Shown: positions 1 through 64,000 of the stretch, piece by piece
How the letters are laid out: the number at the start of each line of letters is the position of its first letter
Position numbering within the stretch: the first letter of the stretch is position 1
Source of the DNA: Trogon surrucura
Lineage: Eukaryota; Chordata; Aves; Trogoniformes; Trogonidae
Reading direction: 5' to 3'
Assembly: GCA_020746105.1 (NCBI GenBank)
Contig: CM036634.1
Location: 434,001 to 498,000 of the forward strand
DNA: 64,000 nt
The notes under the pieces: generated by a model
The model's database searches: none
Told to the model about the DNA's origin: nothing
Seen by the model: only the letters and a program-made list of their open reading frames with translations
Program-made: the position numbers and the translations under genes

Positions 1-450
1 GCTCACACGTGCAGGTCCCATCCACCTGGTTGCACTTGCCCTTGTAGCACTGGCAGTACCGGTCACAGCGGGGGCCGAACGTCCGCTCCCGGCACTGGCA
101 GCGCCCCGTGAACTGCTCGCAGGGCGAGTTGTTGCAGGAGCACTGGTTGTTGCAGCCGCGGCCCCACCAGCCTGGCTGGCACAGGCAGTTGCCCGTCTGC
201 TGGTCGCACTGGGAGTTGTGGCTGCAGTAGCAGGAGCTGGAGCACTGGGGTCCCCACCAGTTGGGCTCGCAGGTGCACTTGCCCGTCTTCTGGTCGCACT
301 TGCCGTGCTTGCAGAGGCAGACGTTCTCGCACTTGGGACCCCAGCGGTTGGGGTTGCAGGTGCACTGGCCCGTCACGTCCTCGCACTGCCCGTTGGGGTG
401 GCAGCTGCACATCTCCTTGCAGTCGGGACCCCAGAACTGCCGGGGACACT
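1..450 (-). CDS. SCARF2: SCARF2 coding exon 4 (at least 450 nt, 3' end outside window)
   Basis: Acceptor CCCACAG at 451-457; the frame is open to the left edge. About 150 residues of consecutive EGF-like/laminin-type repeats with CxCxxGxC spacing (CKEMCSCHPNGQCED, CENVCLCKHGKCDQ, CSSSCYCSHNSQCDQ, CNNQCSCNNSPCEQ, CDRYCQCYKGKCNQ). One large exon carrying several EGF repeats is unusual compared with one exon per repeat, but the reading is unambiguous. The exon may continue beyond position 1, since no donor is seen. Confidence 0.9.
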
Positions 451-3400
451 CTGTGGGCAGAGCCATCAGCCCCAGCACCGCCCGTATGACAACCCCACGA
501 CAGGGCTCCAGTGGAGATCCCCAGTCCCAATGGGACCCCTCGACCACAGTCCCACTGCCGCCCCCTCTCCAGCTCCTCCCAGTGCACCGGATCTCGGAGG
601 AGACCCCTCCGAAGGGGTGATGCCCCAGGGACAAAGCCAGGGCGAGGGGCAAGGGCATCTGCAGCCCCATCGCTGACTCTGGAAAGTCACCCCAGGATGA
701 GGCGGCACCCCAGAATCACCCCAGCAAACCCCAGGGCGAGGACGCGCGGGCGCCCGAGGGTACTCACTGGTGTCGCAGTTGGCGCCGAAGTAGCCGTGGC
801 GGCAGCGGCACTCGCCGGGCCTGACGCACACCTCGTTCTCCTTGCAGGTGAAGTTCCCCTCGCACACGGCTGGACGGACGGACAGAGGGCAGGCGTGAGC
901 ACGAGGGGTCGCTGGGCTCATCCCTGCTCTCCCAATGCCCCCACCCCCCTGGAGCAGGGGAAAGGGTGCACAGTGGCACCCTGGGTGCTGCCGAGCTGTG
1001 GCACCACAATTGTCCCGGCAAGCAGCCGGACAGCCTAGATGGGAGCCTCGCCAGGAAAATGCCACCAGCCTCCTGCCACCCTGGTCAGCCCCAGCCCTGC
1101 CTCCCAGCTTAGTCCCAGCCTTGTCATCAGCCTTCTGCCACCCAGCTCAACAGCATCACTGCCACCAGTCTCCTGCCACCAGCGCAGCCCTGTCCCTGCC
1201 ACCGGCTCAGTCAGCAGCAGTGACTCCTCGCCTGGCTCCGTATCGCTGGCCAAGGCAGGCGCCGGTGAAAAACAGGGACATGGGGCGGGGGGATTGCAGG
1301 CAGCCACAAGCACGGTCCCTCTGTCCCCTTCCCTGCACTCCTTACAGACCGGGGCGGTGTCACTGTCACCCCCATCACTGCCGCCCTTCCCATGCGGGCC
1401 ACCAGCCCCTAAAGGCCACCAGCCCCTCCCTCCTGACGAGGGGACCTTGCGCTGGGGCCAATGCAGGGAGGTGGGACGGGCAGTGCCGCAGGGTGGGCAG
1501 GCGCAGGAAGGTCCCTCGTGGCCCTGGACAAGGCTCCTCAGCCACCAGGAGAGGGAGAGCCACCACCCATCCCAGCCACCTTACCTGGCAGTTCTTAGAC
1601 CTACGGTGATGGATACTATAGAAACCCCTAAAATAGACAGATTACACAGGTTAGGAGCAGTGAGTCTAACGGTTAGAGCAGGTTGGGGAAGGCAAGGAGA
1701 TGGGGCCAGCTCGCTGGTGGGACCATCCTCCCCCCGCTGTCCTGGTAGACCCTGTCCTTCTCCTTCCCTGCTGGCACAGACCGCGTCCTGTTCCCGGCAC
1801 TGGCACCCCGCGCATGCAGCGAGCGGTTACGAGGGCGCATGCACGGTGGGTTAGTGGGTTACGTGGTCTTCGCAGGGCTCCTCCGGCTCTCCTGGGGCGA
1901 GGCGAGCCCCGCGGCCAGCCCAGACTGCATCCCCGAAACTGCCACCTGCATTGTGGCGGCAGTGCCAGGGGTAAGAGCAGCCGGGGCTTCATGCCAAGCA
2001 TCCACGCCGGGCTCGCGGCAGTCCCCGCTGAGAGCTGTAACGCCCCGCGGGGCTGCCCTGCCTGCAGGCTTGGTGGTCCCTGCCTGCTTCTCCCCAGCAG
2101 GACCACGATAGATGTGTGCCCAGTTTCATCGTCTTCTCCTCTGCCGGCAGCTCTGGCTCAGCACCCGGGAAATCTCTGAGGCCCACACCTGCAGCTGTGC
2201 CCTCCCTGGCCCCACGCTTCACCCTGAGGGTCACCTCGCTGTCCCTTGGGTCCCAGAGCAGCACCCCCAAATCCTCAGACCCAAAGCTGGCCAGCACGGA
2301 GAGAAACCCCCCAACCTGAGAGTGGGGGGTGATGCTCCTCGCAGAGGAGCCCACAGGGGACTGGGGCACCCCAGGGCGTCACTGTGGGGGCAGGGAGTGC
2401 CCCAGCACCCCAGCACTGGGGCTGAGCACCTGTTCCATCCACACGCTGCTGGCGTCGAGCACCGGAGGGAGGCAGGACAGCCTCCAGCATCCCTGGGGCA
2501 GAGATCCCCGAGACCGGGGTCCCCGCTGTGGGGTGGACATCAGGGCGGCTCCTGACAGCAGCGGTGATGCCAGGAGAGCCCAGCAAAGGCAGGAAGGGCA
2601 GCTGAGCAGTGCCCAGTGAAGGAAAAGGCCAGTGCTTACCTATCAAACACTCGCTTCCTTGTTGCCTCCATCCTGGGCAGCACACGAGCACCGAGGAGCT
2701 GCAGTGGGGGAAAAAAAAAAAGGCACCACAAATGGTTATGACCCTGAGAAAGTCCTGGTCTTACCCCAAAACCTGCTGGGAACACGGACACCAGGGAGAT
2801 GTCCCACTGCCAGTCAGCTGAACCCTGGCTGGGGGCTGCAGTTCCTCCGTCCCGCAGGGAGCACAGATCTGCTGGGGGGCTCCCACGGGCACCGGCTTGG
2901 CACGTCCCACAAACTAGCTGAGGTGACGCCGGGAGCGTCCCTCCCGTTAATCAGGAGTGGCGAAACAACCAGAGCCGCGTTTGCAACCACTATTGTCAAA
3001 AATAATCCCACAGACCCTCAAGAGCTGGGAAAAAAAGGGAAGGCTCGAAATGTCCCAGGGGAAACCTCGCTGCTCTGTCGAGGGACCCGCAGAGGGGGTC
3101 GAGGGGGCTCACGAAGCTGCAGCCCAGGCACAGGGAACATGCTCCCCGTGCCGTGACACTGCAGGGACCCCCGCGGCGGGGGAACCCTGCTCTCATCCCC
3201 GGGTGACCCGCACCGCCTGGTCCCTGCCGGCCACGGGAGCGACACCGGAGAGTTATAAATGGTCTGAGCGGATGCTGCAGTCAAGGAAAACTTCACCCAG
3301 GCCGGTCTGGCGGCGCAGCCTGGAATGCTTTTTCTTTTTTTTTTTTTTTCCTTCCCCTTTTCCTCTTTATATGTAACAAATGCAGAAGAGGAGGAGGAGA

Positions 3401-6400
3401 CAGCGAGGAAGTTTTTGCTCGAAACCCAGTGCAGTCACAGGACCGCGTCTGGCTGCCAGACCGCCTCGTCCGGGGGCCGGGGAGGGAGCTGCCGGCAGCC
3501 CCCTGGCCAGGCGCGGGTACCGGGGAGCTGCACCCAGCTCCCAGCCCCGGCCCCTCAGCCAGCAGCACCCGCACGGCCGAGCCGGGAGCATCGCGTCGTC
3601 CTCCTTTTCGCGGAGGACGGTGAAAAATTGGAAAGGAGGCAGAAAAGAACCACAAAAATGATTCAAGGCCTGGAAAAAATGCCTTGCAGCCGGAGCCCAA
3701 AATAGCTCCATCTCTTCAGCCCGTCGAAGCGGTCGCAAGACGCCGCGGCGGCAGCCGGCATGTACCCACCCTGCTCCTCGAGTCTGGGGGCTCTGCTCCG
3801 GCCGAGCGTGCGCAAGGACGCACGGGGTTAATGGCAAAGGGCGGGTCAGCGACCAAACCATCTCCCAGAGGACCAGGTGGGCTGGAGACAAGGTTCTCCT
3901 CTGCAAGAGGCTGCAGGCTGCCCTCCTCCAAAAGGCAGGGTCTGCAGGGTGGCCAATGCACCCGCTATCCCACCCGAGGCTGCTTTCACACCCCCCCCCA
4001 AATTCAGCATTGGGCGTTTTTTAGATGAAACCATCGCAGGTTTGCAAGGGGGAAGCCCCGTGCGAAACCTCTTCCCTCAAACAGCTCGGCCTGGCCACCA
4101 AAACAGGCCAAAAAGCAACGCACCAAAAAGCATCACCCGCAAGGAAAGCCCCCGGGGAGCCGCTGAAACACGGAGGCAGGAGGGAAAAACCCTTCCCGAG
4201 ACCACCCCCAGCCGGAACCCCAGCCCACCCACCCGCCTTGCCGGACGCAGGATTTGTGCTTATCTTTCCCCCGATAGCTAATCTCTCCTTGCCCGTGCCC
4301 GCCGACGGCGTTCCATGCCCCTCCGCTCAGCCCCCGCCTCGTTTATCAGTGGCTCTGACAGCAAATAAACTTGCTCCCGTCACAAGGAGAGGTGGCTGGG
4401 ACACGGCACTGGGTAACTGGCGCTCCCAGTGTGGCACGAGGACTTGTCCCCAAGCACAGCCAGCCCCAGGTAGGGTCGGCGCTGGCCGCAGAAGGGACCA
4501 GCACCCATCAGGACATGGGTCTAAAACGCATCTCTCATAGTCTTGGCTCCTCCAGAGAAGGTTCACTCCATGTGTCCTGTGCCCATCGGAACTGGGATAA
4601 CTGGGAGATCCCTTTAAAAGCTTACTCCCAAGCCACTGGGACATGCCACCGCAGACAAGCGCGGTGCAAATGCATCCCTGATTCGTTTTCTTCAGAGCAC
4701 TACAAATGCTGGGAAAAAAAAAAAGAAGAAAGAAAAGCTGCCTCTGAGATGTGGTTGGGGCTTGGGAGCTTTGCTGATGTGGAGGAAAAGGAGCGGGGAT
4801 GTGGGATGAGCGCTCGACGCCAGCATTGCCCCCAGCACATGGCCACATCCTGCTCACGCTGAGCAGCAGCAGGACCTCTGCAAATGCTCTGGGGGTTTCT
4901 ACAGAGCCAGAATAATTTTCTTGTGGATTAGCATCTGCCATTGCTCCTCAAAGCACATCCCCTTTACCTACGGCTACGGGGAGAGCTCCTGAGGCAGGAG
5001 GGACGGCTCCTCATCCAGATCAACCCAGCTCCCTGCCCTTAAACAAAGAGAAGTGGGCTGAAACCCCCAAAAGCAGGAGGGAGACCCTGCTGCCCGCAGT
5101 CCCAGGCGAGACCCCCCCCCGCTCTCAGCCTGCCGGCTGGAGCCACAGAGGAACCCCACGTGTCCCCGAAACCCAGAACGTCGCTGTCACCTTCCCCAAC
5201 CCCACGGCTCCTTCCAAGCATCACCTTGGTGCTCCTTCTTTCTCTGTCTCACCCATCACTCAGTGGCACCCAGCTTCACCCTGCAGGGCAAACAGGGCTC
5301 TTGGGACCACCAGGTGCCAGCAGCATCTCACATGCCCTGATGTCAGGCACAGCTCCCTGACCCAAACCCAGCAAAAGGCAGAGATCCCCTGGTGCAGGCA
5401 GGGGGTACCTAAACGGAAATTGTTCGGGAAAATAAGTTAAACCCCAAAGATTACCAAAAGAGACCATTAGTGAGAGCAGGGCAGGGACAAAGCGATGCCG
5501 AGTCACGCAGGGCTCGCGCCAGCCTTTGTCCCCAGTAGCAACTTCGGAGAGGGTCATGTCCACTTGTAACCCCCAAATACACCCCGTTCTTCTACCCTAA
5601 ATAGTTCCCTGCACTGCTACTCGCCACCCGGGTCTCAGGAGGTTGCAGGAGGGGTTGAAGCAGAATCCTCTCGAGCTCCCTGAAACCTGCAGCCGGCATC
5701 TCTGAGGGATGCCTGGATGCGTTTGGCAGAGTCACACAGCCAAGAGCCCAACCAGCAGCTTTACCAAGCTTGGGCAGGGGACACTGAGACCTCTTCCCCA
5801 AGCCACCTCCAGCCTGGCTGTCCCAGGCACAGGGCAGGACCCACAACAGCTGCCTCGGGCTCTTGGGGCCACTAAAGGTGGGTTTGGGTGGTGACACCTG
5901 AGGTGTCCTCCACGCCATGGGGAGCAGCAGAGTGAAGACAGAGGTGGGTGCCAGGCACGTGGGTGTGGAGGGAAGAATGGTTTGTGGAAGGGTGAGGGGT
6001 GGAAAATGATGCAAACATCATGCCAGCATCCTAGGGACCATCCCCACCCCACTTTGCCTGTCTCCTAGGCTGCATTCAGGCCCCGTTGGCCACAGGAGCA
6101 TGGACATCACCACCCGCCCACCCCAGGCAACCTGCCCTGCCCACCAGCAAGTGCCTCTTGCTGGCTCCATAGCAACCCTGAGTGGCACAGGGAGCTACTC
6201 CGAGCCCTGCGGTGCTGGGTGCAGCATCTCCCCCATCTGTATCCCGAGGGATGGGCAGGCAAAGAGCACCCCATCTCCAGCACGTAGGGCAGGATGCCGG
6301 GAGCAGGGAGGGGGAACACTGCTCACGTACCCTCTGCCACCCCGAGTCGCGGTGGCAGTTTTGAGGGGAACCAGTTGGGCAGGCAGGGGCGAGGACCGCT

Positions 6401-7716
6401 CCCCGCATCCTCCCCTGGCGAGGAACAGCACAGGGCCCGGAGCTGCGGCCGCTCTGGCTCGTGAAATGCCTCCTTAGGAAACTCAGGCTGTAATTTGAGG
6501 AGGGGGCACCAGCGCCCTGCGGCCCTGCTGAATGGAGCCATTATGCGGCCCCTCTCGCTCGCAGCACATGTTTTCCTTGTGGACTCGTCTGACCTCACGG
6601 GCGAGATGTAAAGGTGCATTTATGGCCTGGGCCCCCCAGCAAGGGCAGGGGATCCTGCTCTCGCAGCCAGGAGAGAGCGGCTGCGGGCACTCTCCCCCCC
6701 TCTGCTGGGGCCAGCACCAAGCTGTGGAGAAGCTTGGCCCGAGGTGATGCTCTGCAAAGCCACCAGTGGTACACAGAGAGCACCAGGACCGAGGACAAGC
6801 CAACGACAGCTCCCGGGGGCCCAGGCAGGCAGGATGTGACCCCCGGGGACAGCCAGGCAGTGCCAGCACCCACTTTCTGAATCCAAGCATCAGGGTCCTG
6901 GGAGCTGCCAACTCCAGCCTCCCAAGCAGCTCCACCGGGACTCCCTGAGCATCCTGCATCCCGCCAGCCCAGGCTCCGCTGTGGGAACGGCCCCGGGGGG
7001 TGCCGGCCCGGCCCCCTCGCAGTGGAGCCCCACCTCCGGAGGCACCCGGGACCGGCTTCCCACAGCAGAACCGACCCCGGGAACGCAGGATTGCCCCCCA
7101 CCCCCGCTCCATCACGACTTGATGCCCGGAGGCACCCAAAGCCAGCTCCCCGCTGCAGGACCGGCCCCGCAGGCATCCAGGACCGGCTCATCGCGACACG
7201 TCCCGGCCCCCCGCGGAGCTCAGGACCAGCCCTGGGGCACTCAGGACCGGCTCCTCGTAGCAGGACCGACCCAAAGGGAAGCAGGACCGGCCCCGGTGTG
7301 CCCAGGACCCTCCCTCCCTCCCCGGGCTGAGCTCCTCGTCCCTCCCCCCGGTGCCCGGCTCTCCCCGCCGCAGCCCCGCGCAAGTCGGACTTTGTCTTGG
7401 AAGGCGCCCAGCGCCGCGGCTGAGCCCGGGGGAGGGGAGGGGTGACCCCCGACGTCCCCGCCGCGCCCCCCCCGCGCCCCGTCCGCCCCCGAACCGAGGG
7501 GCTTGGGGGTCCCGTCCCGCCCCGCCACACCTGCCCGCCCGGCCGCTCCTACCCGCCGGCCCTGCAGACGTTCCTGCCCCGGGGGCTCAGCTCCTGCGCG
7601 GCCGTTCCGCGGCTCAGAACCAGCACCAGCACCAGCAGCACCGGCGGCACCACCGGCAGCAGCACCGCGGCTCCGCTTCGGGCGCGGCGGGACGGGCGCG
7701 ACCCGCGGGCCGCCAT
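1..7716 (-). CDS. SCARF2: SCARF2, scavenger receptor class F member 2 (5' part, 4 coding exons, runs off left edge)
   Basis: A type I membrane protein of the SREC family with a large extracellular array of EGF-like repeats. The family takes part in homotypic and heterotypic cell adhesion, and human SCARF2 is the van den Ende-Gupta syndrome gene. Four exons in compatible phase (7716-7553, 2698-2640, 869-768, 450-1) give about 258 residues: a signal peptide, a cysteine-rich start (QELSPRGRNVCRAGG, then VCCPGWRQQGSEC), and EGF-like repeats such as VCEGNFTCKENEVCVRPGEC and KCPRQFWGPDCKEMCSCHP. From memory these run closely parallel to human SCARF2. All introns have GT and AG ends. The rest of the EGF array, the transmembrane segment and the cytoplasmic tail lie outside the window. 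SCARF1 is the alternative, but the KCPRQFWGPDCKE and RGRNVCRA segments fit SCARF2 better. Confidence 0.93.
451..767 (-). other. SCARF2: SCARF2 intron 3
   Basis: 317-nt intron with GT at 767-766 and AG at 452-451. GC-rich, with no repeat or extra gene seen. Confidence 0.85.
768..869 (-). CDS. SCARF2: SCARF2 coding exon 3
   Basis: 102 nt between CGTCCAG and GTGAGT. It reads AVCEGNFTCKENEVCVRPGE followed by CRCRHGYFGANCDT, an EGF-like repeat with six cysteines. The phases fit both neighbours: it takes 2 nt to complete Ala and leaves 1 nt. Confidence 0.92.
870..2639 (-). other. SCARF2: SCARF2 intron 2, with a small degenerate repeat
   Basis: A 1.77-kb intron. On the plus strand 1060-1220 holds a loose repetition of CTGCCACCAG/CCTGCCACC words. 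At 1570-1690 there is a short AT-richer stretch. No other gene or mobile element recognised. Confidence 0.75.
2640..2698 (-). CDS. SCARF2: SCARF2 coding exon 2
   Basis: A 59-nt exon with acceptor CACTGCAG and donor GTAAGC. It reads SSVLVCCPGWRQQGSECLI, matching the family segment that ends in CCAGWRQQGDEC in human. It joins exon 1 through a split Gly codon. Intron 1 (2699-7552) is the longest intron visible in this gene. Confidence 0.9.
2699..7552 (-). other. SCARF2: SCARF2 intron 1
   Basis: A 4.85-kb first intron. It contains a T-run at about 3330-3350 followed by CT-rich DNA, a few A-runs (2708-2721, 4712-4735) and, near the promoter, a degenerate GC-rich repeat (see 6960-7320). No coding sequence recognised. 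GATA-like motifs (for example GATAGCTAATC near 4273) and AT-rich patches could be regulatory, but nothing in the sequence decides this. Confidence 0.7.
6960..7320. repeat. Degenerate GC-rich minisatellite in SCARF2 intron 1
   Basis: On the plus strand the words CAGGACCGGCTCC, GCAGGACCGGCCCC and GGAGGCACCC recur roughly every 30-40 bp with many differences. It lies beside the SCARF2 CpG island, so open frames here reflect composition rather than protein. Confidence 0.65.
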
Positions 7717-8150
7717 GACCGGCGGCGGAGGAGCGGCGGGGCCCCTTTGGAGCCGGCCCCCCATCCCGTCCGGGGCCGGGCGCTTTTTTTCACCCCCCAC
7801 CCCGACCCCACCCCACCCCCCCTCCCCGCCCCGCTCTCCCCGGCTCCGCCGTGCCCGCTGCCCGCCCCGCCCGCGGCCGCTGCTCGGTGGAGCGGAAGCC
7901 GCTGTGCGAGCGCTTCGCCGCCGCCTCCCCCGCGCCCCTCTCGGCAGCGGCGGGAGGGGCCCCGCCGCCAGCCAGGAAATTCCGCATTGGTTCCCCTGAC
8001 GGCGGGCCAGGCTCCGGGGGCCTCCCCCCCCAACACCCCTCCCCAACCCCGGGGCACAGCCGCCCCGACGGCCCCGACGGCTCCCGGTGGGGGTCGTCAC
8101 CGGGCAGGCGGCCCCGCGGAACCGGCGGAGGGTTGCCCGAGCGGGAGAAG
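7320..8150 (-). promoter_or_regulatory. SCARF2: CpG island and probable SCARF2 promoter
   Basis: Very GC-rich and dense in CpG, spanning SCARF2 exon 1 and about 430 bp upstream of it. Contains GC boxes (for example CCCCGCCC runs at 7800-7870). No clear TATA box. Transcription would run leftward into SCARF2. The exact start site cannot be read from sequence. Confidence 0.65.
7553..7716 (-). CDS. SCARF2: SCARF2 coding exon 1 (start codon and signal peptide)
   Basis: The start ATG is at 7716-7714, with G at -3 and +4. It encodes an Arg-rich N-terminus, then a hydrophobic Leu/Val core (AAVLLPVVPPVLLVLVLVLS), with likely signal cleavage after GTAA and mature QELSPRGRNVCRAGG. The donor is GTAGGA after GG. 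The frame stays open upstream of this ATG through CpG-rich DNA, but the match to the mammalian N-terminus begins here. 164 nt, leaving 2 nt for the next exon. Confidence 0.9.
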
Positions 8151-8199
8151 GGAGGGAAAGGCTGCGAAGTCCTGGCTTCCAGTTCAGCCCGTAGCTCCC

Positions 8200-8860
8200 G
8201 GGAGTCCTGGGAGTCCAACGGCGCCGAGGTTTGGACGGCCCCGGGGTCCGGCGGCCCCGCCGTTCGGCTGTCGCCGTGGTTTGGCAGCTCCGGGAGTCCG
8301 ATGGCTCCGGGATCCGGCAGCTTCAGGGACCCGACAGCCCTGGGGGTCCGGCAGCCCCGGGGTCTGGCTGTCCTCATGGTGGTGGGAGTCCCCAGATCGC
8401 AGCTGTCCCTGGGGCTCTGGAAGCCCCAGATGTGTAACAGCCCCGGGATCCAGCTGCCTTGGGGATCCAGCAGCTCCGGGGATCTGAGAACACTGGGGTC
8501 AGGCTGTCTTAGGGGTCTGATGGCCTCAGGGCCCCAAGGTCCATCTGTCCTGGGGATCTGGCTGTGCGACAGGGCTGGAATGTGGCTGTCCCAGGGGTCT
8601 GGCAGCCCCAGGAGCCAGCCGACCCAGGGATCCAGCAACTCCAGCTGCCCGAAAGCCCCAGGAGCTGGCTGTTCTGGAGGTCTGGTAGCCCCGGGTGTCT
8701 GGAAAGTCCAGATCCCCGGTAGTTCAGGCAGCCCAAGGGTCCAGCTGACTCATGGATCCAGGAGCACCAACCCCTGAACAGTCCTGGAGACCATCTGTCC
8801 TGGTGGTCTGGTGGCCGCAGGTGTCCAACAGCCCCTGGACCAGCCTGCTGGGACCCACGA
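8200..8860. repeat. Degenerate GC-rich minisatellite upstream of SCARF2
   Basis: On the plus strand GGGGTCTGGCAGCCCC, GGGATCCAGCAGCTCC and CTGTCCTGGGGATCTGG alternate for about 650 bp. The unit is roughly 20-35 bp and strongly diverged. All three frames are partly open because of this composition, which explains the long spurious frames there. It starts about 480 bp upstream of the SCARF2 start codon. Confidence 0.75.
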
Positions 8861-11800
8861 GAGCTGCAGTGGCAGAGCCAGGGGGATTGAGACCCTGAGC
8901 AGGGACAGAAGGGCTTCAGAGCAGCCATGGGTTACCCTGCTGTAAGGCGGACACAGCTGGGAATTGGGGGCTCACACTGGGCACCCACAGTGCTCCCACA
9001 CCTCTAGCCCAGTGGGGCAGTCGGGTCAATAAGCCTGCTCAGCCTGACAGCACAGCAACACTGGATAGGCCAGGGCTTCCCTGACCACCACCCTGTGCCA
9101 GCCGGCTTTTCAGCTTAGCGGTCATGGCAAGAGATGGCTCAAGCTTGTCTGGGCTCCAGGGGCGTTGGCTGTACGGTGAAAGCATGCATGGAGGAGACTC
9201 CGACCATCTCCCACGTGGCAGCACAAATGCAGCTAAATAGCTGCAGCAATCTTCTGCTGAATGCCTGCTGCCTCCAAGGAGCTGCAGGGAGATGTATGGA
9301 CAGCGTGCCTCTGCCGTGGAGCTGGATCAGAGGGCCATGCAGCTCCAGGGCTTTCCTGTGAGTGCGGGGTCTCCAGCACTGTAAGCACAAGTGGGGCAGC
9401 ATCCTGCTGGAGAGGATTAGGGAGCCCTGGGTGCTGTCCTGAGTGCCTTCTCAGCCCTGAGATCCCTTCACTGAGCAAAGACTAAAAGAGTTTAGTGGGT
9501 TCTTACCACCAATATCCTTCAGTGCTCACAGTATGTGTGGGTAATACACGCAGAAGGTTTCTCTCTCACTCAGACGAGAGATTCCCAGTGGGGAAGTCCC
9601 TGGTTGGAAACATTACTTTTTGCAGTAACAGCCCCATAAACGTGACTGCATCTTGCTGACCTCCCAATGCCCAGCTGTGGGCTTGCTGGGAATGCGAAGT
9701 CGAGCGTGTTCCTCCTTCCTGCTGAGTGACATTGGCATCGGGCCACCAGAGGGGACTCAGATGGCAGCGACCACACCTGACATTGCCTTTACGCCATTCC
9801 CTGTGTCACGGGTGTATCAGCAGGTTGCGGCTGGCATCCCATCAGCAGCATCCTAAGAGCCAAGGAAAGGCCCACTGGTCTAGCCAGTATAACCCACCGC
9901 CTTTCCTTTTCAAACCTGAGCTTTCAAATGGGCTTGTGACCTTCAGGTAACCCTCCCTTTTTACCCTCTGCAGTTCTATGACCTTCCATGTGCCCACCAT
10001 CCCCTCGCACATGTTTGGCAGCAGCACCGGGAAGCAGAAACCCTTGTCCAGCTTCCCCTGCCTCCACATCCCTACCCCTCCTTGGCCTCATCCTGCTCAC
10101 AGGACCTGTCTGGAGAGGTGACTCCACACCTGGAGCAGGAACATGAAGACTGTGATGGCTTGGCTGTGCCGAGGTGCAAGAAGATCCCTTGGGGCGACTC
10201 TCAGCCCTGGGCTGAGCTAAGCATCCCCTCCTGTCCAGGACAGATGAGATAACACCACTTAGGCAGGAAGCTGGGCTTGGTGGCCGTATCCCTGTGCATC
10301 CCCTGGCAGCTGTGTCCACCTGGAGCTGTGGCCTTGCTCCAGCTGTTTCCATAACTGAGATTCCCTTCCTATCCCTCCGTCTCTGTCATCTCCCCACTGT
10401 GCCGAGCGTGCCTGGTGCTCCTCTGCCCTGTTCCCGTAAGCCAGGGCAGGCTTGCACCACCACACCTTCCCCATGCTCTTGCTTTGTGCAAGGATGTGCT
10501 TGCTTCTGGCTGTTTTCTTGGCTTCCATAAAATTAACTTCTCTTCAGCAGGCAGCCTAGCCCACGCTGCTTCATTTTCACCCATGCCAGGGCAGGGATTG
10601 GGCTGTAGCCGGGGAGATAAGCTGTTCCCTTGGAAGACGCTGCCAGCTGGTAGCCAGAGGCTGGAGGAGCTGCCGAAGATGCTGAGGGGAGGAGGCAGAG
10701 GGAGGATTTAAAGTGCTCGGGGCGAGTGTCAGGCTCTGGGCTGGCTGGTGCTGTCAGGGCTGGGGGATTGCAGGGCCGCCAGGGGTTTGGCCACCCAGCC
10801 TGCCTCTCCCTCCGGTCCTGGCGCGGCTGTGCCATCATGAAGAACAGATCATGCCAGAGCCCTGCCAGCCTGGCTTGATGCCTTCCAAGGTTTGCAGTTC
10901 CTTTTTCAGACTCCAGGCCCTGCCTGGGTGCTTGCCTCCCGTTGAACCGTGTTTTGGAAAATAGCAGAGAACAAAAAGAAACTCCGGCACTGGAGCATTT
11001 CTGAATGCAGAACTACGGAAAAATACATTGTTCTGTTGATGGTTCAAAAATCCCTGCGGCCGTTTCAGTGGGCAGGACTGCGCGGCGGGGCAGGGGGGGG
11101 AGCCACATGATACAAGGCCCTCGTCACCGTCCTGACGCGGCCAGGCTCTGCTCCTTGGGAGAAGCCCCCGCTCACGCCTGCGCTCGGGCTGCTCCCGGGC
11201 TCGAGCACAAGGCTGCCTAGATGGTCGCTGGGAGGATCCGGGCTCTTTCCCCTTGCAACTCCCTCTGCTGCTGGAGCCAACAGCCTTGCAAGCAAGCATA
11301 CTGCAGCAGAGGCTGCTGGCATAGCTGCCACCGCTTCACCTTCTCTTCCTTTGGGACAAGCAGAAAGCAACTTCCATCAGCAAGAACGAAAATTCAGCAG
11401 GGTGGGGAAAGCCCGAGATAGATATAAGGAAGGTTTGGTTGGGTCAATGCACCCAGAAGTAAAACCCTGTTGCCGTTTTCTTGGCTGAGCATGGGCAGAG
11501 GCTCTTGGGAACGTGGGGATCTGGGGGGTTGCAAGGGTACCCATGGCCTTGGGCAGGCTGGGGGCAGCTCCCCATACCCAGCCACAGCCTCTGCAAACAG
11601 CAACATACGCACAGACTTCTCCATCCTGGGGAGAAGGTTAACTCCAAAAAAAGGGGGAGGAAGAGCAGCTGTGCACAGCTGCACAAGGCTGAGGGCGCGG
11701 AGGCTGCAACATCTGCTCCTGCAATAGCCCTGCGGGTGCCTGGTGGTCCATGCAGAAGGCTGGAGGGTGCTCTGTGCCGCTGCTCCAGCACTGTGCACCG

Positions 11801-12463
11801 GCTGGAGAGGCAGCCGGGTGCCAGGACTTCATCTTCTGTCCTCCACGAAATGCCAGGAGCTCAGCTGCTGCCTGTACCAGCACTGCTTTTAAATACCAGC
11901 AGCCCCGGGCCCATGCTCCCTGCTCCTCCACATGCTTTTTTTTTTAATACACTGGAGTCTTGGCTAGAGAAAAGGTAATAGGTGAACAGCTCTGGAGAGC
12001 TTAATCTTCACCCCTTTGGCTTTGGGAGTAGCTCACCAGAAGTGGAGGGACTGAGCCTCAGCTGCCCAAGAAGGAAACCCAGAGGTGCTTGAGGTTCTGC
12101 AGAGCCCAGGAAAAAACCTGCCCTTAACTTGAAGCAGTGAAAGCCTGGAAGGGTCCCCATGCCCCAGGAGAGGCTCTGCCAGAGCTGCCATCCCCTCTCC
12201 ACAGGTAGGAGGACACTCTGGGGCTCCGAGCTTCCCCTCAAGCCCATCACAGAGAGCTCCACAGCCTCTCTGTTCCCAGGTCCTTGCTTGGTAGAGCCTG
12301 TGTCTGGTCCCTTTCTCCGAGGCTTAAGCCAAAGCCTGCAGCTGGACGGGGCTGAGAGCAGGCACTAAACCCCTGCTCTGAGACCGGGGCAGTGCAGCAG
12401 AGCCCAGGGCCAGGTGGCTGCCCACTAACTCCAAGAGAACAACAGGAGCAAGAACAGTTATGA
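8861..12463. other. Spacer between SCARF2 promoter and PRODH 3' end
   Basis: About 3.6 kb with no recognised exon, RNA gene or mobile element. GC content is moderate to high. Small features are GATA motifs near 10616 and 12455 and a T-run at 11937-11946. It could hold 5' regulatory DNA of SCARF2. Confidence 0.6.
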
Positions 12464-12469
12464 TTTAAT
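12464..12469 (-). terminator. PRODH: Candidate PRODH poly(A) signal (ATTAAA)
   Basis: On the minus strand ATTAAA lies about 770 nt past the PRODH stop codon, and the only close AATAAA-type hexamer I noticed in the expected range. If used, the 3' untranslated region would span roughly 13235-12445. Confidence 0.4.
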
Positions 12470-13235
12470 CACAGCCATTCTTTGCAAATCCAGTGTACAC
12501 AGCAGAGCTGAGCTGTGATCCGGCTCCTGGCACTCCCACAGCCATAGCCACAGCCCCTGCCCAGAGCACGGAGCTGGGCCACCCTGGGAGCTGGGGAGGG
12601 TGGGCAGGGCAGGAACAGCACAGGGATGGGGTCAGCCAGATCCCCTCACCCCTCCGGCCCCGCTGGAGGTGTGCCTGAGGCTGGACAGTCGCAGGCAGCC
12701 TTGTGGGATGGGGTGATGCTCTGGGACTGGCAGCAGGTCACATCCTGCCAGTGACCCTGCACAGATCACAGCAGCCTCCGCTTTGGCATCTGCCTCCACG
12801 GAGCTGGAAGAGACCAAGCTCCAGCTCTGGCAGAGGGTGGAGGAGTTTGTGGCTGAGGCCAGCTTGTCCCCAAGCCACCCAGCTTTCGCCCTGGACCTGA
12901 GCCTGCAGCATGAAGCGGCCAAGTCACCCCATGCAATCCTGCAAGGGACAGCATCCAGCGAGGTGTGTGGCAGGGGAGCCCCCCAGCATCTCAGCCCAGA
13001 GCAAGTGCAGCCTGAAAGTCCCCAGGATGGCAGAGGGACATCCCTCGGGCAGGGCCAACCCTGAGTCTGGGACCTCCAGAAGGTACATGTGGTTCAAACA
13101 GCAACAAGGACATCTCCCCTTCCCAGCACCGAGGGTGCTGGGCGGGAAAAACTGCAGCAGAACGAGGACGGGGAAGGACGATAGTGGTTAGAGGTGAAGG
13201 CACACGAGCCCCTGGGCTGGACGCCGCGGTCGGGG

Positions 13236-13423
13236 TTAGTGGTTGGGGCTGAAGAGGCTTCCGGCGAGGAGTCGCCTCTTGACCTCCTTCCAGAGAAGGT
13301 CCCGCTCCTGGTTCGCCCTCTGCATGAAGCCCCTGTTCTCCTGGGCCCGCCGGGACAGGTAGGGCAGCACCTCGTTCACTGGCCCGTACGGCACATACTT
13401 GTACACGGGGAAGCCGGCCTGGC
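13236..13423 (-). CDS. PRODH: PRODH exon 14 (C-terminus and stop)
   Basis: 188 nt ending in TAA at 13238-13236. Reads [20 protein letters not shown], then [20 protein letters not shown] and a basic tail ending FSPNH. Arg579-Arg580 of YLSRR bind the proline carboxylate in the family. Acceptor CCTCCAG. Confidence 0.95.
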
Positions 13424-16400
13424 CTGGAGGGAGAGAGGCTGGTCAGGGAAGTACCAAAAAAGCCCAAGCAAAACATACAAACCATCCTACAGAGGGGGAA
13501 AAAAAATGGAATTCAAAAAGGGAGAATCAGCAAAAGGAAATCAAGGGAAAAGGGGAAAAAGGAAAAGTAAAAAGAAAAAAAAAAAACAGAAAAGGGAAAG
13601 GTGCCTGCCTCACCCCCCAGCTCCCCTGTGCCCCTGGGGCTGTGCCGAGGAGCGAGGGCTGGGGGGCAGGAGGGCTTGGCCAGCCTGGGCTGGGGGAGCA
13701 GTGGCTCATCCCTCCCGGCTCAACACCAGAGAGAGCCCAGGACCGCGCCAGGGGGAGCGGCCAGGGTCACCGGGAGCCCTGGGAACGTCGGCGGCCAGGG
13801 CCAGGCCAATTCAACCAGAAACATCAACTTAACACATTCTTCCAGCATGACTAGAGGAGTTGGCAGCCAAGACCTTGCTCGCGAGGGGAAGTCCAGGACA
13901 GAGCAGTGTCCACGTTGGACAACTGCCCGTTCCACCTCCTGCTGCTCTCCTGGCCTTGGGTCTCCGCTCTGGACACCAGTGTGGGCAGGGGGATCAGTCC
14001 CTGCCCTGAGCTGGGCTACCTAGACCCTTTCACATCCCTCAGGGGGCCTCCTGGGAGCTCTGCTCAGCTGCCTGAACCAGTGGAAGAGAAGAGGACAAGG
14101 TCACACAAGAGGCTGCTGCCACTGAGAGCCCGATGCCAGGTGTGCGCCTCCAGGAGAGCAAAGGGACACCCCCAGTCCAGAGAAGTACAAGCCGCGGTGA
14201 TGGCTGCCAGGATTGGTCTCTGCCCCACCTCGGAGAACCCTGATCTCAGCTCACAGTCCGAAGCAGGAATGTCCCTGCCCAGCCATCACGGTCTCATGGG
14301 GCCTCCAGAAAGCAGATGTGATTCTCCATCCTTATCTACATCCTCCCTAAAACCCACGCTGGGGTCACAGCACTCTGCACAGCTGGGGAAAAGGCAACAA
14401 GGCCCTGTCCTCAGCCAGTCCTGCTCTCCGACAGCCCCAGAGCCTGGCTCCATCCATCCTTCAGACCCCCCAGCAGTTGCTCAGGGGGACTCCAGGGGTT
14501 AAGGTAGGGCAGGAGCATATCTGCCAAGTCCCCCTTGCTGCCAGCACTCACCCAGGGGGAAGGTGATCTGGTCACACATGCCCAGCAGCTGCCCAAAGCA
14601 CACCTTCTTCTCCGAGGGATGGATCCCAAGCTCCATCATCCTGCAAGCAAGTCTTGGTGTTAGGGAATAGCGGAGACAATGCTGCACATCCTGCGACAGG
14701 AGTGGGGACCATCTCCAAGGACAAGTGTAGGGGCACGTGGCACTGGCCACATCCCAGATGGGTTATCAGATGCGAGGACTTGAGGGCTTTGTTTTTAAGA
14801 AGCCTCCAGGTACAGGAGCAGGGCCAGCTCTGCAGCCACCATGGCCTACTGTGCTGCACCCCAGCTTCAAGACCCAACTGAAGCCCTGAGCACCAGATGG
14901 GAGCAAGGATGCCACCCGGTGAGCACGGAGGAGACCTGACAAGCCACAGCACATCTCAGCACAGCTCTGGTGGTCCCCCGAGTCCCTGTCATATCCCGCC
15001 GCCTCCCCAGCACCCACCTGCGCAGAGTGAACTTCACCGTGTCCTCATTGTGAGATGCCACCATCACGTTGGCTTTCCGGCTGTGCTTGATCTCCTCCAG
15101 GATATAGTCCAGGCACCTGTAAGACAGCACAGGGCTCTGCGTTGAGGCTGCTCAAGCCCTCACCTGGTGGGGTGGGAGGGCAAGGTATGGCTGGAGCTGT
15201 CCCCTACTTGTGGTACATCTCATTGGTCTTCTCGTAGGTGGGGTTGATGGGATCCTCGTAGCCAATCTGGGCTGCCCTCTCCCGTTCCTGCTCCATGTAG
15301 GCACCACGGACCAGCTTGGTGCCAAAGTGCCAGCCCTCCCGGCGCGACAGTTCCACATCCACCGTCACGTTGTCATAAGCCTCCTGGGACCAGATGGAAG
15401 AGATGGCAGAAGGTCATCGCAGCAGCACCACCTCTGCCCTGCGCCCTCAGGCAGCCAGCCCCTGAGTTGAGCCATCGCCTCGCCGTGGCTTCAGGAGCCC
15501 AGGTCTCCATCCAGCAGGGCCTTCCCACCCAGCCTCCTGCTGGACCTCACCTTTAGGTAGCACTGGTAGGTGTTGAAGATGATGGCCCGATCCCTGTTGA
15601 AGCGGCGCTGCATCTCCAGGGTGAGGCGGCTGATGGCTGGCTGGAAGTAGCTCTGCTCTGCGTCCACCATCAGCCTCACGCCCTTCTCTGTGGCTCTCTG
15701 GGGGTTGAATGACACGCAGGTTGGGTTTGTCTCCCCCTCTACAGCTGTGCCCACGGCCAGCTTCCCCAGCCCCAGCACTCCCCTACCTTGGCAAGGACGT
15801 CCATCCGCTGCAGCATCCGCTTCATCTGCAGGTCCTCCTCCTCAGTGAAGCGCGAGAGCAGAGGTTCGAGCTGCCCCGTCTGAAACATGCACAGCTCGTG
15901 GCACCCTGCCTGTGGCCAGCCCTGCCCACACACCTCCGGGAGGAAGCCTGTCCCTGGGGCTGCTGCCCACCCCAGCACCACCAGGATGGCCACCCTGTCC
16001 GCTTTGCACAGCGCCACGGCCACCAACAAGTTACCGGGCAGGACCTGGGAGCAGCAGACCCACACCCTGCTCCCCTCCTTCAGAGACCTCCCTGTGGGGC
16101 CATGCCAAGGGTAGCAGAGACAGGTACCCACCTGCATGTTGGGGACGAGCAACAGCTTGGAGAGCTTGGTGCGGCTGTCAATCAGGCTGTTCCAGTCCAG
16201 CAGGTCCACCGTGCTGGAAGCAGAGGGGCAGGTCCATACTGGTGTCTTGCAGTGGGTTTCTATGAGCTCCCAGATGACACCAGCAAGCACTGGACATGGC
16301 ATGTGCCACCCTAACCTGTCTCACCTCCCCCACCCAAACCTCCTCTGTGCTTGGTCGCTGTGCTGAGCCAGTGCTGCCCTTTGGAGACCTCCCCTTGCTG

Positions 16401-19400
16401 CTTCCCGCCCCAGGACCAAGGTGAAGGTCCCCCAGCATCCCTGTCCGGCAGCACCCTGGGGTCACAGGCAGCTTACCCGCTCATGCCCAGGTTCTCGCCT
16501 GTGAACCAGTGCTGGCTCTCTGCCTTGGTGGCGATGCCGAGGTTGGCCAGGGCCTCCTGCCATCAAAAGGAGCATCAGTGCCAAGAGGTCTTACTGCTCC
16601 AGGCTCAGAGATGTCACAGGTCACGGCTGCTCCAGGACCTCTGTGGCCACCGGTCACATCCAGCCACACAGCCTCCTCCCCCAGACATCTCCAGCCTCAC
16701 CTGCAGCTTCTCTGCCTCCAGCTTCATCTCCAGCGCTGCCCGCCCAGCCTGGCCCTGCTCCGCGGCCATCTGCTGGAAGAACCTCCGCCACTTCACCAGC
16801 ACCTCTGAGAACTGCAGCTGTGGGCACAGAGCTCAAGGTGAGACCCCCGGGCTGGAGCCTCCTAACACATCAGGGTTTTGCAAGATCATACCCAGCCGAA
16901 GGCAGACTCTGACCCACCAAGGAGCTGGGCACCTTGGCCAAGCAGGGGCCAACCCCAGCAGTACACATCCCCAGGCCCTCATGGCGGGACCTTTAAGCTT
17001 CTAAGCTCTTCATGTCCTCAAAAGTTAAGGCAGGGTCTCCAGGGTTGTCTTAGGCACACAGGGGACAGCCTGTTGGTGCCTACTCCTCCCTGCCATCAGT
17101 GGAGATGCCACTGCAGCAAGCTCAACACCCTAAAGCACCGAGACCCAGACGTGCACCATGCATGGCCCTGGCTCTGCCCCACCTCACCCCGGTCACAGGC
17201 CTGGCACTCACCAGGAACTGAGGTCTGCCCAGCGCTGTCAGCTTGATGGCCGAGAAGCCGTTCTCTGAGCTGCCACCTGGATGGAGCCACAAACACAGAG
17301 CTTGCACGACAGGCTCTGCCGAAAGGGGTGCCTCCTGCCCAGCCAAGCCGTGGTGCTGGGCCGCAAGGTCCCCGCAGTCCCCAAGCACAGTGAGGCCGTT
17401 CAGGACAGGTGGAGCACTTACCCGAGGCATCAATGCAGCGGAGAAAAGTCTCCATGTGCTGGTCACACTTGGCCTCATCAGCATAGAAGTATGTGCGGGC
17501 ACTGATGACCCCACCGCGGCGATCCCCAAACCCCCGATGGGCTCGGTATTGCTTCTCTCTTTGTTCTGCTCCTGAGGTGGAAGAGGATGGAGATGGGCCA
17601 CACAGCCCTGCTGAGCTCCTACAAGCCTCCCCGGGAGCTTCTGCCGAGGGCGCAGGGGAAAGGGGCTCTGGCTTGGACCTCAAAACAGCCCCCAAGGGCT
17701 ACAACGTGCCCTGCCTGCTCTGCTGCCTGAGCAGAGGCTGAGCCTCTGCTGAGGAGCAGGGCTGACCAAGAACCAAGATGTTCCTCATCCAGCTTGTGTT
17801 TTGAGGCCCTGTGAACCAGGGTCCTGCCCCCACGCCAGGCCTGCAGTGCCCAGATCAGCTGGACCTTTAGGCTGCCTCCTGTCAGCAGGAGAGGCTGGGT
17901 CACTCACCTCCCATCTCCTTCTCGGCTGCAGAGGTGCAGGAGCTAAGAAGAGAAACAGGGAAGATAAGGGCCAGGTCAGCAACCCCCTGCAACCCTACAC
18001 CGGTGGCCAGGGCAGCTCTGAGGCTCCTCTGCCGTCAGCCTGGCACTGGACCCTGCTCTTCCCTCGCCATCCCATCGCCAACGGATCTAACGCTGCTCAG
18101 CATGAGCTCTGCTGGCAGGTCAGACACCCCAAATCCTCCCATGGAAGGCAACGAGGTTTCAACATCCATGCAAGGGTTACCTGGAGACCCTGAAGCAGCA
18201 CAGGGAAGATGACCCGTCCCAGGGTCCAGAGCTGTTCTCAAACAGCCCGCCTCCCAGCAAGGACAAGGTGAGCCCTGGTGGGGCTGGGCACCGTGTCTCC
18301 AGCCACACCAGCCCATGGTCCTCGCTGCCATGGCACCAAACCTCAACCCAACACCTCCCCACCTTGCAGGCACCAGCAGCCAGACCATGAAGCAAGGAGC
18401 TCCTCCAGACCCAGGGTGCATCAAGTCATAGGTTGCTCCGCTGCAGCTCAGCTGCCCCACGCTCCTCTGTGCCTTGGCATCAGCCAACAACTTACAGACA
18501 AGCTCTCAGCTTCAACTCCAGCTGACCTCAGATGTAATTTCAAGTCCAAGCTTTCTGCCACAGAGATAACAGGGCTCTGACAGCCTAAGGGGATGCCGGC
18601 CAAGTCATCAGATCCTCCTTGAGCTTGAGCAGCTAAGCCTTCTTTCCGACACCCTAAATCCAGCCCGTAGACCCAGGGTCTCGCCCAGGACCACTGCCAG
18701 CCCCTGAGGAGCAGCGCTGTGTGACAGCACAGCTATGTCTTCTCCAGGAGATCTCTGCCTTGGGGTCACTGCCCCAAAAGTGGCTGTGCCCAGGGAGGCT
18801 CACTGCGAGGCAAGCAGCAAAGCCACCCACCTGGAGCCAGAGGCCTCCGATGAGAGTGGAGAGGCACGTGGCATGGTCCCAGAACACGTTCTTCCGCATG
18901 GAAACCCTGTGACGGGGATTAGGGGCTGCTGGAAGCATAAACAAGCAGTGACAAACCCTTCTCTTCAGCTCCCTGGAGTCAGGAACAGCCCCGCATTGCT
19001 CAAAGCACAAAGTCTGGCGTGAAGCGGGGCAGGAGCAGCCAGAGCTCATGGGGAGCAGGAGGCACCGCGTCTAGCAGGCTCTGCTCTGTGATTTTGCTAC
19101 CCTAAGGACAGGTCAAGAAGCTTTCTGCCCCTGCATACAGAGGGTGGAGGAAAGGCAAGGAGGAGACACCACACGCCCAGGGATGGGACGCGACAGCAAA
19201 GCCCACAGTGGATGGAAGGCCCCTTTGGGGCAGACAGCGTGGCACAGTGGAAGGCAACTCTGAGGACATGTCGAGAGAGATGGGTCCCTTGGGCAGGTCC
19301 CAGCAGCAGCATGGTGGGACACCTCTGAATGCCAAAGCACACCTTGTACCCAGCCTCTGGCAGCAAAAGCCTCCTCTGACCTACCCAGGAGGACTGCACA

Positions 19401-22400
19401 GAACTCAGTTAGCAAACAGCACCCTTGAATTTGAAGTGGTTTGTGTTCCTGAAGACAAACACACCCTTTCCAGCAGCATTCCTGCTGCATGACTGCTCCG
19501 AGCCCTTCCTCCCCGAGGGGGGCATTCACAGCAGTGCCATGGCACTTGCTTCATTGTTCTGCATCGAGCAAAATAGAGGAAGCTCCTTCCAGCTGAAGAA
19601 ATAGCTCTTCCTGGATACCATCTGCTTTCTTTGCAACATTAGTCTTGGCCAGCAAAGCCATTCCTACACCAAGTGCCACTTAACCCAGCTTATACCTGGC
19701 CTCCCTTTCTGCGAACGAAAGGCAAGTCTCTTGGAGCAGGGCACATCTCCAGGCACTGCTCAATACTTCTGGCAGGCTGTAAGCAGAAAGGAGCCTCCTT
19801 GCAAGACACCATCAGGACCCGGGAGCACAAAGCAAGTCCTCCAAGTGCTGCAAAGCAGGGTGAGAAGACTTGATGCAGCCTGGTTGGTAATCCAGCTGAC
19901 ACAGCAGACTGGGGCTTTCACAAACTTTTTTTTTTTTTATCAGGCTCAGATAAAAAGTCTCAGGAGAAGCACAAAGCTCCCACTATCAGAAATAAGTAGG
20001 CAATAACCCATTTTGCCCAGGAGTTTACCAGGAGGGTGCCACAAGCACAGTATGTTTGCTTTGCTCATCAGCAAGTAGGTCTGGCAAAGGGGATGAGGGA
20101 ACACCAGGGAGAAGTTGTCCCTGAATTACCACATCCAAGGGAAAACTCATGGTCACATGGGGTCACAGAGCTTTGTAGAGTAGGGTTAATAGTTGGACTT
20201 GATGATCCCAAGGGTCTTTTCCAACCTGAACGATTCTATGGGTGATGCTTAAAACCCTGCAGGCAGGAATAAAGGCTCTTCACAAAACCAAAAATTCCTT
20301 TGAGCCTGCCCCAAGCATGAGCTGCCTGCACCACTGCAGGACCTCCTTGCAGGGCTTCAAGTCAAACAGAAACCACCCTGTGATCCCAGGGACCTGTAGC
20401 ACGCGGGCAGAGCCCTGGGCATGGGTGGCAGCAGCACCAGGAGCAGGAGGAGAAGGGGAGGTGGCAGCTCCGGGAAGTTCATTGGCCGGGCTGGGTCACA
20501 ATCCCACATTGGGACAGATACCAGGCGTCCACGCAAGAAATCTCCAGAGGAAGCAAAGTCCACGTGCCGCACGGCGGACTGACAGTACTCAGGGACAGGA
20601 TTGTCCTTTCCCACATCAGCACAACCCCAACTTGTCCCCGGCTTGGGATGCCCACGGACCAGCAGCGGTGCCAAGGGGACCACAACCACCTCCACCACAG
20701 GGGTGTGCTCCTTGTTTTGGGACAGAAGCCCATACCCAGTCACAGCACTGCCCCTCCACACCTCACCCAGAGCTGCGCTCATCCCAAAGCCTCCACCCCA
20801 CTGGGGCAGAGCAGCACCCGGGCTCTGCTTCCCCATAAGACACCTTTCTCCAGCTGTGTCACCTCGCCCTGGCAGCAGTCTGAACTCAGTGCACGGCTGA
20901 GGACTCCTGGGACAAGCCAGCAGAGCTCTGGATGCCAGCCCGGGCAGGGCAGGGCAGGTCCGAGCCTGCAGCAGGCAGGATAAACCGGTGCCCGCCCGCA
21001 TGGCCTTACGGCTCCCAACCGGAAAACCTGCGACAAGGAGCGGCTCGTGGGAGGGAAGAACACGGCTCCTGATTCCGGCAGCCACGAGCCCTGGTCCCCA
21101 GCTCAGCCCTCAGCCATGTGCAGCCCAGCTCGCACCATACTTGGCAGAAGCACCGGTAATTTGGGGGTTTTGCTCCTGAACAGAGCCAAGGAGGACCCAG
21201 AGCGACGCTTGGCATGGGCCAACCCTTCCGATGCCACCCAGGCCTCCCCTGGGCTTGGTCCCCACTCCGTGATCTCCAGGATGGCATTTCCCTCCCCCCC
21301 CCAATCCCCAATTGTTGGAGCAAATCCTGCTGGAGCTCAGGGAGGGTGGCATCGGGTTGAGGGCACAGGGGATGAGATCCAGCTTGTGGCTTTGCCAAGC
21401 ACAGGCAGAGCTCATCTGAGCAAGGCATCCCAAACATGACACCCCCAGATCTGCTCCGGGGGGGAATGCAGGGGGGACACGGGACCAGCACAGGCTCAGC
21501 CAGACCGAGGAGGACAGCAATGCCAGCTTGCCCAGGGCCAGCTAAGCCCCACGGGGATGCTGAGCACCGTGCCAGGACCTCCGAGCCGACAGGGATTCCC
21601 GGCAGCAGCGGCGAGGTGCAGGCGGGGGGGGGCGGTCCCCGATAAGCAGCACCTGCCTGGGGAGCAGAGATAAGGCCGGGAGGAGCCCCACAGCGCCGCG
21701 CTTTGCAAACCACCTCAGAAAGTGGCATTTTTAACGTCAAGTGACAAAGCGTGTGGCAGCCACACGGTGTCCGCAGGCGAGAGCGGGGACCAGGGGGGTG
21801 CGGTAGGACACCCCCTTGTCCTGCGTAGCGGGGGGACACACACCCACCGCTGCCACCAGTGACCGGGGGGTGCAGGGAAGCGGCCCCGCGACTGGGTGGC
21901 ACCAACTCACGAAACGGTGGAAACGCATGGGAGGGACGGAGGAGACGGGACCCCGGGGAGGAACGTGGGGCTGCGGAGGGCAGCACCCCGGGGGGGTGGG
22001 GGGGTGCACCCCAGGGTGGGGTGCACGGGAGCAGCACCGCCGGGGGGCAGCTCGTCCGCGTGTGCAGGGACAGAGGGGGTGCAGCGGTTCCTCGGGGGAA
22101 GCACCCGCGTGTGCGGAGGACACCGCCCCAGCGGCGAGGTGGGACCCCCGGGAAGTAGGGGGGGGGGGGGGGAAGGGAGCGCGCGGCGGGGGGCGGGGCC
22201 GTGACGCAGGGCAACTCCGTGTCCGCAGCCAATCGGAGCGAGGGGGCCGGGCGGGCGCAGCCAATGGCGGGGCGGCCAAGGCCGCGCCCCGCTGGGTCCC
22301 GCCGCCGCCGCCGCCGCCCGGGCCGGCCCCGCACTCACTCCATCTCCTTGCGCTCGGCCTCCTCGGCGCTCAGGTCCTCCTCCACGCTGTAATCCAGCAC

Positions 22401-23109
22401 GGCGCCCACGCCGAAGGCCTGGTTCCGCCGGATGAGCGGCTTGATGGCCTCCTGGTCCTCCCCGGCCACGAACTGCCCGTAGAAGGTCATCTTCATCAGC
22501 CGCTCGAACAGCGCCTGTCCCAGCACCCGCTGGCACAGCTTCAGCAGCTGCGGGATAACGGCGGCTCAGCAGCGCCCGGCCCGCTCCGGCAGACCCCCCC
22601 CCCAAACGAGCCACCCCCTTCCCCCCCACGCACACACTCGGCATCCCTGCGGAGCGGGAGAACCCCGCCTCAGCCCCGTCCCCCACAGGCCGGGCACCGG
22701 CAGGCCCCCCCCCCCGGTCCCCCACCCGGAGCAGGAACACACCGCGCCCCCACCCCCGCCCGGGACCGGCGCCGCCCCCGCCACCCACCTCCCGGTTGTG
22801 CTCCACCAGCGGCTCCACAGCGCACAGCCCCAGCACCAGCAGCCCCCGCAGCAGCTCGGCGCTGCTCTTGCTGCGGAACGCTTCCCGCGGGTCCCCGAAA
22901 TCCACGGGGGGCGGCGGCGGCGGCTGCTGCTGCTGTTTTTGTCCCCGCTCCGCACCCCGCGGCGGCGGGGCCGGTCGGGCCCCCCTGCCCGCAGGCGGCG
23001 GCGGAGCGGCCCCGCGGGGGGCGGCGGCGAGCGCGGAGCGGGGCCGACGCGGGGGGACGCCCAAGCGGGCGGCGGCGCGGAGCGCCCGAACCGAGCTCGC
23101 TGGAGCCAT
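13236..23109 (-). CDS. PRODH: PRODH, proline dehydrogenase 1, mitochondrial (complete, 14 coding exons)
   Basis: A flavoenzyme of the inner mitochondrial membrane that oxidises L-proline to delta-1-pyrroline-5-carboxylate and passes electrons to FAD and then the respiratory chain. The 14 exons are in consistent phase, all with GT and AG ends, and total 1851 nt = 616 residues, close to the 600 of human PRODH. Landmarks: an Arg/Ala-rich N-terminus suited to mitochondrial import; [30 protein letters not shown] with Lys250, matching the catalytic-site Lys of Put[14 protein letters not shown] with Asp396; KLVRGAYME with Arg459; and YLSRRAQEN with Arg579-Arg580, the substrate-carboxylate pair. No stop or frameshift is seen. 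PRODH2 is less likely, because the N-terminal and core segments follow PRODH1. Confidence 0.97.
13490..13612. repeat. Purine-rich tract in PRODH intron 13
   Basis: The plus strand is almost pure A/G (repeated GGGAAAA, AAAAAGG and AAAAGAAAAAA words). On the transcribed strand it is a long pyrimidine tract, about 70-190 nt before the exon 14 acceptor on the upstream side. Confidence 0.8.
14552..14640 (-). CDS. PRODH: PRODH exon 13
   Basis: 89 nt. Reads [20 protein letters not shown], then [18 protein letters not shown] is family specific. Acceptor CTTGCAG, donor GTGAGT. Confidence 0.95.
15018..15116 (-). CDS. PRODH: PRODH exon 12
   Basis: 99 nt. Reads [20 protein letters not shown], then [12 protein letters not shown]. 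The SHNEDT motif is conserved in the family. Acceptor CTTACAG, donor GTGGGT. Confidence 0.95.
15208..15383 (-). CDS. PRODH: PRODH exon 11
   Basis: 176 nt. Begins [20 protein letters not shown] and contains [14 protein letters not shown] and [18 protein letters not shown]. KLVRGAYxE is a hallmark of the family (FAD and substrate pocket). Donor GTAGGG. Confidence 0.95.
15551..15697 (-). CDS. PRODH: PRODH exon 10
   Basis: 147 nt, phase 0. Begins [20 protein letters not shown] and ends NTYQCYLK. Asp396 lies in the conserved VDAEQ motif of the barrel active site. Acceptor CCCCCAG, donor GTGAGG. Confidence 0.95.
15787..15879 (-). CDS. PRODH: PRODH exon 9
   Basis: 93 nt, phase 0. Reads [20 protein letters not shown], then [11 protein letters not shown]. 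Acceptor TGTTTCAG, donor GTAGGG. Confidence 0.95.
16132..16213 (-). CDS. PRODH: PRODH exon 8
   Basis: 82 nt. Reads [27 protein letters not shown], matching the human [18 protein letters not shown] block. Acceptor CTTCCAG, donor GTGGGT. Confidence 0.95.
16477..16556 (-). CDS. PRODH: PRODH exon 7
   Basis: 80 nt. Reads [26 protein letters not shown] plus 2 nt of Gly. Acceptor ATGGCAG, donor GTAAGC. Confidence 0.93.
16701..16817 (-). CDS. PRODH: PRODH exon 6
   Basis: 117 nt, phase 0 at both ends. Reads [20 protein letters not shown], then [19 protein letters not shown]. Human has LQFSEVLAKWRCFFHQMAVE at this place. Confidence 0.95.
17212..17276 (-). CDS. PRODH: PRODH exon 5 (catalytic Lys segment)
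   Basis: 65 nt. Reads [21 protein letters not shown]. Lys250 corresponds to the active-site Lys of bacterial PutA proline dehydrogenase (family knowledge). Acceptor CCATCCAG, donor GTGAGT. Confidence 0.95.
17422..17571 (-). CDS. PRODH: PRODH exon 4
   Basis: 150 nt. Reads [20 protein letters not shown], then [20 protein letters not shown] and TFLRCIDAS. Acceptor CACCTCAG, donor GTAAGT. Confidence 0.95.
17908..17942 (-). CDS. PRODH: PRODH exon 3 (35-nt microexon)
   Basis: Acceptor TTCTTAG, donor GTGAGT. Reads [11 protein letters not shown] with 1 nt at each side, which matches the human SCTSAAE segment and restores the frame between exons 2 and 4. Without it the frame would break. Confidence 0.88.
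17943..22338 (-). other. PRODH: PRODH intron 2
   Basis: The longest PRODH intron, 4.4 kb. Holds a T-run at 19927-19938, a short CR1 remnant near 20170-20245 and, from about 21.9 kb, the outer half of the PRODH CpG island. No other exon recognised. Confidence 0.75.
20170..20245 (+). mobile_element. Short CR1 LINE 3' end remnant
   Basis: GTTGGACTTGATGATCCCAA and TTTTCCAACCTGAACGATTC followed by TATGG are the terminal part of a CR1 element in plus orientation. Only the last 75 bp or so is recognisable, so this is an old, strongly 5'-truncated copy. Confidence 0.75.
22339..22547 (-). CDS. PRODH: PRODH exon 2
   Basis: 209 nt, acceptor ATCCCGCAG, donor GTGAGT. Encodes [20 protein letters not shown] to AEEAERKEM plus 2 nt that complete Asp with exon 3, where human has Glu. 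Strong family match. Confidence 0.95.
22789..23109 (-). CDS. PRODH: PRODH exon 1 (start, mitochondrial presequence)
   Basis: The ATG is at 23109-23107 (ACCCATGG context, G at +4). 107 codons, ending HNRE before donor GTGGGT. The first 50 residues are Arg, Ala and Pro rich with few acids, as expected for import. Residues 59-68 are [10 protein letters not shown], encoded by CAG and CCG/CCC runs. The conserved domain begins at about [20 protein letters not shown]. The frame is open further upstream, so a longer start cannot be excluded. Confidence 0.88.
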
Positions 23110-23400
23110 GGGTACGGCGGGGCCACCCGCCTCGCGCCTCCGCCTTAAGTACCGCCCGCCCGGCACCGCCCCTCCGGGCTCCTCCGGCACGGCCGCCGCT
23201 CCGCCCCGCGGCTCGGGCACCGGCACCGCCCTGCCCGGGCAACCCCTCTCCCGCAGCCCCCGGCTGCCTTCCTCTGTTCCCGTCCCCTCCGGGCAACCCG
23301 CCCGCGCGTCATGTCGCTGCCGAGGAGCCGCGGGGAGGGCATAGAGGGGCGGGGGGGGGGGCCCTGGGGAGCCGCGGGAGGGGCTGAAGGGAGCCCTGTC

Positions 23401-25129
23401 CTCTTGGAGTGGCCCTGGGGGGAGGCGAAGGGAGCCCCATGACCTTGGAGCAGGCACAGGGAGGGCTGGGGAAGTCCCAAGGGCACCCTGGAGTGGTCTC
23501 CATTCCACCGGAGAGGCCCTGGAGGGAGCACCGAGGCCAGCCCTGCAGGGCCAAGGGGCTCCTGACCCCTGAGAGCCGCCCCACGGAGGGTCAAAGGGTC
23601 CCCCGAAAGGGTCCCTGTCCCCTCGTAGCAATCCCTGGGGAACGCACGTCCAGCCCGCAGAGCTGGGAGGTCCTTGGGGTGGGTATTTCAAACCTGCGGG
23701 ATCTGTCATGGGTGAAATGCTGCAAGGCTCCGTGCTTGCCCTTCCTGACCTGTGTTTGAAGGATTTAGCGGTTTCAGCAGGATCCCTCGTCGTTGTGCGG
23801 GGCTGATGGGTGCCGGGGCGCTAAGCCAGCAGACCGGCTCCCCCGGCGGGGGCTGGGGCGCTTGAGCTTCGCCTGCCCCGTGGAGCTCCACCACGGGAGG
23901 GGGCTGGCAGGGCCTTGGGAGGTTCCCTGGCAGGACCGAGCGTTCATGCTGCTCCCGGCAGGCGTTTGCTGGAGCTTTTCCCTCCAGGCACACCCATCGC
24001 TGAGCTCCAGAGATCACCCAGCACCTCCCCGGCACCCCGCGGCCAGATATGCTCCCGCCTCTTGGCCCGGGGAGCAGAGAACAGGGACCTCCCTTCCTTT
24101 TGCAGGACTGTTCTGCAGCACCGAGTGTCACAACCTCGTCTCCTCTCCGTGCCCATGTCCCCTCCCCGCGCCCCTTTCTCCGGCCCCGGTTTTGCAGTGG
24201 CTCCCGGAGGATGACTCCGAGTGGCCCAACCTCAGCTCCTCAGTGACACCTCGTGCCTGGGGATGCTCGGCGCAGGCGGGAGGGGTGCAGGCGAAAACAC
24301 ATCCCGGGTGGGGTGGAGAGGAAGAGTCCGAAGCTTTGAGGAGGCTCCAGCAGCTGCGATGCAAAACTTTTCTTTGCCAGAGCAACCCCGAGTCCCGCAA
24401 ACTATCACCAGTGTAAAAGTCTGGCACCCTCTGGATGAGGTACAGCTACTGCTGGGCCACGGGTAGAGGAAAATTTAGCTACAGCAAACGTTCTTTCCGC
24501 CGCAGCCCAGCACTGGCATTGCAGTAATTAGTAGCGAAACCACGAGGATTGCTTGAGCTCATTTGCAAGGTTTCCTTTCGGGATCTCCTCTCTCTCCCCG
24601 GTGAGAGCCAGACAGTGGCACTGCCCCCTAACAGAGCTGGCTGAAAAAGTCAGCAGTGAAAAAAATTCGTCCATTTCCTTCAAAATATTTCCTGCACTGT
24701 ATTAACTCTTGCATGCTAGTTAGAGCAAAAATAATTCAGCGGAAGCTCGTTGCCAGGACGAGGTTGTGCACGTGAAGTCTTAGGCTGCAGTTCAAACACC
24801 TGTTGAAATAAAAAAACCCTTGATGTTACACAGAGATGCGTTAAAGCCTGAGGAACAGGTCATGTTCTTTCAATTAAAAAACTTTGAGTCAGCAAAAACT
24901 TTTGTTCCTCTTTTTTTCTCTGTGGTGCCAGGCCAAGCCATGCAAGAAAAAAATTTCCCTGGAGGGCTCTGATGGCATCAGTCGCTCCCGGGAAGAAACA
25001 CTTACCTGCGGTCAGCAAGTAAGGCTCCCGAGCACTGTCCAGGCAGATGCTGTGGGCACAGAGACAGATGGTGCCTGCTCAGGCTCAGCTCCCACTGGCA
25101 GGGTGGCTGTGGCTGGCACGGTGTGGGAG
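23401..25129. other. Spacer upstream of PRODH
   Basis: No gene recognised. GC falls from the CpG island toward AT-rich DNA at 24480-24900, which includes a CAGTAATTAGTAGCG homeodomain-type motif. This could be distal promoter or enhancer DNA. Confidence 0.5.
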
Positions 25130-26640
25130 TCATAGAATCAAAGAAGGTTGGGGGTTGGAAGGGACCTCTAGAGATCATCCTGCCAGAGCAGGTTCACCCA
25201 GGGCACCCACACAGGAACGCGTCCAGGCGGGGTTTGAAAGTCTCCAGAGCAGGAGACTCCACACCCTCTCTGGGCAGCCTGGGCCAGGGCTCCAGCAGCC
25301 GCACAGCCAAGAAGTTTCTCCTCATGTTGAGGAGGCACTTCCCATGTTCTGACTTAAACCCATTATTTCTTGTTTTATTGCTGGGCACTACCAAAAAAGG
25401 TCTGCCACCTTCCTCTTGACCCCCACCCCTCAGATATTTCTACACGTTAATAAGGTCCCCTCTCAGCCGTCTCCTTCCAAGGCTGAACAGCCCCAATTCT
25501 CTCAGTCTCTCTTCACAGCAGAGATGGTCAAGTCCCTTATCACCCTTGTAGCCCTCCCTTAGATTCTCTCCAGTAGGTGCCTGTCTCTCTTGAACTGGGG
25601 AGCCCCAAACTGGACACAGGATTCCAGGTGTGGTCTCAGCAGGGCAGGGCAGAGCAGAGGGGAGGAGAACCTCCCCAGCCCTGCTGGACACACTTTTCTT
25701 AATGCCCCCCAGGATCCCATTGGCCTCTTGGCCACAAGGGCACATTGCTGTCCCAGAGACACTCACTCTCCACTGAGACTCCAAGGTCTTTCTCCACGCG
25801 GCTGCCTTCCAGCAGGACGTCCTCTGATCTGTCCTGGTGCCTGGAGTTATTCCTCCCCAGACGCAGGACTCTACACTTGTCCTGGTAGAACTCCATGAGG
25901 TTCCCCTTTGCCCAGCTCTCCAGCCTGTCCAGATCTCGTTGGGTGGCAGCACAGCCTGCCGGGGTGTCGGCCACCCCTCCCAGTTTCGTGCCATCAGTGA
26001 ACTTGCTGAGGGTGCACTCTGTCCCCTTGTCCAGGTCGTTGGTGAAGATATCGAACACAACTGGGCCCTGCACTGGTCCCTGGGAAACACCACTGGCCAC
26101 AGGCCTCCAACTTGACTCTGTGCCGCTGAGCACAACCCTCTGACCTCTGTTGCTGAGCCAGTTCACAATCCACCTCACGGTCCAATCATCTATCCCACAT
26201 TTCTTGAGTTTCCCTACGAGGATGTTACGGGGGACAGTGTCGAAAGCTTTACTGAAGTCAAGGTATATGACACCCACTGCTCTCCCTTCATCAGCCCATT
26301 CTGTCACGCCTTTGTCGAAGGATATCAGATTAGTCAGGCAAACTTTGCCCTTGGTAAATCCATGCTGGCTGTTCCTGATGACCTTCTTTTCTTCCAGTTG
26401 ATCAGAGATGGCTTCAGAATGAGCTGCTCCATCACCTTCCCAGGGCTGAAGGTGAGGCTGCCCGGCCTGTAGTTGCCAGGGTCCTCCTTCTTGCCCTTTT
26501 TGAAGACTGGAGTGACACTGGCTTTCTTCCAGTCCTCAGGCACCTCTCCAGTCCCCCAGGATGTTTCAAAGATGATGGAGAGCGGCTCAGCCACAACATC
26601 AGCCAACTCTCTCAGCACACGTGGATGGCATCTGTTAGTC
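25130..26640 (-). mobile_element. CR1 LINE, 5'-truncated, with reverse transcriptase remains
   Basis: About 1.5 kb in minus orientation, 3' end at 25130 (GATTCTATGA on the minus strand). The translated minus strand shows CR1 ORF2: NYRPGSLTFSPGKVMEQLIL, LDFSKAFDTVP, RQ-type finger residues, then FTDGTKLGG where active CR1 has FADDTKLGG. The catalytic Asp pair is therefore altered and a frame change separates the two main pieces near 26415. The full element is normally over 4 kb, so the endonuclease and ORF1 are missing. Inactive. Confidence 0.93.
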
Positions 26641-26985
26641 TTTCTGTGTCGATTGCTGGACTAGGTGAGAGCAAGGATGTAGATGCACGAGGAGGAGATG
26701 CTGTTCTTCCTGGTTAAAGTGGGGGATGAGAGTGAATATTGTGTCACTTTGTGCTGTCGTTTGCTTGTCTGTTGCTCATCTACCTTCAAAGTCAGTTTTC
26801 AGGGTCTCTTAGTGCCAAGAGAGTTTTGGCTTTTCCCTTGAGAGGGATCTGCTTTTCTTTGTCATGTGGGGGAAGCTTAAAAACATGACCCCAACCAACC
26901 CAGACGTGAAGGGAAGCCAAAAGCAAGGGACTCCAGAACGTCCAGAAGAGCCGTGTGTGGTTATTTGCGTGGCCATCACAATGGC
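26641..26985. other. Short spacer between CR1 and the 36-bp repeat gene
   Basis: No gene or repeat recognised, except that the DNA between 26900 and 26985 leads into the CRE-like promoter candidate. Confidence 0.5.
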
Positions 26986-27062
26986 CTCGTGATGTCACAG
27001 TGGGCTCGTGATGTGACGAGCTGTGCGCCAGCGGTTGGCTGAGTCATTCGCTGAGTGACTGG
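26986..27062 (+). promoter_or_regulatory. Candidate promoter with CRE-like and AP-1-like motifs
   Basis: TGATGTCA at 26990-26997 and TGATGTGA at 27009-27016 resemble CRE sites. TGAGTCA at 27040-27046 is a perfect AP-1 site, and TGAGTGA follows at 27052-27058. The four motifs fall within 70 bp, about 180 bp before the first ATG of the repeat frame. No TATA box. Motif clustering is seen; function is inferred. Confidence 0.4.
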
Positions 27063-27230
27063 GCCCTCGAGCGGCAGCGTGGCTGGCAGGCAGAGGACCC
27101 GCAGCGAGGCGAGGGGTTGCCCACCGTGGTGTTGGCAGCCAAAGAGGCGATTGGCAGGTGCGTTGGACGAGGCAGTTGCTGGTGCAAGGTGGTGACGGCC
27201 TTGGTTCCTGTAGCTGCTGCTGGAGTGGAG

Positions 27231-28120
27231 CCCATGCAGGTGGATCCACCTGCAGATGTTGAAGATCCCATGGATGTGGATCCACCTGCTGATCTGGAGG
27301 AGCCCATGGACGTGGATCCACCTGCTGATGTGGAGGAGCCCATGGACGTGGATCCACCTACAGATGTGGAGGAGCCCATGGACGTGGATCCACCAGCAGA
27401 TGTAGAAGAGCTCATGGATGTGGATCCACCTGCTGATGTAGAAGAGCCCATGGACGTGGATCCACCTGCTGATGTGGAGGAGCCCATGGACGTGGATCCA
27501 CCTGCTGATGTGGAGGAGCCCATGGATGTGGATCCACCTACAGATGTGGAGGAGCCAATGGACGTGGATCCACCAGCAGATGTAGAAGAGCTCATGGATG
27601 TGGATCCACCTGCTGATCTGGAGGACCCCATGGACGTGGATCCACCTGCTGATCTGGAGGACCCCACGGATGTGGATCCACCTGCTGATCTGGAGGATCC
27701 CACGGATGTGGATCCACCTGCTGATGTAGGAGAGCCCATGGACTTGGATCCACCTGCTGATGTGGAGGAGCCCATGGACGTGGATCCACCGGCAGATGTC
27801 GAAGAGCCCATGGACGTAGATCCACCTGCTGATGTGGAGGAGCCCATGGACGTGGATCCACCTACAGATGTGGAGGAGCCCATGGACGTGGATCCACCCA
27901 CAGATGTGGAGGAGCCCATGGACGTGGATCCACCCGCTGATGTGGAGGAGCCCATGGACGTGGATCCACCTGCTGATGTGGAGGAGCCCATGGATGTGGA
28001 TCCACCCGCAGATGTGGAGGAGCCCATGGACGTGGATCCACCAGCAGATGTAGAAGAGCCAATGGATGTGGATCCACCTGGTGATTAGGTGCAGCTGATG
28101 GATGTGGATCCTCCCGGATC
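27231..28120. repeat. 36-bp tandem array (about 24.5 units) with 180-bp higher-order copies
   Basis: The unit is GATCCACCTGCTGATGTGGA followed by GGAGCCCATGGACGTG, and nearly every unit has a BamHI-type GGATCC. Units match closely and show no length changes. The blocks at 27361-27420 and 27541-27600 are almost identical and lie five units (180 bp) apart, showing a segmental duplication inside the array. A last diverged unit follows the TAG, at 28089-28120. Confidence 0.95.
27234..28088 (+). CDS. Unrecognised acidic tandem-repeat protein (12-residue unit PMDVDPPADVEE)
   Basis: From the first ATG this frame gives 284 residues that are almost entirely a 12-residue repeat, PMDVDPPADVEE, with 23 full units and a 9-residue end before TAG. 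Variants are few: Ala to Thr, Val to Leu, Pro to Leu, Met to Thr. The frame is open back to 27012 with no ATG, so an upstream exon could feed it. The protein would be very acidic, rich in Asp, Glu and Pro, without Cys or membrane segments, and probably disordered. I do not recognise a family. CRE/AP-1 motifs upstream and AATAAA at 28767 fit a short, unspliced transcription unit. Caution: a 36-bp array keeps several frames open on both strands, so coding status is unproven. Confidence 0.4.
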   Translation: MQVDPPADVEDPMDVDPPADLEEPMDVDPPADVEEPMDVDPPTDVEEPMDVDPPADVEELMDVDPPADVEEPMDVDPPADVEEPMDVDPPADVEEPMDVDPPTDVEEPMDVDPPADVEELMDVDPPADLEDPMDVDPPADLEDPTDVDPPADLEDPTDVDPPADVGEPMDLDPPADVEEPMDVDPPADVEEPMDVDPPADVEEPMDVDPPTDVEEPMDVDPPTDVEEPMDVDPPADVEEPMDVDPPADVEEPMDVDPPADVEEPMDVDPPADVEEPMDVDPPGD

Positions 28121-28766
28121 ATGGCTCCCCTGGCAGCTCCACTTCCCGCCAGGACCTCTCCACTCTTCCCCAGGAGCCCAGCGGCGGTGCTGGAGCAGCC
28201 CCAAGCCAGCGCACTATCGTGCTGCAGCGGGCGCTAGCTTGGAGGCCTGCCCTTCGCGCCAGGCTGCCCGCAGGCTCCCCTGCTCCATCTCCCCGGCACG
28301 GAGGACAATTTGCTGACGGCCGCGGGTGTCGGGAGCCCTCCCTTCCCGCCATCCACCCTCTCCCTACCCCCAACCCTTCTGACGGAATGCCATCTCCTCC
28401 GCTCTGTGCCCGAGGAAGAGGGGAAGAGACAAAGTGGCTCCCGCCGGGCTGCTGTGCCGGGAGGAGTCCCCTCAGAGGGCTGCCGAGGACCCTGGGGCCT
28501 GGAGGTGGATTTCACCGGCCTGAAGGCGAGAAGGCTGCTGGACTGGAGGTTGGAGGGGAAGCCAGACCCTCGGTGTCAGCGCACGAGGAGGGGAAGACAG
28601 AGCCTCGGTGGCAGTGTATGAAGAGCAGCGACTGATCAGAACGAGAGGTCGGAGAGGCAGCCGTTGCCCTGGAGAAGCCGAAGACTGCAGGGTTGTCAGG
28701 GGAAGGGCTGCTCGGCAGCACTAAGGCCCCTTCTCACTGCTCCATCGGTCCTTCTCAAGTTTGAGC
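28121..28766 (+). other. Probable 3' part of the repeat-gene transcription unit
   Basis: GC-rich DNA between the array and AATAAA. After the TAG the same frame runs on to 28316 (VQLMDVDPPGSW, then a Pro/Arg-rich stretch), and a second frame is open from 28102 to 28635. Neither shows a known domain. Treated here as untranslated. Confidence 0.35.
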
Positions 28767-28772
28767 AATAAA
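28767..28772 (+). terminator. AATAAA poly(A) signal candidate
   Basis: GAGCAATAAAAAGTTC lies about 680 nt after the stop codon of the tandem-repeat frame and about 60 nt before a CR1 begins. It is correctly oriented to end a plus-strand transcript. Confidence 0.4.
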
Positions 28773-28828
28773 AAGTTCAAAAGCACCCAACTACTGATCC
28801 AAGAAAGTCAATGCAGACATGAGAGTCC

Positions 28829-29095
28829 CAGAATCTCTGTGGTTGGAAGAGACCTTTAAGCTCATGGAGTCCAGCCATTAACCCAGCACTGCCGGGTCAC
28901 CACTAAACCGTGTCCCTGAGCACCAGACCAACGTGCTGTTTAAATACCTGCAGGGCTGGTGATTGCACGCCGGCCCTGGGCAGCCTGTTCCAATGGCCAG
29001 TGACCCTGTCAGTGAAGAACTTCTTCCCAATCTCCAGCCCAGCCCTCCCCTGGCCCAACTTGCAGCCAGTTCCTCTAGTCCTAAATGCTTTCCCT
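28829..29095 (-). mobile_element. CR1 LINE 3' part, older subfamily
   Basis: CAGAATCTCTGTGGTTGGAA, GGCAGCCTGTTCCAATGGCC and GTGAAGAACTTCTTCCCAAT are CR1 3' sequence in minus orientation. The minus strand encodes the ORF2 end (GLEIGKKFFTDRV, HWNRLPRAGV). It is a different, older subfamily than the copies at 25.1, 29.7 and 36.6 kb. Confidence 0.85.
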
Positions 29096-29324
29096 CTCTT
29101 TTTGTTGGGACTCTGGCCACTGTGCCTGGTCTCCTCTGTGGCATCCTGGCCTCCCAGCCCAGGAAGGGAACTGGTGGGGGGAGTGCGGGGCCATGCCTGG
29201 GCCTTGAGGATGCTGAGGGGCCGGGGGACGCGAGGGCAGCCAAGGGAGCTGCCTCTGGTCGGGAGGGTGGTGACAGCCTGGGACAGGGTGTGCATGCCCC
29301 CTCTCCCTGGAATTACTCTAGGCC

Positions 29325-29458
29325 AGGTCATCTGGGGCTTTGAGCCACCCGGTCCAGTGAAAGACGTCCCTGTCTGAGAGCGGCGGAGTGGACTGGGTGG
29401 GCTTTCAAAGGTCTTTCCAACCCAAGCCTTCCTGTGAGTCTCTTCTATGAGTCTATGA
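29325..29458 (+). mobile_element. CR1 LINE 3' end in plus orientation
   Basis: CCGGTCCAGTGAAAGACGTC and GGCTTTCAAAGGTCTTTCCA, then TTCTATGAGTCTATGAA, give a CR1 end facing right. With the copy at 28829-29095 it forms a head-to-head pair separated by 230 bp of unrecognised sequence. Confidence 0.7.
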
Positions 29459-29689
29459 ATTTTGACTTGGTGGAATTCTGAGAGCAAATTGATTGAAGCA
29501 CTTGCTGTGGTTCTGTGATGCTGGATCTTTATTTCCAAGGCTGTGGTCCATGTTGGGGGGGGGAGGTGGTTTATGAATGGCGGTGTGTGTTGAGCCCTGG
29601 ATCACTCGTGTTGCACGTTGTGTGGAAAAAACAGAGGCCGTGGGCTCCGAATTAGCCAGCCCGGTGACTGTTTTGCAGTTTTTGCCGTA

Positions 29690-30008
29690 GAATCATAGAA
29701 TTATAAAATCATAGATTCATAGAATGTTGGGGTTGGAGGGGACCTCTAGAGATCTTCCTGTCCAGCCCCCTACCAGAGCAGGGTCACCCAGGGCAGCCAC
29801 ACAGGAACGCGTCCGGGCAGGGTTTGAAAGTCTCCAGAGCAGGAGACTCCATACCCTCTCTGGGCAGCCTGGGCCGGGGCTCCAGCACCCTCACAGCCAA
29901 GAAGTTTCTCCTCATGTTGAGGAGGCACTTCCCATGTTCTAACTTAAACCCATTATTCCTTGTTCTATTGCTTGGCACCACTGAGAAGAGAATGTCCCCT
30001 TCCTCTGG
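29690..30008 (-). mobile_element. CR1 LINE 3' end, same subfamily as the 25.1-kb copy
   Basis: Begins with an imperfect run of ATCATAGAAT-type 3' repeats (29690-29725), then the CR1 3' region and the end of ORF2. It aligns by eye along its length with 25130-25430 and 36641-36945. 5'-truncated at about 30008. Confidence 0.92.
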
Positions 30009-30009
30009 G

Positions 30010-32350
30010 TAGCCCGGTCCAGCCCATGGCAAGGGCACCGACATCACAAACGCACCCTGTCTGTTGTATGCCGCACGGAGAACGTACCCTGGGCCTGATA
30101 ACACGTACCCGAGTCGTTCAGCGGGCACGCTCATCTGCACCAGTAGCAGGACAGAGCTGGGGAGAGGCTGTTATCGGTGGCTCGAGAAGCCATAGGATGT
30201 AAAGAAAGTCATTTGAGCATGATATAAACAGTCGAGAAGGGGATTTAGTGCGGGAGCACCCCTTGCCATGCCAGACACCCCATGCTGACAGCATCCCTCC
30301 TCTGTGGTTTCCCTGGAGAGTGCTCATTCAGCTCCTCCTCCACCAGGTGTTTCTCATGCTGATCACTCACCTGACTCGTGCCTGCCAACAGCGCTATCAA
30401 ACAGCTCCCACTCCGCGCTTCCCAGGTTGCAGCCACACCTGGCTCCTCACTTTGTTCAGGGATTTTTTTTCTTCACCTAAGGCTTCCTCTCCTGCCATGC
30501 CACACTTGAGGGAGACCCCCCAGACCCACTAATAGCCACACTCATGGGAACAAACCCCCCGCAGGCTGCACAGGAGCTCCCAGTGCTAGAACAGGGTGTT
30601 CTGAATGGTGATGAGTTGGCTCTGAGAGCTGCCACAGACCCTGCCAGCAGAAAGAGATGCTGGGGTCTTCTCACGCAGCTGATCTCCCGGCTGTCTCGGA
30701 CCTTGCTTGCCCAGCACAGCTGGGATTTGGGAAGCTGGGCTGGGCTCATTTCTACCGGCATTTTCCACTTGCATCCCAATGATTTTCAGTCAATCATTTA
30801 CAGCTCAAGAAATAAATGTTCTCTTGACTCTGCTTTTGAGTTCCAGCAGGTCTGGTGTGGCTCAGCAGCCACGAGACAACACTCAGGTGAATTCCTAGCT
30901 CTATAAAGGTCAAAGCTATATAAAAAAAAAGGAGGTTGCCTCTGAAAGGGCACCTAGGAAATATCTGAGGCAGGGAAAGCCACACCAGACTTCCCACATG
31001 CAGTAGGGGTTTTTTGTTGTTGTTTTTGGTGTTTGGTTTTTTTTTTGCGCAGGCTCCCTCTGGTTTTGTACTCGCTGTAGAAGTGGGTCATGTGAAATGT
31101 CCACGAGTGTGCCTAGGAGAAAAGGAAGGTCAGTGAATGTCTGAAACAATTTTGCTGCACTTAACAGCTGAGAAAGGATCATGCGGGAAGGTTTCTTTGG
31201 AAGTGGGGCCTGGGGAATAGACATAAAAAGCCTTTTTTTTCCTAAGCTGACTCCTTGGCGGGTGAGTTGTTTACGGAGCCTGGATGCCAGAGCGCCTGGA
31301 AGGGAGCCAGCTCTATTTTAGCCCTTCGTAAGTGATTTAAACACCTCGTGCTGAGGGAGCATTCCCATGGAAGCAGTCGGAAGAGGAAATTGAGGGAGAA
31401 GAGCACTTTGGCACAGAGGCGGCGCTGGAGCGTTTGGTGAAGGGGCTGGATGTGCCCCTCCTGCCCCATTAAGAGATCCTGCTGAGATGTGAACCCAGGG
31501 AGATGTGTGCCCAGGGCTAAGGACAGCTCGCCAGCAAGCTTCCCCCCAGGTGATGCTAGCCCTTGCCTGCAAGGACCATCACCTGGCCAGGCTGCAGAGC
31601 TGGGCACCCCATGCTGAGCCAACCCAAAGACCCCTCAGGGGTAGGTATCGGAGCCCGATGTGCCGGCAGCTCGAGGCAGGGGTCCCTGCAGCAGCCAGAC
31701 ATCGCAGGGCTCGGGCTAAGCAGTGCTCTCGAGGATGTAGCGTATAAACTTGAGCCTCCCTCACCCTTGAGGACCTGGCTGTCCCTTATTGATTAATGCA
31801 GGCTCATTCTTCTAAAAATACGCCCTTAATTACCGTGCCTCGGGAAGCAGAGATGCCTCGCGGCAAAACCTCATTGATCTGAGCGCCGCTGCAGCCCCAG
31901 CAAAGCCCCTTTGGTGGCAGAGCCTCGATGTCCACTGCTCAGAGACGGCTCCTTTCTGGAGGCAGGTTTCGGTCTGGTTTGGAGGATGAGTTGATTCCCA
32001 GCTCACAGCAGCTGGTTGACACTTGCTCTTTTCCAAGCATCACTTATTTTTGCTTCTTCACTTTCTGCGTATTCAAGTGAGAGAAGGTAGCCCTGAGTGG
32101 TACTTGGACTTCTCTTCCAGTGGAACAAAGTAGAAGGAATAACATTTGTTTTCCCCTTGCGTTTCTGTCCATAGAAAAAGGGGAAAAGCTGTTCTGGTTT
32201 TGTGCTGTTTTCCCGACTTCCTTCTTTTCACAGGCAAGGACTTTGTAGGAAATATCATGCTTTTCCCTTATTCTCTTGTCCCAGGGAAGCACCAAGCTTC
32301 CACCACAAAGGAAGAGCACAGAGGGGAAGGGCCTGATGCTCAAGTGTGAG
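30010..32350. other. Spacer without recognised gene
   Basis: No coding sequence or clear mobile element recognised. Contains GT/T-rich runs at 31006-31046. Composition is mixed. Confidence 0.5.
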
Positions 32351-32367
32351 AACCCATAAATGCTGAA

Positions 32368-32406
32368 AATTAAAAAAAAAAAGAAAAAAGGAAAAAGAAA
32401 AAAAAG
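32368..32406. repeat. A-rich simple repeat
   Basis: AAAAAAAAAAAGAAAAAAGG and following AAAAAG words. A short low-complexity tract. Confidence 0.8.
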
Positions 32407-32706
32407 TGCAAATAGAATTGAAAATAGATTGACTTTTCTGGGGTCATTTCACCTCTCTGCACTCAGCCTCCCACACTGGGGGCAAGTGACTTGCCGGGTC
32501 CTGGAGATGGAGAGGAGGTTGCTCGAGGGCTCTGTGGTTCTCCTGTCCTCCCACCAGCACCGTGACCCCTCTGGACAAGGGCCAGGCCTTTTGGGAAAAT
32601 TAAGGAGAAAAAGGGAAAAGTAACTGAGGCTGCTGTGCCTGCCTCCTTCCCTGGCCAGCATAAGTGCAGGCATGCTGGCCATCCGTCATCCGACAGACTG
32701 GTGGAC

Positions 32707-32799
32707 TCCTTCTCCTTCTCCTTCTCCTTCTCCTTCTCCTTCTCCTTCTCCTTCTCCTTCTCCTTCTCCTTCTCCTTCTCCTTCTCCTTCTCCTTCTCC
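32707..32799. repeat. (CTTCTC)n hexanucleotide microsatellite
   Basis: About 15 near-perfect hexamer units. On either strand it yields spurious Lys-Glu or Ser-Phe frames. Likely length-variable between individuals. Confidence 0.95.
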
Positions 32800-34890
32800 A
32801 TTGCCTTTTGTTTCTGTATGTTCATGTTCTGCATCTTACCGCAGCACTTGCCACCCACCTTTGGGTTTCAGCACGAGACGTAACTGGGCATGCAGGTGAC
32901 AGCATCCTTCCTCCCCAGCCCGATGTCCCTTTGCTCTCCCCATCTCACACGAACATGGCGTGTGAGAAACAGGCTACGTGGCTGCTGCCACTTCAAGATG
33001 CATTTTACTGCCCAGAAATGCTGATATTTTTCAAGGCTGAATCCTGTCTTTCACTCTGGTGATTGCGTGGCTTTGTTTTGCGCATTCGAAGTTCCTTCTG
33101 GTTGGGGTTTTACATGTAATTTCTTAATTCTTTGCCTGAGGAAACATCAAAGGGAGTGTCCCTCCTTGGAGGGATTCAAGCCACATCTTTATTTAATGCT
33201 CCTGCAAGGAGAAGGATGACCTGGAGAAGCCAGGGCTCTGCCATCCCTGAGCCCCTCCCTGCTGTCACAGAGCCATGACAGGACCACGAGATGAGGGAAA
33301 GCCCAGGATGGAGCCCACCCCAGTGCTCTGGAGAACACTTCCACCCACTGGGGAAGGTGAAAGGACACCAGGGGATGCCATCAAAACTCACACCCCGAAC
33401 GCATGAGCTCTAAAATAATTTTTCAACGTTGTTGGCCAAGTTTCTGCAGGTTTTCCTGGGGATGGGAGAAGGCAACACTCCAAGTCCCTGTTCCTCAAGC
33501 TGGTGATGTGACAGTTTTTCACTGGAGTGACGGATTATATTTTTTTTCCCCCTAATGCAGGCCAAACAAAGTCATTTTCTCTCATTAGAGCTGCTGATAC
33601 AGCTGGAAAAAGTGTGTTTGCTCTCTGAAAGCTCATCTGCTGCTCCAGCAAAGGGCATCATCCCCATCCCCCCCCAGCAGATCTCTGGGTGAGTGGCTGT
33701 CCCAGCTTCAGCACTCCTTGTCCCTCTGCCTGTGACTGCTTGCACTGAAACCTGGAAAGAAAAAGACTCCAGGATGGAAAAATTCAGCCTTAAAGGGCAC
33801 AGTTGGACAAAATCCAGGCAGGACTTGGCAGACAGACCTAACAAAGGTTGTTCCGCTTGCTGACATTTTTGCTTCTGTGCTTTTGAGAGCCGCTCTGTGC
33901 TGGCCTGGTCATGTTCTGATGGTCCAAGAGGTGATACTGTCACCATGATAAATGGCTTTCCCTGGGGTTTCCTAAGTTTCCTTGTCTCTGAAGCTGTTGC
34001 AGAAGCAGGTGGCCTTGCACCTTATGGGCATGGCTGTTCCATCACCCCCTCCCACTCCCTTGCCAGCTCAGAGGTTTCTGGGGGACTTTATGCACAGTGG
34101 ATGCTGTCCATCCATCACTGCACCAGAACGACCCTAACGCAGCTCAGATAAACCACCTGGTGGAAATGAGGTCCTGGGATGTTACTGCAAGCTCCGGTTA
34201 TGGGCAGCCAGAAGCAAACCGCTACTCAACACACCCGTGCTTTGCAGGCTGGGTCTTGGGTGCACATGAGGTTGTGTTTAACAAGGAACATACTGGAAAA
34301 CATGTCCCTTTTGTGACTTCTTGCATTCAGGTCTTGCCAGGAGGATGAGCTAGCCCGTCTCTGCAGGCCTTGAGGAGTTGTGCAGCGGGATTTTCAATGC
34401 TGTGCTGATTCTCGAGCTCCACTGCAGCAGGAGGGACCCCACGGCACTCCACAGTGACCGAGTCACCCCTCCAGGAAGCCCCCAGGTGCCAGGGCTGAAG
34501 CCAAACCAAAATCACCTGCAGAGGAACGGCTGTAAGAGGAGATTGGACCTGAGCCATCCCGAGGGTTTAAGCCCTTTTCGCACTGATAAAAATACGCCTT
34601 TGTTTGTTGTATTTGAAGTGTAAGGCCACTAGTTTGAGGCGAGAAGAAGCAGGTTGAAGACGGGAGATGAACCCGCTCTGAGGCGAGTTCGGAGAAGCCA
34701 CCAGCACAGCTCTCTCGGCGCCTCCCCTCCAGGCAGCACTGTGGCACCTCTTTTCCCCTGCCTGTCGGAGAGAACTGAGTTGTGTTGCTCACTCAGAAAC
34801 AGAAACAGAGCTCCCGCCAAACTCTCTTGTTCCGTGCTCCCCTGGCCGGGTTCCTGCACTCAGGGGGTGACCAGAGCCCCAGGCTGCTCC
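32800..34890. other. Spacer without recognised gene
   Basis: No exon, RNA gene or transposon identified. AT-rich patches at 33060-33130 and 33530-33600. Confidence 0.5.
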
Positions 34891-34899
34891 CACACGGGG

Positions 34900-35620
34900 T
34901 GAGAAGGGGCTGCTCGGAGCTGCTCATCCCGCAGGGGCCGGGGAGCGGAGCCGGTCAAACCACCGCCCCCCCCACGTGCTCTCTATTAGGAGACGTTCCC
35001 TGGGTCCCACCACCCGCCGAAGACAGCAGCGCCCGGGGCACACGGACTCTGGGGGGGAAGCGGCAACGGCAGCGGCGCCGGGCCGGCGGGGCAGGCGCGG
35101 GGGGGGGGGCGGCTGGGGAGGGTCCTGGGTGGGGGCGGTGCTGGAGGGAGGAGAGGGGGAACGATGCGGGGGGGGCGGCGGTAGCGCATCGCCGCCGCTG
35201 GGTGGTGCTGCCGCTCCGCCCGCCGCGCCCGGCCCGTGCCGGGGAGCGGGTAGCGGAGGGTGGCGGTACCGGGGGGCTGTGGGGGTGCCGGGGGTTGGGG
35301 GGGTGCTGATACCGGGGGATGCCCGTACCGGGGGTTTGTGGGGGCACCAGGGGGTGGTAGCGATGCCCGGGGTGGTGGCACTGCCGGTACCGGCGGGTGG
35401 CAGTGCCAGTACGGAGGGGTGGCGGCGGTACCGGGGGATGGCGTTGCCAGTACCGGGGGCTGCTGGCGATTCCCGGTACCGGCGGGGTTTGGCGGCTCTG
35501 CCCGCAGCATCCCCCCCGTTCTGTTACGCTCGCACAACCCCCGGTGCCCGCCGGTACCTCTCGGGTTTGTGCAGGGCAGGGGCGAGCGCCAGGTGTGTTT
35601 TACCGAAGGCTCCGCCCACA
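34900..35620. promoter_or_regulatory. Orphan CpG island
   Basis: A sharp rise in GC and CpG (for example CGGCAACGGCAGCGGCGCCG near 35060) in a region with no recognised gene, as dense as the SCARF2 and PRODH islands. This suggests the promoter or first exon of an unrecognised gene or long non-coding RNA. Direction cannot be told. Confidence 0.5.
35240..35490. repeat. GC-rich minisatellite inside the orphan CpG island
   Basis: GGTACCGGGGG with variants (GCGGTACCGGGGGATGGCG, GCCAGTACCGGGGGCTG, GCCGGTACCGGCGGG) recurs every 25-35 bp. Degenerate tandem structure with strong G-quadruplex potential. Confidence 0.75.
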
Positions 35621-36640
35621 GCGAGGCTGCTAAGGTTCTCCAGCAGCGACCCTGGCGTCAGGCAGTCGTGGAGGGGCTTGTCTTGCTTCCCTCTTGGTTG
35701 TCTTCATCCCCCAGCCCGGGCTCTGGGGCCACTCTTGAAGTCGTTGCTCCCTTGAATTCATCCCATCACAGCCCCTCGGGCTCCTCCAGCCCCTGCCGCA
35801 GCCTCCCCTCTTCGATTCTCGTTGAAAATTTAGGTTATCTGTGCTACAGCCAAGGCATCCCGGAGTGGGATCTGAGCCAGAGAGCTGCTCCACAGGGGTC
35901 TTTCCGTGCGTGGGATGAAGCTGCGGGTGTGGCGCAGGCTGTGCACAAGGTTGGGTGTGTGCATCCTCACGCACGGTAAGGGGTGTTTTTTTGGCGGGGT
36001 CGTACATGCCAGAGGGCTGGAGGAGGTGAGGGAGGGTGTGTGTGGATGGGGCGGTGCCCCCCCCGAGGCGGGGGGGGGGGGGGGCTGGACCTGGGCACGC
36101 ACTGTGCTAGCTCTGGGCTACTTGGCTGACACAGGGCTCCCCAAAAAAGCCCCCTGCCAGGCCAAGCTCCATGCGCCGTGTCCTGGACCGGACCACAGTG
36201 ATGTTTTGTTGCTGCTCCCAGGGACAGTCACCAGAGCTGCTGCATAGAACATCCTGGGAGGAGCTCCCAGCTCATCCATCACACACTGACTTGACATTTA
36301 TGAGGGATCTGAAGCAATAAATTCTCCCTGGGATGTGCCTGGGAGTCGGTGTCAAGGACAGGCTTGGCAAAACCTCCACAGGCACCACGTGCGCACACGG
36401 CAGCTGCCAGCTGGCTTTGCACAGCCTGTGCTTGCTGTCTGCTCCTTCCTGGTGTCCACAGGGCCACCCTTGGGTGCTGCCCTTTCCCGGGGACAGATGC
36501 AGCTCCCACAGCCTGGCTCTCTGATGCCAGCAGTTACAGCGGAACTAAGTTTTATTCTAAAGACAAACAACGTGGCGTCATGAGTGCTGCACCCAGCTGT
36601 GGGCTCCCCAGTACAAGGCAGGTGTTGGCATACTGAACCG
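35621..36640. other. Spacer to the right of the orphan CpG island
   Basis: A G15 run lies at 36070-36084. No exon recognised. AAGCAATAAATTC at 36313-36325 contains an AATAAA in plus orientation, which could serve a transcript starting in the island, but this is weak. Confidence 0.4.
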
Positions 36641-37332
36641 AGTCATAGAATCGTAGAAGGTCAGGGGTTGGAAGGGACATCTGCAGATCATCGAGTCCAA
36701 CTCCCTGCCAGAGCAGGGTCACCCAGGGCAGCCGTACAGGAACACGTCCAGGTGAGTTTGAAGGTCTCCAGAGCAGGATACTCCACACCCTCTCTGGGCA
36801 GACTGTGCCAGGGCTCCGGCACCCTCACAGCCAAGAAGTTTCTCCTCATGTTGAGGTGGAACTTCCCATGTTCTAGCTTACACCCATTACTCCTTGTTCT
36901 ATTGCTGGGCACCACCAAAAAAGGTCTGCCACCTTCCTCTTGACCCCCACCCCTCAGATATTTCTATACATTAATCAGGTCTCCTCTCAGCCGTCTCCTT
37001 TCAAGGCTGAACAGCCCCAGTTCTCTCAGTCTCTCTTCACAGGAGAGATGTTCAGTCCCTTGATCACCCTCGTAGCTCTCCCTTGGACTCTCTCCAGTAG
37101 GTCCCTGTCTCTTTTGAACTGCGGAGCCCCAGAGCAGAAGGGAAGGAGAACTTACTTAGCCCTGCTGCACACACTTTTCTTAATGGCCCCCAGGATTCCA
37201 CTGACCCTCTTGGCCACAAGGTCATGTTGCTGTCCCAGGGACACTCACTGTCCACTGGGACTCCAAGGTCTTTCTCCACGGGGCTGCTTTCCAGCAGGAC
37301 GTCCTGGTGCCTGGAGTTATTCCTCCCCAGAC
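36641..37332 (-). mobile_element. CR1 LINE, 5'-truncated, with internal deletions
   Basis: About 690 bp in minus orientation, starting GAGTCATAGAATCGTAGAAG. Compared by eye with the 25.1-kb copy, it lacks about 40 bp near 37125 and about 12 bp near 37305. Same subfamily as the 25.1- and 29.7-kb copies. No intact frame. Confidence 0.92.
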
Positions 37333-37334
37333 AC

Positions 37335-37497
37335 AGATTGCCATAAGAGAGGTGGTGCTCTCCATCCTTGGAGATATTCAAAACCCAGTGGGTGATGGTC
37401 CTTGAGCAGCCTGTTCTAGGTGACCCTGCCTGAGCAGGGGGTTGCATTGGACCATCTTTGGAGGTTCCTCCAACCTCAGCGGTTCTGCAAGTCTGGA
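37335..37497 (+). mobile_element. CR1 LINE 3' end in plus orientation
   Basis: GAGATATTCAAAACCCAGTG, CAGCCTGTTCTAGGTGACCC and TGCCTGAGCAGGGGGTTGCA are CR1 3' sequence reading rightward. It abuts the minus-strand copy at 36641-37332, forming a head-to-head pair. Confidence 0.85.
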
Positions 37498-39165
37498 ATG
37501 AGATTGTTGAACTGTGGAAAGATGGGGCAAATGCCCAAGACCTCAAACAAAAGAGAAATAAGAAGGTAGTCCACACCCTTGTTTTTTTTATTGTTGTTTT
37601 TTTTTGAAGCATCTCCAGTTGCAAAGCATGGACGATAACGAAGGGATAAGCTGGGTGGTGGCAGGGGATAGAAAGGAGGAACTAATCTGTCAGACCTCCT
37701 TTTGGCTCTTCAGCATCACCAGAGGGCATCAATGGGAAAACTGGCATGTTCCCAAAGAAAAAAACAGTTTTGGCCCAGTGCCACATATCTCTGCCCATTA
37801 CAGGATTACGGTAACAAAAAAGATGATAAACAATAAAGAAATTGTCCAAAATTGGGCATTTTTTTCCTGTGAAGTGTGTGGGGATTCTGATTAAACCTGG
37901 TTTTATCGTGACATTTTGCTCTGTGAGAGAAGTCTTCCTGGCTGTGCCCAACGCTGTGTGTTGCTCAGCACAGCACAGACGGCCTGACAACAATTTGGCT
38001 GCTAAAACATCTAAAAATAAAAGCCGTCCTTTCCCCCCCCCCCCCCCCCGAAGAAACATTGCAGCATCACACCTTCCTCCTGGTCCAAACTGTCAAGCCT
38101 CTTCAGGCGGAGGGACTGCGTGCACAACGCTGAACTCCAAGATTGTGTCATTTTGGTTTTCTGCAATATTTTGTTCCAAGAACAGGATATTTTCTTGGGT
38201 CTTGGCAGTGGTGGAGGAAATGGGGAAGGAGAGACCAAAGGGTGGATTCAAACACTTGTTGTTGGCTGGGGCTGCCTAGAGAGGAGTGTTTGGGGGTCCC
38301 CTCTGGAAGCCATCTGCCCGATTGAGGTGGGATGGAGCTCACCTGCCGAGCTCCTTGGAGCACGGGACGGTTCCTATTGCTTTGTGCTGGACTGGTTTAA
38401 ACTGGAAGCTCCATCCCTGGGGCTTGTAGCACCAGTGCTGCTGCTGAGACTGCGGCTGCTCACGTTGAGCCGCCCAACGGAGCTGAAGCTGTAAAAGCCA
38501 GGAGGGTCAAGAGTGGCGGAGGAGGAAAAATTGAGTTTCTGATTAAATAACTAAAAAACAGTAGAGTCTTTTCATCTGAATATGTACATATGTCTATATT
38601 TTAAAGGGCTTTACTCAGAGCCAAGCGCTTCCCATCACACAAAAGCTCCAGTTATGAGGAACTGCTTTAGCTCGCGAATGCTTTGGAGGGGCTGGAGGAG
38701 GGTGTCAGCCCTCCAAATTGGGTTTGGTGATGGGAGACACCAAACCAAACCCTTGTGGAGCTGAGCAGGGGGCAACAGGACCAGTCAGAGCCCTCCTGGG
38801 ACTCTCCTCCGCACGTTCCTGCTTGCTGCATCTCTCAGAAGACCCAGTGCTGGATCCCCACCCAGCCCCACCACTGGCGGGGGGGGTCTCACCATCAGCT
38901 CCATCAGCCACCTCCCAAGGAGGGTTTGCCTTCCCCTCCCTGCTGCTGCCCTGGTGGCTTTGGGGGTCCGTCCGGGTGTCACTCCCACATTGTGACGTGC
39001 TCACCAGAAGCGGCATCCCGCCTGCCCCGGGACAGAGCCCTGCTCTCGGGACTGCCTTCCCTCTCGGCACCAACCTCCACGCAGTTCTACCCATCTCTCG
39101 GTTCTCTCCTGGGTTGGGTTTCCCCGTCTTGCTCAGGCAGGACAGCACCAGTGGCTTTGCCTCAG
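37498..39165. other. Spacer without recognised gene
   Basis: Nothing coding recognised. A C17 run lies at 38033-38049. AT-rich from 37590 to 37910. Confidence 0.5.
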
Positions 39166-39169
39166 ATGC

Positions 39170-40190
39170 ATCACACTCACTGCTGCCTCCTCCTCCACTA
39201 GAGCGATTACCTCGGCATAGAGGGAAATTAGATGGCCCCAACACGATTCGTTCCTCATAAAACTGCACTGGCTGAGTTTTATTCTTTATTTTTATCACAT
39301 TATTGTCCTCTAGGTGTTTACAAATGGATCGTCCAATAATTCGTTCCAAAATTTTGCAGGGAACTGGAGACAGGCTGGCTGATCTGTTACTCCCCAACTT
39401 TTTCTTTTTCTTTTTCTTTTTCTTTTTCTTTTTCTTTTTCTTTTTCTTTTTCTTTTTCTTTTTCTTTTTCTTTTTCTTTTTCTTTTTCTTTTTCTTTTTC
39501 TTTTTCTTTTTCTTTTCCTTTTCCTTTTCCTTTTCCTTTCCTTTTTTTTTTTTTAAACAGATAGTCTTCTGCACTTCTCTGGCTTCTGAGGCTTCCAAAT
39601 TTGTAACAAACTACTGCTAATTGTTCAGGGATTGCTAACATTCTTCAGGGTAATTTTTCTTGACCCTTGATTACATTGAGCTTATCTTGGCATCCTGTAA
39701 CTGCTTCCTTCCTGACACTGACCTCAGCTCGTATCCCCTCAATAACGACAATATTCTAGATATTGGTTACAGCCTTATATTGTGAAAACCATGGCAAGGA
39801 AGATGTCATCTACTTCCCTGTGTAACTTCTTTGCTTCTTCTCTCTGCCACAAAACACAACTGCCGACCCTCTTTCCTCTCCATTACGCTTTCAGCGTATT
39901 TTGGGAACCTTTTTTTTGCTTTTTATGCTTCTCGCAGACTGTAGTTCACTTGGCTCCTTAGCCTTTCTCGTTCTACCCCCCATGCGCTTGAGCTTTCCCT
40001 TTACACTCATCCTTATACCCTCATTCCCATTTTTATAGGATTCCTTTTTGATTTTCAGGACACTAAAGTGCTCCTGATGCAGCAATATTGGTCTTTTACT
40101 GTTGTCCTGTGGTTCCCCTGCATCAGAATTTCAACTGCTGTGCCCCTAATATACTGTTTTTCAGTAACTACTCATGGTCCTGTATTTCTT
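39170..40190 (-). mobile_element. Old CR1/L3-like LINE, minus orientation, split by a microsatellite
   Basis: The left part, 39170-39395, reads on the minus strand as reverse-transcriptase remains (PVPCKILERIIGRSICKHLE, then DNNVI). The right part, 39560-40190, carries words I know from the ancient amniote CR1/L3 LINE: TATAGGATTCCTTTTTGATT, CTCCTGATGCAGCAATATTG and CCTTAGCCTTTCTCGTTCT. It is far more diverged than the other CR1 copies, so much older. No open frame. Confidence 0.65.
39399..39554. repeat. (CTTTTT)n microsatellite inside the old LINE
   Basis: About 25 hexamer units, changing to CTTTTC near the right end and finishing in a T-run. Gives spurious poly-Lys/Glu or poly-Phe frames. 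Its purity shows it is much younger than the LINE around it. Confidence 0.95.
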
Positions 40191-40980
40191 CTTTTCCTTA
40201 GGATGCCCTCCCGAGGGACTTTTGCTGGTGGTAAAGCATCACCATGAGTTTGTTAAGTTTGTGTTTGTGCAGCCAACTGTATTTTTTTTCAGATTCTCTC
40301 TTTCTTTTAATGTCAAAACCAATGAACCATGCTGCTCATGATTGCTGTGCCTCACATGATGCCCATCCCGAGCCTTCCTATGGGCAAGAAGCAAGACTAA
40401 AAGAGCTGCCCGCACCCTACCTTCCCAGTCTCAGCACTTTGGAAAAGAAAATCCAGCCAGGGAACTTTCCAAATGTTGTCAGGGGAGGTTATGTCCCACT
40501 GCATTTGTTTTTGTGATGGAATGTCAAAATGAGATGGTTTAGACATAAAAAGTTGCTGTTTATTCAGCCAACTGCTTGCTGAATGAGGCCTTAACTTGAG
40601 AATAATTGCAGATAAAATGAAGCTATATTTTTGATGAATAAATTGTTCTTCTTTCAAATGTGCTCAATTTGAGGTTTAGTGCTATGATAAATCTTCACTA
40701 ACTTCTGTTCCTGAGAGAAGCAGCAGACAGGGAGGGAACGTGCCCGGCCCTGGTGTGGGACAGATGGTCCAGGCAGGAATTCTGCAGGAGAACAGAGCCT
40801 CCTTCTCACCGGTGAGAGCGATGGGGACCCACCGGGTCTGAGCATGGGCGCCTGCTCCTTGGTCTGCTCAGCCCCAGAGTGTGATGGGAGGGGGGAGTGG
40901 GAATGCAAGAGAGAGCAGTTGAAGTCTGGGTCTGGAGGAAACATGCCCAAAATGACACTCTTACTCTCTAGCCAGACACA
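40191..40980. other. Spacer without recognised gene
   Basis: AT-rich at 40230-40680; no exon recognised. Confidence 0.5.
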
Positions 40981-40981
40981 G

Positions 40982-41084
40982 TCTGTCCACCCATCCTTTC
41001 ATCCACCCCTCCATCTATCCTTCTATCTTCCATCCATCTGTCCGTCCGTCCGTCCATCCATCCATCTGCCCATTCCTCCATCCA
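40982..41084. repeat. (CATC)n-type imperfect microsatellite
   Basis: CCATCCATC and GTCCGTCCGTCC tetramers in an imperfect run, ending exactly where the LTR begins. Confidence 0.9.
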
Positions 41085-41975
41085 TGTATTGGGTTTGTGT
41101 GGCCAGTTTTTTTTGTAGCAGGGGCCTCCAGGAGTGGCTTCTGTGAGAAGCTGCCATGTCTGATGCAGCCAATGCCAGCCGGCTCCAAGAGGGACCCACT
41201 GCTGGACAAGGCCAAGCCTGTCAGCAAGGGCGGTAGCACCTCTGGGATAACATATTTAAGAATGGGGGAAAAAAGAACCCACCGTGTGATTGCAGTTGTA
41301 GAGAAGAGTGAGGATATGTGAGAAAAAAACCTCTGCAAACACAAAGGTCAGGGAAGAAGGAGGAGGAGGAGATGCTCCAGGTGCCAGAGCAGAGATTCCC
41401 CAGCAGCCTGTGGTGAAGACCACAGTGAAGCAGGCTGTCCACCTGCAGCCCTTGGAGATTCATGGTGAAGCAGCCACCTGCAGCCCATGGAGAAACCCAC
41501 ACCGGAGCAGGTGGATACCTGAAGGAGTCTGTGACCCCATGGGAAGGCCATGCTGGAGCAGGCTCCTGGCAGGACTTGTGACCCCAAAGGGGGCCCACGC
41601 TGGAGCAGTCTGCTCCTGAGGGACTGCACCCCATGGAGGGTGCTCAAACTGGAGCAGTTCATGGAGAACTGCAGCCCGTGCGAAGGATTCACACTGGAGA
41701 AATCTGTGGAGAACCATCTCCTGTGGGAAGGACCCCATGCTGGAACTGGGGAGGAGTGTGAGGAGTCCTCCCCCTAAGGAGGAAGGAGCAGCAGAGACAA
41801 CGGGTGATGAACTGACCACAGCCCCCATTCCCTGTTCCCCTGCGCTGCTCGGGGGAGGACATGGAGAAAATGGGGAGCAGAGACGAGCTGGGAAGAAGGG
41901 AGGGGTGGGGGGAAGGTGTTCTAAGATTAAGTTCTTATTTCTCGTTTTCTTACTCTGGTTTGGTTGGTAATACCA
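41085..41975 (+). mobile_element. ERVL-type solo LTR, fossil, incomplete at its right end
   Basis: Begins TGTATTGGGTTTGTGTGG and contains the markers GGATAACATATTTAAGAATG, GAGGAAGGAGCAGCAGAGAC, CCCATTCCCTGTTCCCC and GGGGGAAGGTGTTCTAAGAT. From memory these belong to a common avian ERVL-class LTR. A set of 40-50 bp internal repeats (AGCCCATGGAG and GCTGGAGCAG words) fills 41440-41720. No internal retroviral region is seen beside it. It looks like a decayed solo LTR. Confidence 0.6.
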
Positions 41976-43640
41976 GAATCAACCCATCGCAACCTGCTGC
42001 CTTTAACAAGGTAACCTGGCTGAGGCTGCTGGTGCAGCCCAATTCTAGCAGCCAGGGAAAGGTTGACACTGGTGAATGGGGGCGAGATGGAAGACAAGAA
42101 CTCACCCAGGAGATGGAAGACGGAAGGAAGCCAAGAACGTTGAGGAGTCAGAGGCAGCAGAAGACAATTTCCTATCCCAAAATGTGAAGGCATGTTCTGC
42201 ATCAGCAGAAAACAAAGTTGTGGCCTCTGCAGTGAACGGTACTCAATGAACTCATGAGGGAATGCGATGGGAGGAGACCACTTGCTAGAACAACAGCCAC
42301 GACTGGTCCTGCCATGTCCTCAGGGTGGTGAGGGGTGCCCTGATATGAATGTCATCCCAGCACTGCCTTTCTCACCCCACGTCCTTGTCTGCGGGACAAC
42401 TGCACCAAGGCAGGGTGGTGTGGACAACACGGGACCTGGGGTCAGAGGTGTGGCCCAGTTTGGGGACATCTGCCCCAGGGCAGGGCTGGTCCCTGACCCC
42501 GGGCTGCCCACACCTGCAGTTGTGATGGCTGCGGCTCGAAGGGGCTACGCGTCACAGATGTGACCTCAAAAGGCAAACGCTAAGCTGCTCTGCTTTTGGA
42601 GAAGCTTAGCACTTAAAGCTGATTTCAACAGCTTTTGCCTAAAGTTTTAAGACCCATCACTAATCAGCAGCTGGTTTATGGCTGTTGTAAAAGATCAGAG
42701 AAAAATAAAGAAATCTCCCGAAGTTGGGGGGGAGCACTTCCCAGCTCCCGCATCCATCACCGGCCACGCCGACATTTACGAGCGCAGGGAGCCATAAATC
42801 CATGCGGGGCTGACGCTGGCCCAGGACTGGGCGCTGAAGGGGAAGCGTTGTGTCTGAATCTCTGTCCTGCCCTGCGAGAAACTTTATTAATGCTTCGTGT
42901 GGTGAGCCAGGCACATCCAAACCCTGGGACATCCATCTCCAGATTTCGCGGGCTCTCCTGCTGCTGCCTGGTGCTCCTGCCGGGGGATTTTCTGTTCCCA
43001 AGCCTCCTTTGGGCAGGCATTTTGCAAGGGGGAGGCAGGCTGTGGCACCTTTTGCAGTGATTTTGGTTACCCTCCTGCCTTTGCTGCTTCATGGAGTGTT
43101 CTGGTGCAAACTGCATCCCTCCTTGGACTTGGAAAGGAACAGAAGAATTGGGCCCAGACTGGTCCCCTGTGCAAAACCTTGTCCCCTTAGACAAAGCTGC
43201 TCTGCCTCGGCCCCCGGGATGTTCTGAGACATGGGGAAAAACCCCTTTGAGCTGCATGATGGCAATTCCCCACCATGACAAAACCTCCCGTCCTCACCAG
43301 TGCAGAACCAGGGTCTTTTCCACGTTGGCCAAGAATCAACACAACACGGGGCAGCTGAAGTGAGGGGAGGCCGAGAGAGTGCCTCGATTCCCATCCTGGC
43401 GAGCACAAGCAGAACCAAGTGCCCATCCAAGCTGCCAGCTCGGGTGGGCAACAACGAGGCTGCCTCCTCCTCGGCCACCAGCAGCCCTGCTTCCACGACG
43501 AGACCTCCCTCCGCCTCTTCGTGAAATATTTTCTTCGCAAACCCAACAAAGCTGTGTGTGTGCACACGGGGGGAGAGGCCTGAGATGTCCCCGGCCGCCG
43601 CGTTCACTCCAATTACACATAAATTGACATCTTGTAAGAG
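41976..43640. other. Spacer without recognised gene
   Basis: No exon or element recognised beyond the LTR edge. CpG content is moderate around 42500 and 43430-43610. Confidence 0.5.
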
Positions 43641-44115
43641 AGCTGTCCAGAATACTGAGTAATTGTAGCTCACACTGAATCACAGAGGAATGTGGGCACA
43701 GCACTTCTCTTACAAATCATTGCAAGGGCCCTGCAGACTAAATCCTTCTTCCACCCCATAAAGGGCTGCATTTGTGCTGTAAACAGTAAAAATAGCACGA
43801 GCTGTTATTAACGAGGATGTACCGCAACTGCTGACTCCAATGCAAAACGTGTTTCCATATGGTCATTACAGTTGAAGGACAAAAACAATATTTTATGTTT
43901 CTCACAGTTATTGTTCATCAAATGTTTATGAAAAAGCATAATGACTGTGTGTGATGAGCTCGTTGTTCAATGGAGGGAATGAGATGAGGGCCCATGTGAA
44001 TTTCCAACCCAAATAATAAAGGCCATTAAATTAAAAGCTTAATTACATGATAAATTTCAAAACATCTTCTAGAATTCGCTTTATTTTAATTTAACTAATA
44101 ACATGTTTATCTGCA
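43640..44115. promoter_or_regulatory. Candidate conserved non-coding element, AT-rich
   Basis: An AT-rich block with TTCCATATGGTCATTACAG, GGCCATTAAATTAAAAGCTT and TTAATTACATGATAAATTTC. No open frame and no repeat signature. The motif style resembles developmental enhancers. Confidence 0.3.
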
Positions 44116-45399
44116 GCTCTTTCTGGGATCTGTACAACAAACCCACAGCGATGGCGATGCTTCCCCGGGTTTCTATTTTTATTGCCCTTCTGGGAGCTGC
44201 GGAGGGCCCAGGTCCCGCTGCCGCTTGGTCCCACGGCACATGCCGAGGCCGGGGGTGTGCAATGCACAGACGGGCTCCGAAGAGAGCTCTGAATCACTTA
44301 TTTCAGAAATGCCGAACGCGTTTCGGTGCCGATCCCCCTCCTCCAGGACCCGCGTGGGTTTATTCTCCTAACACACGGACTCCGAGGCGCCTACCTGTGA
44401 GCACAGGGCCATGCGCGGGCTGCGCAAGCGGTGTTCAGTATTGCGTTTCTCCAAGCAAGCGATTGGCATTCATTAGCTTCGCTTCCTCACTGCGCAGCTG
44501 CCCAGCTTCATTCAGAGTCTGCTCCGCTGCTGCTGCACCGTCGTGCTCTGCTCTAACGCGCCAGCGACTGCGCCCTCCAGCCAAGGACGGCGTCTCCGCT
44601 TCAGCATGGGCGTTGGCAAACTGGAAGATGCACAGAAAAGATCAGCAGGAAGGACGGACTGGCTGGAAAACTTGTCATGCCCTGGTAGATGAGAGGACAG
44701 GTCACAAGGGGACCCGCCAGTGGTGCCTAAGTCCTGGCTTTGGGAGGATGGCGCTGAGTGTTGGGTGTTTGGCTGAGTAGGGCAGCACATGGAGAGCCCG
44801 GGAGGGGGAACAGACACTCAGATGACTCAGGTCAGAAACAAGTAAAGAGCGTGAACAGTGCAATTAAGGATCTGGCAGATTCGGCGTCACTGACGATCTG
44901 AGCTGTCAGGAGCCTTGGGTGTCTGCCCCGCTGTGTCCGAGGGCGGTGGAGAGAGAGGCTGAGAGATGGTCTGAGTTGAACTCTGTGGGTTTGGGGTGTG
45001 AGGGGGGCTGCTGGGGCTGTGGTTCGTCTTCCCTCCCCTTGCGCTCGTTGTCCTCGTCCCCTTGAAGCCACGTGCCCCCATGCACCTCCAGCTTCCTCCT
45101 GCACATCCCTCAGGGTGCCTACTCACCCAGAACACCAGCACTTGCCCTAAGGCCCAGGGAAACCCTCTGGCAATGGGTCACGCAGCAGTTTTGGGGGGCA
45201 GCTGGTTGTATCCCATCACTGCCTGCTCACGGCCGGGCTGCGGGCTCAGCCTGTGCACATCACGTTGGAAAATCAGGGCAGTTTCTCTCCAAATCCGTGA
45301 CACAAACCGGCAACCGGGGTCTTTTTCCTTTCCGCTTCCCAGCTGCGCTATAAGAGAAAATGTCCCTGCACGCAGTTAACATGCCAGGCAAGGAGATTT
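44116..45399. other. Spacer with locally raised CpG
   Basis: 44140-44600 has more CpG than its surroundings and a 225-codon frame (44103-44780, plus) with no recognisable domain. I do not call a gene. Confidence 0.4.
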
Positions 45400-45780
45400 G
45401 AGACTTGTGCTCCTCAGCAGATCTGCTAAATTCTCTCTGAAACAGCTACGGGTAGTTCAGTAATAACCAATGCCCCATTAACAGCAAGCAAGGCCTTGCA
45501 GCAGGCTTCGAAGAGGCATCGTGTCATTAGCTGGAACTTCTGTGAACTATAAATATATAATTAGAGTCTGTCTAACGTATTACAGCGGTGTGGGGGGGTG
45601 CATGTGCGTGGCTCGTGGACACAAACACATTCAAGCAGTGTCTCGGCGTTTATGCCCACTTAATATTCCGCTTGCAGAAAGGTGTTTTATTAAATGACAA
45701 TTTGGAACTTAATTGTATTAATTTTCCATTGATCGCATACCTAGCTCTAAATGAACTCACTGGCGCCTCACTTCCCTACC
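45400..45780. promoter_or_regulatory. Candidate conserved non-coding element, AT-rich
   Basis: Contains AACTATAAATATATAATTAG, CACTTAATATTCCGCTTGC and AACTTAATTGTATTAATTTT. Not repetitive and not coding. Confidence 0.3.
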
Positions 45781-48700
45781 TGCACGTTCCATTATTCTTC
45801 AGTGGGCAACATATTTGCAAACACAAAAGCTCATGGAGTCACAGGCTTGTCACCTGCGTGTCACCCGTTTCTGCAGGTACTGAATGCTCATGCTGTGAGT
45901 ATTTGACAGTGCTTTTGCTCTGCAGAGACTGGTGCTCTCATGGGTTCCCATTCAGTCAGTGCTTTTGGTCACGCAAACTTGTATCTTGGCTCTTGGTCCT
46001 CTGTTTCTTGAAGGAAAGCTCATGCCAGGTGTGCCAGGCTTGTCTGACCACCATCAGCAAGTGTGAGTTTCTGGGAGCTCATGTCACACCACAGTAACCT
46101 GCTGGTGCTCAAGCCTGAACTTGTAAAGGAGCAGGACTGCTCTCCTCTTGCTTGGGAGGAAGAAGTGGCTCTGGCCAGGACCTTCTCTCTGTCCCCGTAT
46201 TTCTCTTCTGCACTTTGCTGCGGGGCTGTAGCTCTCTCTCCGCGGCCACCACTGGCCCTGAGCCAGCTTCTGGGCCCTCCTGCCCGTGTGGTACCCCTGT
46301 GTGTCCAACTGCTGAGGTGCTGATGACAGCCTGCAGGGGTGGTGGGAACTGTCTAGTGGCCAGGATAGGGGTGGTGGGAGCTTCCCTTCAAAGGGACAGG
46401 ACCATCCTTTGCTGAGGGACTGTGAGGAAACAGCCCGTGTGTGAAACAGGCTGCCAGAGCAGGCAAAGGGTGAGCATCGCCTGGTAGATCTTTGCGGGGC
46501 AGGGACGTGTGTTCTCAGGTACACGAGCTGGGAATGACCACAGGAGCTGCGTGATGTCCTTGGCCCAGACACCAGTGTCCCTGCTCCTGCTGCACCCTGG
46601 CTCAGCATCTCTGCTGAACAGAGATCGTCGCTTTTATGGCGACTACAGCAGTCATTGCTTTATTTGAATGGAAGCGTCTTATGGTTTAATATCATTAAAT
46701 ACAGATGCAACTTGTGTTCTCTAAAGCCATAATGCCCCTTCCTGTTACTGCCTTACAATTAACTGGGCTATAAAGCTTTCAAACATATTGCAGACACTAA
46801 TTCAACTGGATGGTGAAGAAACATGGTTTTATTGGGCAATTACAGTGCCTGGAACATGTTCCAGTCTGGCAATACCTTTCCAACAGAAACGGGAACTATG
46901 AGGCCATGCCACTAAGAAAAGTTCAAAGGTGGTTTCAAAACAGCCATGGCTCCAGGCTGCAGGAATGATTTTATTTACATCTTAATAAAGCGCCATCCAG
47001 GAGTGATGTCAGAGCTTGTGAAAGCAGAGAGCACAGCGAGCTGTGCAGACCGGAGCCGGGTCAGCTCTGGGGACCCTCCTCTCTGGTCCTCCTGCCCAGC
47101 CCTCCTCCATCTGGTGCCCATCTGCTCACCTCACTGCTCCCAGTTTAACTTCAGATGCCAGGACTGTACCCTCCGCACTCAGCCCACACTTAGTGTTTTA
47201 GTTTCCTGAGACCTGTGTGGAGAATCCCGCCAGCCCCTTGTGCTGGCAGACCGCAGGGTGTGCAGATTGCTGAACAGAAGGACAACCATGGTTAAGGCAG
47301 GTCTCTGTCCTGGGGTCCTGGTTCTTCAGCAGAAACCTGTCCAACTGCCAGGGCACACTTGGGCAGGGGGATGAGGAAGGGTGATGAGCTGGGTGGTACT
47401 GGGCTGCCAGGGGTGTTAGGGAGCCTGGGGAAGCTGGGACGGGTCCTTGGACCATTGCTGTGTGAGTAGGAGAGAGTCCTAATCCACTGTGGTACCTGCA
47501 GCTGATCTCACAGATGGATCTCTCACTGCCTTTGCTCCTGACATGGTAGACACATGACATGACATGACATGACATGTAGGTATGCCTGGGCATTATCTCT
47601 GGGCAGGAGAGGGGAGCAGAGCAGGCTTGAGTTTCTTCAACTACGCTGAGTGCAGGGCTTCCTCTGGAGAACATCCTCCACCAAAGCATCTCCACACATC
47701 GCTGCAAGCCTTTGGGAAGGTGACTGCAAACACTAAGCAAACATGCCACGAGGGATAGGACTGGGCAGGCACATGAGAGACAAAGGCAGGTGACCACATC
47801 CTGACATCTTCAGCCCACTCGGACTGACTTGCTGAACCTAAGTTTCCCTGCAAAAACACGGCTGACGAGCTGTCAGAGGGTGTCAGCCTGTGAGCTGGCA
47901 GGGGATCTGCGACACAAGGGACCGTCCAGGGTGCTATTGTTGTGGTGTTGCAGCTGCTGATTCCAGCTGTGTCTCAGTGCATCTTGAGAAGCATCAGGGA
48001 TAAGCTGTTTTTTGGTTCTCTGTAAGGGTCCAGTAAGAGACTATCGATTTTTTTTTGGAAATTCCCTGGCAGGCTGGCTGTGCTGTGCTCCCATGGGGAC
48101 TTTCATGAAAAAGGCACGACATCAAGATTTCCCTGCTCAGTTCAGGGATGGAGGCCTTGATGTGGGGCAGAAGCAGACAAAATCCTTGACCCCCATCCGT
48201 GACACTGCTGCCTTGGCAATGATCCTGCTCCCAAGCACAACTAGAGCTTATTCCAGCCTCTTCTCCACAGATGTTTTTTTCTGTGTCCAGCTCCAGTGGA
48301 AACACAGATTTACCCCCCAGAGTGGTGTTGGCTGCATCTCAAATTGGCAACAACTTTGTCCCCTCTTCTCAGCAACAGAGCGATCTTCCCAGTGTGGAGA
48401 AGGGAGGCTGACATGCCATCCTCCTGCCAGACCGTGCCAACACCAGCTCAGTCCTCCCTGTGTCCTCTGGTGGGAGCAGAGGCTTTTTGTACCTCTACAA
48501 ACACCCAGACCCTGAGCCTTTGGGGCTGCGTGAGAGCAGGTCTCAGACAGCAGCAGGGAGCTGTGGGCACAATGCTTCCCCATTCCCCATTCCCCATTTC
48601 AAAAATGAGAGGAAAAAGCTGTCTGGCTGAGCCTTTGCCCTCAAGAGGTTTTTTCTGTTTGTCCTTGGAGGTCAGCCACGCAGGTGGCATGGCCAGGAGC

Positions 48701-49340
48701 AGCAGAAGGTGGCTGTTGGGTTGGGGACTACCACTGCTGCTGGCATGGTCAAGCCCAAACAGCTCCTGCAAGCAGAATATGAGGCATTCAGTTTGGGGAT
48801 TTATTTGGAGTTAATAACGATATTTATGAAAAAAGTTGGAGTCAAATGCTCCCTCTTGACCACACTGATTTACACAGCCCAGTCTCGGAGTAAGAGACTA
48901 TATTCATATTCCTTTTTATTTTGGAAACAGAGAAAATTTGTTAAGTCTCAAAGGAAAATGTTTTTATTTCTGCTATAATAGCAGAACTCTCTATCCCTGT
49001 TTATTGTTGATATGGCTGCTGCTTTCATGGTATTGCCTTCAAGAAATAGTTTCTTATTTATACGTTTCTCTCTGGAGAGGAAGGTCATATCCTTCATGAA
49101 TGGGAAAACTAATTAGAGAAGTAATTTAGCAGTTGCCTGATAGGTCAGATATGGGAAACAAATATACAGGTTTGTGCATTATTATGATGATGGTTTTTTT
49201 TCCTTTAGTGAGTCATGAAGAAAGTATGCTGTATTAAGGAAAGATTAATTTTATCACCCGTGGGTGGAGCAGTGGGTACGTGGTCACCCGGTATGCTCAG
49301 CAGCACGCGGACATAGCCTGGGAGCCTCTCATCCACAGCT
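45781..49340. other. Spacer with further AT-rich blocks
   Basis: No exon recognised. AT-rich non-repetitive blocks at 46610-46870 and 48780-49260 resemble those at 43.6 and 45.4 kb. A short (ACATG)n pentamer run lies at 47551-47576. Confidence 0.45.
47551..47576. repeat. (ACATG)n short pentanucleotide repeat
   Basis: About five perfect units. Confidence 0.9.
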
Positions 49341-49343
49341 CTT

Positions 49344-49475
49344 CACAGAATCACAGAATGTTCGGGGTTGGAAGGGACCTCGAAAGATCATTTAGTCCAA
49401 ACCTGCTGCCAGAGAAGAGCAACTCCACCTCCTGCCTGCCCTCGTGCAGGACACCGTTCCACGGCACCCAGGTGT
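49344..49475 (-). mobile_element. CR1 LINE 3' end fragment
   Basis: CACAGAATCACAGAATGTTC, GGGGTTGGAAGGGACCTCG and AGATCATTTAGTCCAAACC are the CR1 3' end in minus orientation. Only about 130 bp remain. Confidence 0.85.
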
Positions 49476-52065
49476 GGGTGACAAAGCCTGCTCATAAAAA
49501 GATGTGTGTGATGCAGGCGAGCAGGCGGTTATTGCTTTTCCCCCAAATTTTTGTAAAAGGTGCAGCTGTTGTTATTTGGTGCACGGGGAGATAAAAATGA
49601 AGACCCAACTCATCAGCAATTAGCCTACCTGAGATCTGTTACGACATTTGCTGGGTTTATTTAGGCGCATCCCAGGCACAGATCCACTAAGCAGCACCTC
49701 TGGACGCCCTCCCTCATCCCTCTACATCCTGCATCATGCACCAGAACCTCTTTCTTTGCCTTTTCCCTGAATGTGCCTGTCTGGGAGTGGGCTGAGAAGA
49801 CTTGTGAAACTGGCACTGCGTTTGGAAGCTCATTAGTGGGTTTATGCTGCCTGAGATCCTTCGACTGAAAGCGAAGCATTGCTGTGGAGGGGTGCTCCTC
49901 TCTGTGAGTCCCCAGCTCTGAGCCCAAGGGGCAGAGGCAGAAGCAGCATCTCCTGGGACAGCATCCTACGGGTGGGAAGGCACGATGTCCCCTCACTGCA
50001 GCCTCAGAGCTGGAGCAAACATGGTGGGGCTGGCAAAGGGGCATTTGTGCTTGCAGCTATTTACTGCTTGCAAAGGAGCTCCAGCCTAAGAACTGTTCAC
50101 AGGAACGGCTCCAAGTAACAAACTCATTTGAGAAAGCTGCAATCTGCTCATGGCTAATTCGAGAACAGAAAGAGAGGAGGACTGGTGCATGTGATGACTT
50201 ATTCGCATGGTGCTGAGGAGGGGCGCACGAGGTCTGTGGTGCATAGGTGTGGTTTAGACACGGCTTGGACTTCACAAGCTCAACTAGGGTGCAGCTTAAA
50301 CTGGACCCAAGCCTATGAATAAACTCCTGTCCTTGCTGTTGCAGTAGGAAGCAGCAAGGAAAATGCCTGAACTGGGAAATAAAACTCACCAGCAGACCAA
50401 GAGAGTCTGAGCAACCACTGAGGGAGTGGGTTGCACAGTGTATGAGAGTGCCTTGGTCTCTGCAGCTTTTGGTGGTGCTGGCTTTAGCCCAGGGGTGTGG
50501 CCAGGCCAGGATGACTACTGACATTGAATTGCCCAAATGCAGCTCCAGAACTGTGTGAGAGATGAGGAGGAGAAGGGAGTGAGAAAGCGTGAAAGGGCAG
50601 CAGGACAAAAATGGGACTGATGTTCCAAACAGATGCTGGTGGTGGAGCTGGGCTGGAGGCAAGGAAGGAGTGGGAGGAACACATAAGGGGGGTGGAGGGA
50701 CCAGGGATGCTGGAGTGTTCAGTAAACCTGCCCCTAGGAGCCATAACCACAGGCAGGCAGACCGATGGGCATTTTATTCCGTGGGATTAGACACAGCAAC
50801 TGTCCAGACCATCCTACAAAGGGGTCACCCCCAGGGCTGGAGACTTCTGGATTGTCATGGTCCAGTCCGGATGGGAAACGTGTCTTGGAGCTGGGGCTGT
50901 GCAGGCACAGGTCAGCTGCTAGCCAGGAGTCCTGCTGGACTCAGGAACTCCTCAAACTGGACGTCAGTAGGAACAAATATAACCTTGGACACAGACCAAC
51001 TTGGGGAATTAGACATCACCAGCAGCCATCTGGCCACTGCTGCTGCGGGGCTTAATGCTAACAGGGAAAAGTGAGATTGGTCAGCACCAAGTACAAACAT
51101 TTTTGGATAGGAGTGACCAGAAAAACAAATCCTTAAGCCAAAGATACTCCGGGTGCTGTTTTCTCATAAAAGAAGTTTTTTGCCCAAGAGTCTCCCAGGC
51201 GTCTGTGGATGAGGTGAAATGGAACAGAAGAAGGGTGACCACTTGTTATCCCCCCTTCTGGGGTGTCTGGAGCCCTGTGCCCTGCCCTGCCTGTGGTCAG
51301 CCCTGGCAGGAGAGTTTATGGTGACTGTAGGTGCTCCTCAGCTCCAGCCTGCTTTGTGTCACACCGCTTTGGGCACCGTCTTCCTGCAAAAGACATTGCT
51401 GCTCCTCAGAAGCTGAAGGGCATTTCAGTGTCCCTTTCTCAAGCCCGTGGTGCATTGGATTTGGCCCTCCACTCTCTTTCTGAAAGGAACCTCCATCAGC
51501 CAGCCCAGCTCCTGTGAGAGGAGCCACTGGCCCTGCTGCTCATTACAGCTTTGTAATTTAATTTATTGACTTGTTTTTCAAAGTCCGGGAGCAATCACTG
51601 TGATGCTCGGGATCCAGTGCCTGGGACATGCTTCTGAGAGTCTCATGCTCCTCCAGCTTCACCTGGCGCAAACCTCAGAGGTTCAATGCCTGTGGATGTG
51701 GTGTGAGCAGATCCAGTGGGTTGTCAGCTGCAGGACCCACAACTCCAGACTGTGTCTTTGGGAGGGAGGAGGCTGACAGTGTCTGTCCTTCACATGCATG
51801 TCATTAATTAATAAGGGACATTAATTAATTAATAAGAGGCATTTGTTGGCAGCTTCCTGCAGAGCTCTGGTGCCTAGAAGCACTTTTGCATCTCAGTGGC
51901 ATTTTCTGAGCAATGGAGGAAGCAGTGAGGAGCATTACGATAGGGAGAGTTCCATCAAATGGACCTTCTCAGTGCAGGAGCAGTCCTGCTGTGGGGAAGG
52001 ACATCTCCTGCCGGAGGGCAGAAAGTGCTCATGTGTGATGGGGAAGCTCAGCGAGGAAGGTGGGA
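49476..52065. other. Spacer without recognised gene
   Basis: No coding sequence supported. TTAATTAATTAATAAG is repeated in a short direct duplication at 51801-51837. Confidence 0.5.
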
Positions 52066-52069
52066 AGCA

Positions 52070-52135
52070 CCATGGGTTGGACGAGATGATCTCTAGAGGT
52101 CCCTTCCAACCCCTAATGTTCTAAGATTCTGTGTC
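52070..52135 (+). mobile_element. CR1 LINE 3' end fragment
   Basis: ATGGGTTGGACGAGATGATC, TCTAGAGGTCCCTTCCAACC and AAGATTCTGTG are the last 65 bp of a CR1 in plus orientation. Confidence 0.85.
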
Positions 52136-55100
52136 CTGCTGCAGGGCTGAAGAAACCTTACTAGGAGCTGCTGTGAGCAGATGATTATGCAGAAGACATC
52201 TACCAGGCAGCTCACCTGTGGTGCCACATGGATTTCTCACTGCTAAAGGAGCAAGTCCCATCACTCACTTCCAAGTTTCTGCTCCCAAATCCTCCAGCTG
52301 GATGAGCCTTTGACCCAAAATCCAGTGTAAGCCTGGACCCAGAGGCAGGCTCGGTGTGCTCCCCAGCACACAGGACCGCTCTCACCCTGGTCACGCTGTA
52401 GATGCTGTGCGCAGGTGGTCAGTGTGCTGACTGCAGGTCACCACGTGCATCAGAGCAGGGACCTGCAATGCCTCACGAGCAACAGGGGCCAATGGGGGCA
52501 CCACCAGATGCTGCAGTAGAAGGTGCAGAAACAGGGGTTGTGTTTGTGGGATAATTCTGGTTTCTGAGATCTAGAGACTGGCTTCTTCCCAAGGTACAAG
52601 GCAAAGAGTCCGCCAGAATGGCTGCTGTGCTCAGCAGCACGTGAGTAATCTTGTTACCTGTGTAAATGTATAAGACCTGCTTCAGTCTTGATAAATCCAA
52701 GACCAAAGAGTCTTCTGGTACTGGGGAGGCCCTCAGGTGGCTCCTGCAAGAAGGTGTTGCCTCTCCCCATGGGAGCTGCTTCTTTCTAGTTTCACTGGAT
52801 GTCCTTGTATTATGAGGCAGTGAAAACAGATGCTGCCAAGCACTCTTTTCTAGATAATTTATCGTATCGCCATGCCCCTCTTGCTGGTCCCTGCTCCAAA
52901 CTGAGCTCCTCCAGGTTCCTGTCTGAGCCTGATGTTCTCCAGAAGTTCAGCTCTGCAGCTTTCTTTCAGTGGCTCCTTTTACCTGGTTCAAGGAACGACA
53001 TCAGCACAAAGAATTTTTCAACCATCCACATCTGATGGGGCATCACATGGGACAGTTGTCCTTGCTGTGGGACTTGGGTTTTCTGAATAGGGTTGTCTAA
53101 AAGCCACACACCTCTTCCACCTCATCAGCACACCGTCACACTGAGATGCTTCACTGTTTACGTGGCTGCAACATCCCCAAAGGCCACAGGGAAGCTAAAT
53201 CTCCTTGGACAGAATAGAACATCTGAAGAGGCTGCTGCTCGTGAGCAGCACTAGGTTTAAATCCCTGGGTGGTGCGAAACTGCTGGGAAGAGTAGTGAGA
53301 TTTGTTGAGTGAAACCTAGAGATGACCCCGGGCAGAGTCCCAGCATGGGTGCTGCTAGAGATGCTGCTCCAGAGGGAGGTGGGAACCAGCCTCCGACATC
53401 ATCCTCCCACACTTGCTGGGAGAGCTGGGCCCGTGAAGAGCAGGGAGGCCTGTGCGCCGGCACTGCTATCTGAAGGAGGCTGCAGCAGAGTTATTTTTCT
53501 GAGCGCTCATTGTTTGCTGTGGGAGATAAGGCTGCTGGGAGCTAAAAAGATAGAAAGTGCTCTGATAACAGCGCTTTCTGCAAATATTTGGTGAGCGCGT
53601 TTTATTCCCTCTGAACAGAGACCGCCAGCATGCCCTGTCCATAATGGAGAGATTGTTTCCCGGGCTGTCAGGGAAATTCTGTTTGTTGTCTCCATCTGGA
53701 GCTGTTTTCAATCTCAAGCTCATGTCCTCAGCTGATGTGCATTTTTGTCTTGACCCAGCCTGGGACTGACTCAGCAGGTGGGAAGTGCCAATCACAAGAG
53801 ATGAAAATGTCCCTGTACCCTCCTGGGCAGGAGCACAAGCGGGAGCTGGGATGAAGCAATGCCTGATGGAATATCCTTGTGGTCTGTCTGGTGACAAGGT
53901 GTCCCTTTGCTGTGGTGGATTTCCAGGCTAGTCCAGAAGGGCTCTGGGAGCAGAGGAGTGCCCAGGAGGCCAGGGCAGGGCAAGGCACACAAAGCCACGA
54001 AGGCCTACCCTACTCCTTGCTCAAACTTTACTTCAAATGGATCTTCTCCAGCATCAGCCCAGCTATGATGAGAGCTGTTCCCAGAGACATGTGTCCTACT
54101 CCCTTCTGCCTCTCTCAGACTGTTTCTCTTGCCCTCCTGGTTGTCAAACTGGTCTCTCATGTGATGAGCCTTCAGGATGTTGAGTGGCTTGCAGAGAGCT
54201 GTGGTAATCGCAGAGGTCCTGCTGCTCTCAAGCTCTCTGGACCATTCCTTCCAGGTATTGCTTTTGATCTGATGAACCCCTGACCCAATCTATCACCCTG
54301 GGATGCAGCCTGGCTCCAGAGCTGGTTTCTCACTGATGCCACATCCAGCGATGTAAACATTAATTCTTGCTCTACTCTGACGAATGCATTTTACTGACGG
54401 AAGTTTCTGGTGCCAGCTGCGGTGCAGCAGGATCTAGAGGATGTCACCACCTGCAGATGCTCTGAGTGCAGGGACAGCCCATACGTGGGGAGAGAGTTTG
54501 GGGTGACGAGCCCTCTGCTCTGCTGCAGCCAGACCAGCTCTTTCCTCAGCTACTGCTGCCCTCAGCAAGTAAACAAGGAGGCTGCCTTGTGAGTAAGATC
54601 TACTTGCTGGTACGTTTGCCTGGGTATGTATCACGGCACAAGATGCCTGGTTTTCTTGAAGAAAAAATTATGAGCAATGAGACTTTATCCTGTGGTGAAA
54701 GATTGTTTCTTTAAGGGATGTAGGGGATTCCCCAAGGAGTTTAGCCTGGGGGAGTGGTGAGGCTTTTTCTGGGCAAGGATCCTTGTAAGCAAGGTGCTCC
54801 ATGCAGGGAAGAAGAAACAAGTGACACACAAGTTCAAGCATGGTTCCTTGTGGCTTCCCGGTCTTCAGGCTCCAGCACTTTGCAGCTGACCCCATTTCAC
54901 TCACTCAGCCCTCGTATGGAGACGTGGCACTTCCCTTCAGCTCAGGCATCCCCAGGACAGCACCCTGGTCCAGGGGATGTGGAGAGCTGAGGAAGACAGC
55001 TGCCTCCCTTGCCCACTCTCCAGGACACTTCTCTGCTACAGCTCCTTTCAACACAGAATATTTTTTTCACAGGAAGGTGTTTACATGGGGGATTAAGTCA

Positions 55101-55390
55101 ACCTGTGAACTTATTTTTTAGATATGTGGAGCTCTTCCAAGTCCCTCATTTCCCCATCCACCTACCTAATCCCTGGCTGGGTGGATGCAACAGGTGCATC
55201 CCTTTTGCCTGCACTGTGCTCACAGGCGCAGTCACTGCCCTCCTCTCTCTATCCCCACACAAGGGTTGCACAGGAGGTCCTGCACCCACTCACAGCAACA
55301 CCTGTGCAGGCCTGCAGGACTCTTCAACGAGGTGCTGGGATGTAAAAAAACACTTACGGGAAAGAGTCCAGTCTCCTGGGCAATCCCAGC
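52136..55390. other. Spacer without recognised gene
   Basis: No exon, RNA gene or clear repeat recognised. Confidence 0.45.
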
Positions 55391-55394
55391 CTCT

Positions 55395-56760
55395 CCCCAA
55401 CCCTGCCGAGAGCTCGATGTGATTTATCAATCTCTCTCCATTCTTTGCGTCAGCCACAAATTTTTTATGAATGAGTTTTTAATGTGTATGTTTGAATCAT
55501 TGATGAAAATATTGACTACTTCAAGCCTCCTGCTAGAAAACATTATGAGAAACACAGATTTAATGACAGCTCCCCATCAGTGACTGCTGCCTGAGCTCTT
55601 ACCCCAGTCTCGGTCTGTCTCACGTGTTTCTCCCCGATGCAGCCGGGTGCTGCTTTCAAATCAGCCGTGCAGCACCAAGTCAGGCACGTTCCCCAAGCTG
55701 GGGTATATCACGTCTATTCAGTTACTTTTATCAACCACACATGTAATCTCCTCTGTGAATGAAATGAAGGCTGACAAGAACCGTTTTCCATAAAACCATA
55801 TTGATTGGCATTAACGCTCCAGCTTCCTTTCAGCTGGCTCCTCTATCACTTTCCCTCAGCTTTGCCCATGTCTGCTGCTTAGAGGCAGGCTCACCCAGCT
55901 TGTGATGCTCTGCTCCAGTTTGCCCAGTTCTCCAAGATTTACCACGGATGCTGCCGAGCAACGCTCTCCAGACCTGCCTGTTGTGTCATGTACCCCCTTT
56001 CAGTGCCGTTTAACGCCATCCTTGATCATGCTGGTGTGTTTTTCAGCATCCTTTTGTAATACAGACACAAAGGTGGCCCAGAAACAGCTATTTCATTTCT
56101 GCCCTATCAAGAGTTTGTTCATCTCTATAAAGAAAACCTCTTCAATACCTTTTTTTTCCTTCTTTTTTTTTTTTTTTTGTTCAGAGAACATTTGAATTGC
56201 CTTCTCAGTGTCATTCATCCAATAAGTCACGTGTTTTTAATGGATGAGTGTAGCTTCTCATATCAATTTTCTGTACCTCATAACTTCTAATTCAAAATCA
56301 ATGGTTATCTATTCCCCCCCCACACTCAATTTTGTTATATATTGCTTTTTTTATTTCTAATAGCTGCCTCCACTCCATCACTGAAGAGGGTGGGCATCTG
56401 GCCAAACACGTCCTCTTACTTGATTATGGAATTATGGCTCTGGCCCTCCAAGAAGAAAAATCCCTGTTTTGACTCCTATTTATCTGACATTGTTTTGTCC
56501 TTCCTACTCAATTCTGTTTGCAGTTCTCCTCCCTGCCAGGATGTTCTCCTTCTGCAGCACCAGGTGAGTCACTTCTGATTGTGGGTCCTTCTGTCTGCCA
56601 CAGCCCCGTGTGGCTTTGCCTGCTTCTGCAGAGTCCCTTCGAGCTCCATTTCCAGTAATTCTGCAAGTACGATAATTACAGGAGCCGCTTTCACTCTGTT
56701 AATTACTTTCCCTGCCAGCTTCCTGCTGGATACCTCCCAGCCAAGTTGCCTGTTCTAGAG
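55395..56760 (-). mobile_element. Old CR1/L3-like LINE, minus orientation
   Basis: Carries the same ancient-LINE vocabulary as 39.2-40.2 kb but other parts of it: ATTGATGAAAATATTGACTA, CATAAAACCATATTGATTGG followed by CATTAAC, and GATTATGGAATTATGGCTCT. Strongly diverged, no open frame. A T-run at 56161-56179 interrupts it. Boundaries are approximate. Confidence 0.6.
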
Positions 56761-58589
56761 CTGGATTTCCAGTCACGACAGGTCCCAAGACCACCTTGTT
56801 CCTACCTTGCGTGTATTTTTGCTGTCAATACACTCTGTTTGCTCTTCACAGGACTGACTGTATCAGAACAGCCAGATAAAAGCTCTCTTGAGCCTGATGT
56901 GGAAGGACTGACCCTCTCCAACAGGTGACAGGGAGAGTTGCTGCCCACCTCCAGCAAGCCGCAGCACTTCTGGGGCACACCTCCAGCGAAAGCCTGCTCC
57001 TCGAGAGCCTGCAATCCCAAAAAGGGAGCAGGGCAAATTGAAATTAATAATTTATGAGTGACAGTAACAATTTCCACCATTCGAGGAAGCGAAGAAAATT
57101 GTTCCATAAACATTTTTCTTTTCAATTTCCTACCGGTTACTTGAAATTTGATTTCCATCTAGTTTGTTTCATCAAACCTCCCCAAAGTGATTTAAAGAGT
57201 GTCGCTGGCAATTACCCAGCTGCAGAAAGAGAGAAATGGCAGTGGGGCAGCTCCATTTCACCAGCCCAAGAGGAACCGGGAGGAGCAAGGCTGGGGTTGC
57301 TGGCAGAGAAACAATTAGGCAGCACCAGAAGTTGCTTGTCAGAAGCTCGGCTAGCACAGCGTGGGCAACGCACAGCTGCGTGGCACTGCCTTTGGAGTGG
57401 CAGGGACAACACGGTCCACTTCACGGGGCCACTGGAAGACGTTCAGGGACTGTGTGGGCAGCAGCAGAAGGCCGTTGGATTGTGTACGAGGCTGGCACAT
57501 CGCTTTCCCTCCAAATTGCTGGTGGGTCTGGCATGCGGCTGGGCTGGAGTCCCAGCACTCCTGAAGTTCTCTCTCAAAACCTTCCATTTCTCACCCAGCT
57601 GTGGCTGGAGTTGGTTTCCACCACGTGCTCTGGTTCTGCCTTTGCTGGAGTGAAGGGCCCTTTGGGCTTGACGTGTGTTTGGCCAAGGGCTTTCATCCTG
57701 CAGAGCACTGTGCACTGGCTTGCCCACAGCTCATGGGGTGACTCCTTCTGCACCGTGACCTTGAATTGCCCTTCCCATGTTTTTTTAGTTCGAGTTCTGC
57801 CTCTGTCCCTCTTAAAGGGACATTCTGCACCTTTTCCAAGTAGCAAAGGCCCATCTACGATGTCTTCTGCAGGGTCAGGTCTCTCTGATGCTAAAGCACA
57901 AGCAACCCAGTGTCTCCATCCCCCCTTTTTTTTTTTTTTGCAGTTATTCTCCCACGTGGCTGATCTAGCCTTCAAGCACCAGCCCGCACTGTTCAAGACT
58001 GCCATGGTACTGACTGATGGTGTGTGTCTCAACAAGAGTGATTCCTCCTGCCTCTGGTTTGCTCCAAGAGCTGCATCTCTTGGATGTGACGGCTCTGGGC
58101 CATGGAGGCTGGGTGCTGGTGGAGTTGGGCTGGCTCATCCTCGCTCTGTGCCATACCCCAAGCAGGGGGGAAATTTGTCTGGAGATCAATGACGGGGGTT
58201 CTTCTGCAGAGTGAGTCTGTGAAGGGCAAGGACTAGACAAGGTGCTCGGGGAAAAGGCCACTGGAGCCCTTCAGCTGGATCTGGATGTCTGCAATGAACA
58301 TTGCCACTGGTTTAAATACCACACACTGAGAGCGGGAGAGTGATCACCTGGAATGAAGTGATTCAAGGGGCTGGAAGGCACGTGATGAGTAAAATTCCGG
58401 AGTTTGCAGTAAAGCACTGCTCTGAGTGTCCCTGGACATGGAGGTCCTGATACCAGTGGTCTGGGGAGGGAGGGAAGGGCAAGCTGCTCACCCCAAAACC
58501 CACACCAAAATTTTCCTATCCTTCTGAAAATTGAGGAAGACAAGTGCTGAATAGGCAGCAGTCCTCAGTGGACATCATCCAAGCCTGGA
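56761..58589. other. Spacer with an AT-rich block
   Basis: 57035-57190 is AT-rich, non-repetitive and non-coding (AAATTAATAATTTATGAGTG, then CATTTTTCTTTTCAATTTCC), and is a candidate conserved element. The 957-nt frame at 57236-58192 shows no domain and is not called. Confidence 0.4.
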
Positions 58590-58960
58590 AGTGTTTACAA
58601 TGTCAGCTCTTTGATCATAATAGGGAATTACATGAATAGGCTGGCAGAGTTTTAAAAGTAATAGCTTTGTTAAAAGCAGTTAGGATCAGGTGCTGCTCCT
58701 CAGTGCCACAGCTGTCTCGTGGTCGCGGCAGACACGGGTTTGCCATCCTGTGACTCTCTAGCCAGGTAATACAATTATTTCCCTTCTGAAATAAGTGACA
58801 GTAAATGAATACAGAAATTTAAAACTATTCACAGCACCTCTTACGTAGGAGTGTACTGATTGCCTGTGCTTAGGGCACGACAGCACTAATCTCTCCACAC
58901 TGGCAATGACCTGTTCTCTTGAACTTTTGCTTTTAAGTAAAGACCCAGGACAGCGATAAG
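58590..58960. promoter_or_regulatory. Candidate conserved non-coding element
   Basis: AT-rich, with AGTAATAGCTTTGTTAAAAG and CAGGTAATACAATTATTTCC. No frame or repeat. Confidence 0.25.
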
Positions 58961-61009
58961 TGCTCTGAGTGTGAATTCATTATCTGGCAGGGATGGGTGC
59001 AGGAAGGAGGGAGGACACCTGTGGCTTCCTCAAGGAGAAGGGCAGCACGGCCTCCGCTCACGGTGCAGTGCCCATGCTCTCCCCCAGCGCTGCGGGAGAG
59101 CTTAGCACACGTCAGAGACGAGTACCACCATGCATGGAGGGCAGGCGTTCCCCTCTGGAGAAGAGGGTGAGCAGTGGGACGTGGAGGACTCATGCCAGGC
59201 GTTCAAGTGGAACCTGGCTTTGCAGGGATCAGACCCTCTTGGTTCAGCAGACAGACCCAGTGATGGGCTCAGGGCACCTTGTGATATTCTCTCACACACA
59301 TTTTTACCATAACGTCCACTGCCCTGCCCCACAGACCCCATGCAGCAGAATATATTGCAGCACCAGCGTCACATCCCTTCACTGTAAGGGCTAAAAAAGT
59401 TTTCCATGGAGGCCCTATTTTTAGCTTTTCAGTTGGCTGCATAGCTCTGAAGACTGATGAGTGTGCTATGGAAGCTAATGACAAGTTTCTTGTGATGTTC
59501 AACTAAAATTGGTCAAATTGTCATGGACATCCAGGTCAGAAGGTGTTACTCAGATTTGGAATTCCTCCTTAAACTGTGCTTTTTGGAGTAGGTTCATTCA
59601 TCTTAAGCAGAATAAACCTTTCACAATTTCCACTGGACAGCCCAGGCCAAGCAGGAGATGAATAGTGATTAAGCACTGCTGCTAATGAGGTTTTGAGTTA
59701 AGGGTTAGAAGTGCACTTTCTGATGGCAATTTTCAGTGCAGGGATCACAGGGGTCAAAAGCTCTTGGTTTGCTTTCAATAACGTTTTATTAAACTAAGAG
59801 GAGGTGAAGACACAGAACTTAATTCCTCTTCTCTTGCTCTCTGGTGCAGGGGGTCATTTTTATGGCAGCCTCATGATGCTGCACCACCTGGTGCTGACCA
59901 TTGACTCATCCTCTTGCTGTGGGGCCAGCGAGCTGGATGGGATGGGACAGGGAGGCAACCAGGAAGGGTATGATGTGTTGGGGAGTCAGAGCTTTGCTGC
60001 AGTGGAATGAGCCAAAGTTTGCCTCTCTTTTGGCCATAGTTGTGTTCTGTGGGTGAAAACCATGGCCTGTGTGTTAAGGGGTGGGTGAAATGTTGGTGTC
60101 TGCAAGAGGACCTATGTGTGGAGATGCTCCTTGCAGGGAATAAGCCAGAGCTTTCCCTCAGCGCTGCTGGTGAGGCTGACCCACGGCAGGGGGGTATCAG
60201 AGAGGCATCACCCGCTGCTGGGTAGAGTCACTGCAGACCCAGGGCCACAAAGAGACACCACCATGCCAGTGTCTTGACTGTCCACATCGTCTTCTGTGAG
60301 GGCAGGCTCAGAGCAGCTCCCCTTGGCGGAGCAGAGAGTGGATGACCACCCGTTCCTGTCACCGCCAGCTGGCCTATGCCCTTGACCCATACCCTTGACC
60401 CAGCAACACCTACATTTTCCCACCAGTTCTCCTGTGTGTTGGGTCTCATGTCATTGCCCTGTTGTGTGAGAGGTGCCAGGGTATGCCCAGCATCCCTCGG
60501 TGGCAGGGCGAGGACGCTGTCCTCTGCCTGCTCTGCCCCACAGGCTGGGTGGAGGTGGTGGGAGGTGGTGTGGAGTCTCGCTTTGCTGTCTCCACCCTGT
60601 AACATAAAAACTCTCGGGGTGAATTATGACCTGATTCCTGTGTTGGAGCCCCACACCGGGGGTGACTGCCACACGGGATGGTTTGTAGAGCTGCAGTGGC
60701 GCCTTGGGCTGCAAAGACATTAACTCAAAGCATGAGGAGTGCTGACAATTTGCTGCAGTTTTCCCAGTGTCTGATGGCAGATAACAGCCTTTCTGAACAG
60801 ATAATTAATACAAACTCAGCGGCCACATATGGGACTTGCCTTTGTTCGCTGGGGGCATGTGGATTTGAGCTCAAAGCAGGTTTCCTCCCCACCCCTACGC
60901 CCGCCGCCGGCAGAGCTGCTGCCTTTGCCAGCTCTCATCGGGCTGCGTGTTGGGTTGCTGCTCTGCTGTTTCAGAGAAGCCAGAGCCCTGAAAAATTCAT
61001 CTGAAGTTC
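58961..61009. other. Spacer without recognised gene
   Basis: Nothing coding recognised. GATA motifs cluster at 60775-60810 (GGCAGATAACAGCC, then ACAGATAATTAATAC). Confidence 0.45.
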
Positions 61010-61570
61010 TGGAAGGAAAAAAAAAACAAACTTAATTTGGGTTTTCATGACACTCAAGCCCTCTATTAGGCCTTGTAAACTTTTTCTGACATTACCACTT
61101 CATGAAAACTTTGATTTCAGCTGTTGACTAAATCTTTAATCTCGCTCTACCTGCTAGGTCTGTCTCCTTTTCTTACTTAAAAAAAACATTTTGGATTTGT
61201 CTTCAATGGCATCTTTCAAATGTCAGCAGTTACAAGACTAACACGGAATGCAAAGGCCTTGGCAAACAGTCTTTTAAAGAGCTGGGGCATATAAATTTAA
61301 AGGCATGATATAATCTAGGAGGAATCCATCAGCCAGGGGAGCCTCTTGCATGAAGTGTATTGAGAACTAAGCACAATATGAGCAGAAGGAAAATTGCTTT
61401 TTCCCTTTTGAATTTTTATTCACTTACCAGCAATATTTACTAGTAGCGGGCAGAACTTATTTTTCATTTTCCGGGGAGAAGGGAGAATTCTGGTGCCACT
61501 CATCTTGTCACCAAATTAAATCTGTCGACTTGCTGCCAGGTCGCCGTGATATTAATGATACACTTGTAAT
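61010..61570. promoter_or_regulatory. Candidate conserved non-coding element
   Basis: A long AT-rich stretch without repeats (GACTAAATCTTTAATCTCGC, AAATTTAAAGGCATGATATA, GCCGTGATATTAATGATACA). Looks like a gene-desert regulatory block. Confidence 0.3.
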
Positions 61571-63240
61571 CCCTTTCGTTTGGGAGGCCCACGGATGGAG
61601 AAGTGAGACACTTGACCATTGTTCACACATTGTAATAGAAGGAAGAATAGCACTTCTGAAATCCTGGGAAACTGCAGCCCCCTCCGTCATTTCTCTCCTT
61701 TACGTTGAAAAAGCCAGGCTGCAGCCAGCTCTGGTGGCTCAGCGTGTGGACGCCTCGCTGTCACCACCTTCGTTTGGTAATTAATCAGTGGGTGAGGAGC
61801 GTGATGCAATCAGCAGTCAGCAGCTCGGTGTTTCCATCTTTCCAAAGACAGCCGTGGTGCCTGCTCTGGTTTAGCATCCTTTTTCTCTGGCTGGGGGGGC
61901 TGCTATCTCCTCCTTGCGCTGCTGTGGGCATGAGCACCACCAGCGCTAATTGCCCTCTGCAGGGACAAAATCCTTGCATATAATGAAGGAAAAGCCCCAG
62001 TGTTGTTTAAATAAAAGAATACATTCTAGGTGACCTGAGAAAACTTGGAGCAAGACGGGGTCAGGTTGGGAAGATGTTCTGGGTCGTGGCTGGTATTGTC
62101 CAGCCTTGTTTTGTCCTGCCCCAGATGATGCTGCTTCGAGGCCAGCTGTGAGCGCAGCCCCTGAGGACTCCCTCCAGCCACCCCTTTCTTTGTTTCCCAC
62201 CATCACGAGCTGCACCAGCTCTTCAGCATCCCGCAGCAGCTGGTATGGGTGAATATAGTGCTGATGGAGCACCCACAGTGGTGCAATTCCCGTGGTCCTC
62301 GTGGAGGGACCCATCTTCCAGGTCTGCCCTTTTGGGGCTTCAAAGGGACTGCAAAGGCAGAGGATGTCCCCTGCTCCATTTCCCCAGTGAAGTTTCGCTC
62401 CTTGAGAGGCACGAGGGGTTTCAGGAGGAGGAGGAGGGCCCAGTCTTTGCCCTAGAGAGTGGTTGGTGTCACATCATGTGCCACTGTGACTTTGGTTAGT
62501 GAGGACCCTGCTGTGGTTGGAAAGGTCTGGGAGGTAGGGTGGCACCAGGGTGCCGAGGGAGGCATGAAATCTTCAATATTTATTACAAGCCATCTGGGTG
62601 ACTCAGGGACAGGATCTTGCAACACCTGGAAAAGAGTCCTGCTCTTTTTTACAGTGGGAATTCCTCAGTATTTCGGCTAAAAATATCCCTTCATTCAAAG
62701 CTCCCGGAGATACTTCCTGAGTTCCAGCTTGAGCCGCTCAGGAGAGAGCTGGGACAACCTTATGAGGCTTTGGCAGTACCACTTATTTCTTGGGACAGCT
62801 ATGGATAAACCCTTTCAAAATGCCGCACACCGTTCAGATTTTCTGTGCGCCCTTTCCCCAAAGCTTTGGGCTCTCCAAAACTTGAATGTTGAAGGATTGC
62901 TTTGGATATGGAGCTGCTGAGGAAAGGGCTGAACTTCCAGTGATGGATTTGGCTTTGAACTTCCCGGATAAGACAGTGTCCGGGCTCTGGCTGTGCTATC
63001 CCAGGGGCTGTTACTAATCATGGAGAGAAGTGTCCTCCATGCTAACCTGCCTGGCCACCTCCCAGACCAGGCTGCCAGGCTCTGTGGCTCAGCCTGGCAT
63101 CCCATCACCTCCTGGCTGCTCCTGAGGACTGGAGAAGCCCCATGGGGACCTGGCCTTGGAGTTCTCCCTCCTGGATCAGCTGCTGCAGGCAGGGACTGCA
63201 TCTCCAGTGAAGGATGGAGGGACTCAGAGAGGCTTCCTGT
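61571..63240. other. Spacer without recognised gene
   Basis: No gene or repeat recognised. Confidence 0.45.
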
Positions 63241-63244
63241 GATT

Positions 63245-63425
63245 ATACCACGGCTCACCGTCTCCTAATTAGCATTCCTTTTGCACATTTAATTAGCACA
63301 TTCCTGCCTTTAAGTTATGGGCTGCTTTCCTATATTTACACCCTGCTAAAACATCAAGGGAGAGGTCTATAAATTACATCTTGTGAAAAACATTAATTGT
63401 GTGAACTCCTTCTAGGATTTATAAC
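63245..63425. promoter_or_regulatory. Candidate enhancer with paired TAATTAG sites
   Basis: CTCCTAATTAGCATTCC and ACATTTAATTAGCACATTCC are two homeodomain-type sites 23 bp apart with matching flanks (TAATTAGCA). Then ATTAATTGTG follows. AT-rich, not coding, not a known repeat. Confidence 0.4.
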
Positions 63426-64000
63426 GTTCAGCTCGCTACCCGCTCTGCACGGAGCCTGCTCATGCAAACACACAGAGACTGGGACTTTTACACGCACACA
63501 CACCCCGCACTGATTCACGCGCTGAGCCATTGCCGTGAATCCTGCATCCATCGCCCCAAGCCAGGGCCAGCCAGCCCACCTGTGCACCCACGGAGCAGCA
63601 CCCTGTGGTCTCTTGAGAGGCAACTGTCCCACAGCACCTCCCCATCAGACTGCAGGCACTGTTGGGGTGGAAGGCTGTGATGGGGTTGAGCTGCCTGTAA
63701 ATCTCCCGGCAGAGCTATTAGTGTGTGCAGAGCAAGTGGTTGATGGAGCGTGTGGACCTTATCTCAGCCCAGGCAGGACGTGCCGCCTCTTGCAGTTGCC
63801 GTGTTCCAAGAGACTTTCATGCTCGCGGGAAGTACGAATGAATTTGCCAGCCCCTCTGAGAGCCTGGCAGCGTGGGCTGTGAGCACCGACCTGTCATCCT
63901 GTCCATGGCACAGGCAACACGGAGTTTGGATGACCTGGCACCATGATCCTGTACCCTTGGGACTCGCTGAGACTCCTTCAAAAGTGGAAAGGAAAAGGAG
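63426..64000. other. Right edge, nothing recognised
   Basis: No exon or repeat recognised. A short CACACACACAC run lies at 63491-63503. Confidence 0.5.

Follow-up and report, generated by a model that had tools for sequence, protein, structure and literature searches.

The 64,000-nucleotide stretch analysed here (the window) spans positions 434001 to 498000 of contig C21 in the 1.166-Gb, 164-contig assembly of Trogon surrucura. The original prediction placed in it a gene-like unit built from a 36-bp tandem repeat and suggested that this might encode a lineage-specific acidic protein. The unit and its neighbours comprise the following features.

466-1062, minus strand: scavenger-receptor class F fragment, whose only PDB match is SCARF1 (E 1.4e-6)
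15200-23100, minus strand: PRODH exons, with Pro_dh over the Pfam cut-off near 15.2-15.7 kb
25699-26307, minus strand: LINE reverse transcriptase fragment, adjoining the unit and also found beside the sister copy L011
26990-26998, plus strand: CRE-like promoter core TGATGTCAC, with TGTCAC unchanged across all 9 family rows aligned
27040-27046, plus strand: AP-1-like TGAGTCA in the leader, found in C21 and C67 rows
27079-27081, plus strand: GTG in place of the family start ATG, from comparison with relatives
27082-27233, plus strand: basic N-part remnant, with a net 13-nt deficit compared with relatives and out of the array frame
27227-28111, plus strand: 36-bp tandem array (expanded acidic linker), 24.6 copies by TRF
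27234-28088, plus strand: open frame from the first ATG past the promoter block, 284 codons plus TAG
28086-28088, plus strand: TAG before the family C-part, also present in L011
28089-28316, plus strand: C-part remnant (MDVDPPGSWLPWQLHFPPGPLHS...), in frame behind the TAG
28767-28772, plus strand: AATAAA, in a context common to the C21 and C67 copies examined except L015

Exon 1 of PRODH, recognised by eye, lies near 23 kb, and the LINE beside the unit is one that we take to be CR1. Pfam scans of the surroundings covered 13-22 kb and 21-26.5 kb on the minus strand, 22-28.3 kb on the plus strand (two of three frames), and 31-36 kb and 36-64 kb (six frames), the last of which gave nothing at E 0.05. 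TRF also reports a perfect (CTCCTT)15.7 tract at 32706-32799, which probably causes a sub-threshold Pfam match to TrAA12, and a (CTTTTT)26 tract at 39398-39554.

The array itself is real, with a period of 36, 88% matches and 0% indels by TRF, bearing out the claims of 23 full acidic units and of no indels other than multiples of three. All 23 full units, 18 of them distinct, lie in one frame from the ATG at 27234 up to the TAG at 28086-28088. The open frame had been put at 359 codons; it is indeed open from stop to stop (358 codons, from the stop at 27009 to the TAG), but only 284 codons follow the first ATG, and the predicted end at 28316 corresponds to the same frame read past the TAG, which extends to about 28316. 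The 284-codon product is made only of D, P, V, E, M, A, L, T, G and Q, contains no K, R, H, S, C, F, W, Y, N or I, has a calculated charge of about -116 and is predicted to be without structure (mean pLDDT 49.8, single sequence). Since the frame encodes no K or R, the tryptic fragments proposed as a peptide check cannot arise from it.

Most differences among the units fall on third codon positions, as originally noted: 46 of 61 minor cells in the unit alignment do so, as do 14 of the 21 distinct changes, where 7 are expected. The excess has a p value of 0.0002-0.0004 under three substitution models and of 0.0035 by column permutation, and the permutation value stays at 0.002-0.009 whichever single unit is dropped. 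The absence of stops, likewise offered as an argument, is uninformative, as only 0.2-0.3 are expected by chance in the array frame. The third-position bias as an argument for coding is genuine but does not suffice by itself, because the antisense frame (MGSSTSAGGSTS repeats, 27044-28027, minus strand) has its third positions at the same sites and explains the changes just as well (lnL -47.0 versus -46.6 for sense). That this antisense frame is the coding one is nevertheless hardly credible: 13 of its 21 distinct changes are synonymous, with 6.4 expected, but in each of 14 family members, which had been selected for an open sense frame, the matching frame is interrupted by one or more stops, and a protein search with the antisense frame gave 10 matches, the best being a Gly/Ser/Thr-rich protein. 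These stops identify the plus strand as the sense strand. Thus, the strand is settled only by family comparison, since the array alone fits both.

That family is large. A 48-aa repeat query found at least 137 matching places in the same genome (150 of 260 candidates scored). With a complete C2 member as query there were at least 150 matches (150 of 434 scored), and with a C21-type query at least 189 (150 of 257 scored). Merging the rows of the three queries gives at least 201 distinct related loci on 15 contigs, a count made without five second pieces of split loci from the C2-member query, without C21-type-query rows that were unlisted or lay outside C21, C67, C8 and C15, and without most rows of the 48-aa query; weak further matches occur on C1 and C9. 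The proposal of a unique acidic protein thus falls to at least 201 relatives in the same genome, among which the window copy is a defective one. Many loci are clustered with regular spacing, and they number at least 80 on C7, 34 on C21, 14 on C67 and 42 on C2, where clusters of 10, 8, 20 and 3 occur at a spacing of 2076 bp. In a comparison of four clusters, adjacent units showed 99.2-99.8% identity; tandem copies so alike do not test openness. Stops inside the match occur in 15 of 145 loci taken from the C2-member query. Loci on C12, C43 and C74 and at 20.9, 21.6 and 31.0 Mb on C7 show two TAG codons per match and are perhaps a truncated subfamily.

The avian Z carries DMRT1, DMRT3 and DMRT2 in neighbouring positions. 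Three adjoining DM domains at 71.92-72.02 Mb therefore identify C67 as Z and make part of the family Z-linked. The family loci on this contig lie at 33.5-39.7 Mb, apart from the DM domains at 71.9-72.0 Mb. The MHM repeat of chicken adjoins DMRT1; we set it apart from the family by position on C67.

Complete members are intronless open frames of about 103 to 430 codons with a common layout, in which a basic N-part is followed by an acidic linker containing between two and five units of the MDVDPP type and a mostly basic C-part, with charges across 14 members of +7 to +25, -8 to -22 and -1 to +10, respectively. The N-terminus reads MAGRKRTHRG... on C2 and C7, MAGRQRTRSE... on C21 and C67, and MFGLKMSERS... 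on C13, C15 and the like, and the linker is followed by a GWVPWQ or GWWLPWQ stretch and then a tail in C2, C7, C21 and C67 members. The window array carries the acidic unit M[DQE]VDPPADVEEP in frame, as in this MDVDPP family. In C7 members, a basic module roughly 48 residues long (RRSPPRRRQAEREKVCERRERPLPEFNYAAEMGRSNRQSPLVAAS...) recurs as well, spaced 144 and 291 bp apart in L034, and open-frame lengths of 147, 196, 244, 341, 389 and 438 codons are seen. Differing in this manner, the frame lengths and module spacings indicate that two modules, one acidic and one basic, vary by whole codons. L034, L023 and L025 (C7, 15-22 Mb) carry the basic module in one to several copies as a second coding minisatellite. 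Low-copy diverged members with a TATAAATA box, namely L019, L020 and L033 (C15, C13) and L031 (C1 at 95.55 Mb), are possibly nearer the ancestral form.

Selection on these proteins is concentrated in the linker, where pN/pS is 0.06-0.40 in all 17 listed pairs of equal length and p is below 0.05 in 15 of them, the pairs being non-independent and those with under four changes unlisted. The non-repeat parts give pN/pS of 0.22-1.04, and constraint there is weak, as judged by values near 1 in several pairs and by p below 0.01 in only 1 of 11 chosen pairs. Over the whole protein, all listed pairs for which dN/dS is defined stay below 1, an outcome that the linker drives. This makes MDVDPP the conserved core motif, flanked by ends that evolve fast, as is common among germline proteins. 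In intact members, units of whole codons lie within a frame under selection, as in a coding minisatellite. A stop-free 36-bp unit stays open easily, which would suit a non-coding minisatellite open by chance and may describe the window array at present, but the family frame, the linker constraint and the whole-codon expansions show a coding origin and make this reading very improbable. A minisatellite that was non-coding from the start is rejected on the linker constraint and the family structure.

The window copy keeps the promoter block with TGATGTCAC and the shared leader, of which about 20 nt are missing. The CRE-like motif predicted before the frame is present family-wide, 89-90 bp before the start ATG on C2, C7, C21, C24 and C67 at every locus where core and ATG lie no more than 300 bp apart. 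For C13 and C15 loci this distance is 108 bp, and TATAAATA starts 43 bp past the core; L013, L017 and L030 are without the ATG pattern, and L021 and L031 are without the exact core. The predicted AP-1-like motif exists at 27040 and in C21 and C67 leaders but does not extend to the whole family, being absent from the C2, C7, C13, C15 and C8 rows of the aligned leaders. The AATAAA foreseen after the frame lies at 28767; C2 and C7 copies have another AATAAA context, and C13 and C15 copies have ATTAAA. As predicted, the unit is gene-like and intronless and lies on the plus strand; it has a poly(A) signal as well as a promoter-like block, and its repeat derives from coding sequence that was under selection. 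An internal exon between the acceptor-like AG at 27212 and the donor-like GT at 28081 was rejected, as relatives keep an uninterrupted frame with the same leader.

The window copy descends from the family and is not an intact member. Where relatives have a start ATG and an in-frame basic N-part, it has GTG at 27079 and a frameshift, and the second family ATG reads ACG at 27195; where they have a stop-free in-frame C-part, it has the TAG at 28086, behind which the C-part has lost 10 nt near 28221 relative to L011. This sister copy, at 171 kb on C21, has 10 full units against 23 in the window copy, and past its TAG the family C-part is still readable. Both copies lack the same 20 nt or so of leader, and both have the GTG start (found in the start position of L017 on C67 as well), the ACG for the next ATG, the net 13-nt loss in the N-part and the TAG. 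They are 94.6% identical over 2.5 kb, the neighbouring LINE included. From the shared defects and this identity across the LINE, the two appear to form a segmental pair that already had its defects when it split; gene conversion between them is an alternative.

This history bears on the third-position signal. Among the 21 variants in the array, 11 are found in other members' units too (8 of these synonymous, 3 not), whereas the remaining 10 are new in the lineage of the window copy (3 synonymous, 7 not, with about 2.5 synonymous expected); the contrast, which rests on 31 sampled units of other members, has a Fisher p of 0.086. As the shared variants carry the bias and the new ones have no synonymous excess, it is explained by inheritance, and the signal comes mostly from constrained ancestors. 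Selection on the array may nevertheless continue, given that the 284-codon frame is still open and that the Fisher test reaches only p 0.086. Such selection is what we would expect if the window copy were a young functional gene, kept as a 284-residue polyanion translated from the first ATG. Besides the open frame and the third-position excess, this reading can draw on the first ATG past the promoter block being that at 27234 (0 ATG in 220 nt, shuffle P 0.12), on the retained promoter core and poly(A) signal, and on the sister L011 being open too over its 10 units. However, few stops are expected anyway, the changes new to the lineage are mostly non-synonymous, part of the leader is lost, and the C-part kept decaying, so we regard a functional gene as unlikely. 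A pseudogene is the most likely state of the window copy. More generally, a third-position bias in a repeat array can be a legacy of intact relatives and yet look like selection acting on that array.

Four 144-nt pieces, two per strand, gave folds superior to those of shuffled sequences (z -2.35 to -3.73). We rejected RNA structure as an explanation, since such folding is to be expected where the palindrome GTGGATCCAC recurs (22 copies). Rfam gave 0 matches at gathering scores.

Pfam has no family for the window frame and none at cut-off in eight members, six of which are without any match; the other two have sub-threshold matches, to DCA16 (21.2 bits, cut-off 27) and PhiKZ_gp35 (13.8, cut-off 35). 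In the PDB, one member has no match and another a marginal one (E 0.097). The only protein match of the window frame is P0001, a protein with the acidic stretch PMDVAEPMDV, which we take as chance similarity; the database includes bird proteins, and the 7991 scored candidates were of about 156-497 aa, a range in which shorter family members could not appear. Among viral and prokaryote contigs (collections that are not bird genomes), the repeat pattern was found 0 times, and at the protein level 0 of 31 viral candidates were confirmed. In the literature, judged by titles and abstract starts, there was nothing on the 12-residue unit and nothing that we recognised as this family.

Taken together, we consider it probable that the unit belongs, as a degenerate copy, to a large intronless gene family that has been tandemly amplified in this bird genome. 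Whole gene units were amplified, and modules inside the units expanded. In the lineage of the window copy and L011, the start codon, the N-part frame and the link to the C-part were lost, and the arrays now contain 23 and 10 full units, respectively. The window copy would now be a pseudogene, its array drifting in the manner of a minisatellite; at the most, it would be transcribed and yield a polyanion from internal ATGs. Intact members may be germline-expressed, mostly disordered nuclear proteins, made from a CRE-type promoter and acting on chromatin or RNA via their opposed charged segments, in which case the number of charged modules could tune binding.

Beyond this, we tentatively propose, as a possibility somewhat short of even, a bird variable-charge family that arose independently of VCX/Y and has at least 200 Z-linked and autosomal copies driven by a CRE-type promoter. 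Its acidic (36-bp) and basic (about 144-bp) coding minisatellites would vary, with the acidic motif under strong purifying selection and the ends evolving fast, making it a candidate for germline chromatin conflict (e.g., Z-linked drive and suppression), of which the window array would be a fossil. If expressed, it would constitute a large avian gene family covered by no Pfam model and not found in our literature searches, and a bird counterpart to mammalian ampliconic variable-charge genes, with which to test whether germline conflict yields such families where females are heterogametic.

Several known systems resemble parts of this picture. Like the zinc-finger array of PRDM9, the family has whole-codon tandem units that change number in frame; however, the acidic unit is predicted to be disordered with no folded domain, and the window array grew in a copy without the flanking coding parts. 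Like the ampliconic testis families of sex chromosomes, it has tandem or palindromic, near-identical copies, but it lies mostly on autosomal contigs. The VCX repeat is acidic as well. With VCX/VCY, the variable-charge family of the human X and Y, intact members share a charged N-part plus a variable number of short repeats. VCX/VCY are reported to be small charged proteins with a conserved N-part, multi-copy and partly sex-linked, which the present family resembles, and to be nuclear and male-germ-cell specific (PMC7900521, PMC6790999). The repeat has 10 residues in VCX/VCY and 12 here, where the loci, at least 201 and mostly on autosomal contigs, also have an extra variable basic module and a different promoter. 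VCX/VCY would be the nearest likeness, as an analogy of architecture.
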